From assembly GCA_026398615.1 (NCBI GenBank), contig JAPLSN010000042.1, positions 62,001 through 126,000 on the forward strand: 64,000 nucleotides of DNA, given 5' to 3'. Positions within the stretch are counted from its first letter, which is position 1. Every line of letters begins with the position of its first letter. Shown here piece by piece: positions 1 to 64,000 of the stretch. Under the pieces are notes generated by a model. That model saw only the letters and a program-made list of their open reading frames with translations. It was not told the origin of the DNA and did no database searches. This DNA is from Spirochaetota bacterium (lineage in GTDB: Bacteria; Spirochaetota; Spirochaetia; Treponematales; UBA12059). The position numbers and the translations under genes are program-made.

Positions 1-78
1 CGGGTCCGTTGAACGTTCCGATGCGCCGGCGAGGACCGGCATGTCCGGGAATGCGGAAACGTCTCCGACGGGAGCTTT

Positions 79-960
79 CTAGCGAACCCTGTCGGCGCAG
101 GTCTTGCCCGTCGGTGTCATCGCCAATCCACCCTCGGCGCTTTCCCGCAGCGACGACGGCATGCTTTCGCCTATGGAACGCATGGCTTCCACGACCTCGT
201 CGAACGGGATGTAGCTCCGTATCCCCGCCGCATCGAGCGAGGCGGCGGTGATCGCCGCGACGGCCATGAACGCGTTGCGTTTCACGCAGGGCACTTCAAC
301 GAGGCCGGCGACGGGATCGCAGGCCAGGCCGAGGGAATTCTTGAGGGCAAGCGCGGCCGCGTTGAAGACCGATCCGGCGTCGCGCCGCATGAGCCACGAG
401 AGCGCTCCGGCTGCCATCGCGGACGCTGCTCCGCATTCCGCCTGGCAGCCGCCGGCAGCTCCCGAGAGCGTTGCCTTGGTCGCGATGACGATCCCCACGG
501 CGGACGCGCACAGGAACGCTTCGGCCATCCTGTCCGACCGGAAGGGTTCACCCGTTTCGCGTTCGTCGTGCCAGGCCCACAGGACGCCGGGAACGATGCC
601 GCAGGAACCCCCGGTGGGGAAGGCGACAACCTTCCCTCCGCACGCGCTGACCTCGTTGACCGCGAGTGAATAGGCGACGGCCTTGTTGAAGAAGCCGTCG
701 CGGACCGGCGGATCGGCGGATGCGGACGCTAGGATCGCATTCCCGCCCGTCATCCCGGAAAACGACGACTGCCGCTCCGAAAGACCCCTCTGGAGAGATT
801 GCCTCGTGATCGCCATGCGGCGAAAAAGTTCTTCATGCGTTTCGGCCACCGATTTCCCGGTGAGGAAGGAATCGCGTTCGAGCATGAAAGCGGGAAGGTG
901 CAAGCCGCTCTCCGCGACAAGGGCGAGCAATTCGGCCGCCGACGAAAACCGCGTGTTCAT
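79..960 (-). CDS. sdaAA: L-serine dehydratase, iron-sulfur-dependent, alpha subunit
   Basis: 293-aa ORF with SDH alpha signatures (SGMTGGNA, GGSCGIVPG, GCQAECGAASAMAAGAL, CDPVAGLVEVPC); adjacent to beta subunit. Confidence 0.93.
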   Translation of the reverse strand: MNTRFSSAAELLALVAESGLHLPAFMLERDSFLTGKSVAETHEELFRRMAITRQSLQRGLSERQSSFSGMTGGNAILASASADPPVRDGFFNKAVAYSLAVNEVSACGGKVVAFPTGGSCGIVPGVLWAWHDERETGEPFRSDRMAEAFLCASAVGIVIATKATLSGAAGGCQAECGAASAMAAGALSWLMRRDAGSVFNAAALALKNSLGLACDPVAGLVEVPCVKRNAFMAVAAITAASLDAAGIRSYIPFDEVVEAMRSIGESMPSSLRESAEGGLAMTPTGKTCADRVR

Positions 961-962
961 GG

Positions 963-1646
963 TCAGCAGCTCCTCGCGGGGACGTGGACCGCCGAAATCA
1001 CTCCCCGTATTCGCTCGACGGCCGCGATGGCGGCGGACGGAACGTGGTCGTCGACTTCCACGACGAGCAGGGCTTCATCGCCTTTTTCCCTGCGGTGGGA
1101 CGCAGCACACGCGATGTTGACCCCGTGCCCGGCGAGCGCTGCCGTGACCCCCGCCAGTACACCGATCTCGTCGTGGTGGAGTACGAGCACCGCGTCGAGT
1201 TCCCCGGTGAGATCGGCGTCGAACCCGTTGATGGATTGCAGGAGTACGGAACCGCCGCCCACCGACGCTCCGCGAACACGCAGGGTCCTGCCCCCGCCCG
1301 AGAGTTCGATGACGACTGTGTTGGGATGGTAGCGACCGGGCATGCGGTATTCGCTGATGATCTCCACGTTCAAATTCATCCGCCTGGCGATCTCGAGCGA
1401 AAAACCCAGTCGCTCGTCGTCGGGATAAATTCCGAGGAGCCCCGCGACGAGCGCCTTGTCGGAGCCATGCCCCTTCCATGTGCGGGCCAGCGATCCGTAG
1501 AAAGTGGCTTTCGCGGCGGAGATTTCGCCGTCGAAGATGGACCTGGCGAGAAACGCGATCCTGGCGATGCCCGCGGTGTGGGAACTCGACGGCCCGATCA
1601 TGACGGGTCCGAACATGTCGAAGATCGTCAGCGGGCGGTCAGCCAT
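963..1646 (-). CDS. sdaAB: L-serine dehydratase, iron-sulfur-dependent, beta subunit (ACT-containing)
   Basis: MADRPLTIFDMFGPVMIGPSSSHTAG signature; start trimmed from the 1799 ORF start to the conserved Met. Confidence 0.9.
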   Translation of the reverse strand: MADRPLTIFDMFGPVMIGPSSSHTAGIARIAFLARSIFDGEISAAKATFYGSLARTWKGHGSDKALVAGLLGIYPDDERLGFSLEIARRMNLNVEIISEYRMPGRYHPNTVVIELSGGGRTLRVRGASVGGGSVLLQSINGFDADLTGELDAVLVLHHDEIGVLAGVTAALAGHGVNIACAASHRREKGDEALLVVEVDDHVPSAAIAAVERIRGVISAVHVPARSC

Positions 1647-1686
1647 GGCATCCTCCGCTTTTCGGTTCCGGCGTGCATGCCGGACG

Positions 1687-3060
1687 TCATCGGATTTCCT
1701 TCCTCGTTTCGGACGCATCGACTCCGTATTCCTCGAGTTTCTGGTACAGGGTCTTTCGCCCGATTCCGAGCAGCTCGGCGGCGCGGCTCTTGTTGCCACC
1801 CGTCATGGCGAGGGTCTGGAGGATGACGACCTTTTCCGCTTCGGCGAGGGATGAGCCCGAAGGCACCACGATCCCGGTTTCCGATCCCCTCGATGCGATG
1901 CTCGGGGGGAGGTCCTCGAGCCTGATGAAACCCGAGGTTGCCATGACGACCGCGCTTTCGATGCAATTGCGGAGTTCCCGTACGTTGCCTGGCCAGGAAT
2001 ATGCGTACAGCGCGGCCCGCACCTTGGCATCGAAGCCAGTCAGGAGTTTCGAATTTTCACGCGCGAACTGCTCAAGGAAGGTCGCGGCGATGATGGGAAT
2101 GTCGTCTTTCCGTTCACGGAGCGGCGGCACGTGGATATTGACGACATTGAGCCTGTAAAAGAGGTCCTCGCGGAACGTGCCGAGCTCGATCTCGGCCTTG
2201 AGGTCGCGGTTGGTCGCGGCAATGATTCGCACGTCCAGTTCGATGGTCTCCTCGCCGCCGACCCTCTCGAACTTCCTCTCCTGGAGCACGCGCAGGATCT
2301 TTATCTGGACGTTCTGGTTGATCTCGCCGATCTCGTCCAGGAAGAGCGTACCGTCGTGCGCGAGTTCGAAGCGACCGCGCTTGCGTCCTGCCGCTCCCGT
2401 GAACGCACCCTTTTCGTGGCCGAACAATTCGCTCTCGAGGAGGCTTTCCGCGAGGGCGGCGCAATGGACCTTGACCAGTTGGTGGTCCTTGCGCGGCGAC
2501 AGGTCGTGGATGGCATCCGCGACGAGTTCCTTCCCGACGCCGCTTTCGCCCGTGATGAGGACACTGGCCCTCGTCGGCGCGACCCGCCGTATGAGGTCGA
2601 AGACCCGTTTCATTTCGGGACTCTTCCCGATGATGGAAGCCATGCTCCGCCGGGCTTCTGCTTCGGCGATGAGCTCCTCGTTCTTCAGGGTGAGATCCCT
2701 GCGTTCGAGGGCCCGCGTGATGAGGAGGCCGAGGTGGTCGAGGTTGACGGGCTTCGTGATGAAATCGTACGCGCCCAGCCTCATGGCCTCGACGGCATCT
2801 TCGATGGTGCCATGGCCCGTGAGGACGATGACGGGAAGGCCGGGGAATTTCGATACCGTGTCGCGCAATAAATCGACGCCGGTCATTTTGGGCATCTTGA
2901 GGTCCGTGACCACGAGATCCACCTGTGACCGCTCGAGCGTCCGCTTTCCCTCGTCGCCGTCGGCGGCCATGATGACGCCGTAGCCGTCGAGCCTGAGTGA
3001 TTCCGCGAGCCCTTCGCGTATGTTCTTCTCGTCGTCGATGACGAGTATGGTTGCCCTCAT
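1687..3060 (-). CDS. NtrC-family sigma-54-dependent response regulator (REC-AAA+-Fis HTH)
   Basis: DDE receiver, GESGVGKE Walker A, GAFTGA sigma-54 loop, C-terminal NKSRAAELLGIGRKTLYQKL HTH. Confidence 0.95.
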   Translation of the reverse strand: MRATILVIDDEKNIREGLAESLRLDGYGVIMAADGDEGKRTLERSQVDLVVTDLKMPKMTGVDLLRDTVSKFPGLPVIVLTGHGTIEDAVEAMRLGAYDFITKPVNLDHLGLLITRALERRDLTLKNEELIAEAEARRSMASIIGKSPEMKRVFDLIRRVAPTRASVLITGESGVGKELVADAIHDLSPRKDHQLVKVHCAALAESLLESELFGHEKGAFTGAAGRKRGRFELAHDGTLFLDEIGEINQNVQIKILRVLQERKFERVGGEETIELDVRIIAATNRDLKAEIELGTFREDLFYRLNVVNIHVPPLRERKDDIPIIAATFLEQFARENSKLLTGFDAKVRAALYAYSWPGNVRELRNCIESAVVMATSGFIRLEDLPPSIASRGSETGIVVPSGSSLAEAEKVVILQTLAMTGGNKSRAAELLGIGRKTLYQKLEEYGVDASETRKEIR

Positions 3061-4274
3061 GTACCCGTTACCTCCGCGGCGCGGGATCCGGCGGCGGCCG
3101 CAGCGTCCGAACGGCCTGAATATTCGATGAGCCTCGTTTCCTTCTGCGGTACGGGAAGCGAAATCGTGAACGCCGAACCCTTTCCCTCCTTCGTCGTCAC
3201 GGAAATCTCGCCGTCGTGTTCCTTCACGATCTTGAACGCGAGGGTGAGACCAAGACCCGTGCCATTGTCCTTCGTCGTGAAGTAAGGTTCGAAAATCTTG
3301 GAAAGGTTGTCATCGGAGATGCCGGTGCCGGTATCGGCGATGGAAATGTCCAGGGTTCCTTCCCGCAGGACCGTGCTGATCGTGAGGAGGCCGCCGTCGG
3401 GCATGGCGGCCTGCGCGTTCTTGACCAGGTTCAGGATGGCTTGTTTCATGAACCTTGCATCGACACGAACCCGCGGGGAATTGCCGCAGAGCTCGACCTT
3501 GATGTCCACGCCGGATTCCCTCAGTTCCGGAGCGACGAAATCGGCAAGCTCCCTGATGAGGGCGTCGATATCGGCTTCGATCGGTTCGATGTTCATTGGC
3601 CGGACCGCGAAGAGGAAATCCACCACGATGCGGTTGAGCCGCTCGATTTCCTCGTCGATCACGGCCGTGTAGCGGTCGAGCGCGTCGTCGCAGGATTCGG
3701 AACCCTTGCAGCGGAGGGCCTTCTTGATGAGCTGGACGTGTATGCTCATGGAACCGAGCGGGTTCTTGATCTCGTGGGCCACTCCCGCCGCGAGCGTGGT
3801 CAGCGACGCCAGGTTCTCGGCCCGGCGCAGCTGGGCTTCCTTCCGGCGCTTTTCGGTGATGTCGCCCGCGGTTACGAGCGTCCCCTGGATATGCCTGTCC
3901 TTGACGAGGGGCGTCACGCTGACGGTCACGATTTTGGTTGTGTTCCTCGAGTTGAGAGCGAATTCCCGGTCGATGATCCTGTCCTCTCCGGTCAGGGCTT
4001 CCCGCAGGAAACGCGAGATCTCCTCGTCGTCGATGCTTTCCCAGAGCTTCTTGTCGTACGGTTCCGGGGACGAGAAGGGAATGAGGCGTTCCGCGGTCTT
4101 GTTGCACAGGACCGGGACATGGGAAGCGTCGCATACGATCACGCCCTCGATGAGCGAATCGAATACCGCTTCGAGACGTTCGTTTTCGCCGGCCAGAACG
4201 TAGAGGAAACTTTCCAGCTGTTGGGCGTTCATCCTGGGAACTTTGGCGAGGGCGCGTTCGATGAACCCCCTCAT
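3057..4274 (-). CDS. NtrB-like PAS-domain sensor histidine kinase
   Basis: H-box GVAHEIKNPLGSM, N-box NLVKNAQAAM, DTGTGI, GTGLGL; overlaps ntrC-like gene by 4 nt; start trimmed. Confidence 0.92.
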   Translation of the reverse strand: MRGFIERALAKVPRMNAQQLESFLYVLAGENERLEAVFDSLIEGVIVCDASHVPVLCNKTAERLIPFSSPEPYDKKLWESIDDEEISRFLREALTGEDRIIDREFALNSRNTTKIVTVSVTPLVKDRHIQGTLVTAGDITEKRRKEAQLRRAENLASLTTLAAGVAHEIKNPLGSMSIHVQLIKKALRCKGSESCDDALDRYTAVIDEEIERLNRIVVDFLFAVRPMNIEPIEADIDALIRELADFVAPELRESGVDIKVELCGNSPRVRVDARFMKQAILNLVKNAQAAMPDGGLLTISTVLREGTLDISIADTGTGISDDNLSKIFEPYFTTKDNGTGLGLTLAFKIVKEHDGEISVTTKEGKGSAFTISLPVPQKETRLIEYSGRSDAAAAAGSRAAEVTGT

Positions 4275-5566
4275 GACGACCGTCTCAAGCTTTCGAGCAT
4301 CCGGTCGGCCAGCGTGTTCGGCGGCAGGTTGAAGGATTCGTAGCCGGTTTGCGCGTCGCGGATCGCCGCGTTCCACCGTGCGAGCGCGTCCAGTTCGTCA
4401 GGGACGGCCGACCGTGCGAGCTCTCTCAGTCGCCAGGAGAGCGAGCCGAGGAAGGCGATGAACGAATATTCGTACGAGTCGTCGGAGGCCCCGAAGGCGC
4501 CGGTCGCGGCCTTCGCTTCGGCCAGGACGGATTCCGGGCTTTCACCGGGAATGCCGACGGTCAGGAAAGCGCCCCGATACGCGTTTCGCGTCTCGGCCTC
4601 TGCGCAGACGGAATCGGCGAAGCGATCCGCGAGGAGCTGCAGACCGGAGCCGGCCGTCGGCATTTCCTGCGTGAAGAACCGGTCGAGACCGCTTTCGAAT
4701 CCGCTCTTGAAAACCCGCGAGATGATTCCGCGCTCGACGGCGGGCGGCCTTCGGGCGAAACGATAGGAACGAACGCGGGAGAGGACGGTCTGGATCATCG
4801 CCCCGCGGCGGGAAGTTGTGAGGATGAACTCGGCGGTCTCCGGCGGCTCCTCGAGCACCTTGAGGAGGGCGTTGCGGGAGGAATCGAGCATCCTGTCGGC
4901 GTTCTCGATGATGACGGTCTTTCGCTTTCCGTTCGGAGCCAGCCTTGCCCAGTTCTCGGCCGCCCTGATCATGAAGACGGGCGTCGTCGAGGCGACGAGG
5001 CTTTCCAGTTTCTCGGCGAGTGCCAGTGCTTCGGCGACGGCCTTCGCGGTTTTCTTTCCTTCGGCGACGGCAGCCGGTCGGGAAGGATCGATCGAGTCGG
5101 ATAGTTCTTCGAGCGCGCGGACCGACGGCATGGCCTTGGTGAGCCTCGGTTCTTCGTGCGCGAAGAGCTGGAAGTCGAAGCGCTTGAGCAGTTTCCTGCA
5201 CGAACGCAGGAACAGGTACCGGGTCTGGACGCAATTGTCGGTGACCAGGGCGGCTCCCGCAGCCGCTATCTCGGGACGGAATGCACGCGGCCCGATGACG
5301 AGGAGATCCGGGTGGGCGAGGATGCGATGGCGCCTGCAGGATGGGCAATCACAGTCCCAGGGAACGTAGGTCTCGCGGTCGATGTCGGGAGGCTCGGCGG
5401 GGGTTGTGCGTTCGCAGGACAGGACGCGCGCCGTCTCGAGCGCCGTCGTCAGTTTCGCCGAGTACGCGGGACCTTCGAACAGGATGGACCGGGGGAGTTC
5501 GTCGGACGCGATATCCCTGCAGAGCGACTCGACGGCTTCTTCCTGCGATACGACGTTGGAATACAT
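4271..5566 (-). CDS. holB: DNA polymerase III delta-prime-like subunit
   Basis: KTVIIENADRMLDSSRNALLKVLEEPPETAEFILTTSRRGAMIQTVLSRVRSYRF; CPSCRRH zinc motif; start trimmed to MYSNVVSQEEAV. Confidence 0.85.
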   Translation of the reverse strand: MYSNVVSQEEAVESLCRDIASDELPRSILFEGPAYSAKLTTALETARVLSCERTTPAEPPDIDRETYVPWDCDCPSCRRHRILAHPDLLVIGPRAFRPEIAAAGAALVTDNCVQTRYLFLRSCRKLLKRFDFQLFAHEEPRLTKAMPSVRALEELSDSIDPSRPAAVAEGKKTAKAVAEALALAEKLESLVASTTPVFMIRAAENWARLAPNGKRKTVIIENADRMLDSSRNALLKVLEEPPETAEFILTTSRRGAMIQTVLSRVRSYRFARRPPAVERGIISRVFKSGFESGLDRFFTQEMPTAGSGLQLLADRFADSVCAEAETRNAYRGAFLTVGIPGESPESVLAEAKAATGAFGASDDSYEYSFIAFLGSLSWRLRELARSAVPDELDALARWNAAIRDAQTGYESFNLPPNTLADRMLESLRRSS

Positions 5567-5570
5567 CGCT

Positions 5571-6035
5571 TCAGCCCGGAAGGGCACCGTTTTCCACGAG
5601 GATCGGCAGGAGGAAACGCGCGATGGCGCTTCCCTCGAGGAGGGGTTCCAGGTGGAAAACCGGTTGTCGTGCCAGAAGGATGAGGACGAGGCAGACGATG
5701 ATGAGTCCTTCCACGGTTCCGAGAACAAGGCCGAGCAGGCGATCCGCCCAACCGAGCCTCAGCGCCTCCACCGAGGCTCGCATGGCCGTCTCGATCAACT
5801 TGACCACGACGAACGCGATGACGAACGCCGCGGCGAAACCGGCTATCTCCAGGAAGTCCGTCAGGCCGGATATCCTGCCGATGAGCTCACCTGCCTGGCG
5901 GTAGAACACGATGCCGGCCAGGCCACCGGCGAGGAGCGCCGCGGCAGAGAGGGTCTCCTTGATGAAGCCGCGAAAGAGGCAGCGCGCCGCGAAAGCCCCG
6001 GCGATCGCGACGAGAATCCAGTCGAGCGTGTTCAT
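5571..6035 (-). CDS. CvpA family membrane protein
   Basis: MNTLDWILVAIAGAFAARCLFRGFIKE with multiple TM segments. Confidence 0.8.
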   Translation of the reverse strand: MNTLDWILVAIAGAFAARCLFRGFIKETLSAAALLAGGLAGIVFYRQAGELIGRISGLTDFLEIAGFAAAFVIAFVVVKLIETAMRASVEALRLGWADRLLGLVLGTVEGLIIVCLVLILLARQPVFHLEPLLEGSAIARFLLPILVENGALPG

Positions 6036-7189
6036 GCAGTAACCTCCCGTTTCGCCATGTCATAAAGCGCCTGCGCCAGTATCCCGGCGCCGTCGAGCCC
6101 GGCCATGTCCGCGGAAGCCCGTCCCATCGACGCGAGGCGGTCCGCGTCGCCGAGGAGGCTGGCAACGGCGGCAACGAGGGCGGCGGGTGTCGCACCGGGG
6201 CCGACGAGCGCGACGGCGGCTCCGGCGGTTTCCGCGTAGCGGGCATTGTCGACCTGGTCGCCCCGCGTGCCTTGCCCGCAGAGCGGAATGAGTATCATGG
6301 GCTTGCCGAGGGCCGCGGCTTCCCACACGATGCCCGCTCCCGAACGGCCGACGACCACGGATGCCGCTGCGAGCACGTCGGGCAGTTCATCGTGGATAAA
6401 GGGGAAGGGCCGGTAGCGCCGCGCGACGGAGCCGTCCGGGGGCGTTGCCGGGACGAGAGCCCTGCCGTGCTGGTGGACGACGAACGCGCGATCGGCCAGT
6501 CCCGGAAGGCCGGCTGAGACGAGTTCGTTGACCTGCATCGCGCCCTGGCTTCCCCCGAGCACGAGGATGATCGGTTCCCCGCCGGGTATGCCGAGGAACT
6601 TCCTGCCGCGCCGGGCGTCGCCCCCGAAGACGGAGCTCCTGACCGGGTTTCCTGAGACCGTCACCCTGTCCCGGAGCCGTTCGGGCAGGAGCTCGCGCGT
6701 CCGATCGTAGCTCACGAAGATGCGCGCGGCGACGGAAGCGTTGAGCCTGGTGGCGAGACCGGGCGTCACGTCCGATTCGTGCGTGTAGACCGGGATGCCC
6801 AGACATGCCGCCGCGCGGCAGGGCGGGACGCTGACATATCCGCCCTTGGAAAAAAGCACCGCCGGTCTCAGCGACGACAGGAGGCCGAGCGCCGCGACGA
6901 ATCCCGCCGTTACCTTGAATAGGTCGGTCATATTGGCCGGCGAGAGCGAGCGCCTGAGCTTGCCTGAGGGAATGGCGAAATACTCCATGCCCGCGGCTTC
7001 GACCGGGAAACGCTCGATATCCTTGCCCGATCCGATCCATACGAGGCGATATGAACCAGGATCGTCGTCGCCGGACGCCGCGATGAGCGACTTGAACCGT
7101 TCAGCCACGGCGATGCCGGGATAGACGTGGCCGCCGGTTCCGCCGCCCGTGAAGGCCACCGTGGTCATGTTGTCGGATCGCGCGCTCAT
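6032..7189 (-). CDS. murG: UDP-N-acetylglucosamine--N-acetylmuramyl-(pentapeptide) pyrophosphoryl-undecaprenol N-acetylglucosamine transferase
   Basis: FTGGGTGGHVYPGIAVAE, HESDVTPGLATRL, GGSQGA, GRSGAGIVWEAAALGKPMILIP. Confidence 0.94.
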   Translation of the reverse strand: MSARSDNMTTVAFTGGGTGGHVYPGIAVAERFKSLIAASGDDDPGSYRLVWIGSGKDIERFPVEAAGMEYFAIPSGKLRRSLSPANMTDLFKVTAGFVAALGLLSSLRPAVLFSKGGYVSVPPCRAAACLGIPVYTHESDVTPGLATRLNASVAARIFVSYDRTRELLPERLRDRVTVSGNPVRSSVFGGDARRGRKFLGIPGGEPIILVLGGSQGAMQVNELVSAGLPGLADRAFVVHQHGRALVPATPPDGSVARRYRPFPFIHDELPDVLAAASVVVGRSGAGIVWEAAALGKPMILIPLCGQGTRGDQVDNARYAETAGAAVALVGPGATPAALVAAVASLLGDADRLASMGRASADMAGLDGAGILAQALYDMAKREVTA

Positions 7190-8760
7190 CGCGCTCCCGC
7201 CGCCCTCGCGAAGGCTTCGAGCGCGCCGTCGACCGGTTTCCCGGAGAGCACGTTTTTCGCCAGGACCTTCCCGAGCTGGACTCCTTCCTGGTCGAAGCTG
7301 TTGAGATTCCAGAGGAAACCCTGGAACATCACCTTATTTTCGTAATGGGCGAGCAGTGCACCCAGTTCGCGGGGTCCCAGGCTGTCACCGACAATGAGGC
7401 TGGAGGGCCGTTCGCCCGCGAATCGCCTGTTCGGATCGGGATCGTCCTTGCCGAGCGCGAACGCCGCGATCTGGGCGCTCAGGTTCGCGTTGAGCATGCG
7501 GCGGCTCGTGGCTCCCTCGAATTCCATGTCCACGGCGGTCTGGTTCGACCTGAATCCGATGAACTGTAGAGGGATCACGTCCGTGCCCTGATGCAGGAGC
7601 TGGTAGAAGGAATGCTGCCCGTTGGTGCCGGGCTCGCCGAAAATCACCGGGCCCGTCGCGTAGGAAACCGGTTCCCCGGAGCGGTTGACGCTCTTGCCGT
7701 TCGATTCCATGTCCAATTGCTGGAGATGGGCGGGGAACCTCGAAAGGGCCTGTTCATACGGCAGGACCGCCGAGGCCGGTCGTCCCCTGACGTTGCGTTC
7801 GAAAACGCCGAGGAGCGCGTCGAGGAGGGCCGCGTTGCGCGTGGCGTCCCGTTCCAGCGCGCGGAGGTCGGTCTCCCGGGCGCCGTCGAGGAACTCGGCG
7901 AAGGTCTCGGGACCGAATGCGAGCGACAGAACCGCGCCGCCGACGGCGCTCGACGTGCTGTACCTTCCGCCTATGTAATCGTCGATATAGAACGATGCAA
8001 GGTAGCCGGGATTTTTCGCCAGCGGGCTCGTTTCGCTCGTGACCGCGATCATGTGCCGGGCGGGATCGAGTCCCGCCTTCCGCAGGCGGGCTTTGACAAA
8101 GGCCTCGTTGGCGAGGGTTTCCTGCGTCGTGCCGCTTTTCGAGACCAGGATGAAGAGGGTGCTTTCGGCCTCGACCGAGTCCAGCACTGCATTGGCGTCG
8201 TCCGGATCCACGTTGCTGATGAACTTCGCGTCCATGCGGGCCCGCCCGGTCCTCTTCGCCTGGTTTTCGAGGGCGAGATACATGGCCCGCGGACCCAGAT
8301 CCGATCCACCTATGCCTACCTGCACGACCGTCGAGAATTTCCTGTCGGCATGGCCGGCAATCCGGCCCGAGTGCACGTCCCGCGCGAAGGAGGCGATTCG
8401 TTCCCGTTCGCCTTCGTAGAACGCGTGGAAATCCCTGCCTTCACGGACGACCTGACCCGCCGGTTCGCCCCGTGCGATATGGTGCAGGACCATCCGCTTT
8501 TCGCCCGTGTTCATGATCGCCCCGGACGCGAGGGCACGGAATTTTTCGACGCATTCGGCCTCATCGGCCAATCCCCGGAGCGCTGACAGGATTTCATCGT
8601 CGACATCCATGGCCGCGTAGATATACTCGAGGCCGGCGCCGAGGGCGCAACGGCAGCGTCGGACCCTGTCCGAGTCGAGGACTGCGCGCAACGATACGGG
8701 TCTGGCAGAACGAAGCCGCGCGAATGACGGCAACGCGTCGAGATTTGTATATGAAGGCAT
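7186..8760 (-). CDS. pgi: glucose-6-phosphate isomerase
   Basis: VGIGGSDLGPRAM, SKSGTTQET, GEPGTNGQHSFYQLLHQG; start trimmed to MPSYTNLDALPSF. Confidence 0.95.
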   Translation of the reverse strand: MPSYTNLDALPSFARLRSARPVSLRAVLDSDRVRRCRCALGAGLEYIYAAMDVDDEILSALRGLADEAECVEKFRALASGAIMNTGEKRMVLHHIARGEPAGQVVREGRDFHAFYEGERERIASFARDVHSGRIAGHADRKFSTVVQVGIGGSDLGPRAMYLALENQAKRTGRARMDAKFISNVDPDDANAVLDSVEAESTLFILVSKSGTTQETLANEAFVKARLRKAGLDPARHMIAVTSETSPLAKNPGYLASFYIDDYIGGRYSTSSAVGGAVLSLAFGPETFAEFLDGARETDLRALERDATRNAALLDALLGVFERNVRGRPASAVLPYEQALSRFPAHLQQLDMESNGKSVNRSGEPVSYATGPVIFGEPGTNGQHSFYQLLHQGTDVIPLQFIGFRSNQTAVDMEFEGATSRRMLNANLSAQIAAFALGKDDPDPNRRFAGERPSSLIVGDSLGPRELGALLAHYENKVMFQGFLWNLNSFDQEGVQLGKVLAKNVLSGKPVDGALEAFARAAGAR

Positions 8761-8954
8761 ATCCGCTCCTTGGGTTTGCCATGAATGGCCCGGAGGACCT
8801 TTCGACCCCGGGCACGACGTCGTAAGGCCGCCCGGGTGGCGCCTCAAACGGCAGCGACATCATATGATCGGCCATGGATCTTGCACAAGAGCGGCCCGGG
8901 AACCCGAACTGTACCGTTCGCCGCATGTGTGGTATAGTTTCCGCGGGAGTCTTC

Positions 8955-10205
8955 ATGGCGACAAAAGTATCGACGGTCGAGCGGGAATTCGTTATGGGAC
9001 AAATAGCATCGCTCGGCTTGGCCGTCCGGATCCACGGTACGGGCAAGACGATCGTCTGCAAGCTGGCGGACGTCCAGGAAGACCGGCTCTGCTTCCTCAT
9101 GAATCCCGGCGAAGCTTCATCGTTCTCAGGTTGGGAAAGGATCACCGCCTATGTGGATTTCCACGGCCAACCCCTGTGCTTCGGCTCCAAGGTGCGGAAG
9201 ATCGAAGGCGGCAGGATCTTCGTGGAATCTCCGGAACTCCTCATCAAGTCGCCGCAGAGGAAGAACGTCCGCGTGCCGGGCCCGAAGGGATGCTCATTGT
9301 CCTTTTACCTCAACGACGGGAACATCCCCCTCGACTATCCGCGCTCGGGCGAATACAGCGACGTCGAAAAGCCGGATTCGGCAGCGTCCTTCGATTCCTC
9401 CAGCTTCGAGGGTCTCATCGGCAGCTTCAGAACGAACGCGATGGGGTTCTGCACCGAATTCCGCATCGTCATGTTCAAGGAGCGCAAACCCGAACGGCTC
9501 GAGGAAAAACTCCTGGCCAAATACGGGAGAGTGCTTTTCGTCCCTTCAGTGAAGACCGGGCTGCCCAGCTCTGATCCCTATCCGGAGGGACGGATCATCA
9601 CGCGCCAGCTGGAAGAAGATTACGAAGGAATCACTTCGCTCACGGAAGGTTCGGAATTCGAACGGCTCCTGGCCATGAAATCCGAAGCCGGGTACATTGC
9701 AGAGCTGTGGTGCCCCATCCTCTATTTCCAGTACGTCATCGGCTACGTCTACATGGCGACGAAGCTCCCTTCAGGCGGCATCTTCGATTTCAACCACGTC
9801 GAGTATGTATGGGATTTCGCCCGCTTCATCGCCTTCTTTCTCAAGAGCCACAGCTATTTCAAGGCCGAGGGAGCCACCAACCCCGTCGCGTACGGGGCTT
9901 CCATCGTCGACATGAGCGTTTCGGGCTGCCAGATCACCATTCCCAGGACATCGCTCGGCATGTCCATCAAGCTCGGGTCGTTGATCAAGCTCAGGCTGGA
10001 CCAGGGGATCGTTTCCATGACCATCAAGGGGAAAGCCGTCCGGAAATTCGACGACAAGGAAAACGATTATTACGGGATTTCTTTCGGCGGTCTGCCACTC
10101 GAAGACCAGGCGAGGCTCTTTGGCCTGCTGTATTCCCGTCCTTTCGACGCCAACGCCATTGCGGAGAACGAGACCGTGTTCCTGGTTTCGGGGAAAAAAC
10201 CGTGA
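8955..10205 (+). CDS. PilZ-domain-containing protein (putative c-di-GMP effector)
   Basis: C-terminal VAYGASIVDMSVSGCQITIPR...SLIKLRLDQGIVSMTIKGKAVRKFDDKENDYYGISFGGL typical of PilZ; N-terminal flagellar-brake-like region; start uncertain. Confidence 0.7.
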   Translation: MATKVSTVEREFVMGQIASLGLAVRIHGTGKTIVCKLADVQEDRLCFLMNPGEASSFSGWERITAYVDFHGQPLCFGSKVRKIEGGRIFVESPELLIKSPQRKNVRVPGPKGCSLSFYLNDGNIPLDYPRSGEYSDVEKPDSAASFDSSSFEGLIGSFRTNAMGFCTEFRIVMFKERKPERLEEKLLAKYGRVLFVPSVKTGLPSSDPYPEGRIITRQLEEDYEGITSLTEGSEFERLLAMKSEAGYIAELWCPILYFQYVIGYVYMATKLPSGGIFDFNHVEYVWDFARFIAFFLKSHSYFKAEGATNPVAYGASIVDMSVSGCQITIPRTSLGMSIKLGSLIKLRLDQGIVSMTIKGKAVRKFDDKENDYYGISFGGLPLEDQARLFGLLYSRPFDANAIAENETVFLVSGKKP

Positions 10206-10435
10206 AGGATATTCTTATTTCGAAGGCGGCTCTCATTCTCAGGGTCCTGGCCGACTGGAGGGTCATCGTCAGCGCGGTCGCCTTCATCTTTGCCTGGATG
10301 GTCGTACGCGCCATTTCCGACCCGTATCGCAAGCCCGCTTCCCTTCGCCGGTTCCCGAGACGCGCGGGGACCAAGCCGGAGGATGCCGCTGCCGAACCCG
10401 CCGGGAACGAGGAAACCGGCAAGGACGAAGAATGA
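10202..10435 (+). CDS. small single-pass membrane protein of unknown function
   Basis: GTG start overlapping the PilZ gene stop (GTGA); one TM segment (VIVSAVAFIFAWMVVRAI) and acidic tail. Confidence 0.6.
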   Translation: MKDILISKAALILRVLADWRVIVSAVAFIFAWMVVRAISDPYRKPASLRRFPRRAGTKPEDAAAEPAGNEETGKDEE

Positions 10436-10447
10436 AAGCCGTCCACG

Positions 10448-12019
10448 TCAGCCGGTTCCGTGGCTCGACCTATGACCTTTTCCTCGTTTCCCCGACAAGG
10501 AGATGAGATCCTTCCAGATCGGTCCCCGGTGTTTCCGGAGCTTGTCGTCCCGTATCAACCCTTCGATCGCGCTCGAAGCGTCCCCTTCATCCCAACCCCG
10601 CAGGGCTCCATACAGCGCGCAGGGCTCACCGGCGGTGCCGCACAACCTCTCGCACGCTTCCGCCGCGTCGTAGCGTCTCGGATTCGTGCGGACGAAAGAC
10701 AGAAACTCTTCTTCGCCGTCAGCCGTACCATTTGCCGTTCCCTCGCAGACATCGCAGCCGAAGCAAGCGGTGAACGGACTGCCGAGGTAGGACAGGAGGG
10801 ATTCCCGTCGGCAGCAGCCATCGTCATCCGCGTAGGAAAGGACGGCTTTCTTCCTTCCCGATGGGACGCATTCGTTCCCGTCACGTTCCGCCTCGCCCAG
10901 GCAGCGAAGCAGGATTGCACTCGAATCCTTTCCGTCCCGCCCGGCGCGTCCGGATTCCTGGAGGTAAGCTTCGATCGATGGAGGCGGGTCGGCATGGATG
11001 ACCGTCCTCACGTCGGGTTTGTCCATTCCCAACCCGTACGCACACGTCGCTACCAGAATGCCGTCGCGGGATGTGAAAAACCAGTTTTCGATTGTCTTTT
11101 TTTCAGCCTTGTCGAGCCCCGCATGGTAAAACCTGACCGAGTCGGAGACTTCCCGGGCGGCAAGGGTTTCGGCGACGATCTGGGCGCCGTCCCGGCTTCC
11201 GCAGAACAGGATCATGGGCTTGGGAAGTTCCCTGGCCAGGCGTTCGATCGTCCTGCGCCTGGAATACGTCCTGGCCACCGAGTAATGGATGTTGGGCCGA
11301 TCCGCGTCCCCCGTGATGAGCGCATACCGTTCTCCGCCGAAAAGCAACTCCGCCATCCTCGCGAGCACTTCGGGCGAAGCCGTGGCGGTGAACGCGGTCA
11401 CCGCCATCGGCGCATGGTCCCGGATGAATTCGCCGATCCGCAGATAGGCTGGGCGGAATGATTCTCCCCATTCCGGAACGCAATGCGCCTCGTCGATGAC
11501 GAGATGGAAAATACCCGATTTCTCGAACAATGCGCGGATGCCTGTCGATCCCAGCGATTCGGGATTCGTCAATATCAGTTTTACGCTTTCGTTTTCGATT
11601 CGCTCCAACTCGAGAGAAACGTCCTTCCGCTCCATGCCGCCCTGGAACGAGGCACACGCAACACCGTTGGTCTCGAGGCGCCGTCGTTGGTCCGCCATCA
11701 GGCCCAGGAGCGGAAATACGACGAGCGTCGGCGAGGGCAGCAGCAACGCGGGCAGCTGGAAACAAAGGCTCTTGCCCGATCCCGTCGGGAGTACGACGAT
11801 CTGGCGGAGGGGACAGGATTCCGGTGCCTCCGGCGCGGGTCCATCCTCTGGGTTTCCTTCGCGATCCGGAGTTCCTTCCCCGGAATGACCGTCCGCCGCT
11901 CGGAACGCGGTCGCCGTATCGATCACGTTGGCTATCACGAGGCGCTGGTACGGAAACAGGTACTCGAGGCCGAATCGTTCCCGTGCGAGGGTTCCGACCG
12001 GGTCTTCGTCGTCATCCAT
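10448..12019 (-). CDS. recQ: RecQ-family ATP-dependent DNA helicase
   Basis: LPTGSGKSLCFQLPALLL, DEAHCVPEWG, ATASPEVLARM, YHAGLDKAEK, VATCAYGLGMDKPDVR, QESGRAGRDG, Cys zinc motif; ends shortly after the zinc region. Confidence 0.9.
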   Translation of the reverse strand: MDDDEDPVGTLARERFGLEYLFPYQRLVIANVIDTATAFRAADGHSGEGTPDREGNPEDGPAPEAPESCPLRQIVVLPTGSGKSLCFQLPALLLPSPTLVVFPLLGLMADQRRRLETNGVACASFQGGMERKDVSLELERIENESVKLILTNPESLGSTGIRALFEKSGIFHLVIDEAHCVPEWGESFRPAYLRIGEFIRDHAPMAVTAFTATASPEVLARMAELLFGGERYALITGDADRPNIHYSVARTYSRRRTIERLARELPKPMILFCGSRDGAQIVAETLAAREVSDSVRFYHAGLDKAEKKTIENWFFTSRDGILVATCAYGLGMDKPDVRTVIHADPPPSIEAYLQESGRAGRDGKDSSAILLRCLGEAERDGNECVPSGRKKAVLSYADDDGCCRRESLLSYLGSPFTACFGCDVCEGTANGTADGEEEFLSFVRTNPRRYDAAEACERLCGTAGEPCALYGALRGWDEGDASSAIEGLIRDDKLRKHRGPIWKDLISLSGKRGKGHRSSHGTG

Positions 12020-12208
12020 GCCCAGGTACCGCTAGCGGATCGATGCGCCGCCCGTCTCCGGTCAGGGTCTTTGCGATGGATGACAGCATCTCGGGGGATT
12101 CTATCGATGCCGTCCACGCCGACGGGATCCCGATGATGTCATGTGAGGGTCAAGGAAACAGCGAAGCCCGGGTCGATACGGATCTCCAAACCGGAACCGA
12201 TGGTCCGC

Positions 12209-12919
12209 TCAAGCTTCCGGACCGGAAGCTTTCCGGGTCTGCCTTGGGGGCTTCAGCCATGCCCTGTCGGTTTCACCTGTTCGACCGAGGGAGGGGCAAC
12301 GCGGTCCGACCGGGCAACCGGGGCAATCCGGCTTTCTCGCGGTGCAGACCCGCTTCCCGAGACGATTCAATGCGTGTGATGCGGCGGTCCAGCGATCCGG
12401 AGGCAGTGCCGCCGCCAGGATTCTTTCGATGTCGCCCGGGTCCCTGTCGACAGAAAAGCCGAGGCGTGCGCACACCCTGGAAACATGCGTATCGACGATG
12501 ATGCCCGGCTTCCCGAAGCACGCGCTGACTACGAGGTTGGCCGTCTTCCGTCCGACGCCGGGAAGGGTCACAAGCTGGTCGATGGTATCGGGAACCCGGG
12601 ACCCGAATCGATCGACGAGCATCCGGGCGCTCCCCGAGATGGAACGGGCCTTGATCCTGAAAAATCCGGTGGACCGGATGGTGGTCTCGATTTCGGCGAT
12701 CGGCGCAGCGGCGAGGGCGGCCGGGGTGGGCCATTTTTCGAACAAGGCAGGCGTCACGAGGTTTACCTGATCGTCCGTGCATTGCGCGGACAGGATGACC
12801 GCCACGAGCAGCTCGTAGCAGGATGAGAAGGCGAGGAGCGGTTTTGCATCGGTGAATATTCCTTCGAGGATCTCCGAAATCCCCGAAATCCGTTCATCGG
12901 CGGCCGGTTTTACCATCAT
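12209..12919 (-). CDS. nth: endonuclease III
   Basis: LPGVGRKTANLV HhH, VDTHVSRV, C-x6-C-x2-C-x5-C Fe-S loop (CTARKPDCPGCPVGPRC); start trimmed. Confidence 0.93.
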   Translation of the reverse strand: MMVKPAADERISGISEILEGIFTDAKPLLAFSSCYELLVAVILSAQCTDDQVNLVTPALFEKWPTPAALAAAPIAEIETTIRSTGFFRIKARSISGSARMLVDRFGSRVPDTIDQLVTLPGVGRKTANLVVSACFGKPGIIVDTHVSRVCARLGFSVDRDPGDIERILAAALPPDRWTAASHALNRLGKRVCTARKPDCPGCPVGPRCPSLGRTGETDRAWLKPPRQTRKASGPEA

Positions 12920-13039
12920 GCTCCGAGTATGGGCAGAATGCCCGTTCGCCGCAAGAACGCCGTGCGGTCCACGCCTTTTGACTTGAACTTCCTTGCCATG
13001 CCGCGGCATTCGCCATATACTTGTACCATTCGCCCATAA

Positions 13040-13078
13040 ACAGGTTGTTGAAAAGCTTCGGATTATTCAAAAACCTGT
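13040..13078. repeat. imperfect inverted repeat in a divergent intergenic region
   Basis: ACAGGTTGTTGAA / TTCAAAAACCTGT, 12 of 13 complementary, 13-nt loop. Confidence 0.6.
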
Positions 13079-13235
13079 CATGGCTGTTCTGGTTTTACCG
13101 CAGCAGTGGTCGCCTTGAAGTTTTTCACGCGTCGCGGCCTGGTTCGTGTTTGTGACCGACCGTCGTGGCATATCGATGTCTGGCTGTGCCGGGAAGACGC
13201 TTCCGGGGTTTCCATTTTCCGATCAGGAGGATTGC

Positions 13236-13673
13236 ATGAGACGATTCGCGTTTCTGTTCACCGTAGCCTTCGTGATCCTGGGCATAGTCCCGGTTTTAGC
13301 CCAGGATGCCCCCGCCAAGGACCCCTTTGCCATTACCTTCATACACGAATCGCCGTATTATCCCATGCGCGCGGAAGTCATTCGCGTCGACCAGACCTCC
13401 TACGGTTTCAGGGTCATATACCGCAAAGGCACCGCGTCCGCGGCCGAACTCTACATTCCCTTCGAATGGTTCGTTCCCGGCGGAAAAGCCGCCCTGATCA
13501 CGGGAGATCATCCTTCCTACCCCAATCTCGTCGTCTTCACAAAGGAAGGCAAATTCAGCCATCTGCGGCTGTACGTACGGACTTCCGTCCAGGATCCTAC
13601 CTGGGGATTCCTGCCTTCGAGCCCCGGCCTGGCTGAAAAATTCAAAGTCGAGGAAATCAAGCTCGAATACTGA
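13236..13673 (+). CDS. exported hypothetical protein
   Basis: Signal peptide MRRFAFLFTVAFVILGIVPVLAQDA; RBS-like aggagg upstream. Confidence 0.7.
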   Translation: MRRFAFLFTVAFVILGIVPVLAQDAPAKDPFAITFIHESPYYPMRAEVIRVDQTSYGFRVIYRKGTASAAELYIPFEWFVPGGKAALITGDHPSYPNLVVFTKEGKFSHLRLYVRTSVQDPTWGFLPSSPGLAEKFKVEEIKLEY

Positions 13674-13679
13674 GGACTC

Positions 13680-13742
13680 GGAGCGGTACCCGGGATTTCG
13701 GCGAGCTTCATGCTTCATCGTATTCCCGGTACCGTTCCTTTT
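13680..13742 (+). terminator. intrinsic terminator
   Basis: GGAGCGGTACCCGGGA...TCCCGGTACCGTTCC stem (small bulge) followed by TTTT, just after the 13673 stop. Confidence 0.65.
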
Positions 13743-13947
13743 ACCACGCATTTTCCCAGGTGCCCAACCCAAGTCCTGATCGAACACGCGGGTTTTCGGC
13801 ACCGGTTCGCGGCGCAGGTCGACAGGTGGTCGCAAAAGCAGATTCCGGCTTTCGCTTTGCGGCGTCACCCAGCCAACCATGATACCCTGATTTTCGCACT
13901 GCCATCGGACCGGACAATCCGGTTCTGCGCATCGACGGAGTTATGCC

Positions 13948-14940
13948 ATGTCATCTCGCGTCTCACAGGAATTACTCGATTTTCTCGGTGCGTACGACAC
14001 GTACCTGATCGTCGGCCACAAGGAGCCTGACGGCGATTGCGTCGGTTCCCAGCTCGTTATCCAGTCGTTCCTGAAGCGATCCGGGAAGGATGCCATCGCG
14101 ATTTCATCAGGACCCTTCACCAGGACCGAGGTCATGCCGTTCGAGCACAGGTTTTTCGAAACGGCGCCCCGGAAAATCAGGAATGGCGCCCTCATTGTCC
14201 TGGATTGTTCAAGCCTTTCACGGATTGGCCGTGTCGCCGAGACCATTCCGAGCCTGCCGACTGCTTTCATCGATCACCATGCTTCGGGAGAAACCGCGGG
14301 GGATGTCGTATTCTGCGATCCGTCGGCGCCTTCGGTGACATCCATGGTACTCGAGATCCTGCAGGCGTCCGGAGATGTACCGACGAGGGAGGAAGCAGAG
14401 CTCCTGCTGTTCGGGCTCTGCACCGATACCGGTTTTTTCCGTCACCTGGGCGAGTCCCGCGGGGATGTTTTCCGTGCCGCCGCTGCCCTTGCCGATGCGG
14501 GAGCCTCGCCCAAACACGTGTTTTCCCTCGTCTATGGCGGTAAATCCCTGTTCACGCGCAAGCTGATGGGCGAATTGCTGTTCCGCGTCGAACCGTATTT
14601 CGGCGGGCAACTGCTCGTCACCTGCATGACGGAAGAAGACCAGCGCCGTTATGGGATAGCGAGCAGGGATTCCGACATGCTCTACCAGCTCCTCATGACC
14701 GTGGCCGGAGTCGAAGTCGTTCTGATCATCAGACAAGAAACCCCTGATAACTGCACCGTTGGGCTTCGTTCGCGCGATCATGTAGATGTCGCCGCCATTG
14801 CCGCCCTGTTCGGTGGAGGCGGGCACAAGCTGGCGGCAGGATTGTCCATGGAAGGTCGTATCGACGATGTACGGGATCGTTTTATCGAAGTGTTTGAACC
14901 AATATTTGTAACTGAAAGTAACTTGGATTCCATGATGTAA
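13948..14940 (+). CDS. DHH/DHHA1 phosphoesterase, NrnA-like (oligoribonuclease/pAp phosphatase)
   Basis: GHKEPDGDCVGSQL, IDHHAS, C-terminal GGGGHKLAAG. Confidence 0.88.
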   Translation: MSSRVSQELLDFLGAYDTYLIVGHKEPDGDCVGSQLVIQSFLKRSGKDAIAISSGPFTRTEVMPFEHRFFETAPRKIRNGALIVLDCSSLSRIGRVAETIPSLPTAFIDHHASGETAGDVVFCDPSAPSVTSMVLEILQASGDVPTREEAELLLFGLCTDTGFFRHLGESRGDVFRAAAALADAGASPKHVFSLVYGGKSLFTRKLMGELLFRVEPYFGGQLLVTCMTEEDQRRYGIASRDSDMLYQLLMTVAGVEVVLIIRQETPDNCTVGLRSRDHVDVAAIAALFGGGGHKLAAGLSMEGRIDDVRDRFIEVFEPIFVTESNLDSMM

Positions 14941-15118
14941 TCAGCATTTGGAAAAAAGAATAAGATAAGGAAAATTCCATCCCGTAGGGCATCGACTGCA
15001 ATTCATTATGAAACAAACCTTTAGGACAAGATACACTAAGTGAACCGCGCGAATTTCACCTGCTACTCCTTATCAGGTGCCCATGTCGCCAGTTTTGGCA
15101 CAATTCCTGTAAACAGAA

Positions 15119-16141
15119 ATGCAGCTTGCCTCAAGGAGTTGCTTCATGAAGGGAAAGTGCCTGAACGATTTGCTCGTTTCGTACCGGAGCACGGGAAAAG
15201 GCCGTGAAATGCTCACGACCTCGATCATCGCCGAACTCTATCGCCATCCCATACGCTATGGCCTCTTGAGCGAGGATGAAATCGGGGAAATCTTCGCACG
15301 ATACCCGACGCGTCTTGATTCCATCATCGACCGCTACGAAGAGCGCGGCGCCACGTTCGAAGCCTACCTCGCGTCATGCTTTCGGTTCCTGGGTTTGACC
15401 CTCCGCCGCATCCGCAGCAGGGAGTACGATCGTGACGCAATTATCGTCGAAGAAGCCAGGATGCAGGTTCCCTCGTCCATGCCACCCGAGGAAGATCCCT
15501 TCGGCGCGTCATCGGGGTGCACGGAGCTGGCGCCTGCGTTCCGCTCGGCCTTGGGCCTCAATGAGGAAACGGTCCGTTCCCATCTCGCTATCCTGTGCCT
15601 CAAGCATGCATGGTTGCTCGACGAATCCGATATCTGCTCGGCTGCATTGACCTCGGGAATGGATCCCGAAGTCCTGATGACCAAGGCCCTCGAAGCCCGC
15701 GAATTGACGAAGGATTTCCAGGTGCGATACGAAAAGCGGAAAGCGGCCAGGGAGAGTTCCTGGATCCGCCTGCGCGTCCTCGAACGGCGGATCCGGCGTG
15801 AACAGGACGACGCGAAACGGATGCTGCTGGGGGAACGCATGGAGCGCGAACGTCGGGTCTTTCGCGGACGGACGGAAGCGCTGCGTCGCTCGAGAATTCT
15901 GGTCCCGAATCGAACTGTCGCCGAAACGCTCGGTATGGCGAAGGGAACGGTGGATTCAGCGGTGGTCACCATCCGCAAGCGAATAGAACTCAATTCCGTC
16001 GTCGATATTCCTTCACGGATTCAACCGAGGACCTCCAGCCTGCTCGGAAGGCGGACGCGCCGGCAGGATTCCGGCGCGCATCGAGACGATCGGGGTTGGG
16101 GGACGACGCCTTCACAGGGGAGCATCCACCGTGTAAAGTGA
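15119..16141 (+). CDS. conserved hypothetical with sigma-70-like region 2 and C-terminal HTH (putative divergent sigma factor)
   Basis: LSEDEIGEIFARYPTRLDSIIDRYEERGATFEAYLASCFRF resembles sigma region 2 helices; NRTVAETLGMAKGTVDSAVVTIRKRI resembles region 4/LuxR-type HTH; the start may be MKGKCLNDL (15146). Confidence 0.5.
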   Translation: MQLASRSCFMKGKCLNDLLVSYRSTGKGREMLTTSIIAELYRHPIRYGLLSEDEIGEIFARYPTRLDSIIDRYEERGATFEAYLASCFRFLGLTLRRIRSREYDRDAIIVEEARMQVPSSMPPEEDPFGASSGCTELAPAFRSALGLNEETVRSHLAILCLKHAWLLDESDICSAALTSGMDPEVLMTKALEARELTKDFQVRYEKRKAARESSWIRLRVLERRIRREQDDAKRMLLGERMERERRVFRGRTEALRRSRILVPNRTVAETLGMAKGTVDSAVVTIRKRIELNSVVDIPSRIQPRTSSLLGRRTRRQDSGAHRDDRGWGTTPSQGSIHRVK

Positions 16142-16145
16142 CGGT

Positions 16146-16730
16146 ATGGAATTGGTCGTCGCGACGAATAACCGGCACAAGCTGGAAGAATTGTCACCGC
16201 TGTTCGATCTTCACGTCCTGCGGGCGGCGGGCGACGCGGGTATCGACTTCGGACACGAAGAGCTTGAAACGACCTTTTCAGGGAATTCCCTCGCCAAGGC
16301 CAGGGCTCTCTGGCGCGAGATCCGGAAACCCGTTCTGGCCGATGATTCCGGCCTTTGCGTGGACGCCCTCGGAGGAGCTCCCGGGGTCATGTCGGCCCGC
16401 TATGGCTCGGTCGGCGGCATCGACCTGTCGTCGCCGGAGCGCAACGCCCTCCTCCTCGGTGCGATGCGGGGGATTCGCGAGCGTGGATGCCGTTTCGTTT
16501 GCTGCATGACGCTCATGATTGACGAGGACAGGTTTTTCGTCGTGCAGGAAACCTGCGAAGGGGTATTGCTGGAAGAGGGGAGGGGCGGGGGAGGATTTGG
16601 CTACGATCCGATCGTCTTCCTGCCCGCCATCGGGATGTCGGTGGCCGAATTGCCGAGGGATCTGAAAAACAAGCTCAGCCATCGCGGCCGCGCGGCCGCC
16701 CGTATCCTGGCGGTCATGCGTACGCTGTAA
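16146..16730 (+). CDS. rdgB: non-canonical purine NTP pyrophosphatase (RdgB/HAM1)
   Basis: VVATNNRHKLEEL, ADDSGLCVDALGGAPGVMSARYG, GFGYDPIVF, SHRGRAA. Confidence 0.94.
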   Translation: MELVVATNNRHKLEELSPLFDLHVLRAAGDAGIDFGHEELETTFSGNSLAKARALWREIRKPVLADDSGLCVDALGGAPGVMSARYGSVGGIDLSSPERNALLLGAMRGIRERGCRFVCCMTLMIDEDRFFVVQETCEGVLLEEGRGGGGFGYDPIVFLPAIGMSVAELPRDLKNKLSHRGRAAARILAVMRTL

Positions 16731-16789
16731 TCCGCACGACACGGAGCCGTCGGCTTCAGACCGTTCGGAACCCCGAGCGGACGCATCAA

Positions 16790-16831
16790 AAAGCGTCCCG
16801 TACCCGATAAAAACCGGATACGGGACGCTTT
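16790..16831 (-). terminator. intrinsic terminator of rpmE (possibly bidirectional with rdgB)
   Basis: Perfect 13-bp stem AAAGCGTCCCGTA/TACGGGACGCTTT; T-tract follows on the minus strand. Confidence 0.85.
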
Positions 16832-16870
16832 CCTCGTGTTGACGAATTTCCGTCGACGCGAATACGGATC

Positions 16871-17074
16871 CTATTCCTTGATGCCGTATCGTTTCCGGAA
16901 GCGGTCGATGCGTCCGGCGGTGTCTATGAGTTTCTGCTTGCCGGTAAAGAACGGGTGACAGGCCGAACAGATTTCAACCTGGATATTCTTTACCGTCGAA
17001 CGGGTCTCGATGACATTCCCGCAGGCGCATTTGATGGTGGTCATTTCGTACTTCGGATGTATGTCCTTTTTCAC
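16871..17074 (-). CDS. rpmE: 50S ribosomal protein L31 (zinc-binding type)
   Basis: [20 protein letters not shown]...[31 protein letters not shown]. Confidence 0.97.
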
Positions 17075-17095
17075 GTGTAACCTCCCTGCGCGATA

Positions 17096-17131
17096 GCCGC
17101 GTACGCGGCGTCGGAATGCCGGAAAACCGGC
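17096..17131 (-). promoter_or_regulatory. two compact hairpins in the rho-rpmE intergenic leader
   Basis: GCCGCGTACGCGGC palindrome (17096-17109) and GCCGG-AAAA-CCGGC hairpin (17118-17131), 22 nt upstream of the rpmE start. Confidence 0.45.
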
Positions 17132-17154
17132 CTTCTACGACGGTACTCCCCGAT

Positions 17155-18831
17155 CTAGGAATCGCCGTTGAGGGGCGTATTCATGGATCTCAAGAATGCC
17201 TCATTATTCTTGGTTTTCATCATCTTGTCAATCAGGAGCTCGATGATCTCGATATCGTCCAGGGGATTGATGACCCTGCGCAGCACCCAGATCTTCTGGA
17301 GTTCCTCTTCGGTGAGGAGGAGCTCTTCCTTGCGCGTCCCGGACTTCTTGATGTTGATGGCGGGAAAGAGCCGCCGGTCGGAAAGGCGCCGGTCGAGGTT
17401 GATCTCCATGTTGCCGGTACCCTTGAATTCCTCGAAGATCACTTCGTCCATGCGACTGCCCGTGTCGACGAGCGCCGTGGCGATGATCGTCAGCGAACCG
17501 CCTTCTTCGAGGTTGCGGGCCGCACCGAAGAAGCGCTTCGGCTTGTGGAGGGCGTTGGAATCCACGCCGCCTGAAAGAATCTTGCCGCTCGTGGGTACGG
17601 TCTGGTTGTAGGCGCGCGCGAGCCTCGTGATGGAATCGAGCAGTATGACGACGTCCTTCCCGTGCTCCACGAGGCGCTTGGCTTTTTCCATCACCATCTC
17701 GGCGACCTGCACGTGCCTTGTAGCCTGTTCGTCGAAAGTGGAACTGATGACCTCGGCCTTGACCGTACGCTCCATGTCGGTGACTTCTTCGGGGCGCTCG
17801 TCGATGAGGAGGACGATGAGGTAGACTTCAGGCTGGTTTCGCGTGATCGCGTTGGCGATCCGTTGCATGAGTATCGTCTTGCCGGTTCGCGGCGGGGACA
17901 CGATGAGGGCGCGCTGGCCCTTGCCGATCGGGCAGAACAGGTTGATTATCCGGGTGCTGGCCTCCTCGGTGACGGTTTCGAGGTTGAGTCGCTTGTTGGG
18001 GTAGAGCGGCGTGAGGTTTTCGAACGGGATGCGGTTCTGCGCCACAGCCGGTTCGTCGAAATTGACCTGCTCGACGCGAAGCATCGCGAAGAAACGTTCG
18101 CCCTCCTTCGGGCTCCGGATCTGCCCGTACACCGTATCGCCGGTCTTCAGGTTGAAAAGCCGTATCTGGCTCGGACTGATGTAGATGTCGTCGGTGCCGG
18201 GCAGGTAGCTGTTCTGGGGGGATCGGAGGAATCCGTAGCCATCGGGAAGGATCTCGAGCGAACCGTAGGCGTAAATGATTCCGCCGCGCTCGGTATGGGA
18301 CTTCAGGATCGAAAAGATGAGTTCCTGTTTTTTGAATGTCACCATTTCTTCATGGTTCAACCCGTACTTGGCACCGATGTCGCGAAGGTCCTTGAGGGGC
18401 ATGCTCGTCAGGTCGTTGATGGAGAGGCGCGATCTGGATTCAGCCGGCTCGGGACGGACTTGCTGCTCCCCGGCGGGTTTGTCGAAATTTTCCTGCTTCC
18501 GGACGAAGCCGGGAGAGACGAATGTGGAGAGCTTGGGTTCGACCGGTTCTTCGGGTCGTCGTTGTTCGGGTTCGGGCGTGCTCGAACGCCGTTTCATCCG
18601 TATCCTCGCCGGTTCCCGTTCCGTTGCATCATGTTCGGCTGCGTTCTCGGCGTCAGTTTCCGGTTGTTCGCTGGTTTCACCTTCACTCGGGGATTCGCCA
18701 GTCTCGGCCTCAAGCTGGATGTCCGTGGGTTGTATGTCGGAACCATCCATGAGCAGCTCGGTCTGGCCGGCGTCATCCTGGCAGGTGTCACCTGGTCCTT
18801 CGGAAGTCTTTCGTCTGCGAACAATCGCCAT
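17155..18831 (-). CDS. rho: transcription termination factor Rho with long N-terminal acidic extension
   Basis: [84 protein letters not shown]; start trimmed. Confidence 0.95.
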
Positions 18832-19015
18832 GGAATTCTCCGTTTCGTCGTCGATTAGCATTCGTCTTGTTGGCGGATGGTGGTGTGACCGCGTCGGGTC
18901 GTTCTGGATTCCTCAGGTAATAGCGCTGATGGGGAATTGGAGCGAATGACGCAGAATGCCGCGCCCGCTCGGGCGCACTGAATTTTAGCCACTATAAATG
19001 CGTTCCTTGTACATG

Positions 19016-19528
19016 TCAAGCCGGATTTTCCCCGAGGAGTACGGTCATGTGTTCCAGCGCAAGACGAACTGCCGTCTCGCGGATGCGGTTCCTGTTTCCG
19101 GGGAAGAGTGAGGCGAACGTCGAAACCCGGTTCGCCGCAAACCCGAACCACACGGTGCCGACGGGTTTCTCCACGGTGCCGCCATCCGGTCCGGCGATAC
19201 CCGTGACCGAGATCCCCAGGTCGGTTCCCAGAAGACGGCGAACTCCTTCCGCCATGGCAGCGGCCGTTTCGGCCGATACAGCGCCTGAAGTTTCGATCGT
19301 CGATCTGGGAACGTGCAGGATCTTCATCTTGACTTCGTTGTCGTACGCGACGATACCGCCCTTGAAAACCCGGGAAGCACCGGGTACGGCCGTGATGGCC
19401 GCGGAAACCATGCCGCCCGTGCACGACTCGGCACAGGCAAGCGTGAAACCGAGCCGCGCGAGTAGTTCGACCAGCTCTCCGGCCGCCGTGTCGAAAACGG
19501 CGGAATCCGGCTCGTGGGCGCGTATCAA
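19016..19528 (-). CDS. pncC: nicotinamide-nucleotide amidohydrolase (CinA C-terminal domain)
   Basis: [55 protein letters not shown]. Confidence 0.93.
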
Positions 19529-19911
19529 GGATGCTCGGAGATGAAGGGATTGAAGGCGTCAGGTGATCGGATCATGTCGCATCGTCCTTCGAAGACCACG
19601 CCATCGGCGATCCGGAGCTTGGTCGTCCGGACATTTCCGTAAACGCGCGCGGTCGGCAGCATTTCGATCTTGTCGACGGCTTCGAGATCGCCCTTCACCT
19701 GTCCGCTGACGATGATGCTCGATGCCCGGACGATCCTGGCCGTCACCTTTGCGGGTTCGTCGATGTACAGGACTCCCTTGGCTTCTATCTCGCCTTCGAA
19801 AGTGCCGCGAATCTTCAGGGATTCGCTGAACTTGAGCTTTCCGTTGAAGCTCGTTTCCGGACCCAGGGTCGTCACGATGACGACAGGTTTGTTGCTGGCA
19901 TGCTTGGGCAT
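19525..19911 (-). CDS. bactofilin family protein
   Basis: [75 protein letters not shown]. Confidence 0.9.
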
Positions 19912-20062
19912 TCATCCCATCCGTTTCCCGGCCTTGACGGCCATGAGCTATTCGCGTTCCCGTGGAACGTTGGATTTCGCAGAACCTGCTCCGTAATCGA
20001 CAAAAAGGGAGAGAATGGGCTTTCCGGTGTGTCATGCACGGACCGAGTGGTGAAGTACTCGC

Positions 20063-20284
20063 CTATTTGGTCTTCATGACGAAAACGCCATCCCAATCCT
20101 CCGGAGGCGGATCGCCTTCGTAATGTTCACATCGTTCCAGGTATTTCTTGGACGGGCCATCGTTCTGATCGAACGTCAGGGCTTCGATGAATTTGGCCTT
20201 GGCTTCGGAAAATTTCATCAGCTTGTAGAGTTTCCTGCCTTCGGCGAAAAGGTCGAGCACTTTCTGCTTTTCGGGCGTGATCAT
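20063..20284 (-). CDS. small TPR-like protein resembling the C-terminal tail of spirochaete adenylate/guanylate cyclases
   Basis: 73 aa: LYKLMKFSEAKAKFIEALTFDQNDGPSKKYLERCEHYEGDPPPEDWDGVFVMKTK; GPSKxYLERC...PPPEDWDGVF.MKTK motif; start trimmed. Confidence 0.65.
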   Translation of the reverse strand: MITPEKQKVLDLFAEGRKLYKLMKFSEAKAKFIEALTFDQNDGPSKKYLERCEHYEGDPPPEDWDGVFVMKTK

Positions 20285-20437
20285 GATCGCTCCTTTTTCA
20301 ATGCGCCCCGTACGAAAGCCGCATTCCTTTGGAACTCGTGCGTCACACGCACGGCAAACCCCGCATCCCTGCATTGTCACGGGAATTCGGAAAGCAAGGG
20401 ATGGTGAACAAAACGGATCCAGCCCGGGCTTCCCGAT

Positions 20438-21133
20438 CTATTTCAAGTGTTCCTTGACCTTCTTCTTGATGACGTGGATGGTGGTTTCAGCCCGTTTCAG
20501 CTCATCGGCTTCCTTGCGAAGGGATTCCACCCGTCGTTCCAGCTCCGACAGCTTTTCAAGTGAAGCGAGGGAACCGGTTTGTACCTGCCCGATGAACGCC
20601 GCCCCGAATTCGGATCCGGCATTCCTGGTCGCTTCGACCATCCCCAAGATCGGCAAGCGGAGGGATTTGATGAAATCGGTAACCTCGTCGACGAGTCGTT
20701 CGAACACCTGAAGACGCGTTTCCCTCTTTTCCAGCTGGTGGATCAAGTCCCTGGTGCGGAGTATCGCGCGGATGCGGGCAAGGACTTCGGAAAAATTGAA
20801 CGGCTTGGTGATGTAGTCATCGGCGCCGAGTTCGAGCCCTTCGACCTTGTCACGCACGTCATCCAGGGCCGAAAACATGATGATGGGGATTTCCGAAAAC
20901 TCCCGGTATTCTTCCTTGGTTTTCAGGATGCTCGTCACTTCCCAGCCCGACAGCTTGGGCATGACGTTGTCCAGGAGAACCAGGTCAGGCTTGAATTGCC
21001 TGATTGCGTCAAGGGCTTCGAATCCGTTCTCCGCCATTTCCACTTCGAACCCGAGCTTCGAAAGCATGACTTCGAAAAATTCGAGATTGATCTGTTCGTC
21101 ATCTACTATGAGGATTCGTTTCTTCGATGTCAT
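20438..21133 (-). CDS. response regulator (REC domain with C-terminal coiled coil)
   Basis: ILIVDDEQINLEFFEVML, LLDNVMP, IMFSALDD, GADDYITKPFNFSEVLARI; C-terminus heptad-like; start trimmed. Confidence 0.88.
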   Translation of the reverse strand: MTSKKRILIVDDEQINLEFFEVMLSKLGFEVEMAENGFEALDAIRQFKPDLVLLDNVMPKLSGWEVTSILKTKEEYREFSEIPIIMFSALDDVRDKVEGLELGADDYITKPFNFSEVLARIRAILRTRDLIHQLEKRETRLQVFERLVDEVTDFIKSLRLPILGMVEATRNAGSEFGAAFIGQVQTGSLASLEKLSELERRVESLRKEADELKRAETTIHVIKKKVKEHLK

Positions 21134-21156
21134 ACACTTCCCTGCGGCCGGTTCTT

Positions 21157-22773
21157 CTAGTTTCCATTTTTCCATCGAAGCCGCCCTCTTGTCAACCGTA
21201 AACTGAGCCGTCCGAGGAGCAGCACGACGAGGACGATCGGACCTATCCAAGCCGCGATCCTCCTGGTCATGACGCGAATCGCCCGTCCGGAGCGAGGGGC
21301 GATCTCGAGATTGACCGTGAGGATGCCGGAGGCGAAAGGCGGCAATTTCCCGCGTATGATCCCGTTCGGGTCGATATGGGCGGTGATGCCGGTATTGGCG
21401 TCGCGAAGCACCGGCAAACCGGTTTCCGCGGCCCTGAAACATGACATTGCCAGGTGCTGGTATTCGCACGAGCTTGAATGGGACCACGAATCATCGGTGA
21501 GAACGATGAAAAAATCGGCTCCCTTGTCTGCGAATGCGTCGAACAAGCCGGGAAACGAATCCTCGAAGCAGATAGGAGCCGCAAAACGGATAGCCGCGCT
21601 CCGGTCGACCGGGAGATCGAACAGGGTCAGGGTGGTTCCCGGAGTCCATGCGGTGCCGATGCGGGTTTCAAGGACTTCGGCAAAGCCCGGAAAGCGTTCG
21701 CGCAGCGGGACTCGCTCTGCGAAAGGGACGAGCCGGATCTTGTCGTAACGGCCGACCAATCCTCCCTTTCCGAACAGCCTGGCACTGTTGAAATTTTTCC
21801 GCAAACCCCCGCCATCCGCTTCAGCCGTGCCGTTCCCGAAAAGCACGAAAGTCCCGGATCGTTCCAGGAAAGTCCACAATTCGGCCACGGATTCGTAGAC
21901 CTCGCGATCCGAACGGAGCTTGAGGTGCCATTCGACCGGCGGCACGACGGCGGTTTCATGCCATACGATGAGGTCCGGTGAGTCATCCAGCGCCCGTTCG
22001 CTCAAGCCAATCAAGTCCCGCATCGCTTTTTGATAATCCGGAGGACCGGACTGTCGGTGACGGATGTCGGGCTGGATCAGGTCAACCCTGATGACGGCCG
22101 AAGGATCGGCATGCGGTGTGGGAAGCATGCCCGCCAACCCAACCATGAGCACGATCACCATCGGTGCAGTGAACGCCGCCGATGCAGTTCGCTTCACTCC
22201 AGCTTCGACACGATGGAGCAGGGCACGGGCTATGAGAGCGTTGACCGCGACGATCGCCAGGCTGACCGAAGCGACGCCTCCCCAGGAAGCGAGACGAAGG
22301 GCACCGGCCGAACGATAGAGCGCATAGCCGGGCGATCCGTACGAATCCGCCAGGGGTCCCAGGGATCGCAATGCGTCGAAGGACAGCCATACGGCCGACC
22401 ATGCAAGCCATGCGGGCGCTCGGAGCAATTTCACGGTACATGAGGCAGCCGCGAAGAGGAGCGCGTAATGCAGACTGGAAGCAATTTCGACGAAAAGAAG
22501 TGCGAGCGGATGGTAGTCAGCGAGCCAGTAGCCGGTACCCATGCGCGAAAGGAAGCCGAACAGGATGCCTGCGATTGCCGATGGCGCCATGTCCAGGCGA
22601 AAGACGAGCAGGAAAAGCGGGACCAACGCGATCCACGACAGGAACCCAGCGCCCATGGGCAACAGCGGATTCGGGAAGGAAAAAAACAACAGGATGCTGG
22701 AAGTGACGACCGCGAGCCAGGAAATCGATCGTACCTGTGGACGGCAAGCGGGCTGAGGCCCTCGCCGTGTCAT
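21157..22773 (-). CDS. lnt: apolipoprotein N-acyltransferase
   Basis: N-terminal TM region; LIVWHETAVV, KIRLVPFAERVP, PICFEDSFPGLF, DDSWSHSSSCEYQHLAMSCFRAAETG; start trimmed to overlap the HU stop. Confidence 0.9.
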   Translation of the reverse strand: MTRRGPQPACRPQVRSISWLAVVTSSILLFFSFPNPLLPMGAGFLSWIALVPLFLLVFRLDMAPSAIAGILFGFLSRMGTGYWLADYHPLALLFVEIASSLHYALLFAAASCTVKLLRAPAWLAWSAVWLSFDALRSLGPLADSYGSPGYALYRSAGALRLASWGGVASVSLAIVAVNALIARALLHRVEAGVKRTASAAFTAPMVIVLMVGLAGMLPTPHADPSAVIRVDLIQPDIRHRQSGPPDYQKAMRDLIGLSERALDDSPDLIVWHETAVVPPVEWHLKLRSDREVYESVAELWTFLERSGTFVLFGNGTAEADGGGLRKNFNSARLFGKGGLVGRYDKIRLVPFAERVPLRERFPGFAEVLETRIGTAWTPGTTLTLFDLPVDRSAAIRFAAPICFEDSFPGLFDAFADKGADFFIVLTDDSWSHSSSCEYQHLAMSCFRAAETGLPVLRDANTGITAHIDPNGIIRGKLPPFASGILTVNLEIAPRSGRAIRVMTRRIAAWIGPIVLVVLLLGRLSLRLTRGRLRWKNGN

Positions 22774-23087
22774 TCGGGGGTGGCTGGCGTTTTTTTCAGA
22801 TCCCAGGCCGAAGTCTTGAGCTCCCGGCCCGGGCGGAATGCCGCGACGCCATGGTCTTCGACGCTGACGGGCTCGCCTGTCTTGGGGTTCCTGGCCCGTT
22901 TGCGGCCTTTCCGGAAGCGGATTTCGAAGGTTCCGAATCCCCGCAGCTCCACCGTCTTGCCGCCAAGGATGGAGTCCTTGATCTCCTCGATGAGTCCATC
23001 GATGAGCAGGTGTATATCCTTGCGGTTGAGATGGAGTTTTTCGTACAAGGCGTCGATGATCTCGGCCTTCGTCACTTTTCCGCTCAC
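22770..23087 (-). CDS. HU/IHF family DNA-binding protein
   Basis: VTKAEIIDALYEKLHLNRKDIHLLIDGLIEEIKDSILGGKTVELRGFGTFEIRFRKGRKRARNPKTGE. Confidence 0.95.
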   Translation of the reverse strand: MSGKVTKAEIIDALYEKLHLNRKDIHLLIDGLIEEIKDSILGGKTVELRGFGTFEIRFRKGRKRARNPKTGEPVSVEDHGVAAFRPGRELKTSAWDLKKTPATPE

Positions 23088-23318
23088 GGCTGGTCTCCGT
23101 ACGAATCCGAAAGCCTTCCGGATCCAATGATGCGGCAGATGCTTTCAGGCGCCTTGATGGTTCTGCGCCGCACGCGGCTGACCGTTACGTACGGTCACGT
23201 CGCGCATATCGATTCACCGTTTTCCGAGCGCCGACCGGAACCGGCTTGAATCGAAATACGGGTCGGAAGCTTGGGCGCGCCGGGGAATCGGTATCTTGCC
23301 GATGCGCGCATTTCATGT

Positions 23319-23600
23319 CTACGCGAGGAGCGTGTTGACGAGATGCTGCAGCCTGGATTTCTTGCGGGCGGCCGCGTTTTTCTTCACGATGCCCTTCCGG
23401 GCAGCAGTGTCGATTTCCTTGATCATGGTTTTCAAGGTCTCGTCGGCCTTGGCCTTGTTTTTTTCGAGGACGGCGGAAAGGACTTTCTTTGCCGCACCAC
23501 GGATGCCGGTTTTGATTTTCTTGTTCTGGATCCGACGCTTTTCATCCTGCGTATGACGTTTTTCAGCGGAATGAAACTGCTTGACGACGGTACTAGCCAC
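23319..23600 (-). CDS. rpsT: 30S ribosomal protein S20
   Basis: SAEKRHTQDEKRRIQNKKIKTGIRGAAKKVLSAVLEKNKAKADETLKTMIKEIDTAARKGIVKKNAAARKKSRLQHLVN. Confidence 0.95.
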   Translation of the reverse strand: MASTVVKQFHSAEKRHTQDEKRRIQNKKIKTGIRGAAKKVLSAVLEKNKAKADETLKTMIKEIDTAARKGIVKKNAAARKKSRLQHLVNTLLA

Positions 23601-23741
23601 TAGGTTATCCCTCCATGTGAACCAAACGATGATAACGTATGTTCAAACATCGAATCCGGAAACATGATTGCCGGAGCCGTTGTAGTGCCCGAACGAGCCT
23701 GTGAAACCCGTACATGGGGTATCCCGGCCTTAAGTCATGAT

Positions 23742-23770
23742 ACCGTATCAGGATACCACCGGGATGTCAA
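23742..23770 (-). promoter_or_regulatory. candidate sigma-70 promoter upstream of rpsT
   Basis: Minus strand TTGACA, 17-nt spacer, TACGGT. Confidence 0.4.
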
Positions 23771-23799
23771 GCCGACGGAACCGCACGGGCGCACGACGG

Positions 23800-24408
23800 T
23801 CAGAGGAACAGGTCGTACTTCCTTGTCCGGTTCTTTTTCGCTTCGTCATCGAATCCCAGGTTGAACCGTTTTTCGGCGCCGACGGTGGACGGCGGGCCGT
23901 GTCCTGGCAAAAGTATTGTATCGTCGGCGAGGTTCAGGATTTTCTGCGAAATGGAGCGCCGGAGCAGCGCGTTGCCGTATTTGCTGATCGTCGAACCGAT
24001 CAAACCAGCCTGCAGGGTATCCCCGGTGAATACCAGCTTGCCGATCCTGAAAGCCAGGGAATCCGACGAATGGCCGGGCACCGACAGGACTTCGGCATCC
24101 AGTCCCCTGCACAAGTCGAAGCGATCGCCGTCGCGCACGACCGTGCTCGGGAAATCGCAGATCATGGCCTTGCTCGCGTAGATGCGGGCTTCGTAGATCT
24201 TCATGAGCGTGGCGATCCCGCGGATGTGGTGCTTGTGGTTGTGGGTGACGAGCACGGTTCGGACATAGTAGCCGTTTTTCTCGATGAAGCGGAGCAGGTT
24301 GACGGTGAATTCCGCGGGATCGACCAGGATGGCGTCGCCAGTCTCGTCGCAACCGAGCAGGAACACGTTGGATGAACCGTACGGGGAATATTGGAAATAC
24401 AGCTTCAT
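23800..24408 (-). CDS. metallo-beta-lactamase-fold hydrolase (glyoxalase II-like)
   Basis: VTHNHKHHIRG, VPGHSSDSLAF, FTGDTLQAG, LLPGHGPPSTVG; lacks the canonical THxHxDH spacing (HNHKHH). Confidence 0.85.
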   Translation of the reverse strand: MKLYFQYSPYGSSNVFLLGCDETGDAILVDPAEFTVNLLRFIEKNGYYVRTVLVTHNHKHHIRGIATLMKIYEARIYASKAMICDFPSTVVRDGDRFDLCRGLDAEVLSVPGHSSDSLAFRIGKLVFTGDTLQAGLIGSTISKYGNALLRRSISQKILNLADDTILLPGHGPPSTVGAEKRFNLGFDDEAKKNRTRKYDLFL

Positions 24409-25004
24409 AGATAGGCCTGGTCGACGTTCCTGATGGCTTCCTGGGTGTTGGAAAACTTGAAGGAAACGTCCTTCTCGAGATCGAAGAGGAAATATGCCCG
24501 TTTCACGTCACAATCCCTGAATTCGGTTCGCGTCACCTCGGACCTGATGAACCTCGAATTGTACAGGTTCGAGCTGTTGAAGGTGCATTCCTCGATCCTG
24601 GCACCGTTGAAGTTGTTGTGGACCAGTTCGGAATTTTCGAAGGCGCAATCGGTGAACGCGCAGCCGGCGAACGAGCAGAACTGGATGTCCGACTTGGAGA
24701 AGTCGCAGGACTGGAGGATTGAAAAATCCAGGAAACACATCCTGAAGGTCGACCCGGTAAACGCGATGTTCCTGAGCGTGGAACCCATGAAGGAACATCC
24801 GTAGAACGCGCGGGCGGAAAGGTCCTGTCCGACTATTTCAAGTCCCGCGAGGTTGAGATCCTTGACATTGGTCGTCGAGAGGAGTATCTCGGAAATCCCG
24901 GCCGCCGCGACGCGCGGATCGGCCATGTGCCGGGCGCAACGGTCGAATCCAGATACCGAATTGCGGTCGCAGTCGCGCTCGACGCATGCGTTGAATGGGA
25001 ACAT
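24405..25004 (-). CDS. pentapeptide-repeat protein
   Basis: Repeated A(D/N)LxF-like units: LNLAGLEIVGQDLSARAFYGCSFMGSTLRNIAFTGSTFRMCFLDFSILQSCDFSKSDIQFCSFAGCAFTDCAFENSEL. Confidence 0.85.
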   Translation of the reverse strand: MFPFNACVERDCDRNSVSGFDRCARHMADPRVAAAGISEILLSTTNVKDLNLAGLEIVGQDLSARAFYGCSFMGSTLRNIAFTGSTFRMCFLDFSILQSCDFSKSDIQFCSFAGCAFTDCAFENSELVHNNFNGARIEECTFNSSNLYNSRFIRSEVTRTEFRDCDVKRAYFLFDLEKDVSFKFSNTQEAIRNVDQAYL

Positions 25005-25080
25005 GCGAGAAGATTAGCCCAAACCAGCCGTCAACGCAAGCTTGACGACCAACCGTCCGGGCGCCGGCTGGATGCATCTT

Positions 25081-25527
25081 TCAGGCGAGCATGCGTGACA
25101 GGACTTCCGGATCCAGCCTGAATTCGCAGCCCCTTCCCTGGAGAAAATGATGGATCCCGAGGAGATGGATGGACAGGTCCGAAAGGACAAGGCGTTCCCC
25201 GGTTTCCGTATCGCTCACTTCCATCGAATTCTTGTGGAAAGCGCCGTCCCCGAACGGGCAGGGCAGAAGACCCCGCGCGTCGCCCGTGCATACGAGCTTG
25301 CGACCGACCGTGACCGGTTCGCCGAGCCCGCGCGACCCGGTTTCGCGGTACTCTGCGAGCCTTGCGGCGACCTTTTCGAAGTCGAGATCCAGGCGCCGGA
25401 ATTCTTCCTCGTCGGCCTGGACGATGTCGGCGATCGTGCGGTCATCGGAACCGAAGAATCCTCCCGCCGTGATGATCCCGGGTCTCATCCGCTCCCGCGC
25501 GTTCTTTTCCGCTCCCGTGTTCTTCAT
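25081..25527 (-). CDS. conserved hypothetical protein
   Basis: 148-aa ORF in operon-like position downstream of nqrF; no family recognised. Confidence 0.55.
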   Translation of the reverse strand: MKNTGAEKNARERMRPGIITAGGFFGSDDRTIADIVQADEEEFRRLDLDFEKVAARLAEYRETGSRGLGEPVTVGRKLVCTGDARGLLPCPFGDGAFHKNSMEVSDTETGERLVLSDLSIHLLGIHHFLQGRGCEFRLDPEVLSRMLA

Positions 25528-25606
25528 CGATACACCTCTTGCTGATCGCGATCGTCAGCCGCCTCGGTCCGCCCGGAATCGCCTCGAAGTCCCGGTGCCG
25601 CCGGCC

Positions 25607-26728
25607 TCAGGCGAACTTGTCGTAGAAGATATCCCTGGGGTCGATGCCGTTCTTCGTCATGACCTTGATGCAGGCATCGATCATGCCGGGGCTTCCGCAG
25701 AGATATCCTTCGCGCGGTTTTCCGGCACTTATCTTCGCGCTGAGATGGCTGTCGAGCACGTTCGTGATGAGCCCGATCTCGCCGTTCCATCCTTCCTCAG
25801 GTTTCGGCTCCGAGAGCGCCGGGACGAAATGGAAGCGGGGCCATTCCTTTTCGAGCTTCCTGAGCTCGTCGAGGTAGAACATGTCCCGCGTGCTCCTCGC
25901 GCCGAAGAAGAACCAGATTTCCTTCCCGGGAAACGAATCCCTGGCGCGCATGTCGTTGAACATGCTCTTGAATGGAGCCATGCCGGATCCCCCCGCGACG
26001 CATACCATCGTGGAGGGCGTGTCGTGGACCTGGAAATCTCCGAACGGCCCTATGAGCTGCACGACGTCGCCGGTCTTCATGAACTTGTGCACCCAGGTCG
26101 TGGCGATCCCGCCGGGTACCAGCCTGACCAGCAGCTCGACGTTCCCGGGATCCCCGGGAACGGAAGACATCGAATACGCGCGTTGCACGCTTTCTGTGAT
26201 GTCGCCATATTTCGGCACGGCCAGCTGTACGTACTGCCCCGGCATGAAGTCGATCGACGACGGGTTCCTGAGGTCGAAACGGACTTCCTTGATGTCGTAG
26301 GTGAGGTCGCGCACGCGCCCGACCGAGGCTTCGAAGCGCTTTATCGAGAACAGCGATTCCGGGATCTCGATCTCGATATCCTTCTTGACCTTGATCTGGC
26401 AGGCGAGGCGGATCTTCCGGCTCACTTCCTCCGCCGAGATGTAGGGCGTTTCGGTCGGGAGGTAGGGGCCGACGTCGCTTGTGACGACGCACTTGCATGC
26501 GCCGCACGAACCGCGGCCGCCGCACGCGGACGGCAGGAAAATCTCCTCGCCCGCGAGCGTTCCCAGGAGGGGGGAGCCGCCGCGGACCGGCAGTTTCTTC
26601 TTTCCCCCGTTGATCGTCACGTTTACCGTGCCGTAATCGTTCAGCTTCCCGTCCAGCAGCGAGATGACGAGCGCGAGGAAGGCGGAGAAGCCGGCTGTGG
26701 CCAGGGGGCCGACCAGGATGGGATGCAT
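25607..26728 (-). CDS. nqrF: Na+-translocating NADH:quinone oxidoreductase subunit F
   Basis: CGGRGSCGACKCVV plant-type 2Fe-2S ligands, QRAYSMSSVPGDPG, VAGGSGMAPFKSM, YLCGSPGMIDAC. Confidence 0.92.
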   Translation of the reverse strand: MHPILVGPLATAGFSAFLALVISLLDGKLNDYGTVNVTINGGKKKLPVRGGSPLLGTLAGEEIFLPSACGGRGSCGACKCVVTSDVGPYLPTETPYISAEEVSRKIRLACQIKVKKDIEIEIPESLFSIKRFEASVGRVRDLTYDIKEVRFDLRNPSSIDFMPGQYVQLAVPKYGDITESVQRAYSMSSVPGDPGNVELLVRLVPGGIATTWVHKFMKTGDVVQLIGPFGDFQVHDTPSTMVCVAGGSGMAPFKSMFNDMRARDSFPGKEIWFFFGARSTRDMFYLDELRKLEKEWPRFHFVPALSEPKPEEGWNGEIGLITNVLDSHLSAKISAGKPREGYLCGSPGMIDACIKVMTKNGIDPRDIFYDKFA

Positions 26729-26738
26729 CGCTGACCCC

Positions 26739-27338
26739 TTACTGGACGGCGATCATGCCGGAAAAGCCGATGAAGGCCATGGCCATGAACCCGATGACGA
26801 TGAGCGTGATACCGGTCCCCTTGAGTCCCGCGGGCACCGGGTTGTTCTCGATGCGCTTGCGGATGGCTGCGAGGAGCATGATCGCGAGCCACCAGCCGGC
26901 GCCGGCGCCGAAACCGAAGGCAACGGCCTGCAGGAAGCCGTAATTGCGGATCTGCATGAAAAGCACCGCGCCGAGCACCGCGCAGTTCACTGTGATGAGC
27001 GGAAGGAAGATGCCCAGCGACAGGTAGAGCGAGGGGGAATACCGGTCGATGACCATCTCGAGCATCTGGACGACTGCGGCGATGACGATGATGAAGATGA
27101 TGAAGGAGAGGTACTCGATCCCGAGCGGGATGACCAGGTACTGCAGCACCGTCCAGCATATGGCGCAGCAGATGCCGATGACGAGTGTAACGGCGAGCCC
27201 CAGGCCGAAGGAGCTTTTCCATTCCTTGGAGATCGCGATGAACGAGCAGGTTCCGAGGAAATTCGACAGGAGGATGTTGCTCGTCAGGATCGAGGCGAAG
27301 AACAGGACGATCGGGTTGATGTCCGAAAACGCGGGCAC
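26739..27338 (-). CDS. nqrE: NQR/RNF membrane subunit E (RnfA-like)
   Basis: LFFASILTSNILLSNFLGTCSFIAIS, ITVNCAVLGAVLFMQIRNY. Confidence 0.93.
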   Translation of the reverse strand: MPAFSDINPIVLFFASILTSNILLSNFLGTCSFIAISKEWKSSFGLGLAVTLVIGICCAICWTVLQYLVIPLGIEYLSFIIFIIVIAAVVQMLEMVIDRYSPSLYLSLGIFLPLITVNCAVLGAVLFMQIRNYGFLQAVAFGFGAGAGWWLAIMLLAAIRKRIENNPVPAGLKGTGITLIVIGFMAMAFIGFSGMIAVQ

Positions 27339-27348
27339 TGGATCCTCC

Positions 27349-27987
27349 TTATCGTGCGGCCGAGGGGGCTTGCCGCGGCTGCTTCCAAGCGGCCTTGCGT
27401 ATACCCAGGGACTTGGCCCACCAGGCGACGAGGGCGACCAGGAAGAACGCGCTGGGCGGCATGATCATGATGGTCATCGGAACGAAATTCGCGGGGGCGA
27501 CGCGGAGACCGAGCAGGGTCCCGAAGCCGAGGAGCTCCCGGACCACGGCGATCCCGACGAGTATGGCCGTGTATCCGAGTCCGTTGGCCAGGCCGTCGAT
27601 GAAGGACGCGACCGGCTTGTTGGCGGCAGCAAAGGCTTCGGCGCGCCCCATGAGGATGCAGTTGGTGATGATGAGCCCGACGTAGGGACCCAGTTGCTTC
27701 GAGGCTTCCGGCAGGTATGCCCTGAGGATGATGTCGACGATGATGACGTAGAACGAGATGACGAGCACCTGCATGATCATCCGCACCTTGCGCGGGATGA
27801 AATCCTTCATCAGCGAGAGGTTCCAGCTCGCGAAAGCCGTCGAGAAGGTCACGCCCATCGTCATGATGAAGGTATTGCGGAGCGAATTGGTGACGGCGAG
27901 GGTGGAGCAGATCCCGAGCACCTGGAAGAGGATCGGGTTGTTTGACCACAGGCCGTCCCTGATGATCGTCGAGTACTTGCCGCTCAT
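27349..27987 (-). CDS. nqrD: NQR/RNF membrane subunit D (RnfE-like)
   Basis: RDGLWSNNPILFQVLGICSTLAVTNSLRNTFIMTMGVTF, LIITNCILMGRAEAFA. Confidence 0.93.
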   Translation of the reverse strand: MSGKYSTIIRDGLWSNNPILFQVLGICSTLAVTNSLRNTFIMTMGVTFSTAFASWNLSLMKDFIPRKVRMIMQVLVISFYVIIVDIILRAYLPEASKQLGPYVGLIITNCILMGRAEAFAAANKPVASFIDGLANGLGYTAILVGIAVVRELLGFGTLLGLRVAPANFVPMTIMIMPPSAFFLVALVAWWAKSLGIRKAAWKQPRQAPSAAR

Positions 27988-28604
27988 TGGACGCCTCCCG
28001 GGAGTTTCCTGAGCTTCGCGATGCCGGAGTTGACGATGGCTTCCATGGCCTGGCTCGTCCTGCTTGCGCCGGTGATGCCGTCCAGCCTGGAATTTTCCGG
28101 GTCGGCGTCGCCGGTCCCCGCAGCCTCGGCCCCGGATGTGATAGATATTCCCTCAGGTCCGATGAGTTCACCGCGGAATTGCCGCTTGAACCATTGCTCA
28201 TCGATGCGGCCCCCGAGTCCGGGAGTTTCGTTCTGGCTCAGAACCTGTATGCCGTCGAGCCGGCTGGAATCCATGTCCATCGCCAGCATGATCTCGATGG
28301 TGCCCCAGAGGCCGGGGCCGGATACGAGCGCCGCGAGATGCCTTTCGCCATCGATGGCGGTCGAATAATATCGGTCGCTGCCTTCGCCCGAAACCGAAAG
28401 CCGCTCCGCATAGATGGTTTCGGCGTCCGTCCGGGCGGCATAGCCGATTCCCAGGGCGTCGAGCACGGCGCTCTGGGCGGCGAATCGCCGATTGGCTTCG
28501 ACACGGTCCTTGGTGAGTTCATTCGCGACCGCGAGCAGGGCCACGAAGAATGCGCAGACAAAAAAGGTGAACAGCACGACGTAGACCGTGGAATCCCTTT
28601 TCAT
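27984..28604 (-). CDS. nqrC: NQR subunit C (covalent FMN subunit, FMN-binding domain)
   Basis: N-terminal TM; NETPGLGGRI; flavinylation motif DGITGASRTS; start trimmed to MKRDSTVYVVLFTF. Confidence 0.9.
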   Translation of the reverse strand: MKRDSTVYVVLFTFFVCAFFVALLAVANELTKDRVEANRRFAAQSAVLDALGIGYAARTDAETIYAERLSVSGEGSDRYYSTAIDGERHLAALVSGPGLWGTIEIMLAMDMDSSRLDGIQVLSQNETPGLGGRIDEQWFKRQFRGELIGPEGISITSGAEAAGTGDADPENSRLDGITGASRTSQAMEAIVNSGIAKLRKLPGGVQ

Positions 28605-29536
28605 TTCGCCGCCTCCCCGGCCGGTTTCGCGGCGGCCCTTTTCGGTCCGACCAGTTCGTCGATCAGGCTTGCGAAGGTGTTGCCGATGAAAACCGCGAAG
28701 CTCGTGCCCTCGGGGAAGACGCTGAAGGTCCGGATGACGATCGCGCAGATTCCGATGAGGGTTCCGTACACGAACTGGGCCGCTTTCTTCTTCGGTGCGC
28801 TGACCGGGTCGGTTCCCATGAACACGGCCACGAAGAGGAAACTGCCGGAGAGGAGGCTTTCGACGGGGAGGGCTCCGGGAATCCCGGCCAGCCTGAGCGC
28901 GAGCGCGAGAAGCGATCCGGCCGCCAGCTCGGAGAGGATGATGCGCCAGCTCGCGGTTTTGCTCGCCACGAGGTAGATACCGGCGGCAAGGATGAGAAGA
29001 ACCGGGCTTTCGCCGATGGCTCCCGTGCGCAGTCCGAGGAGCAAGTCGGGGATGCTGGTCTGTCCTCCGGAACGCAGGATGCCAAGCGGGGTGGCGCCGG
29101 AATACGCGTCGAGCCTGCCGAAAAGGCTCCCGGCCGCCGTCCCGAAGGTTCCGAAGGGAACATAGGAACGGTTGAGGATCGTCGCGAAGGAGATGTAGAC
29201 GAACAGGCGCCCGGCGATCGCGGGGTTGAAGACGTTCCGTCCGAATCCCCCGAACACGGCCTTGGCCATGAAGACCCCGAACGCGGATCCGATCGCGACG
29301 ATCCACAGGGGGGCGGCCGGCGGCAGGGAGAGGGCGAAGAGCGCCGAGGTGACGAGGACGGCCTCGCTGACTTTTCCGGAACGTTTTCGCTCGAACAGCC
29401 ACTCGACCAGGATCCCGACGGCGAAGGAAACGACGACGACGAACAGCGCGCGCAAACCGTACATCCACAGCGACATGAGGAATATCGGGGCGATCGCGAT
29501 CAGGACACGTCGCATCATCGCTTGTTTCTGGAACAC
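28601..29536 (-). CDS. nqrB: NQR subunit B (RnfD-like, covalent FMN)
   Basis: GGFGRNVFNPAIAGRLF, flavinylation motif SGATPL, FMGTDPVSAPKKK; 311 aa. Confidence 0.9.
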   Translation of the reverse strand: MFQKQAMMRRVLIAIAPIFLMSLWMYGLRALFVVVVSFAVGILVEWLFERKRSGKVSEAVLVTSALFALSLPPAAPLWIVAIGSAFGVFMAKAVFGGFGRNVFNPAIAGRLFVYISFATILNRSYVPFGTFGTAAGSLFGRLDAYSGATPLGILRSGGQTSIPDLLLGLRTGAIGESPVLLILAAGIYLVASKTASWRIILSELAAGSLLALALRLAGIPGALPVESLLSGSFLFVAVFMGTDPVSAPKKKAAQFVYGTLIGICAIVIRTFSVFPEGTSFAVFIGNTFASLIDELVGPKRAAAKPAGEAAK

Positions 29537-29614
29537 CGCATACTCCTTGCTGATCCGGTTTTACGGCCGGATCCCGGATCCGGCACGAGCGTTGATCCTA
29601 CCTGAAAGCGAAGG

Positions 29615-30709
29615 TCAATGCAAATCGTTTCCCGTATCCGGCGGCCACCCGGCGACGAGGCAGAAATCGGGGCCCGAATCGTTGCGGCGGCGAAGATGCA
29701 TGGGGCCGCCCGAGCAATCGGACCAGTGCCGGCAGGCTGCGCACGGACCGCGCTTCAGCTGAGTCCGTTCGCGGAAGGCGGAGAATTCCCGTTCCCAAAC
29801 GGTACGAAGGCTCTCGAGCCGGATGTCGCCTTCGATGAAATCGTCGGCGTTGTTGGAGCAGCCGGAGATCCGGCCGTCCGAGAGCACTGACGCGATGTTG
29901 ATGCCCGAACGGCAGAAAAAGGGTTCGCGCCGGACACGCAGGTCGAGATCGAAGGGAAGGAACAATTCGCAGGAATAGGAGAGATTCAAGCCCTTTTTCG
30001 CGAACCGCGGGCGGGCGTCCCGGATAAAATCGAGCATGTCCCGTGTTTGACCGATTGAAAGGCACAACTCCGGCTCGGCGGCGGCTCGGCCCTTGGGAAA
30101 TATCCGGAACATGCGCCAGCTTTTCACGCCGAGACTCGCGAGGAGCTCGCCGGTTTCCTCGAGACGGTCCACGTTTGCGGGAAAGACGCAGGTAACGGCG
30201 TCATGGACGGGGATGGAAGACCCTGCGACCAGTCGGAGGGCCTTGATCGCGCGACGCCAGGAATCGGGATGGCGCCGCAATGCCGTGTGGGGGATTTCAG
30301 GTCCGTCCAAGGAAATCGTGATGCTGTAGAGGCCGACGGATTCAAGTCCAGCGATAACCCTTTCGTCAAGGGAGAACCCGTTCGTCACCATGCCCGCCCG
30401 CATGCCAAGCGACTTGATGTGCCCAAGCAGGGGGAAAAGCCCTTCGAACACCAGCGGTTCGCCCCCGGAGATGACGAAGACGACCCCGGGGCCGAAATCG
30501 TGCCGGACGTCATCGACGACCGTGATCCATTCGGCTGCCGACAATTCACCATCCGGACGCTTCGATGAACAATCCGACCCGCAATGCCGGCAGGACAGGT
30601 TGCATCGTTTCGTCACTTCGAGGAAGAGATAGCGAAGCTCCCGTTCGCGCCGTTCTCCGCTTACGTATGCACGCCAGAAAGCGCGCCTTAAGACGAGGTC
30701 CGGCCGCAT
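29615..30709 (-). CDS. radical SAM/SPASM-domain protein
   Basis: CNLSCRHC (CX3CX2C), ISGGEPLVF, SITISLDGP; C-terminal CRSGINIASVLSDGRISGCSNNADDFIEGDI...CAACRHWSDCSGG auxiliary cluster region; start trimmed. Confidence 0.9.
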   Translation of the reverse strand: MRPDLVLRRAFWRAYVSGERRERELRYLFLEVTKRCNLSCRHCGSDCSSKRPDGELSAAEWITVVDDVRHDFGPGVVFVISGGEPLVFEGLFPLLGHIKSLGMRAGMVTNGFSLDERVIAGLESVGLYSITISLDGPEIPHTALRRHPDSWRRAIKALRLVAGSSIPVHDAVTCVFPANVDRLEETGELLASLGVKSWRMFRIFPKGRAAAEPELCLSIGQTRDMLDFIRDARPRFAKKGLNLSYSCELFLPFDLDLRVRREPFFCRSGINIASVLSDGRISGCSNNADDFIEGDIRLESLRTVWEREFSAFRERTQLKRGPCAACRHWSDCSGGPMHLRRRNDSGPDFCLVAGWPPDTGNDLH

Positions 30710-30735
30710 GGCGGGATGCCGATCCGGGTACGACC

Positions 30736-30933
30736 CTAATCGGTCACCGATCCCGGTTCGACGGTCTTCACGCTGTCCGGAGCGGTTTGCCTGGCGTCCG
30801 TCGGAGGGGTATACCTGCCGTCCTGGTAGTACACGGGCGGGCCGTAACAAGCCGCGATCAACGCCGTAAGGCTGCCGGTGGCGATGAGCCTGAAAAGATA
30901 CTTCAACGCCAACTTTCCTGTAAGTCGCTTCAT
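30736..30933 (-). CDS. 65-aa lipoprotein upstream of the radical SAM gene (putative radical-SAM-associated lipoprotein)
   Basis: MKRLTGKLALKYLFRLIATGSLTALIAAC|YGPPVYYQDGRYTPPTDARQTAPDSVKTVEPGSVTD; lipobox LIAAC; 26 nt before the rSAM start, same strand. Confidence 0.75.
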   Translation of the reverse strand: MKRLTGKLALKYLFRLIATGSLTALIAACYGPPVYYQDGRYTPPTDARQTAPDSVKTVEPGSVTD

Positions 30934-31075
30934 GGATTTGATTCTAATGGAGGGACGCGGACGATTCAAGCGAATCCGGATCAAACAGCAGGCATCAATC
31001 CGGATCATGCCTTTCGACCGGTTCCGTATCGCCTCTCGCCTTGCCATTCCCCGCTCGCCGGGGTAGTATCCGCTC

Positions 31076-31369
31076 ATGTGCCTAGCCTGCGGAACGCCAT
31101 TTCCTTCGAGGGACGAACGGGGATTCAGGTCCCTGTGTCCCGATTGCGGACGGGAACTCCACACCTGCAAGAATTGTGCCTTCTTCAAGCCCGGTGTCCA
31201 CTACGATTGCGCCGAAACCGTCCAGGATCCCGTCTTCGACAAGGAGAAAGCGAACCTGTGCGAGTGGTGGAGGCCGGGAAATCCCAAGGGAGTTCCCGGT
31301 GGATCTCCCGGAACCGAAAAACGCGCCGAAGCGTCCGCCAAGGCCAAGTTCGACGAATTGTTCAAATGA
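31076..31369 (+). CDS. small zinc-ribbon-like conserved hypothetical
   Basis: MCLACGTPF...LCPDCGRELHTCKNCAFFKPGVHYDC...DKEKANLCEWW; ATGA overlap with murI. Confidence 0.75.
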   Translation: MCLACGTPFPSRDERGFRSLCPDCGRELHTCKNCAFFKPGVHYDCAETVQDPVFDKEKANLCEWWRPGNPKGVPGGSPGTEKRAEASAKAKFDELFK

Positions 31370-32184
31370 GCTGCAGACCCGTATTCATTTTCGATTCCGG
31401 TGCAGGGGGCTTGCCGTACCTGGATTCGATCCGCTCCCTGCTTCCCCATGAAGTCTTCGTGTACCTCTCCGACCGGGCCGGATTTCCCTACGGCACGAAA
31501 ACCCGCGAAGAGGTGGAAGTTATCGTCAGGGATCGCATGAACCGCATGATCGCCCGCTTCGACCCGAAGATCGTCGTCATCGCGTGCAACACGGCTTCCC
31601 AGGCCGCCCTCGACGCGGTGCGCCGCGACCATCCCGAGCGGCCCATCGTCGGGACGGTTCCGGCGGTAAAACCCGCGGCCGCGCGCACGAAGAGCGGAAC
31701 GATCGCGGTTCTCGCGACGAAACGGGCAGCCGTGGATCCCTACCTGACGGAACTCATCGCCAAATTCGCGCCCGGGGTGAATGTGCTCCGCATCGGGGCG
31801 CAGGATCTCGTCACGTTCGTGGAACGGCGCCTCTTTCTCGCCGACGAGCGGGAACGCCTCGATGCGTGCCGGTCGGCGATCGCGGAGGCAGTCGATGGCG
31901 GCGCGGACCAGATAGTGCTTGCCTGCACGCATTTCCTGCATATTGCCGGGGATATCGCGCGTGCCGCGGGGCCGGGCATCGCCATCGTGGATTCCCGGGA
32001 GGGCGTAGCCAGGCGGACCGCGTGGCTCGTCGATTCACTCGGGCGCGCCGCGGCCGGGGCAGAACGGGATCCGGACGGTTTCTGGGTCACCGGCGAACCG
32101 CCCTACGAACCCAGCCATCGCCAGTACGCCGCGAAGTTCGGCCTCGAGTTCATGGGTTCCATCGACGGGATTCCCTCTCCGTGA
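31366..32184 (+). CDS. murI: glutamate racemase
   Basis: FIFDSGAGGLPYL, YLSDRAGFPYGTK, VIACNTASQAALD, VLACTHFLHI; start set at the ATGA overlap. Confidence 0.87.
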   Translation: MSCRPVFIFDSGAGGLPYLDSIRSLLPHEVFVYLSDRAGFPYGTKTREEVEVIVRDRMNRMIARFDPKIVVIACNTASQAALDAVRRDHPERPIVGTVPAVKPAAARTKSGTIAVLATKRAAVDPYLTELIAKFAPGVNVLRIGAQDLVTFVERRLFLADERERLDACRSAIAEAVDGGADQIVLACTHFLHIAGDIARAAGPGIAIVDSREGVARRTAWLVDSLGRAAAGAERDPDGFWVTGEPPYEPSHRQYAAKFGLEFMGSIDGIPSP

Positions 32185-33149
32185 GGGGGCTCGTCGTTTC
32201 CGGGTCCAACAACCATTTTCTCGTGGACCCGGGTTCAGGCAGCCTGGTGCGCTGCGGGATCAAGGGCAAGCAGCTCGCGGCGCTCCAGGGCTGGTACAAT
32301 TCCCTTGCGCCGGGCGATATGGTGGAATTCGAGGAGGATGCGCACGATCCCGCCAAGGGGCTCGTTTCAGCCCTCGTTCCGCGTAGGAACGTATTCCGGC
32401 GCTTCAACGAGAAGGGGAAATCCGACCAGGCGATCGCCGCGAATCTCGACGCCATCGCCTGCGTCACGAGCCCCGCGATGCCCCCGTTCCGGCCACGGTT
32501 CATCGACCGGGTTTCCATCGTGGCGGAGCGCGACGGGATACCCCTTCTCATCGTGATGAACAAGGCCGATCTCGGGATCGACGATGCTGTCCGCGCGAGG
32601 CTGGTCGGCTACGGACGGATCGGGTACAAGGTGATGGAATGTTCAGTTGTGACCGGCGAGGGCATCGGGGAGCTCCGTGGCGCGATATTCGGGAAGACGA
32701 TCGCGTTCGTCGGCCAGTCCGGCGTCGGGAAATCGTCACTCCTCAACCTCATCGAGGACGGTTTGGCCAGACGAGTCGGCGAAGTTTCCCAAAAGTACCG
32801 CCGCGGACGGCATACGACCACGGGATCGGCGCTCGCCGCGCTGGCGGACGGAGTGACGAAGGTGGTCGATACGCCCGGGTTCAGGAGGCTGGCCATAAGG
32901 GGCATCGGGCCGGAGTCTCTCGCGTCCTGCTTTCCCGAGATGCGCCCCCTTGTCGGCGCCTGCCCCTTCGGATACAGGTGCCGCCATCTCGACGAGAACG
33001 GCTGCGCGGTGACGGCCGCGGTAGAGGACAAGGCAATAGACGGCGATCGATACGAAAGTTACGTGCGCGTCCGCGCCGAGCTCGAGGAGACGGTCGAATA
33101 CGCGCGCAAGCGGGGGCGCCCCCTCAGGATTTACGACGATCATGAATGA
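32181..33149 (+). CDS. rsgA: ribosome small subunit-dependent GTPase A (circularly permuted)
   Basis: GTG start; NKADL, TIAFVGQSGVGKSSLLN, GRHTTT, VDTPGFRRL, CPFGYRCRHLDENGCAV. Confidence 0.93.
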   Translation: MRGLVVSGSNNHFLVDPGSGSLVRCGIKGKQLAALQGWYNSLAPGDMVEFEEDAHDPAKGLVSALVPRRNVFRRFNEKGKSDQAIAANLDAIACVTSPAMPPFRPRFIDRVSIVAERDGIPLLIVMNKADLGIDDAVRARLVGYGRIGYKVMECSVVTGEGIGELRGAIFGKTIAFVGQSGVGKSSLLNLIEDGLARRVGEVSQKYRRGRHTTTGSALAALADGVTKVVDTPGFRRLAIRGIGPESLASCFPEMRPLVGACPFGYRCRHLDENGCAVTAAVEDKAIDGDRYESYVRVRAELEETVEYARKRGRPLRIYDDHE

Positions 33150-35481
33150 ACACGCACTGAAGCTCCTGGATTTTTTCCGCATCCGCGACGACGTCGCGGG
33201 CTACTGCCTCTCCGACGAAGGCCGGGAACGGGTGCTCGGGTCCCTGCCGAGCGGGGATGCCGGCACCGTCCGCGACCTCAAGGAACGATCGGGTTCCCTC
33301 ACCGTCCTTTTCAGGGGAAACATCGAACCGCCCCGCTGTTCCTTTCCGCCGATCGCGGACGCGGTCCGCAAGCTCGGGAAGGAAGGCTTCGCGCTCGAGC
33401 TGGAAGAGCTGTACGGGATCGGAATCTGGGCCGAGTCCTTCGGCCGGCTGGCGGCGTTCGCGGCGAAGTCGGCTTATCCGTCCCAATCGGCCGAAGCGGT
33501 CGCGGTTCCCGACCTGGCTCCCGCGGCCGCGGTCGTCTTCCGGATCATATCGCCGACGGGCGAACTGCGGGATCTCCCGGAACTCCGCAAGGCCCGGGAA
33601 GCCGTGCGCAGGATCAACGTCGACATCGAGCGGGCCACCGATGACCTGCGGCGCGACGAGACGATCCGCGGCATGCTCCAGTCGGATCTTCCGACCGTGC
33701 GCGACGGGCGGACCGTGCTGGCCGTCCGCGCGAATTTCAAGGGCCGGGTGAAGGGCATCGTCCACGAAGTGTCTTCGACGGGCCAGACCGTCTTCGTCGA
33801 ACCGGAGGCCCTCGTCGTCAAGAACAACCAGCTCGTGGAAGCCGAAGCGCGGTACCGCCGCGAGATAGCGAGGATACTGCGGGAAGCCACCGCGAAATTG
33901 TCGCTCCATGTCCAGGCCATCGCGGATGCCCGTGTCGCGTGCGCCGCCCTGGACGCCGTGTACGCGCGGGCCAGGTTCTCGTACCTGGGCAGGGGCGAAT
34001 TCGCGCTGGACGCCGAACGCGGGCTCAAGCTGCTCCAGGCCAGGCATCCCATGCTCGGATCGACGGCGGTTCCCATCGGCTTCGAATTGCCCGAGGACGC
34101 CAGGACCCTCATCATCACCGGACCGAACACCGGCGGCAAGACCGTGACGCTCAAGACGATCGGGCTGCTCGCCCTCATGAACCAATTCGGCCTGGCTGTC
34201 CCGACGTCCTGGGGCACGGCACTGCCCGTATTCGACGACGTTTTCGCGGACATCGGGGACGAACAGTCCATCGACCAGTCCCTTTCCACCTTCTCCGGCC
34301 ACATGAAGACGGTGTCGGCCATCTCCCGCGACGCGAGCGGACGGAGCCTCGTGCTCCTGGACGAGCTCGGGAGCGGTACGGATCCGGAGGAAGGCTGCGC
34401 GATCGCCATGGCCCTGCTCGACCGCTTCATCGAACGGGGTTCCCTCTGCGTCGTCACGACCCACCACGGGATACTCAAGAACTACGGGTACACCAAGCCG
34501 GGAGTGCTCAACGCATCGGTCGATTTCGACAGGAATACCCTGTCCCCCACCTACCGCATCCTCATGGGGATACCGGGCGAAAGCCGCGCCCTCGACATAG
34601 CGCTGCGGAACGGCGTGCCGCAGGAGATCGTGGCGGGGGCGCGCACCTACCTGGACGAGGAGCGGGCCGACGTCGCGGCCCTCATCCGGGGCCTCACGGA
34701 AAAGCACCGCGAACTCGAAACCATGGAAACGGACCGGAAACAGCGGCTCAAGGAAGCCATGGACGGGCAGCGCAAGGTCGACCTCAAGGAATTGCGGCTT
34801 CGCCAGAAGGAAACCGAACTGCGCGAGCAGGGCGTCGGCGACCTCCGGCGCCTGCTCCAGGAAAGCCGGAAGGGACTGGAAAACCTGGTGCGCGAGATCA
34901 AGGAAGGCCAGATCGACGCCGACAAGACCAAGGCGGTAAAAACCTTCATCGCGGACCTGGAACGGACCGTGGCCGACGAGGAACGCATTTTCAACGAAGC
35001 CTTCAGGGACGCTCCGGCAACCGGTGCCAGCGGCGGGACCTTTTCCGAAGGCAAGGCCGTCATCATCACATCCTCCCGCAAGCGGGGCGTACTCGTCCGC
35101 AGGGCGAAAAAGGGCTCCTGGCTCGTGGAAACCGGGACCTTGCGCGTGACCCTGCCCGAATCCGAGCTTGCGCCGGCTCCCGCGGAAAGCGCTACAGCGC
35201 CCAAGGTGTCGGTCGACACCGTCGGCGCGGGACCCAAGCCCGTGTTCGAGCTCGACCTGCGCGGCTACCGCTTCGTCGAAGCCCTCCAGGCCGTGCAGGC
35301 CCAGGTCGACGGCGCCAGCCTGGCGGGCCTGGGCTTGTTCAGCATCATCCACGGCACCGGGGAAGGCGTGCTCGGCCGCGGCATCCATGAATACCTGAAG
35401 ACCCACCCTGCGGTCGCCGACTACCACTTCGCCAGGCCCGAAGAAGGCGGGTTCGGGAAGACGGTGGTCAGGTTGAAGTAG
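33142..35481 (+). CDS. mutS2: MutS2 family endonuclease
   Basis: IITGPNTGGKTVTLKTIGL, DIGDEQSIDQSLSTFSGHM, LLDELGSGTDPEEG, C-terminal Smr (LDLRGYRFVEAL...IIHGTGEGVL). Confidence 0.95.
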   Translation: MNEHALKLLDFFRIRDDVAGYCLSDEGRERVLGSLPSGDAGTVRDLKERSGSLTVLFRGNIEPPRCSFPPIADAVRKLGKEGFALELEELYGIGIWAESFGRLAAFAAKSAYPSQSAEAVAVPDLAPAAAVVFRIISPTGELRDLPELRKAREAVRRINVDIERATDDLRRDETIRGMLQSDLPTVRDGRTVLAVRANFKGRVKGIVHEVSSTGQTVFVEPEALVVKNNQLVEAEARYRREIARILREATAKLSLHVQAIADARVACAALDAVYARARFSYLGRGEFALDAERGLKLLQARHPMLGSTAVPIGFELPEDARTLIITGPNTGGKTVTLKTIGLLALMNQFGLAVPTSWGTALPVFDDVFADIGDEQSIDQSLSTFSGHMKTVSAISRDASGRSLVLLDELGSGTDPEEGCAIAMALLDRFIERGSLCVVTTHHGILKNYGYTKPGVLNASVDFDRNTLSPTYRILMGIPGESRALDIALRNGVPQEIVAGARTYLDEERADVAALIRGLTEKHRELETMETDRKQRLKEAMDGQRKVDLKELRLRQKETELREQGVGDLRRLLQESRKGLENLVREIKEGQIDADKTKAVKTFIADLERTVADEERIFNEAFRDAPATGASGGTFSEGKAVIITSSRKRGVLVRRAKKGSWLVETGTLRVTLPESELAPAPAESATAPKVSVDTVGAGPKPVFELDLRGYRFVEALQAVQAQVDGASLAGLGLFSIIHGTGEGVLGRGIHEYLKTHPAVADYHFARPEEGGFGKTVVRLK

Positions 35482-35550
35482 ATGGAGTTTACGCGGTCGG
35501 GTTTTCATGTTTTTTCCCATGCAAGGTCGGCAACATGCTCGGGAAAGCAG

Positions 35551-35556
35551 TATAAT
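35551..35556 (+). promoter_or_regulatory. candidate -10 element
   Basis: Perfect TATAAT (gcagTATAATatag) about 50 bp upstream of the lipoprotein ATG; weak -35. Confidence 0.4.
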
Positions 35557-35604
35557 ATAGCTTGATTAAAATGGCTCCCGCTTTGACTTTTTTGGAGGAT
35601 CGTC

Positions 35605-36393
35605 ATGCGAAAATCGTTTTTCCGGTTTCTATCGTTTGTCGCGATGGGCTTCATGGTCGCATCCTGCGGGCTCGTCGGCCTCGGGGACGAAGCCCGGATT
35701 GCCTTTACCCTGACCCTGCCGCCTGCCGCAGCCGGTCTGCAGGGCGGATCGTGGGAGACCGGCTCGCGCGCCATCCCGGAAACCTCGGACGAGATCTACG
35801 TCCAGATCGTGGACGGGGTCAATGTGATCGATTCGACGAAGGAAAGGATTCCACTCGGTGTCGGGACCATGGAGTTCGAGGCGCAGTTCCGACCGGGTAC
35901 CTTCACGGTCCACGTCTTTGCGCTCAAGGGAAACTGCATCATCGGGATTGCCTCAACCGCTGGTACGATCGAATTGAAGCGTGATGAAACCACGGCGCTT
36001 ACCCTGACCATGACCGAATTGGTGATTACAGAGGGCGGGGTTGTATCTTATGATGAACCAGACTCCACGCCCCATGAGGTAAGTGATCGGATTTCTCCGT
36101 TCCCGGATGACATGTATGATTTTTTCTTCGCAGGATCAGCCAAACTTTACGTTAAGTGGAGCCCTGACTGGCTGCTGCCCATGCAGGTGGATTCATGGGA
36201 CGATGCTGATTCCATATTTTCCGCCACCTCATATAATAATGATGGTGCCCTTGGACTCGACGGCACGATACCGGATGGAACTCGTGGTAGTCAGGCGATG
36301 TACTGGTTCGTCATCCAGTGGCCCAACACGGATGTTGTTTTCACCTACAGGCTTCCTGATTCTCCGGATTCAGTGATCTTCCAAGCCATGTGA
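35605..36393 (+). CDS. hypothetical lipoprotein
   Basis: MRKSFFRFLSFVAMGFMVASC lipobox; ggagg RBS; no domain recognised. Confidence 0.75.
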   Translation: MRKSFFRFLSFVAMGFMVASCGLVGLGDEARIAFTLTLPPAAAGLQGGSWETGSRAIPETSDEIYVQIVDGVNVIDSTKERIPLGVGTMEFEAQFRPGTFTVHVFALKGNCIIGIASTAGTIELKRDETTALTLTMTELVITEGGVVSYDEPDSTPHEVSDRISPFPDDMYDFFFAGSAKLYVKWSPDWLLPMQVDSWDDADSIFSATSYNNDGALGLDGTIPDGTRGSQAMYWFVIQWPNTDVVFTYRLPDSPDSVIFQAM

Positions 36394-36466
36394 ATTTTCC
36401 GGAGTTAGTGAGGAGTCCTGAGCTCTCACCGAGCTGAACGTCGTTTGTTCGCCTGAAATGCTCTCC

Positions 36467-37588
36467 TCATCCCCCCACGTCCTCCCAGCCGATCCCTTCC
36501 CCGTCCTCGATACGCCGGCTCGCATGCCGGCCGAGGACGAGGGTAAGCGCCGAGGGCGGCAATCCCGGCCGCAGGATCTTTTCGGTCCTGAGCTCGGCAA
36601 CGTTCGAAAGGTCGAACAACTCTCCAGCCGCTATCGGTCTCTTCGCGTGGAGGGAACGGTTGGTCCGGCCATAATTGGCGCATTCGCTCGGAGCCAGGCG
36701 CTTGATCCCGTCGCCGAGCACGGCTTCGACCTTGTCGGAACCGAAGCGCTCGGAGCATTCCCGGAGGATGGATCCAGCGTCCTTGTCCGCGGCGAACCGC
36801 AATTCCCGGACCATGCGGGAAAAACCCTCGGGCGGCAACGCGATCGGGTCGTCGAGGCCCGGATCGTCGCGGGACAGGCAGATGTGCTTTTCCACGATGC
36901 AGCCTCCGCAGGCCAGCGAGAGCAGGGGAACCAGCACCGGGTCCATCGAATGGTCCGAAACGCCGCAGGGTATGCCGAAGATGCCCGACAGGTTGGTGAC
37001 AAGACGGAGGTTGTAGTCCGTTTCCGGCGCCGGGTAGGCGGTGACGCAGTGGAGCAGGGCGACGCCGGCCATGTCGGCACCGGTCGCGCGCAACCGGTCC
37101 AGGGCCGCCTCGATGTCGGCCAGGCGCGAGACACCCGAGGAAAGCACGACGGGTAGGCCGTATTTCGCCAGTTCGTCGAGGAGCCGGGTGAAGTTGAGCT
37201 CGGGACTGGCCACCTTGAAACCCTCCACGCCGATAGACCGCAATTCCCGGGCGCTGCGGAGGCCGAACGGCGTGCAGAGGAAGATCATCCCGCGCCGTTC
37301 GGCGTGTTCCTTCACCGAGGTGAGGAAATCCACCGGCAGTTCGAGGGAGCGGAAACGCTCGTAGAGTGGAATGGCTCCACCAGGCAGGGGTACGAGTCCG
37401 GTTTTCGGATGGATGATCTCGTCGGCGTAGACATGCTGGAACTTGGCGCAATCCGCACCCGAGGCGGCGGCGGCGTCCACGAGTTCCCGCGCCTTGACGA
37501 TATCCCCGCCATGCCCCGTGCCGATCTCCGCTATCACCAAGGGCCGATTGGCCGAAAAACGGCGCGCGCCGATGTCGAAAAAACGCAC
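36467..37588 (-). CDS. N-acetylneuraminate synthase-family protein (NeuB/SpsE-like, SAF domain)
   Basis: IAEIGTGHGGDIVKARELVDAAAASGADCAKFQ, STPFGL-like LCTPFGLRSARELRSIGVEGFKVASPELN, GVSDHSMDP, VEKHICLSRDDPGLDDPIALPPEGF, C-terminal SAF. Confidence 0.88.
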   Translation of the reverse strand: MRFFDIGARRFSANRPLVIAEIGTGHGGDIVKARELVDAAAASGADCAKFQHVYADEIIHPKTGLVPLPGGAIPLYERFRSLELPVDFLTSVKEHAERRGMIFLCTPFGLRSARELRSIGVEGFKVASPELNFTRLLDELAKYGLPVVLSSGVSRLADIEAALDRLRATGADMAGVALLHCVTAYPAPETDYNLRLVTNLSGIFGIPCGVSDHSMDPVLVPLLSLACGGCIVEKHICLSRDDPGLDDPIALPPEGFSRMVRELRFAADKDAGSILRECSERFGSDKVEAVLGDGIKRLAPSECANYGRTNRSLHAKRPIAAGELFDLSNVAELRTEKILRPGLPPSALTLVLGRHASRRIEDGEGIGWEDVGG

Positions 37589-37738
37589 GGGTCATCTCCC
37601 TTTCCGGGTTGCTGTCCGGAAGCCTATACGATATACTCTCGACGTACGGCTTGTTCAACCGTCGTCCATTCGGCATTTCCGGGGACTTGGGTCGTCGTGC
37701 CGTCAAATGAACGGAATGTCTTCCAAGGAGACGTAATC

Positions 37739-37981
37739 ATGAAGGCTATCTATTGCGATGTCTGCAGGAACCAGATCCCGGAGATCATCATCAACAGGAC
37801 GTTTTTCCCGGTCGGGCATTTCGAGATTTGCGAAGAATGCCGCGACAATCTTGAATCGGCCGTGAAAAACACCGTTCGCGAAAAAAAACCCTTCGACTAT
37901 GCATGGTTTGACGACCTCAAGATGAAAGTCCTCGAGCAGGCCGTCGACAAGGGCCATATCGAGAGCCCCAAGCGCCGTTGA
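37739..37981 (+). CDS. small conserved protein with CxxC pairs
   Basis: 80 aa: MKAIYCDVCRNQIPEIIINRTFFPVGHFEICEECRDNL; start trimmed. Confidence 0.7.
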   Translation: MKAIYCDVCRNQIPEIIINRTFFPVGHFEICEECRDNLESAVKNTVREKKPFDYAWFDDLKMKVLEQAVDKGHIESPKRR

Positions 37982-37989
37982 ATGGAAAG

Positions 37990-38020
37990 GCCGCTGATAG
38001 CGTTTATCGGCGGCTTTTTA
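37990..38020 (+). terminator. intrinsic terminator
   Basis: GCCGCTGATA/TATCGGCGGC stem (one G-U) followed by TTTTTA, immediately after the 37981 stop. Confidence 0.85.
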
Positions 38021-38097
38021 TTATTTTCTGCCCTTTCGGGTGCGAAATAGTGCATCATTTTCAAAATATTGTCATATCGGGCGAAATAGCGGATTGG

Positions 38098-38127
38098 TTG
38101 ACACCGTTCGATGTATCGTGATATGGT
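38098..38127 (+). promoter_or_regulatory. candidate sigma-70 promoter of the yebC-ruvCAB cluster
   Basis: TTGACA, 18-nt spacer, TATGGT. Confidence 0.45.
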
Positions 38128-38229
38128 CTCGCGGCTGTCGATTTCTACAATAAATGGCTTTGTGTACTACATCGCTTGGCAAGGTTGCGTCGATGGCGGC
38201 GAACCGGTAGATCACTGCAAGGAGCCATA

Positions 38230-38967
38230 ATGTCCGGACATAGCAAATGGGCCACGATCAAGCACAAGAAGGGAGCGCTGGACGCCAAGCGCGGCCAGAT
38301 GTTCACCAAGCTGATCAAGGAAATATCGATAGCCGCGCGCATGGGCGGCGGGGATGCCGAGGGTAATGCCCGTCTCCGCACCGCCGTCCTCAAGGCCCGT
38401 GGCGCCAACATGCCCAAGGATAATATCGACCGGGCGATCAAGAAAGGCTGCGGCGAACTCGGCGGCGTGAACTACGAGGAACTCGTCTACGAAGCCTACG
38501 CTCCGGGCGGCGTCGCCGTCCTCATCGAAGTGCTCACCGACAACAAGAACCGCGCGGCCGCAGAGGTACGCAACCTCATGACCCGTGCCGGCGGCTCCCT
38601 GGCCACGGCGAATGCCGTCCTTCGCCTGTTCAACCGCAAGGGCGTCATCTCCTGCGACGGGGGAAAATACACCGAAGACAAGATCATGGAAGTCACGCTC
38701 GAAGCCGGAGCCGACGATATCCAGAACGAGGACGGCGAACTCGTCATCTACACGAGCCCCGAAAGTTTCGAAGCCGTGCTCAACGCCCTGGGCGCCGCGG
38801 GAATCGAGACGGACGGCGCCGAGATATCGATGATCCCCGAAATCTACAACGACGTCGACAAGGACCTCGGGGGCAAGATCAACCGGCTCATCGAGAAGCT
38901 CGAGGAATCCGATGACGTCCAGAACGTGTACCACAACGCGAACCTGCCAGAGGAAACCGAGGAATGA
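38230..38967 (+). CDS. yebC: YebC/PmpR family transcriptional regulator/translation factor
   Basis: MSGHSKWATIKHKKGALDAKRGQMFTKLIKEI, PKDNIDRAIKKG; start trimmed. Confidence 0.96.
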   Translation: MSGHSKWATIKHKKGALDAKRGQMFTKLIKEISIAARMGGGDAEGNARLRTAVLKARGANMPKDNIDRAIKKGCGELGGVNYEELVYEAYAPGGVAVLIEVLTDNKNRAAAEVRNLMTRAGGSLATANAVLRLFNRKGVISCDGGKYTEDKIMEVTLEAGADDIQNEDGELVIYTSPESFEAVLNALGAAGIETDGAEISMIPEIYNDVDKDLGGKINRLIEKLEESDDVQNVYHNANLPEETEE

Positions 38968-38999
38968 GTTCGATTCGCAAACGCGAAAGAAACGCCATG

Positions 39000-39035
39000 C
39001 AGGGCGGCCGGGTTTCCCCCGACCGCCCTGTTTTT
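39000..39035 (+). terminator. intrinsic terminator between yebC and ruvC
   Basis: CAGGGCGG...CCGCCCTG stem with inner CGGG/CCCG, then TTTTT. Confidence 0.8.
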
Positions 39036-39058
39036 CAAGCGGAAGCCGGGACCGGGGG

Positions 39059-39541
39059 ATGAAACGCTTCATCGGGATAGACCCTGGACTGGCCTCCGTC
39101 GGGTACGGCATCATCGAGACGCGGGGCGGGAAGCTGGTCCACGTCGCGCACGGTTGCATCTCCACGGACAAAGGTGAAGCCCTCGAAGCCCGGCTGCTGG
39201 CCATACACACGCGTATTCTCGCGCTTCTCGCCGAATACAAGCCTTCGGGCGGGGGCATGGAAGCCCTCTATTTTTCACGCAACGTCACGAGCGCGCTCCC
39301 GGTCGCCGAGGCCAAGGGCGTGATCCGCCTGGCCTTCGCGCTGTCCGGCGTACCCCTGCGCGAATATTCCCCCGCGTCGATCAAGACCGGCGTGGTCGGC
39401 GACGGCAGGGCGGAGAAGGAACAGGTGCAGGAGATGGTGCGGCTCATCCTCGGACTCAAGGAGATGCCGTCGCCGGATCACGCGTCAGACGCGCTTGCGG
39501 CCGCGATCTGCCGGAGCCATGACCTTGACCTGCACGGATGA
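39059..39541 (+). CDS. ruvC: crossover junction endodeoxyribonuclease RuvC
   Basis: IGIDPGLASVGYGIIE, EALYFSRNVTSALPVAEAKGV, HASDALAAAICRSH. Confidence 0.94.
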   Translation: MKRFIGIDPGLASVGYGIIETRGGKLVHVAHGCISTDKGEALEARLLAIHTRILALLAEYKPSGGGMEALYFSRNVTSALPVAEAKGVIRLAFALSGVPLREYSPASIKTGVVGDGRAEKEQVQEMVRLILGLKEMPSPDHASDALAAAICRSHDLDLHG

Positions 39542-39649
39542 CGTCCGGGCCAGCCGGCACAGGCCTATCGGCTGCCTCCATGGCAACTGATCCGCTTTCA
39601 GGGAAACCGTCTCCTTGCCGATATCGGTCCTTCCTTCTATAATCCCGCC

Positions 39650-40231
39650 ATGTTCAATGCCATCAAGGGTATCCTCGTCGACCGGACTTTCGACGCCGTT
39701 CGCGTGGAAACCGTCGGGATAGAGTGGGACATCGCGGTTCCCGCTACCATGGTCGACGAGTTCGGTCCGATCGGATCGGAAACGAAAGCGTTCGTCCACC
39801 TCCAGCACCGCGAGGACATCATGAAGCTGTTCGGATTTCCGACCGAGCATGACCGATCCCATTTCCTCGAGCTCATCAGGGTCGATGGCATCGGGCCGAA
39901 GCAAGCCCTGCGGATCATGTCGGGCATCCGTTCCGACGCCCTTGCCGAGGCGATAGAAACCGAGGACATCGCGGCGCTGGAACGCGTGCCGGGAGTCGGG
40001 AAGAAGACCGCGCAGAAGATCATCCTCGCGCTCAAGGGGCGGCTCGCCTTGAGCGCCGGAGCGGGCAAGGACGGTTCTGGCGCCGACGCCGACGTGATCG
40101 CCGCCCTCGTCGACATGGGCTTCGACCGGAAGGCCGTCGAGCGCGCCGTCAAGACGGCGGCGAAAACCGGGGTTCCGGACGAACGGGAACTGTTCAGGGT
40201 GGCGCTCATGTCGCTGACCGGAGGCTCGTGA
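39650..40231 (+). CDS. ruvA: Holliday junction branch migration protein RuvA
   Basis: [63 protein letters not shown]. Confidence 0.94.
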
Positions 40232-40232
40232 C

Positions 40233-41235
40233 ATGTCGTGTCCCGACGGCGACGGTTTCGCGGACGACATTCCCGTCTCCGGGGTGACCGATCCGGCCTA
40301 CGACCCCGACAAGGACGATCGCGAGGGGAACCTGCGGCCCCAGCGCCTGGCCGATTTCCTCGGCCAGGCGAGGCTCAAGGAAAATCTTGGCCTCTTCATG
40401 ACCGCGGCGCGGGAACGCCGCGAAGCGCTCGATCACGTATTCCTGATCGGCCCGCCGGGACTCGGCAAGACGACGCTGGCCTTCATCATCGCTAACGAAC
40501 TGGAGACGGACTGCAAGGTGACGAGCGCGCCCGCGCTCGAAAAGCCGAAGGACCTGGCCGGCATCCTCACGACCTTGCGCGAACGTTCGGTCCTCTTCAT
40601 CGACGAAGTACACCGGCTCAAACCCGCCATCGAGGAACTTCTCTACATCGCGATGGAGGACTACGAGCTGGACTGGATCATCGGCCAGGGTCCCGCGGCC
40701 AGGACCATACGCATACCGGTACCCCCCTTCACGCTGGTCGGAGCCACCACGAAAGCCGGCATGGTGTCCAGCCCGCTCGTGAGCCGCTTCGGCATACAGC
40801 TGCGCTTCGACTACTATGAAAGCGAAGAGTTGGCTGCCATCATCCGGCGATCGTCGACGATACTCGGAGCCCGCATCGAATCCTCGGCCGTCGGGCTTCT
40901 CTCGCGGTCGAGCCGCGGTACGCCACGCATCGCCAACCGCCTTCTCAGGCGCATGCGGGATTTCGCTCAGGTCGGACCGCTAGCCCGTCCGCGAGCGCTA
41001 TGACCGGGACATACTCCGGGCGATCGCCGAGAAGTACGCAGGTGGCCCGGTCGGCGCGGAGACGCTGGCGCTCACCGTCGGGGAGTCCGTGGATACGCTC
41101 GAGGATTACTACGAACCCTACCTCATCCGCCTCGGGTTCCTCATGCGCACGCCGAGGGGCAGGATGATCACGCCCGCGGCCCTTGGGCACCTGGGGATCG
41201 GGAAACGCGATGAAAACGAGCGACTTCTCTTTTGA
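40233..41235 (+). pseudogene. ruvB: Holliday junction branch migration helicase RuvB, disrupted by internal deletion plus frameshift
   Basis: Frame A (40233-41003): [64 protein letters not shown]. Then in another frame (40984-41235): [66 protein letters not shown]. Confidence 0.8.
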
Positions 41236-42226
41236 CCTCCCCGAGAGGCTCATAGCCCAGTCGCCGTCGGATCAACGCGGGGCGGACCGGCTGTTCGTGC
41301 TCAGGCGGCGTGACGGGAGACGTACGCACGTATCGATGTCCGTGCTTCCGGACTTCGTGCCGGATGGCGCCGTGATGGTGTTCAACGACTCGCGGGTGAG
41401 GAAAGCCAGGGTGTTCGGCCAAGCCGATACCGGTGCCCGCGTGGAGTTCCTCTTCACCCGCAGGACGGGTCATTCGGAATGGGAAGCCATGTGCGGCAAG
41501 CTCCGGAAGCAGACGGTCGGAAAGAAGTATTCTTTTCCGGAGGGAATCGAGGCGGAGATCGTCGCGGAAGGCGCGGATGTACGCATCCTTCGTCTTTCGA
41601 GGGATTTCGACGAGGCGTGGTTCGAGCGTAACGGTCACGTCCCGCTGCCCCCCTACATCAAGCGGGCGGACGGTACTCCCGACGCGGAGCGCTACCAGAC
41701 GGTCTACGCGCGCGACCACGGTTCCGTGGCGGCGCCGACCGCCGGGCTGCATTTCACCGACGCCCTCCTCGGCGCCCTCGACGCCCGCGGCGTCAGGCGG
41801 GTGTTCATCACGCTCCACGTGGGCATGGGAACCTTCATGCCGGTGAGGTCGGAACGCGTGGAAGACCACCGCATGCACACGGAACGATTTTCGATTCCGA
41901 CCGAAACTGCGCGCGAAATCGAAACGGCGAAAAGGGAAGGGCGACCCGTGATCGCCATCGGCACCACGAGCGTGCGGACCATGGAAAGCGCATGGGAGGG
42001 TGACGGGTTCGCGATGACGGAAGGCGAAACCGATATTTTCATCACTCCGGGATACAGGTTCAAGGTCGTCGACGGCCTCTTCACCAATTTCCATACGCCC
42101 GAGTCCACGCTGCTCATGCTGGCGAGCGCCTTCGCCGGACGCGAGTTCATCCTGTCCGCCTACGACGAAGCCGTCCGCGAAAATTACCGCTTTTTCAGCT
42201 ACGGCGACGCCATGCTGATACTGTAG
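41210..42226 (+). CDS. queA: S-adenosylmethionine:tRNA ribosyltransferase-isomerase
   Basis: [89 protein letters not shown]. Confidence 0.95.
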
Positions 42227-42271
42227 GCGGAGCCGGGGCGACGCCATGCTGATACCGTAGGCGGAGCCGGG
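42204..42271. repeat. 34-bp direct tandem duplication spanning the queA stop codon
   Basis: GCGACGCCATGCTGATACTGTAGGCGGAGCCGGG (42204-42237) repeated at 42238-42271 with one mismatch. Confidence 0.9.
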
Positions 42272-42284
42272 GCGCGGCGCGGCC

Positions 42285-43073
42285 TTATCCAGCCCGGGCG
42301 GGAAGGGGACGGAAATCCCGGAGTATCTCGACGAGTTCGGGTGAGAATCCCAGCTTGACCGTTCCCTTGAGGACGCCCGCAGCCGTCCGCGAGGAAGCCG
42401 AGACGGAAGCCTCGACCGAGAACCTGTAGCGCTGGAAGAACATCTTCAGTTCGGCAGTCGTTCCGGCCGGAAGGTCGGGACTCGCGGGGGGCGCGAGGAA
42501 TTCGAGCTCGTTGAAGGACATGGAGTACACCGCGAGCTTGATCATGGAATTCCCCGTGATCAATTCCGAAAAATTGTTGAAGCCGAGGCGATGCGAGATC
42601 GTGGAATCGATCCTGAGAGACTTCATGGCTGCCTCGTCGAAACTGCGTTTGAGGCCGTCCAGGTAGTCGAAATATCCGCCGAGCATGGTGACGATATCCG
42701 GCGGACAGGGCTTGAAGTCGAGCGTCAGGGTCCCGAAGTTTTCACGCCCCGGAACGGGCGAAACGCCGGACATGACGCAACGGGAGAAGGTCTTGAGCGG
42801 CTGTTGCCGGTTCTCCGGCTTGAACACGAGGGTGAGGCCGGCCAGGGACCCCTTGAAACGGGAAAAAAACGAAAGCTCGTCCGGTGAGAGCGAAGCCAGG
42901 AGGGTGACCTGGTTCATCGACATGCGGAACGGGACGCACACGATCATGTAGGATTCTATTTTAAGGACGGTATCCGGCATGGAAATGCCCATCGCGTGCG
43001 ACGCGAAAGGAGTGACCCGTACCTGGCGGCTCGAGTAGTTCTGGAGGAACTCGGCGTAAAAATCATTCGTCAT
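42285..43073 (-). CDS. PilZ-like conserved hypothetical protein
   Basis: 262 aa, PilZN-type N-terminal region and weak C-terminal PilZ-like RYRFSVEASVSASSR...LGFSPELVEILRDF; homology by eye only. Confidence 0.5.
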   Translation of the reverse strand: MTNDFYAEFLQNYSSRQVRVTPFASHAMGISMPDTVLKIESYMIVCVPFRMSMNQVTLLASLSPDELSFFSRFKGSLAGLTLVFKPENRQQPLKTFSRCVMSGVSPVPGRENFGTLTLDFKPCPPDIVTMLGGYFDYLDGLKRSFDEAAMKSLRIDSTISHRLGFNNFSELITGNSMIKLAVYSMSFNELEFLAPPASPDLPAGTTAELKMFFQRYRFSVEASVSASSRTAAGVLKGTVKLGFSPELVEILRDFRPLPARAG

Positions 43074-43148
43074 ACCGGCCTATTGTAGATGATGGCCGGA
43101 GACAGTCAAGCAGGGATCGGCGAGCGGTCCATGCCTGGCAGGAAAACG

Positions 43149-43961
43149 TCAATGCTTCAGGAGGGGATCCCCGGTTTTCCTTCGCGCGGATGTCCCCCGC
43201 TTACGCCCGACGGGACCTGATCCTTCCCCAGTAACACGATGACTGGCGGCGAGAAAACAGAAAACCGTCGGATTTTTCCGGATTTCGGCACCTGCCCTGC
43301 GCCATTCCCCGATGGTCCTCGTCACGATCGACTCTTCGCTGCCGCCGACCGATCGTGCGACCGTGACCAGGGTGTCGGGCCGCAGCGTTCCCAACATGTC
43401 CCTGAAAGCCGATTTGTTGCGGTAAGGCGTCTCTATGAAAATCTGCGTACGACCGGTCGAGGCGGATTCCCGCTCCAGTTCCTGGAGCCTGCGAACGCGT
43501 CCGCTGGTGTCCTTGGGCAGATAGCCGTTGAATGCGAAAGCCTGGCCGTTTAGGCCCGATGCGACGAGCGCGAGCAGGATGGCTGAAGGTCCGGGAAGCG
43601 GGATCGCGCGTATCCCCGCGATATGGGCCGCGGCGACGAGTCCGCTGCCCGGGTCGGCAGCGCAGGGACAGCCGGCTTCCGACAGGAGCGCCATGTCGCG
43701 GCCGTCCAGCGCCGGCAAGAGCAGCGCGGCGACCGATTCCACCCCGGTGTGTTCGTCGAGGATGGCGAAGGTAGAGGCGTCAACCAGCTCGTTCGGCAGG
43801 ATGCGCGAAAGGAATCGGCGCGCGGCACGCTCGTTTTCGACCACGAAATCCCGGATGCCCCCGATCGATGCTGCCACGACGGGCGGAATGGAATCCACCG
43901 CGCCGTCCGTGATCGGTGTCGGGACGAGGAAAAGTCTTCCCCGGACGGCAGGAGCCGTCAT
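43149..43961 (-). CDS. SAM-dependent tetrapyrrole-methylase-fold methyltransferase (RsmI-like)
   Basis: LFLVPTPI, LLSEAGCPCAADPGSGLV, IPLPGPSAILLALVASGLNGQAFAFNGYLP, FIETPYRN. Confidence 0.85.
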   Translation of the reverse strand: MTAPAVRGRLFLVPTPITDGAVDSIPPVVAASIGGIRDFVVENERAARRFLSRILPNELVDASTFAILDEHTGVESVAALLLPALDGRDMALLSEAGCPCAADPGSGLVAAAHIAGIRAIPLPGPSAILLALVASGLNGQAFAFNGYLPKDTSGRVRRLQELERESASTGRTQIFIETPYRNKSAFRDMLGTLRPDTLVTVARSVGGSEESIVTRTIGEWRRAGAEIRKNPTVFCFLAASHRVTGEGSGPVGRKRGTSARRKTGDPLLKH

Positions 43962-44800
43962 TCTTCCCCCCGATCAAGGCATTCAAACAGCGTCCGGAGG
44001 ACGCCGAGAAATCGCGCCGTCCGGACGCCGGACAGGCCAAGCGCGGCGCAGCGGCCGGCGTAGGCTTCGAGCGCAGCGTCCTTGTCGCGCTCCGCCAGCG
44101 GAAGCTTCCTTCCGATCAGCATGGTTTCCGCCTCCCTCGAACGCACAAGCTCGGCGCCGGCTTCGGCGATCCTGATCTCGGAAATCGTGTGTTTGTTCAT
44201 CCTGCAGACGCAGGAGAGCACGGCATTCCGTTCGCTTTCGTAGCCGTCGAGCCCGTAGCGCCGCGATATGGCGAAGTCCCATTCGTCGGCGGGAATCCGG
44301 ATCCGCGTGAGGAGCGAACCGGGACGGATGACCGGGCGGCCGTTCTCTCCGGCCAGACGGTTGACGTTCACCCACGAGGATCCCTGCGGCGTCCTGAATT
44401 CGGCCAACGCGTCAAGGCATGCGAGCGGTGCAAAGACGTCCCTGAACCTCGTTGCGCACGAAAGGGCACCGCCGAGGGTGGCGAGGTTACGCACGGTAAA
44501 AGTGCCGATGCCGGCGGCGCGTTCCTTCAGGATGGATGGGACGGTCCCTTTCCTGAGCGAGAGCAGCTCGGAGAGCGTCGTCATGGCGCCGAACTCGACG
44601 AATCGGTCCGTCCTCGAGATGGCTTTCAGTTCCTGTGCCCGCTCCAGGGAGACGACGACCGGAGACAAGGCGGCGGAGCGGCCGGTCGCCGACGCCATTA
44701 TCGACGTGGCACCGGCGACGAGCAGCGAATCCGGATGCTGTTTCATGACCGCCAGGATCTCGACGACGCCCGACGGGACGAAAACATCATGCTCCGGCAT
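43958..44800 (-). CDS. xanthine dehydrogenase/CO dehydrogenase-family FAD-binding subunit
   Basis: VAGATSIMASATGRSA, TVRNLATLGGALSCATRFRDVFAPLACLDA, LLTRIRIP. Confidence 0.85.
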   Translation of the reverse strand: MPEHDVFVPSGVVEILAVMKQHPDSLLVAGATSIMASATGRSAALSPVVVSLERAQELKAISRTDRFVEFGAMTTLSELLSLRKGTVPSILKERAAGIGTFTVRNLATLGGALSCATRFRDVFAPLACLDALAEFRTPQGSSWVNVNRLAGENGRPVIRPGSLLTRIRIPADEWDFAISRRYGLDGYESERNAVLSCVCRMNKHTISEIRIAEAGAELVRSREAETMLIGRKLPLAERDKDAALEAYAGRCAALGLSGVRTARFLGVLRTLFECLDRGEE

Positions 44801-45275
44801 GGCCGAACACCCTCCGTTCGCGGATTTCGGCCGCGGCCCTGACGCCGGCGATCAGGGCCGATGGCTGCGTGCACCTGCAGGAAATGGCCGACATCCTTTC
44901 CACGATCAGGCTGTCATCGGGTCGTGGATCCTCCTCCATTATCGCGGAAGCGACGAGGACGCGCGCGCTGTCGCAAAAACCGCAGGGTTCGAAACCGGCT
45001 TTCCTGAAGCCGGCCATGATGTCGCGGTAGTCGTCGGTTCGTCCAAAACCCTCGATGGTAACTATTTCCGCACCCTGTACCCGGAACGCGGGAACGAGGC
45101 ACGAGTTGACGGGCTTTCCACCGAGCAGGACGATGCAGCGGCCGCAGAGACCTGACAGGCAATCCCCCCTGGCGCCGCGGAGCCCGAAACGGGACGACAG
45201 CAGGCTCGAGAGTCGCTCCCCGGCCTCCGCCTCCGCGCTCACGTCCTCGCCGTTCAGGATGAAGCTTACGGTCAT
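44787..45275 (-). CDS. xanthine dehydrogenase-family 2Fe-2S subunit
   Basis: CLSGLCGRCIVLLGGKPVNSCLVPAF and CGFC...CRCTQPSALI; start trimmed. Confidence 0.87.
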   Translation of the reverse strand: MTVSFILNGEDVSAEAEAGERLSSLLSSRFGLRGARGDCLSGLCGRCIVLLGGKPVNSCLVPAFRVQGAEIVTIEGFGRTDDYRDIMAGFRKAGFEPCGFCDSARVLVASAIMEEDPRPDDSLIVERMSAISCRCTQPSALIAGVRAAAEIRERRVFGHAGA

Positions 45276-47362
45276 GGCCCGGCCGCCCTCATGCATAATT
45301 CGTCGATGGAAACGGGCAGGGTCCAGCACCCGATGCCGGAAGCCTGGGAAATCGCCTGGACCAGGGCGGAGGGTACGCAGGAAAACGGGATTTCGCCGAT
45401 GCCCTTCGCGGCGACACGAACGCCTGAGTCGATGAAATGCGTTTCGATCGGGGGGATTTCCGACAGCCGTATCATCGGATGATCGACAAGGCACGTCGAT
45501 GGAACCCCGTCCGGGAAATCCAGCTGTTCGTAGAGCGACTGGGAAAGGGCATTGATGACGCCCGTTTCCATGGCCCTTCGCGCCTGGAGCTCGGAAACGA
45601 TAAGGCCGCCGTCGACGCAGAGCCAGACGCCGAGAATTCTCGTTTCGAAACTCCATGGATCCATCTCGACTTCCACGACAGCCCCGCCGAACGCGAGATC
45701 GTCGTAGGGGAGCTCGACGGGATACGTCGGTTCCGGGACCGGGCGCAAGGACCTGTACATGCTGGAAGCGGCGTGAGGCGGCGTGTTGGATGATCGCTTG
45801 CGGCGTATGGTCGTGCAGGCATTCGCGACGAGCTTGTTGATGATCGCGATATTGCTCGAGAATATGGACGGACCCGAGCCGGACGCGTCGACCGAGTCCT
45901 CCGCGTCGATGACGATCGGGGCGGCGGGAATGCCGAGTATCCCGGCCGCGGTCGCGCGCCAGATATCATGCGTGCCCTTGTTGCCGGTGACTGATCCCGT
46001 CCTGAGCGTCAGGCGCTGGTCCTCGTCCAGCACGGCTTCGACCCTGTACTCGAAGTTCCCGGATTTCGTGAGGAACGCGCCGGATCCCTGGTGCACATAC
46101 GCGAATCCGATGCCCCTCGATGGGCCTTCGACAGGTTGCGCACCCCGCTTGGCCAATAGATGGTAGGAAGCGTACTTGCGGGCGTAGTCGCTCGTTTCCG
46201 AGAGTTTCAGCGCGATTGCGGCGAACGGGTCGGTCTCGGGCTTGAGGGGCCGGGACCTGCCCGGGCGGATGCGGCGTTTCGGGGCATCCGCCCGCCAGGT
46301 CCGTGGATCCGCCCCGAGGGATCGAGCTACCTTGTCAACGTGGGTTTCGACGGCAAAAAACGACTGTGACGATCCTAGGCCGGCGAAAGCGCCGAGCGGA
46401 GGCAGGTTGGTTCGCACCGCGAAGCCCTCGATACGGACGTTGGGCACGTCATAGGCGCCGCAGGCGTCGACGCAGGCGCGCGCGAGCAGCTCGTCCGCGA
46501 GCGGCGCGTAGGCTCCCGTGTCGAGGGTGATCCGAACGTCCATGGCGGACAACGACCCGGCGGGATCGAGGGCGCTCCGATGCCTGATCAGCGCCCGCGC
46601 CCGTTTCGGGGAAAAGGCGAAATCCTCGCCGCGGGTGAGGAGGATGAGCGCAGGTTTCCGGCATTTCATGGCTGCAAGGGCAGCATGGCACGCGAGAAGC
46701 GAGGGATACCAGAGCTTGCCGTCGAGGTGTTCCCCGAGCGCGGTCGGACGTACGATGATTTCCGTCGCGCCGGCTCCGAGGACCGCGGATACTGCCTCCC
46801 TCACATTGCTGGGCCACTGCGTGGCGCATCGCACGAGCAGCTTGTCGTATTCGAACTGGCAGAACGCTCCCTGGGGTTCGGAATAGAGATGATCCTGCGC
46901 GCCGACCCGATATTCCCCCTCGACGATCGCGGACGCGACGGAGAACGCGAGGTCGATGTCGCCGCGTTCGAGGATCCTGCGCGAAGCCACGCGCTCGGAC
47001 GAAAAAGATTCCAGGTCGGCATGCCAGGGCGTCTTTTCGATCCTGACGGTGGACCTGGCGAGGAGGCTTTCAAGGACGCTTTCGTCCTGTCCGGCAAGCA
47101 GCGCTACGGGTTCCCCCGCGTAGGAAACCCGTCCCTCGGCGAACACCGGTATCCCCGCATTCCCGAACGGCAGGTACCTGGCTCCCGGAATGTCGGCAGC
47201 CGTAATCGAAAAATAACCACGGGGCAAGTCCGGCAGGTCGATGCCGACCATGGTTCCCGACGGTTCCGGGGAACGGATCGTGACGACATGGACCATGCCC
47301 TCGAACGAGATATCGGAGAGCTTCAGTCCCGGTTCGTTCGCCGGGCTTCGCCTGCCCTTCAC
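45272..47362 (-). CDS. xanthine dehydrogenase/aldehyde oxidase-family molybdopterin-binding subunit (divergent)
   Basis: HLYSEPQGAFCQFE, ATQWPSNVREAVSAVLG, TRGEDFAFSPKR, AAKGIGEIPFSCVPSALVQAI; several signature motifs altered. Confidence 0.85.
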   Translation of the reverse strand: MKGRRSPANEPGLKLSDISFEGMVHVVTIRSPEPSGTMVGIDLPDLPRGYFSITAADIPGARYLPFGNAGIPVFAEGRVSYAGEPVALLAGQDESVLESLLARSTVRIEKTPWHADLESFSSERVASRRILERGDIDLAFSVASAIVEGEYRVGAQDHLYSEPQGAFCQFEYDKLLVRCATQWPSNVREAVSAVLGAGATEIIVRPTALGEHLDGKLWYPSLLACHAALAAMKCRKPALILLTRGEDFAFSPKRARALIRHRSALDPAGSLSAMDVRITLDTGAYAPLADELLARACVDACGAYDVPNVRIEGFAVRTNLPPLGAFAGLGSSQSFFAVETHVDKVARSLGADPRTWRADAPKRRIRPGRSRPLKPETDPFAAIALKLSETSDYARKYASYHLLAKRGAQPVEGPSRGIGFAYVHQGSGAFLTKSGNFEYRVEAVLDEDQRLTLRTGSVTGNKGTHDIWRATAAGILGIPAAPIVIDAEDSVDASGSGPSIFSSNIAIINKLVANACTTIRRKRSSNTPPHAASSMYRSLRPVPEPTYPVELPYDDLAFGGAVVEVEMDPWSFETRILGVWLCVDGGLIVSELQARRAMETGVINALSQSLYEQLDFPDGVPSTCLVDHPMIRLSEIPPIETHFIDSGVRVAAKGIGEIPFSCVPSALVQAISQASGIGCWTLPVSIDELCMRAAGP

Positions 47363-48540
47363 CGTTTTCCGGCCATGCGTGCGGAATCGCCGACCGAAAC
47401 GACGGCCTCCACGACTCGTTCCACCTGCGCTCCCGTCATGCCCTGGAACGCGGGCAGGCTTACGGTCCTCTCGTAGGTTTCAAGGGCGTTCGGAAAATCG
47501 CCCGGCTTGAGCGCGTATCGTTCCGACCAGTAGGGCATGACGTGGAGGGGGATGAAATGGACCGAACTCCCGACGCCAAGGGCGGCGAGGCGCTCGATGA
47601 ACGCGTCGCGGTCGATCGAAAGCTTTCCGGGGACGATCCTGAGCGCGTAGAGATGCCACGCATGACCCGCACCGCGCGGGGGGAGCGCCAGGTAGTCGCG
47701 ATCGGCAAACGCCTCGTCGTAGGCCCGGGCGATCGCCACACGTTCTGCCAGGAAACGGTCGGCTTTCCTGAGTTGTGCGCGCCCGATGGCCGCGAGCAGG
47801 TCGGGAAGGTTGTACTTGAAGCCGGCATCGATGACGCCGTACTTCCACGACGCGCCCTTGGACGTATACCTGTCCCAGACCGCCCGGTCGATCCCGTGCA
47901 TGCGCATCGTCGCCATGCGGGAGAGAAGCCTGTCGTCCTTGGCCACGATCATGCCGCCTTCGCCGGTCGTGATGGTTTTCGTGACGTAGAACGAGTAGAC
48001 GCCTACGTCGCCCAGGGTTCCGGCCAGACCCGAGGGCAGGCGGGACGGGAAGGAATGTGCGGCGTCCTCGACGACCGCGCACCCGTATTTTTTCGCCATC
48101 GGAAGGATGCGGTCCATGTCGCAGGGCAGGCCGCCGACGTGCACGGGCATCACAGCGCGGCAGTTCCTCGTCGTGGCGAGCCTGTCCGCGAGGGAAGAAG
48201 GATCCATGTCGTATCCGTCCTTCCCGACATCGCAGAACGCGACTTCCGCGCCGAGATGCCGTGCCACGGCCGCGGTGGACGTGAACGTGTAGGGGGAGGT
48301 GACCACGACGTCGCCGGGGCCGATTTTCAGCGCTTCGAGGGCCAGGTGCAGCCCGCTCGTGGCGGAATTCACCGCGAGCGCGCGGGGTACGCCGGCGAAC
48401 GAGGCGAATTCCTTTTCGAACTCGAGCGCGACTTTCCCCGTCGTCAACCATCCCGAGCGCATGACCTCGAGGACGGCCGCTTCTTCTTCCGCGCCCAGGG
48501 ACGGTTTCGCGAAGGGAACGAAATCAGTAGTCGGATTCAT
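47359..48540 (-). CDS. DegT/DnrJ/EryC1/StrS family aminotransferase
   Basis: FAKPSLGAEEEAAVLEVMRSGWLTTG, NSATSGLHLALEALKIGPGDVVVTSPYTF, VVEDAAHSF, SFYVTKTITTGEGGMI. Confidence 0.93.
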   Translation of the reverse strand: MNPTTDFVPFAKPSLGAEEEAAVLEVMRSGWLTTGKVALEFEKEFASFAGVPRALAVNSATSGLHLALEALKIGPGDVVVTSPYTFTSTAAVARHLGAEVAFCDVGKDGYDMDPSSLADRLATTRNCRAVMPVHVGGLPCDMDRILPMAKKYGCAVVEDAAHSFPSRLPSGLAGTLGDVGVYSFYVTKTITTGEGGMIVAKDDRLLSRMATMRMHGIDRAVWDRYTSKGASWKYGVIDAGFKYNLPDLLAAIGRAQLRKADRFLAERVAIARAYDEAFADRDYLALPPRGAGHAWHLYALRIVPGKLSIDRDAFIERLAALGVGSSVHFIPLHVMPYWSERYALKPGDFPNALETYERTVSLPAFQGMTGAQVERVVEAVVSVGDSARMAGKR

Positions 48541-50008
48541 CGATTGGTACCTCCAGCGACGGGACATGGCGGCGGACGATCTCGCGAAGGGCTGACTTGT
48601 TGCGATACAGCCCCGGACGCGAGGGATCGAGGCGACAGAGCGGTTCGAGTTCCGCGAGGATCGCGTCGGGCTCCATTGGGGGCGTTTTGGCGCGGATGCG
48701 GTTGATGCCGGGGAAGGGTGTGGGTTCGACCTCCTCGTCGTCCGAGTGGAGGCGTTCGGTGAGCCGTTCTCCCGGCCGGAGACCTACGTACTCGATCCCG
48801 ATGTCCCTGCCCGGGACGAATCCGAAAAACCTGATGAGCTGGGCGGCGAGTTCCGCGATGCGTACGGGCTCTCCCATGTCGAGCACGTACGCGGCTCCCG
48901 CTTCGCCGACGCCGCCGGCCTTGAGTACCAGCGAACAGGCTTCCGGGATCGTCATGAAATAGCGATCCGCGTCCGGGTGGGTCACGGTGACCGGTCCGCC
49001 CCGTTCGATCTGGCTCCGGAAGAGCGGGATGATCGATCCCCTGGATCCGAGGACGTTCCCGAAACGGACGACCATGAAGGAAGCGCCACCCGTCGCCTTC
49101 GCCTGCGCGGCGGAGACGATGCGCTCCGAAAGAAGCTTCGAAGCGCCGTAGATGGACACGGGATCGACGGCCTTGTCGGTGGAAATGAACACGAATTTCC
49201 GCGTGCCCGATTCGAGGCACGCGTCCACGAGGTTGTGCGTTCCCAGGACGTTGTTCTCGATCGCCGCGAGGGGGTTCGCCTCCATGAGCGGGACGTGCTT
49301 GTAGGCGGCGGCATGGAACACGGCGTCCGCCTTGAGCCGCCCGAGGAGGAAACGGACGTAATCGCGGTCCTTCAACTCGCCGACGACGGGCACGACGCGC
49401 GTGGTCTCGCCGACGCCGCCCGAACGCAGGGCCGCCAGCTCGCGGTCCACCTGGTAGATGGAATTCTCGCCGTGGCCAAGCAGGTAGAGGCGTTCGACGC
49501 CGCCCGAGAGGAGCTGCCGCGCGAGTTCGGAACCGATGGAACCGCCGGCGCCGGTGACGAGCACGCGTTTCCCGCGCAGGTAGGCCAGGCTCTCCTTGAG
49601 ACCGATCCTGACCGGGTCGCGGCCCAGCAGGTCCTGGGGATCGATTTCGCGAGCCTGGACGAGCCGGGCGTCTCCTTCAACGATCTGCGCGATGCCGGGC
49701 AGGATCCTGATGCGGGAGAATCCCGCGCTCTTGAGGTCGAAGTAGACCCTGCGGACCGCGGCATTCGAGGCGCTCGGCATCGCGATGATGGCTTCGTCGT
49801 TCGGCTCGACGCGCACCAGTCCCGCGACCGCGCCGATCGGGCCGAATACGGGAACGCCGTCTGTCTTTCCCCCGATCTTCGCGGGGTCGTCGTCGAGGAA
49901 CGCGACGATGCGTCCCGGCGCACCGCGCTCGATGAATTCCTTCGCTATCTCGCGCCCGGCGAACCCGGCGCCGACGATGAACAGCCTGTGACCCTCGTCA
50001 TTGTCCAT
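48524..50008 (-). CDS. polysaccharide biosynthesis NDP-sugar epimerase/dehydratase (CapD-like, soluble)
   Basis: VTGAGGSIGSELARQLLSGG, HAAAYKHVPLMEANPLAAIENNVLGT, FISTDKAV, YGASKLLSE, PEACSLVLKAG; no N-terminal TM block. Confidence 0.92.
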   Translation of the reverse strand: MDNDEGHRLFIVGAGFAGREIAKEFIERGAPGRIVAFLDDDPAKIGGKTDGVPVFGPIGAVAGLVRVEPNDEAIIAMPSASNAAVRRVYFDLKSAGFSRIRILPGIAQIVEGDARLVQAREIDPQDLLGRDPVRIGLKESLAYLRGKRVLVTGAGGSIGSELARQLLSGGVERLYLLGHGENSIYQVDRELAALRSGGVGETTRVVPVVGELKDRDYVRFLLGRLKADAVFHAAAYKHVPLMEANPLAAIENNVLGTHNLVDACLESGTRKFVFISTDKAVDPVSIYGASKLLSERIVSAAQAKATGGASFMVVRFGNVLGSRGSIIPLFRSQIERGGPVTVTHPDADRYFMTIPEACSLVLKAGGVGEAGAAYVLDMGEPVRIAELAAQLIRFFGFVPGRDIGIEYVGLRPGERLTERLHSDDEEVEPTPFPGINRIRAKTPPMEPDAILAELEPLCRLDPSRPGLYRNKSALREIVRRHVPSLEVPIDESDY

Positions 50009-50543
50009 TCTGGGGAGTGTTTCCTTTCGAGGCGAGCTCGACCGCGGTGAACGCCAGGTCGAACGAAAAGGAGTCCTCGCACATGGCGAGGCGGACTTTG
50101 GCCCGACCCTTTCGCCGGTCGACCTTGACGATAAACCCTTCCAAACCCTTGAGGGGACCTTCGAGCACGACGATCCTGTCGTTCTCGTCGAACTTCACCT
50201 TAGATGTATCGGCACGCTCGCCGTGCGAGATGAAATGCGTGAGCAGGCGAAGATCGAAACCGGTAAGGGGTTTCCTGGTCTGGTTGCTCGGAAGGAAGCG
50301 GTAGAAGAATTTCGTCCGCTTCACGAGCCAATGGATTTCGTTGTACGTTTCCGGGTCGGAAATCCCGATGAACACGTAGCCGGGGAAAACGGGGCGGACA
50401 TCGGTTACGGTTTTCCCGAGTTTGCGGATCGGAAGGGCGCGTTTCGGAACGGTAATGGAGAGGGAAGCTCCCGCGTTCAATGAAAGGACCTTGGCAAAAT
50501 CGTCTTCGTGCAGGGTTTTTACCTGTATTGCGTAGTATTCCAT
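49998..50543 (-). CDS. NusG-family specialised transcription antiterminator (LoaP/RfaH-like paralog)
   Basis: YYAIQVKTLHEDDFAKVL, VRPVFPGYVFIGI, C-terminal KOW-like GPLKGLEGFIVKVDRRKGRAKVRL; heads a sugar operon; start trimmed. Confidence 0.82.
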   Translation of the reverse strand: MEYYAIQVKTLHEDDFAKVLSLNAGASLSITVPKRALPIRKLGKTVTDVRPVFPGYVFIGISDPETYNEIHWLVKRTKFFYRFLPSNQTRKPLTGFDLRLLTHFISHGERADTSKVKFDENDRIVVLEGPLKGLEGFIVKVDRRKGRAKVRLAMCEDSFSFDLAFTAVELASKGNTPQNGQ

Positions 50544-50772
50544 GATCTGCGCCCCGGGCGGAATGTAGCATGACAGGAGGTGGGCGCGCAACCGGATGGC
50601 ATACGCTTACGATCAACCATCGGGCAGCGCCGCCACCCGGGAATTGGATGCCGTCCGTCCATGGGCGTATACTTCAATATGGATGCGTTCGAACCGATCG
50701 GTCGATCGTCCCGTTTTCTCGCTTATTCGATCGGTCTGTTTCGTCGATATTGAAACCGGAGAACTATAGATT

Positions 50773-51297
50773 GTGAAGCGCGCCGTATTGATCATCCTGG
50801 CGGTATCGTTCGCCGTAGCCCTTTCCTCCGCACAGACCGTCGGCGTCGCCGTCATCGAGATCGACGGGACACGGGGAGCGATCTCCCCGTATACCGAGCA
50901 GGTTCTGGGCGGATGCCTCGACGCGCTGTTCGCGTCGGGATTCATCGCGACCAACCCGGTCCCCGTCGAGGGCGACGAGCCGGATTCAGGCGATCCCGCG
51001 TTCGGCATACGCGAAGCCAGAAACGGGATGGCTGATTTCGTGCTCGTCCTGGCGCTCAGGTACGGGTGGTCGACCGCCGAACCAACGAAGGAACTGCCAC
51101 GCGTGTGCCGGTGGCGAGTCGTGCGAGCTTCCGACGGGGTAGTCCTGTCCGCGGGCGAGTCCGACGGACCGGCGGATTCCCGGGAAACGATCAACGCAAG
51201 TTTGAAGGCCATGACGGATTACGGCTACAGGATCGTCGAATCGGCATTGCCGTCCATGGAACTTCCCGGGGAGCCCTCTCCGGGAAAAAGACCATGA
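50773..51297 (+). CDS. exported hypothetical protein
   Basis: GTG start; signal peptide MKRAVLIILAVSFAVALSSAQ. Confidence 0.65.
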   Translation: MKRAVLIILAVSFAVALSSAQTVGVAVIEIDGTRGAISPYTEQVLGGCLDALFASGFIATNPVPVEGDEPDSGDPAFGIREARNGMADFVLVLALRYGWSTAEPTKELPRVCRWRVVRASDGVVLSAGESDGPADSRETINASLKAMTDYGYRIVESALPSMELPGEPSPGKRP

Positions 51298-51309
51298 AAG
51301 GATGAAGGC

Positions 51310-53448
51310 ATGAAGCGAACGGTATTGACCGCGTCCTTCGCGGTTCTTCTCCTCGCGTCAGCGCGGGGAGCGACTTGGGAAGGCAGCGCGATGATGAGCT
51401 CGTACGGGGATTTCCCTCCGTCCGGGTATTATGCCGCATGCAACTCCTTCCAGAGGAATACGGCCGTCGAAGTCCTCAACCTGGAAACGGGGAAGAGCGT
51501 TACGGTGATCGTCACGAGAAGCGTGGACAACGCGGGAGTCTTCATGGTGCTTTCTCCCGAAGCGGCCCTGGCGATTGGCATCCAGCCCGGGGTTCTCTCC
51601 CGCGTCCGGGTTACCACGCCGCAAAGCGCAAGCTCGCTCGCGCCTTCCGCGGCCGGGGCTTCCACCGAAACCGTGGACCCGGACTTCAATCCCAAGCTCT
51701 ATGCCAAGCGCCCCGCGGTCAGCTCTCCCCAAGTGGAACCGGCGAAAACCGCTCCGGACGCGATGACGAAACCGCCTGAGGGCGTCGCTGAGGGATCCCC
51801 TGCCTCATCCGGCACGACCGAAACCACGAAACCTGCCGGAAGCCCCGAGACCCCTCCGGACGGCACGAAGCGTCCGACCGAAGCCGCCAAGGCTCCGGAA
51901 AAACCGGATTCGATCCAACGTAAGGAGCCTTCGCAGCTCAACCAGACACCGTCTTCGCAATCCCTGGTGGAGCCGCCCGTTCGGCAGGCGAAGGCTGCGA
52001 ACGACCAGGCTACGACCCAGCCGCCCAAAACCAGCGAAAAACCTCCCTTGCCGGTTCCCGATGAAGCGCCGATCAAACCGGTAGCTCCGTCCGTTCCCGC
52101 GAAGTACGCCACGCCGGAAAACCGTCCCGACGTGCTTGATCTGCGCCGACCTCAGAATCGGCGAGGAACCGGGATCGAAGCATCGCTCCGGGATCCTTCC
52201 GCGACTGCCGAGGAACGTGCGACGCCCTATTCGCGGACGACGCCGGAAACCCGGCACCGTGCGAGCGTGGCAGAACTGCACGATCCTGAAACCCGGTACG
52301 AGGACGAAACCCCGCGAGCGGAGACCGATGAAAAACCCGGACGCTCGGTGGCGGTGTACGCGGGCGAACTGGACTCGCCGGGGACGATGGCGGACGAGAG
52401 TCCCCGAACCGTCACCGACGACCGCCCGGGACGCGATTCCGAGCTTGCCGGCTATCGGGACAGTCTCGACGTTCCCGACCTCAAGGACGACCGGCCCGTG
52501 GCCGTCGGGTATGAACGACCTGAACGCGGATCGATGGAACGGGAGAGTGAACTCACGGAGCCGTCGATGGTGCCCGACGAATTGCCGGAAATGGTAATCG
52601 CCAACATGACAAGGCCCGATATCGGGGTGCCCGAACTGGATTTGGCCGAGGGCGAAATCGAACTTGAAGAGGGTGTACGGGACATGATTGCCTACGACCG
52701 TTCGCCCACCCGATATTCGCAAGCCACCGAACGGGATCTCGATGATGCCGCGCTCGTTCCCGAGGAGACGCCAGCCGTCCTCGAAGGAAGCCCGGATCGC
52801 GCCGTCGCGGTCCAGGAACGCGAACTGGACGACGCGGAACTGTCCGCGGAGGAAACTCCCGCGGTCCTGGAAGGCAGTCCCGCCCGCGCCGCGCGCACCG
52901 ACGAACGGGAGCTCGATGACGCGACGCTTGCTCCGGAGGAAGCCCCGGCGGTCATCAACGGCGACAAGCCGGTACCCCAGCGCCAGGCTTCCGCGGCTCC
53001 CGGTCTAAGGGATCCCGAAGTGGCAGCCACGAAACCGGCGGTCGCTGCCGGTGCAGCCGGACCGGAAAAGGGGCCCGTCGACGCCGCTCTGGAACCGTCA
53101 GGCGCAAATCCGCCTCCGGCCTCCGGCAAACCGGGAGCTGTAAGCGCGGCTGCAGCAACGGCCAAACCGGCTCCGGAAACGACCAAATCACGCGTTGTGC
53201 CCATCGCACGACTTGAAAAAGGCAAGCACTATATCCAGCTCGGTGCCTATAAAACCATGGTTGCGCTGGACATCGCCGGTGTTTCCGTCGATCCGGCCTT
53301 CAAGCTCGCCGTCGAGACGGTCAAAACCGCTTCAGGCCCGGTGTACCGACTCTATGTCGGCCCCTTGAGCAGGGATGAGAGCGGCGTCGTCTTGCTCCGG
53401 CTGAAATCCGCCGGCTTCAAGGATGCCTTCGTCCGGGTGGGGGAATGA
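51310..53448 (+). CDS. exported RlpA/DPBB-like N-terminus, repetitive linker and C-terminal SPOR-domain protein
   Basis: DPBB-like GYYAACNSFQRNTAVEVLNLETGKSVTVIVTRSVDNAGVFMVLSPEAALAIGI; C-terminal KGKHYIQLGAYKTMVALDI...YRLYVGPLSRDESGVVLLRLKSAGFKDAFVR. Confidence 0.8.
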   Translation: MKRTVLTASFAVLLLASARGATWEGSAMMSSYGDFPPSGYYAACNSFQRNTAVEVLNLETGKSVTVIVTRSVDNAGVFMVLSPEAALAIGIQPGVLSRVRVTTPQSASSLAPSAAGASTETVDPDFNPKLYAKRPAVSSPQVEPAKTAPDAMTKPPEGVAEGSPASSGTTETTKPAGSPETPPDGTKRPTEAAKAPEKPDSIQRKEPSQLNQTPSSQSLVEPPVRQAKAANDQATTQPPKTSEKPPLPVPDEAPIKPVAPSVPAKYATPENRPDVLDLRRPQNRRGTGIEASLRDPSATAEERATPYSRTTPETRHRASVAELHDPETRYEDETPRAETDEKPGRSVAVYAGELDSPGTMADESPRTVTDDRPGRDSELAGYRDSLDVPDLKDDRPVAVGYERPERGSMERESELTEPSMVPDELPEMVIANMTRPDIGVPELDLAEGEIELEEGVRDMIAYDRSPTRYSQATERDLDDAALVPEETPAVLEGSPDRAVAVQERELDDAELSAEETPAVLEGSPARAARTDERELDDATLAPEEAPAVINGDKPVPQRQASAAPGLRDPEVAATKPAVAAGAAGPEKGPVDAALEPSGANPPPASGKPGAVSAAAATAKPAPETTKSRVVPIARLEKGKHYIQLGAYKTMVALDIAGVSVDPAFKLAVETVKTASGPVYRLYVGPLSRDESGVVLLRLKSAGFKDAFVRVGE
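52729..52989 (+). repeat. three tandem 87-bp (29-aa) coding repeats
   Basis: Units starting at 52729, 52816 and 52903: ER(D/E)LDDA(A/E/T)L.(P/A)EE(T/A)PAV(L/I)(E/N)G; third copy degenerate. Confidence 0.85.
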
Positions 53449-53469
53449 AAACCACGCGCGCCCTGCGCT

Positions 53470-53508
53470 GAACTTCCGCCTGGCAGGCTATCGGAAGTTC
53501 TGGGTTTT
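53470..53508 (+). terminator. candidate terminator hairpin after the SPOR gene
   Basis: GAACTTCCG...CGGAAGTTC then TGGGTTTT. Confidence 0.5.
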
Positions 53509-53560
53509 CAACACCCGACGATTGCCGTTTGTTCCATCGGCGGACGGAAATGCATGGAAT

Positions 53561-53601
53561 ACGGAAGGAGATCGGTAACCAGGCCGCTCCTTCCGTTTTT
53601 T
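53561..53601 (+). terminator. intrinsic terminator
   Basis: Perfect 10-bp stem ACGGAAGGAG/CTCCTTCCGT followed by a T-tract. Confidence 0.8.
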
Positions 53602-53722
53602 CATGGGTACGGATGATCCGCAGGGTATCTAAGCGGTTTGGCTGTTGTACACGCCGTAAGAATCTGAACGGAATCGGGCCGAAGGAATACGGATGTCGTG
53701 CATGCGATCCGTTCAGGTCGGA

Positions 53723-54319
53723 TCAGTAGGTGAAATCCATCTTCTCGAACGCGGCGCGCACGCGGTTCACGCGGGCGAGTTCGTCCGCGATGATGTCGGC
53801 GTAATCCAGTTCCCCGGCGACTATCCGGAAAGCTTCGTCCGTCCATGCCTGGGCGCCTTCGACCCTCACGAAACGCAAGGCCATGGCCTTTTCGGCCATG
53901 GCCTTGGCTTCGGGCCAGTAGGCGAGGGCTGCACGGTAACAGGTTTCCGCAGTATTGAGGCTCTCGAGATTCTGGTTTTTCCAGGGCGCATTGTAGAAGT
54001 GGGCCACGCGCTTGTCGTACTTGGAACCGAGCCGGAGGTGCTGCTCGATGAGCTTGAGTCCGACGTGCATGGAGAGAAGGTAGCGGTAGCGTTCCCACTG
54101 CCGTTCGTTCTCGATGGTAGCCATCGCGTAGAGGGGGTTGCAGAAATCGGCCGACCTGGCCTGTTCGAGCCAATAGATGTTTTCTATCGCATCATCGGGA
54201 TACTGGACATAGTGGGTGTGGAACAGCTTGAGATACTGCTCCTTGAAGTATACCGGGTATCCTGCTACCATCCCGCCGATGATCGCGAGAAAAACCGCGG
54301 CCGCCGCGATACGTTTCAT
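53723..54319 (-). CDS. exported/membrane-anchored conserved hypothetical protein
   Basis: 198 aa, N-terminal hydrophobic MKRIAAAAVFLAIIGGMVAGYPVYF; helical repeat-like body. Confidence 0.7.
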   Translation of the reverse strand: MKRIAAAAVFLAIIGGMVAGYPVYFKEQYLKLFHTHYVQYPDDAIENIYWLEQARSADFCNPLYAMATIENERQWERYRYLLSMHVGLKLIEQHLRLGSKYDKRVAHFYNAPWKNQNLESLNTAETCYRAALAYWPEAKAMAEKAMALRFVRVEGAQAWTDEAFRIVAGELDYADIIADELARVNRVRAAFEKMDFTY

Positions 54320-54373
54320 TGCATTATCAATATCGGCGGGGATCCATGCCGCCTGTACCGGAGCGGGGCGATT

Positions 54374-55024
54374 TCAGACGGCGTTCGCGCCGAAGAATCG
54401 TTCCGTCTCGGCGGCGATGAACGCGGCGGTCTCGGCGATCGGTTTGCCGGCGTCCACCCCGACGATTTTCATCCCGCTTCCGGCGAAATCACCGAAAACA
54501 CCCTCGTAAGCCTCGGATACGCGATGCTGGAATTCGATGTGCTCGAATATCTCGATGGATCCCCTGGACTTGACGCGCTCGAGGGATGTTTCGGGGTCCA
54601 CCCTGAAATGGAATACCAGCGACGGGAGCGGAAAATCACGGTTAAGACGTTCAGGCAGGTCTTTCCCGCACGTGGATCCCTGGTAAGCCAGGGAAGAGAA
54701 GAGGTAGCGGTCGCACACTACGATCTCGCCGCCCCCGGATCGTTCAACGATGCCCCCCTGGCCGAACAGGTGTTCGTGCCTGTCCGCAGCGAAAAGGTAG
54801 GCGATGGTCTCCGGCCTTGCGGGCGTTTCCCCACGGAGCATGCCGCGTATGAGCATGCCGATCGGGGACGATGTTGGCTCCGCCGTGGCCCAGACGCGCA
54901 TGCCGCGACGCCTGAGCGTACCGACGAGTTCACGAATCTGCGTCGTGGTTCCCGTTCCGTCGATACCTTCGAAAACGATGAAATTCCTGATTGTGCGCCT
55001 GTCGGTCAGCGGGGTTTCGCTCAT
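54374..55024 (-). CDS. tmk: thymidylate kinase (atypical P-loop)
   Basis: IVFEGIDGTGTTTQIREL, TAEPTSSPIG, LFAADRHEHL, VVCDRYLFSSLAYQG. Confidence 0.88.
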   Translation of the reverse strand: MSETPLTDRRTIRNFIVFEGIDGTGTTTQIRELVGTLRRRGMRVWATAEPTSSPIGMLIRGMLRGETPARPETIAYLFAADRHEHLFGQGGIVERSGGGEIVVCDRYLFSSLAYQGSTCGKDLPERLNRDFPLPSLVFHFRVDPETSLERVKSRGSIEIFEHIEFQHRVSEAYEGVFGDFAGSGMKIVGVDAGKPIAETAAFIAAETERFFGANAV

Positions 55025-55089
55025 AGGACGAAGATCATATACGGCAGCCGGCAGCGACGCAAGCGAGATGTTCCATCAAGGGTGCGTCG

Positions 55090-58000
55090 ATGAAACGACC
55101 GGGACCGCGTGTCTTGAAAAGCCTGATCGTCGCGATCCTCTCATCCGCGGTGATCCTCGCATCGGCATTTTCCGTCCAGAAATATTCATCCGCGGCATCC
55201 TCCATGACGAGAGCGTTCATCATGGGGTTCAAGGCGGGCGTCGAACGCGAGTATGGAGTATCGTTCGTGTACGATTCCGCCCGCCCCTCGCTCCTGGACC
55301 GCATCGTCGTCAGGGGCGCCCGGATCGCGTCGGAGGACGGTAAAGCGCTTGTCATCGCGAACAGGATCGAGGTGTCGTTCGATCTCGCGGGATTTCTCTT
55401 CCGCGGCGATTCCCTGGTGCATGGCATCCGTGTCAATGGCCTCGACCTTCACCTCTTCAGGAATGGCGGGATGGAGGCGCTGCGCTCGGTGTTCGGGCGT
55501 ATCAAGGCGAAACTCTCCGACAACCAGGCATTCCCGTCCGATCTGACCGTCACCGTCAGGAACGCGCGATTCAACCTTGAACTGGAGGGCGCTTCCGCGC
55601 TCGTCGCGTTGCCCTACGGCGATCTTTCCTTCAAGGATGGCGACATCCTGATTGGCCTCAGGGCCGTCATTTCAGCCTCCCTTGGTACCGGCAGCGCCAT
55701 ACCACTGGAAGCCGAGATTCCCATATCCGTTTCCGGGGAAATCGGCGGTGATTTTTCCGAAGCCAGGCTCCAGGTGCGGACCGCGGTCGACTCGTCGATC
55801 CTGGGAATCAAGGAGCAGGGATTCATCGTCCTGTGGCGCGGCGATCTCGTGGAGCTCAGGAAGATCCAGGACGGCACTCCTATGGACCTGAATGTCAAGC
55901 TGGATCCTTCCGCGGGCAGGCTTGCAGCCGCGTTCGCGTTCGAGCGTTTCAAGCCATCGTCGCTGTTCAGGATCTCCCGGGCTCCGGCTCTTGCCGCCAG
56001 AATGCTCGACGAACCGTACTCGGGAACGCTCGGGCTCGAAACCGACGGAACGCTGTCCGGTACCTCGGTTTCACTCGAACTCTCAGGCAGGGTTCGCCTT
56101 CCGGAGTTGCCGGATGCATTTGACTATGCCATGAAAGCCTCCATCGCCGGGGGAATCGTCAAGCTCGAGCGTTTCGAAGCCGGTTCCGACAGGGGCGTTC
56201 TCGGGGCGAAAGGGACATTCTCGCTCTACGATCGCTCCATTGACATGAATCTTTCGGTCGACTACCGGCCAGTCAGGTTCCCGGCGGGGGTGGTTTCCGA
56301 AATGCGGCTCTTCGGCCGCGAAGGCGAGTATTACATCTTTGGCGATCGATTGGAGGTGGGCTCGGCAACCCTTGGTCCTTTTACCCTGCAGGGAGAGCTG
56401 TCGGGCAAAACCCTGGCGTTTGCCCTCGAATCGGGCATCCTGGCAGCATGGGACCGGGAAGGGGCAACGGGCGACGCGGCTGCCGACGATGGCAGGTTCA
56501 CGGGAATCTCCGCGGAAGGCATCCTGGACCTGGAAGGACCGTCCGTGCTCTTCGACATCCGCTTCGACCCGATTACCATGGACGATCTCGGCATTGCCTC
56601 TCTCGTCTCCGGAAGCGAGGATTTTCCCTCGTTCCTGCGGTCGGCAACGATAAGCGGCACTGCATCCGTCGCGTCGGATTTTTCCGGAATATCGTACAAC
56701 ACCAGGAACCTCGTCATCACCAGCGGTTCGGGAGGATCCGCATATGCCATCGTCTCGCTTCGCGGCACTCCCGGAGCGCTTACCGTCAACGATTTTTTCG
56801 TTTCCGCCAACGGCCATATCCTCGCGGGAAGGGGAGATGCCGCATTCGGACCCGGTTCCGTCGATTTCGCCGTCGACGCGACTTTGGACGGCGTACCGCA
56901 CCGGGTGCAGGGAGTGGCAATGGGGGGAGCGGTCAGGATGACCGGTGATTACGATCTCGATCTGATCGCGGCGTACGAAGACGGCGCCCTCGTGGGGACG
57001 GTTTCTTCCAGGGGATTGCCTGTTTCGGTCTTGGGACGATCACTCTCCCTCGACTTCGATTTCGATGGAAGATTCGCAAAACCGGACGACTGGGAAGTCC
57101 GGATCAGCGAGTGCGCCATCTCCTCTCCGGCAGACAGCCAGGCCACGATTCCCGCCCTTGTCATGGCGGGGCGGGTGGACCAGGGATCGGTCGAGATCTC
57201 CTCGCTGACCGTCAAGGACAGGTATTCCGAGTTGAACGGTACGGCCGAAGCGGATTTCTCGATTGACGAAGGGTTGAAGGCGACCTTCCGGGCCGGGCTT
57301 GCCTCGGCGTCAGGGGAGAGCTATCGGCTTGACGGGTCCTTCGGGGATGGCGAAATCGATGCAGCCTTCTCCTGCCTGAACGCCCAGCTTGCACGTCCGA
57401 GCTCGGGCCGCCTGGCAGGACTTGGCTCCGGTACCGCGGGCGTATCAGGCCGTCTCGAGGACCCGCGAATCCTATTTGACCTGAGCGTCGCCGATGGGCG
57501 GGTTTCCGGGATGGAACTGAACGGATCGCTGAAAGGGTCATACGCCGGCGGAGTTCTGGGATTCGACGGAGGAGTTGTCCGGTTGGAGAACATGCTCCTG
57601 GACGGGATCCGCTCGTCAATCGATTTCACGAACGGCAGGGTGGAACTTGCGGCGATGTTTTCAGCGCTTGTCGGCACCAGACGGGTCGAATCCCTGATCG
57701 AACTGGGCGGGCGCTTCACCATCGACCCGGAATCGACCGGAGAGGGCCGGAGACTCGGTAATCTTCGCGTTACCGGACATCTTGCCGGGCTCGAGGCCGG
57801 CAAGACCGAGTTCGGCGACGTGCCCGTCGCACTGGACTTGGAATCGGGCATTGTTTCCCTGACTGCGGGAGCGGGGAACGAGATTTCTGGAAGCTATTCC
57901 CCCGACGGCGGGTTGAACGTGGTGTTCTCGGAATCGCTGCCGGTATCGTTCAGGGCGGCTGGCCAGTTCTCCGGCGAATCGATGGCCATGAAGGTGGACG

Positions 58001-59406
58001 CGATATCCGTGGATCTCGGCGCCGTCGGAGCCTTCCTGGAAATCCCCGCCATTGACATCATCGCGGGCGCCTGCGTCGGGAAACTTGAAATCCGCGGCAA
58101 TCCCCGGGATCCGGACTTTTTCGGCTCGCTGGAGATCACCGACGCATTCCTCGAGGTTCCCGATTACGCGCTGGACAGGATCGGTCCCGTCAACGCGATC
58201 GCACAGATATCCGAGAAAACCTTTGCCATCGCCGACGACGATATCGCCGCGGGGAAGAACGCAAGGATATCAGCCAGGTTCACCGCGACCCTGGAACAAT
58301 GGTCGCTGGAAGGGTTCGACGTGAAGGTGACGACCATCGGCGATTCGCTCGTCCGCGGGAAAACCGGCATCATCCCATGGATCGATATTTCGGGAGATTG
58401 CATGCTCGATCTCGGGATCGGGTGGGATCGTGCGGATCTCGCCGTGACCGGAACGTTCTTCGTTCCGAAGGCGGAAATCGTCATCCGTCCCGAGGCGAAC
58501 AAACCGGCCGCGCGGCACAGGACGTACGAGTACAGGATAGACATCGACGCGCGGACCGGGAAGAACGTCGGAGTCTATTTCCCCTCGCGGCAGCTTCCCA
58601 TCCTGTCGGGGCAGACCGATCCGTCGAGCGCCATACGGTTCAGGGCCGATTCCTCCGCGGATGCTTTTTCCCTCGAAGGGAACGTAGCCCTGAGGGGCGG
58701 AGAATTGTTCTACATGCAAAGGAATTTCTTTATCAAGGAGGCTACGATCCTGTTCGCGGAAAACCAGGACAAGTTCGATCCCCGCGTGACCCTCGAGGCT
58801 GAATTGAGGACGAGGAATACGGACGGCCCTGTCACCATCATCGTCAGCGCCGCGAACTCGAGCCTCATCAACCTCAATCCGAGGATCGAGTCCAGGCCGG
58901 CACTTTCCACCGCGGAAATCGCCGCGATGCTCGGACATGATCTCCTGGCCGTGCGGGAGGACGGTTCGATCAATGTCGTGAATGCCATGCTGAACGCAAG
59001 CGAACTTGTTCCTCAGTTGAATTTCGTGAGGGTGTTCGAACGTAACGTCAAGGACGTCCTGGGACTCGACCTGTTCTACGTGAAAACCCAGGTTTTGCAG
59101 CGTTGGCTCGTCGATGCGTCCAACCTGGGCGGCGGCGTGGATCCCAACGCCACCATCGAAGACTATTTCGACCAGACGGCAATCTATGCCGGCAAGTACA
59201 TCGCCAACGACATCTTCGTCGAAGGTTCCCTGTTCCTCCAGAAAAACCCACTTGAGCAGCAGGGAGGCTTGACGATACAATCCGAACTCGGTTTCGAGTG
59301 GGCAACGCCGCTTTTCACGCTCGATTGGCGCATGAGGCCGGAGACCCCGGACACGCTGTTCCTGACGGATCAATCGTTTTCCTTCTACTGGAAATTCGTT
59401 TTCTGA
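55090..59406 (+). CDS. tamB: TamB/AsmA-like translocation and assembly module protein
   Basis: 1438 aa with N-terminal TM; C-terminal DUF490-like GELFYMQRNFFIKEATILFAENQDKFDPRVTLEAELRTRNTDGPVTIIVSAANSSL...STAEIAAMLGHDLL; upstream of bamA. Confidence 0.88.
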   Translation: MKRPGPRVLKSLIVAILSSAVILASAFSVQKYSSAASSMTRAFIMGFKAGVEREYGVSFVYDSARPSLLDRIVVRGARIASEDGKALVIANRIEVSFDLAGFLFRGDSLVHGIRVNGLDLHLFRNGGMEALRSVFGRIKAKLSDNQAFPSDLTVTVRNARFNLELEGASALVALPYGDLSFKDGDILIGLRAVISASLGTGSAIPLEAEIPISVSGEIGGDFSEARLQVRTAVDSSILGIKEQGFIVLWRGDLVELRKIQDGTPMDLNVKLDPSAGRLAAAFAFERFKPSSLFRISRAPALAARMLDEPYSGTLGLETDGTLSGTSVSLELSGRVRLPELPDAFDYAMKASIAGGIVKLERFEAGSDRGVLGAKGTFSLYDRSIDMNLSVDYRPVRFPAGVVSEMRLFGREGEYYIFGDRLEVGSATLGPFTLQGELSGKTLAFALESGILAAWDREGATGDAAADDGRFTGISAEGILDLEGPSVLFDIRFDPITMDDLGIASLVSGSEDFPSFLRSATISGTASVASDFSGISYNTRNLVITSGSGGSAYAIVSLRGTPGALTVNDFFVSANGHILAGRGDAAFGPGSVDFAVDATLDGVPHRVQGVAMGGAVRMTGDYDLDLIAAYEDGALVGTVSSRGLPVSVLGRSLSLDFDFDGRFAKPDDWEVRISECAISSPADSQATIPALVMAGRVDQGSVEISSLTVKDRYSELNGTAEADFSIDEGLKATFRAGLASASGESYRLDGSFGDGEIDAAFSCLNAQLARPSSGRLAGLGSGTAGVSGRLEDPRILFDLSVADGRVSGMELNGSLKGSYAGGVLGFDGGVVRLENMLLDGIRSSIDFTNGRVELAAMFSALVGTRRVESLIELGGRFTIDPESTGEGRRLGNLRVTGHLAGLEAGKTEFGDVPVALDLESGIVSLTAGAGNEISGSYSPDGGLNVVFSESLPVSFRAAGQFSGESMAMKVDAISVDLGAVGAFLEIPAIDIIAGACVGKLEIRGNPRDPDFFGSLEITDAFLEVPDYALDRIGPVNAIAQISEKTFAIADDDIAAGKNARISARFTATLEQWSLEGFDVKVTTIGDSLVRGKTGIIPWIDISGDCMLDLGIGWDRADLAVTGTFFVPKAEIVIRPEANKPAARHRTYEYRIDIDARTGKNVGVYFPSRQLPILSGQTDPSSAIRFRADSSADAFSLEGNVALRGGELFYMQRNFFIKEATILFAENQDKFDPRVTLEAELRTRNTDGPVTIIVSAANSSLINLNPRIESRPALSTAEIAAMLGHDLLAVREDGSINVVNAMLNASELVPQLNFVRVFERNVKDVLGLDLFYVKTQVLQRWLVDASNLGGGVDPNATIEDYFDQTAIYAGKYIANDIFVEGSLFLQKNPLEQQGGLTIQSELGFEWATPLFTLDWRMRPETPDTLFLTDQSFSFYWKFVF

Positions 59407-59587
59407 TGCCACGGTTCGCGCCGGACGACCGGACGGCGCCACGCTCCGGTTTTCCGATACGAAGCCGTTCCGGCGCGACTGTTCTGGCGTGATCATGAAG
59501 CACGCAGCCCGCATCCACGACGGATCGCGGACGATCGCGAATGCCCGGAGAGACGACCTACGCTCCGCGGCACGACAAGGGAGTTCT

Positions 59588-62122
59588 ATGAGGCGCGTTA
59601 CCTTTTTCATCCTGCTCGCGATCCTTGCGGCAGCAACGGCGTTTGCCCAGGAATCGGGCGAGTGGTACTACGGGAAACCCATCGCCGACATTCAATTCAC
59701 GGGACTCATCCATGTCCAAAAGACCGAAGTCGAGCCCCTCGTCCGGCGTTTCAAGGGGAAGGCCTTCGACGACACCCTGTGGTACGAACTTTACAACAGC
59801 CTTTTCTCGCTTGAATGTTTCGAGTCGATAGAACCGGTAGCCGTTCCCGGGAACAAGGAAAAGCAGACCGTGATCGTCAGGATCAACGTCACGGAGAAAC
59901 CATGGATTGAATCCATACGGGTCGAAGGCAACAAGATCGTCAGAGTGGGCGAGATACTCGATGTCGTCACCCTGAAGAAGGACGACGTCTACCGGGAGTA
60001 CAAGGCCAAGCTCGACGTGATCGCCGTGAAGAACCTCCTTGTCGACAAGGGATTCCCCGGCGTCGCGGTGAGCCAGGATGTCGAGCCGGGGACCAAGCCC
60101 GGTACGCTCGTCTGGATCATCAGGATTTCCGAGGGCGGCAAGGTGACGGTCAAGGAAATCAGGTTCAGCGGGAACACGGCCTTTTCCGCCAGCGCGCTCA
60201 AGGGAAAGTTATCGCTCAAGGAGGAAGGTTTCCTCCAGCCAGGTGCCTTCAAGGAAGCCTTTCTCGAACAGGACAAGGGCATTCTCGTCGATTACATGCA
60301 AGGCAGGGGCTACATCGACGCGAAGGTCGTCGACGTTCTCAGGGACTACGTGTGGGACGAGAAGGACAAACGACAGAAACTCGTCCTCACTTTCGTCATT
60401 GCCGAGGGGGACAAGTACCTGTTCGGCGGCTTCAGCTTCGAGGGCAACAGGATATTCTCCACCGAGAAGCTCCTCGCCCTCACGACGCACGAGGTAAATA
60501 CCGTCGTGGACTACCGCCGCATCAAGGCGGACAAGAACCGCGTGGACGACCTGTATTACGAGAACGGGTACATCTTCAACCGCATCGTCATGAAATCGAA
60601 GCGGGATGAGGAGCGCAAGGCCGTCTCGTACCTGATTTCCATCGAGGAGCACGACCGTTCCCACATCGAAAACATCCTCCTGAAGGGTAATGACAAGACG
60701 AAGGATTTCGTCATAATGCGCGAATTGCCACTCGAGGTGGGCGACGTCTTCTCCAAGGCGAAGATCATGGAAGGCTTGCGCAACCTATACAACCTCCAGT
60801 ATTTCTCGGCGATCATTCCAGAAATGGTACCCGGCAGCGCCGAGAACCTCATGGACCTCACCATCACGGTGGAGGAGCAGAGTACCGCCGACATCCAGTT
60901 CGGCGCCACGCTGGCAGGACTCGGCATCTCCAATTCATCGTTTCCCATCTCAGCCCTCGTCAAGTGGAACGACCGCAACTTCATGGGTAACGGACAGGAC
61001 TTCAAAGTCGACCTGAATGTTTCGCCGGACCAGCAGTCGGTGATATTTGGCTTCACCGAAAAATGGCTGTTCGGCAAGCGCCTGACCGTGGGCACCGAGC
61101 TGTCGTTCAGCCACAAGACGCTGGATGTCGCACAGGATACGCTTGCGCCGATTTTCGACCAGCGTGAAGGCGACGAGTATCCTCCCGATCCCTACGCAAC
61201 CTGGCAAGAATACGCCGATGCCGGATACGTGATACCCGACGAGTTCCTCATGCCCATCCAGAACTGGGAGATCGCTCTCGGCCTGAACGGCGGCTATGTC
61301 TGGAAGACGCCGGTCGGCGATTACGGCGTCGGCGGGGGTTTTTCGACCGGCTTCGAACTCAAGGGTTTCGACGCCGACAAGTACCGCCCGTACGACTACG
61401 AGAATCGCCTGAACTATGATGCCTGGCTCTACAAGAACACGATATACGCGCGGACCTACCTCAATTCCCTCGATATCTGGTACGACCCGTCGAACGGCTA
61501 CTACACGAGCCTCCGGGCGACACTCTCAGGCCTGTTTGATTTCGAGCTCAAGCACTATCTCCGCCTCGATTGGAAGACCGAAGGCTACCTGACCCTGGTA
61601 GATGTCCCCATTTCCGATGCTTTCAACTACAAGTTGATCCTCGGCGCCCACTCCGGGCTGAGTTTCATCCTTCCGCAGCCCGGCAGGCCCCTGGCCTACG
61701 GCACCGAGGGACTCGCGATCGACGGTACTTTCGTCGGACGCGGCTGGATGCTCGGCGCCCAGACCGGAACCCAGCTGTGGGAAAACTGGCTTGAGCTCAG
61801 GACGCCGATCGTGCCGCGGCTCCTGTCGCTCGACGCGTTCCTCGACGCGGCCGCCTTGCGTACGCAGAACGGCCTTCTGGACATCGCGCAATTCCAGGCT
61901 GGAGGCGATTCGGTCGACGATTCCGTGGGGCTGACAGGCCTTCGCGCGTCGAACATCGCCATAAGCTCGGGATTCGGCATTCGGTTCACCCTGCCGCAGT
62001 TCCCCTTCCGCCTGTATTTTGCCAAACGTTTCTACTTCGACGATTCGAACAAGCTCAATTTTGTGGAAGGCCCCATAAACGGCCTGGACTTCGTGATCGG
62101 CGTCAGCCTTCCGTTGAATTGA
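59588..62122 (+). CDS. bamA: outer membrane protein assembly factor BamA
   Basis: Signal peptide, POTRA-like repeats (IADIQFTGLIHVQKTEV; VKEIRFSGNTAFSASAL; FGGFSFEGNRIFSTEKL; IENILLKGNDKTKDFVIMRELPLEVGDVFSKAKI) and C-terminal barrel. Confidence 0.93.
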   Translation: MRRVTFFILLAILAAATAFAQESGEWYYGKPIADIQFTGLIHVQKTEVEPLVRRFKGKAFDDTLWYELYNSLFSLECFESIEPVAVPGNKEKQTVIVRINVTEKPWIESIRVEGNKIVRVGEILDVVTLKKDDVYREYKAKLDVIAVKNLLVDKGFPGVAVSQDVEPGTKPGTLVWIIRISEGGKVTVKEIRFSGNTAFSASALKGKLSLKEEGFLQPGAFKEAFLEQDKGILVDYMQGRGYIDAKVVDVLRDYVWDEKDKRQKLVLTFVIAEGDKYLFGGFSFEGNRIFSTEKLLALTTHEVNTVVDYRRIKADKNRVDDLYYENGYIFNRIVMKSKRDEERKAVSYLISIEEHDRSHIENILLKGNDKTKDFVIMRELPLEVGDVFSKAKIMEGLRNLYNLQYFSAIIPEMVPGSAENLMDLTITVEEQSTADIQFGATLAGLGISNSSFPISALVKWNDRNFMGNGQDFKVDLNVSPDQQSVIFGFTEKWLFGKRLTVGTELSFSHKTLDVAQDTLAPIFDQREGDEYPPDPYATWQEYADAGYVIPDEFLMPIQNWEIALGLNGGYVWKTPVGDYGVGGGFSTGFELKGFDADKYRPYDYENRLNYDAWLYKNTIYARTYLNSLDIWYDPSNGYYTSLRATLSGLFDFELKHYLRLDWKTEGYLTLVDVPISDAFNYKLILGAHSGLSFILPQPGRPLAYGTEGLAIDGTFVGRGWMLGAQTGTQLWENWLELRTPIVPRLLSLDAFLDAAALRTQNGLLDIAQFQAGGDSVDDSVGLTGLRASNIAISSGFGIRFTLPQFPFRLYFAKRFYFDDSNKLNFVEGPINGLDFVIGVSLPLN

Positions 62123-62248
62123 CCTCATCGGGCAGAAAGCCGAACGGCAAGGTCGGCATGTGCATGTAGATCTGCGACAAGATGGAAGATGCTACGGCAG
62201 GGCGACGGGATGCTTCCGGCATCCGGCACGCTGCCGGGAGGGAACGGC

Positions 62249-62791
62249 ATGAAGAGGAAATTCCTGGCGGTCACGGTTGTCATCGCGTTATCATCGGCAT
62301 TCTGCGCCGGCGCGTTCGGACAAGCGATGACCAGGATCGCGGTTCTCGATCTCGTGAGGGTTTATGACGCCTATTCCACGGATTCCGCGGCGTCCAGGGC
62401 TCTCGAGGACGAAAGGGCGAAGGTGCAAACCCAGCTGGAAAAGATGCAGGCGGAGATCAACGACCTCCAGAAAAAAAAGGGAGAAGCCATCCAGTCCGGC
62501 AGGCAGGATCTCATTTCGCAATATGACAAGGATATCGCGGCCAAACTCAAGAACCTGAAGGATTACTATACGGCCAAGAAACTGGAACTGGAAGAGAAGA
62601 AGAAAAACCTGCTCGAATCCTCCGAGTTCGCGAAGGCTACGTATGGCGCCATCCAGCGAATCGCGGAGACGGAAGGGTATTCCATCGTGCTGACGACGAC
62701 GAGTACCGATTCGATGATGAATTCGATAGTCTGGTACAGCCCTCTGATCGATATCACCGACAGGGTGATATCGGCGCTTGCTGTAAGATAG
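62249..62791 (+). CDS. OmpH/Skp family periplasmic chaperone
   Basis: Signal peptide; IAVLDLVRVYDAYSTDSAASRALEDERAKVQTQLEKMQAEINDLQKKK coiled coil; downstream of bamA; start trimmed. Confidence 0.87.
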   Translation: MKRKFLAVTVVIALSSAFCAGAFGQAMTRIAVLDLVRVYDAYSTDSAASRALEDERAKVQTQLEKMQAEINDLQKKKGEAIQSGRQDLISQYDKDIAAKLKNLKDYYTAKKLELEEKKKNLLESSEFAKATYGAIQRIAETEGYSIVLTTTSTDSMMNSIVWYSPLIDITDRVISALAVR

Positions 62792-62869
62792 GGAAATACC
62801 TGAACGCCGGGCGGCACCGGGATTTCAACACGACCAAGGGAATTCGGCGTCATCCCCGCCTGCCGGGAT

Positions 62870-63364
62870 TCATGCTTGGTCGTCCTTGCGCTTCTGGGAT
62901 CTCAGGATCGCATGGAGGGTCGAGAAACGCCTGCGGTTGTCCTCGGATATTTCCATCAGGTTTTCATGGACATCGAGGAGCAGGTCGACGGTTGTCGGTT
63001 CCGTGGAAACGAGGTTTTCCATGGCGGGCGGGAAGGGCAGGTCCTCGTCGGACAGTATCACGAGTTTCAGTATTCCTATGGTCTTGAGGAGCGACAGGCA
63101 TTCACCCGACGTGTGTATCAGGGTTATGGGGCGTTCCGAGAATCGAAGGAAACGCTTGTTGAACCCGACGAGCAGTCCCATGAAGGTCGAATCCATGTAG
63201 CTGCATTGACCAAGATCGATGTACATGTCGTCGACGGGAGGCTTGGCTTCAAGACGGCCGAAAACCCTCGTTCGCAGTTCCGGACAAAGCGCCGCGGTTA
63301 TGTGGCCGATCGCCCGTATGTATATGTCGTTGTCCACTTCCTTGAGGAATAGCGCTTCTTCCAC
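62870..63364 (-). CDS. STAS-domain protein (anti-sigma factor antagonist-like)
   Basis: IRAIGHITAALCPELRTRVFGRL...DMYIDLGQCSYMDSTFMGLLVGFNKRF. Confidence 0.82.
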   Translation of the reverse strand: MEEALFLKEVDNDIYIRAIGHITAALCPELRTRVFGRLEAKPPVDDMYIDLGQCSYMDSTFMGLLVGFNKRFLRFSERPITLIHTSGECLSLLKTIGILKLVILSDEDLPFPPAMENLVSTEPTTVDLLLDVHENLMEISEDNRRRFSTLHAILRSQKRKDDQA

Positions 63365-63482
63365 GAAAACCCCTCGAAAAGGGCGTGCTGAACGAGCGCG
63401 ACACCCGGACGAAACCGGAGGTCCGAGCGCGGAACGCCCTCAACTTGTATCCTAGTCTAGTTTGGGGTAGAATGCAACCGTC

Positions 63483-64000
63483 ATGCCGGAAACCAGGCCT
63501 CTCATGGACCAGTACCGGGAGATCAAAGCCAGACATCGCGACGCAATCCTCTTTTTCAGGCTCGGCGATTTCTACGAGATGTTCAACGACGATGCCGTCG
63601 AGGCGAGCTCCCTTCTCAACCTCACGCTGACCCGAAGACAGGACAGCCCCATGTGCGGCATTCCGTACCACGCGGCACGTTCATACATCGCCCGGCTGCT
63701 CAAGTTCGGCAAGAAGGTCGCGGTGTGCGAACAGCTCACCCAGCCGGGGCAGGGCAAGGGCCTCATCGAACGCGATGTCGTGGAGATCATAACACCCGGT
63801 ACCGCAATGGACGAGGATTTCCTCGAAGCTTCCTCGTCCAACTACCTCGTCTGTATCGGCGTATCCGGCGCATCCTGTTCATGCGCGTTCGCGGACGTGT
63901 CGGCGGGAGAATTCGCGGCGTTTTCCTTCCCTTCCGATGACGAAGCGCGGCTCCGGCGCGAGATCCGCGCGCTTTCTCCCAAGGAAATCCTCGTACAGCA
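63483..64000 (+). CDS. mutS: DNA mismatch repair protein MutS, N-terminal part (runs off the window)
   Basis: PLMDQYREIKARHRDAILFFRLGDFYEMFNDDAVEASSLLNLTLTRRQDSPMCGIPYHAARSYIARLLKFGKKVAVCEQ. Confidence 0.95.
   Translation, partial: MPETRPLMDQYREIKARHRDAILFFRLGDFYEMFNDDAVEASSLLNLTLTRRQDSPMCGIPYHAARSYIARLLKFGKKVAVCEQLTQPGQGKGLIERDVVEIITPGTAMDEDFLEASSSNYLVCIGVSGASCSCAFADVSAGEFAAFSFPSDDEARLRREIRALSPKEILVQ

Follow-up and report, generated by a model that had tools for sequence, protein, structure and literature searches.

The splicease PlpXY excises tyramine at X-Tyr-Gly sequences; its natural sites are MYG and LYG, and LYGLP is present in its tag constructs (PMC10533398, which also describes a tetrazine assay). 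PlpX is assigned to the family IPR026482 (PMC11002830), and spliceotides inhibit proteases (PMC11117315; PMC10373908). The term "splicease-type" is used here as a label that is based on the kinship of enzymes and on the motif of their precursors, and PlpXY alone is experimentally proven among the cited literature. IPR026482 presumably corresponds to TIGR04103 (nif11-class maturase 3), in which case TIGR04103 is the family of PlpX itself. The survey of spliceases by Scott et al. 2022 reportedly speaks of "peptides and proteins" and may already include enzymes of the TIGR04133 type. A search of the accessible literature for TIGR04133 and TIGR04103 found no mention of them.

The rSAM/lipoprotein system of NCBI combines an enzyme of the family TIGR04133 (rSAM_w_lipo) with a protein of the family TIGR04134 (lipo_with_rSAM). 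The latter is described as a "radical SAM-associated putative lipoprotein", in agreement with the two-gene system named in an earlier note on the DNA analysed here. The same kind of pair is annotated by NCBI in Treponema saccharophilum and Parabacteroides distasonis. Because of the annotated Treponema pair, the earlier note goes too far in regarding the modification and function as undescribed in this lineage; other Spirochaetota also carry the family. The system already has a name in databases, and the element that is new to us is its mechanistic interpretation as a possible splicease, which is suggested by sequence comparison.

The gene pair and its enzyme

The window, a 64,000-nucleotide-long stretch of DNA from a Spirochaetota bacterium, contains on its minus strand a gene for a lipoprotein of 65 residues (positions 30736–30933), the presumed substrate, and 26 nt downstream of it a gene for a radical SAM/SPASM enzyme of 364 residues (29615–30709). 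Both open reading frames are present as the earlier note claimed, and both start with ATG. The lipoprotein has the sequence MKRLTGKLALKYLFRLIATGSLTALIAA up to the predicted signal peptidase cut and CYGPPVYYQDGRYTPPTDARQTAPDSVKTVEPGSVTD after it, and the mature part begins CYGPPVYYQDGRYTPP. Its signal peptide, identified from the sequence and from aligned signal peptides of homologues, comprises residues 1–28 (30850–30933) and ends in the lipobox IAA/C. The positive n-region, the hydrophobic core, the lipobox, and the profile match to homologous signal peptides characterize the protein as a predicted bacterial lipoprotein. The residues C-Y-G-P-P (30835–30849), which include the presumably lipidated Cys29 and a YGxP core, are the presumed site of modification, as indicated by the motif in partners of homologous enzymes and in splicease-type precursors.

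A Pfam search with the 65-residue lipoprotein gave no match. A profile of CYG lipoproteins, made from 59 such proteins other than that of the window, was compared with 1155 stop-to-stop segments of the window, among which the small open reading frame is the sole significant match (E 5e-6, the next being 0.48). The GC content of its codon positions, 0.52/0.52/0.75, is coding-like. Therefore, the small open reading frame is more than a chance occurrence. A match to the consensus of sigma-70-like promoters, TTGAAT-17-TAGAAT (30941–30969, minus strand), ends 8 nt before the ATG of the lipoprotein gene, so the transcript is possibly leaderless.

The enzyme matches the Pfam families PF04055 (E 3e-18) and, with its SPASM domain, PF13186 (E 1e-5). 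Invariant alignment columns identify the radical SAM cluster motif Cys36-x3-Cys40-x2-Cys43, followed by Gly44 (30581–30604, minus strand), and, in the SPASM domain (29660–29914, minus strand), Cys266, Cys284, Cys323, Cys326, Cys332, Cys350, and His338. The AlphaFold model of the enzyme has a mean pLDDT of 94.2 and contains an N-terminal helix in place of an RRE. The solved folds that are closest to the model are those of SkfB, SuiB, BlsE, anSME, CteB, and PqqE, most of which modify peptides or proteins.

The best family for the enzyme is TIGR04133, with 307 bits and an E-value of 1.4e-91, as the earlier note had guessed; the next family scores 112 bits. However, the score is below the curated cut-off of 425 bits. 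The alignment extends from residue 12 to 344 of the enzyme and from position 10 to 339 of the profile, which is 330 of 350 positions, and includes the SPASM domain. In two trees the enzyme is placed inside the TIGR04133 clade, with supports of 100/99 and 100/100. Since it lies within the clade of the family despite its sub-cut-off score, the enzyme is a divergent branch of TIGR04133 rather than a stranger to it. The profile search proposed for both proteins gave a match only for the enzyme: the lipoprotein has no match to TIGR04134 (cut-off 39.8 bits) at E <= 10 or E <= 1, and some clear partners of other enzymes also score below that cut-off. The pair of the window is a divergent variant of the rSAM/lipoprotein system that is not called a member by the curated thresholds.

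Conserved pairing with YGxP lipoproteins

A scan of species genomes identified 80 loci in Bacteroidota, Myxococcota/Deltaproteobacteria, Nitrospirota, Fibrobacterota, Spirochaetota, Bacillota, and other groups. The family, which the earlier note described as mainly from Bacteroidetes, also occurs in several other phyla, including further Spirochaetota. The distribution of TIGR04133-type enzymes is patchy, with strong matches in 15 of 296 genomes of the spirochaete phylum and 2 of 23 genomes of the family to which the window belongs; the closest homologues are 47–48% identical to the window enzyme.

A nearby small secreted protein with YG or a closely related motif accompanies 88 of 93 homologous enzymes (87 partners, and one more at locus L011). 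The partner is encoded upstream on the same strand in 79 of the 87 cases. YG is present in 84 partners and YGxP, the exact conserved form of the YG-P motif named earlier, in 64. The tyrosine is preceded by the lipidated cysteine in 60 of the 87 partners, by E in 11, M in 7, and L in 3, and by A, K, I, or P in the rest; the usual form is CYGxP at the lipidated cysteine, with proline usual at +3. The picking of partners favoured open reading frames bearing YG, so a control with displaced windows is the fair measure of the pairing: the upstream slot holds a secreted YGxP open reading frame in 47 of 76 enzymes, as opposed to 2 of 488 displaced windows. The pairing of enzyme and lipoprotein across phyla is general and well supported. 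Conservation of the small open reading frame beside homologous radical SAM genes, on which the earlier note had made its interpretation depend, is thus observed, in the form of small YG lipoproteins. The likely substrate within the Tyr/Pro-rich mature part is the single YGxP site rather than the tail in general; YTPP, also pointed out in the earlier note, has no consistent counterpart in homologues.

The motif departs from YG in three partners, with AYMGPP or AYIGPP at loci L020 and L021 and CYAPGG at L014. L020 and L021 form a deep branch of the family, and their partners have Tyr-x-Gly-Pro in place of YGxP. A clear partner within reach was not found at loci L027, L036, L038, and L074, and in part at L040, where a candidate secreted protein of 261 residues with QYGAP and without a lipobox is encoded some 740 nt beyond the gene of the enzyme. 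At L077, LYGPP occurs upstream of the enzyme behind a membrane anchor that has no cysteine.

Most partners are long, and those scanned have a C-terminal carboxypeptidase-regulatory-like or Ig-like domain. Short partners, of at most 95 residues, account for 17 of the 87, that of the window included. This, together with the gap of 26 nt to the enzyme gene, makes it unlikely that the short lipoprotein is the product of a truncated gene. Locus L017 contains four short tandem lipoproteins (60–88 residues), mostly with YGP-type motifs, upstream of a single, divergent TIGR04133-like enzyme at position 1468. Arrays of several lipoproteins are also present at L088 and L094.

Clustering of the open reading frames that neighbour homologous enzymes identified no other conserved gene, and no conserved RRE, protease, or exporter among them. 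Likewise, there is no recurring small open reading frame and no PlpY-like match near homologous enzymes that could represent an RRE partner. Judged from the sequences of the paired genes, the radical SAM enzyme very probably modifies the lipoprotein.

Kinship with splicease-type enzymes and the proposed reaction

When a canonical member of TIGR04133 is used as the query, the best plasmid match outside the family is a Nostoc "nif11-class maturase 3" (130 bits), followed by GDL maturases. A profile of the 93 enzymes of the family scores splicease-type enzymes at 214, 201, 180, 173, and 155 bits, and others at 157 (an unassigned Paenibacillus enzyme), 140 (MftC), 135 (NirJ), and 109 bits (PqqE). 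The TIGR04133 family and the splicease-type enzymes are nearest relatives with a support of 93/89 in a tree that includes 12 splicease-type sequences and 13 outgroups, but the support for the same grouping is 78/57 in a smaller set. Therefore, the placement of the family beside the splicease-type enzymes is favoured by the sequence trees but not settled. Gly44 is shared by 93 of 93 enzymes of the family and 26 of 26 splicease-type enzymes, and occurs in none of the 13 outgroups; for Trp198 the corresponding counts are 93/93, 26/26, and 2/13. The window enzyme scores 87.6 bits against TIGR04103, the cut-off of which is 725; by this comparison its relation to that family is one of a sister, not of a member.

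The precursors of the relatives share the core motif. In the Nif11 precursor encoded next to the Nostoc enzyme, the C-terminus reads ALYGLPPELF, and precursors beside related splicease-type enzymes contain AYGVP (LAYGVP, in an NHLP precursor), AYGIARP, and MYGTG (VMYGTG, in a 35-residue peptide). Those of Myxococcota have DYGLPP, KYGIPP, IYGLPP, RYGLPP, VYGAPP, and VYGMP.

On a plasmid of Agathobacter rectalis (L106, 2782–2889), an unannotated gene for a 35-residue peptide ending NLFGPVMYGTGVRM immediately precedes a splicease-type radical SAM gene; the peptide is likely to be an MYG precursor in a gut bacterium. The splicease-type loci L147 and L154 of Myxococcota each encode one precursor of 176–186 residues in which a repeat such as PPIAMRYGLRPP / PPIAMKYGLVRP occurs four times, and an open reading frame downstream at L151 has four YGAP/YGMP sites; it is possible that the products of these three loci are multi-site spliceotides. 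DUF1843 (GDL) peptides encoded beside splicease-type maturases (L107, 2138–2851; L111, 37–231) have LYA, MYA, PYG, or MYM near their N-termini, suggesting that they undergo a related Tyr-centred reaction.

The earlier note proposed no chemistry; by the comparison made here, there is about an even chance that the reaction of the window enzyme is the excision of tyramine at the tyrosine of YGxP. In such a reaction, the enzyme would bind the prolipoprotein in the cytoplasm before export, with the signal peptide, or the region around it, as its guide; the signal peptide probably also serves as the leader for the enzyme. A tyramine equivalent would be removed from Tyr30, and Cys29 and Gly31 rejoined via a ketoamide. 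The N-terminal side of Cys29, at which signal peptidase II cuts, would be left untouched. Export, lipidation of Cys29 by Lgt, and its exposure as the N-terminus by Lsp would come after splicing. This would yield a lipid-anchored protein that starts with a ketoamide-bearing beta-homologue of cysteine. We know of no precedent for a splicing site whose residue X is lipidated afterwards and directly follows the signal peptidase II cut. By analogy to spliceotides, the electrophile could act on the cell surface by binding proteases of the serine or cysteine type, although this function is rather unlikely.

The pattern of the partner motif, in which Y and G are nearly fixed, X is variable, and P is usual at +3, fits a splicease. 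In some homologues, EYGTP or MYGPP is located further in, at a site separate from the lipidated cysteine, which argues that the enzyme reads YGxP itself. That the TIGR04133 enzymes as a whole are spliceases, forming a widespread branch specialised for lipoproteins, is slightly more doubtful than the reaction at the window. The missing RRE partner, the missing SPASM cysteine, and the partners without YG at L014, L020, and L021 are real differences that weaken the interpretation as splicing. Another point against it is that the peptides of the related GDL maturases have YA and YM in addition to YG.

The alternative that the tyrosine of YGxP is modified by other chemistry, such as a C–C or C–O cross-link, hydroxylation, or epimerisation, can be entertained tentatively. 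A cross-link might be a three-residue cyclophane from Tyr to residue x, or might join Tyr to Pro, and the product of such chemistry would be a lipoprotein with a stiffened N-terminus. SPASM enzymes catalyse many Tyr/Trp-centred cross-links, the closest solved folds are those from SkfB to PqqE given above, and the lost SPASM cysteine together with the invariant His338 near its place hints that the chemistry differs in some way from that of PlpX. By contrast, the middle glycine of the motif is near-invariant whereas the third residue varies freely, which suits XYG splicing better than it suits ring formation with the third residue, and the nearest enzymes are of the splicease type and share the YGxP motif.

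It is very unlikely that the enzyme acts on a small molecule or heme and is paired with the lipoprotein by chance or for regulation. Radical SAM families of heme d1 and heme b are among the next best profiles; however, they score about 98–108 bits, compared with 307 for TIGR04133, NirJ and PqqE are outside in the trees, and the lipoprotein is the only neighbour conserved across phyla. A substrate of the heme or MoaA type was rejected, as NirJ and AhbD have cut-offs of 500 bits and more and MoaA models score poorly, so the clustering with enzymes of non-peptide substrates against which the earlier note had cautioned is not observed. Hardly any weight can be given to the idea that the two genes serve in the maturation or assembly of the neighbouring Na+-NQR complex. 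The pair precedes nqrB by 78 nt in the same orientation, and NQR or Rnf genes lie no more than about 8 kb from the enzyme at three unrelated loci (L071, L065, and L024), slightly above chance expectation. However, 22 of the 23 genomes in the bacterial family of the window have a match to NqrB, whereas only 2 of the 23 have the enzyme, no radical SAM gene was found beside NqrB in 19 loci of other genomes examined, and the link was therefore rejected as incidental. In addition, the one other member of that bacterial family (L022/L031) has a convergent hslO-like gene, as read from its sequence, past the enzyme, and there is no NQR gene among the recurrent neighbours. The Na+-NQR-type operon nqrBCDEF (25607–29536, minus strand) is downstream of the system and not a part of it; it starts with nqrB, and no nqrA was seen beside it.

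If the enzyme is indeed a splicease, an orphan family present in several phyla would acquire a specific, testable reaction, with a change of −135.08 Da at one tyrosine. Lipoproteins of the cell envelope, including those of gut bacteria, would carry a backbone-edited electrophilic residue: a reactive and uncommon beta-amino acid, located either at the lipid anchor or next to it. Such an enzyme would also be an RRE-free splicease for protein labelling.

Comparison with named systems

The GDL-motif system, which consists of TIGR03913 maturases and DUF1843 peptides, belongs to the same enzyme clade, and its maturase is 48% identical to the nif11_3 enzyme. Near their N-termini, its peptides have a tyrosine with G, A, or M as the next residue; unlike the protein of the window, they have no lipobox.

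The nearest relatives of the enzyme are those of the PlpXY splicease type. The core of their precursors is XYG, often in the form YGxP(P), and the corresponding residues of the window are C-Y-G. The substrates of PlpXY have a Nif11 or NHLP leader, whereas the lipoprotein has a Sec signal peptide. Spliceases use the truncated RRE protein PlpY, and the window enzyme has no RRE domain. The splicease-type enzymes compared have a fuller set of SPASM cysteines, whereas those of the TIGR04133 type lack the cysteine of the CX3C step and have the invariant His338 near its place.

Unlike the lipoproteins of the NCBI rSAM/lipoprotein system, that of the window has no C-terminal carboxypeptidase-regulatory-like (Ig-like) domain. 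It likewise has YGxP near the mature N-terminus, as CYGPP, and the pair shares with that system the two-gene layout in which the lipoprotein is encoded directly upstream of the enzyme.
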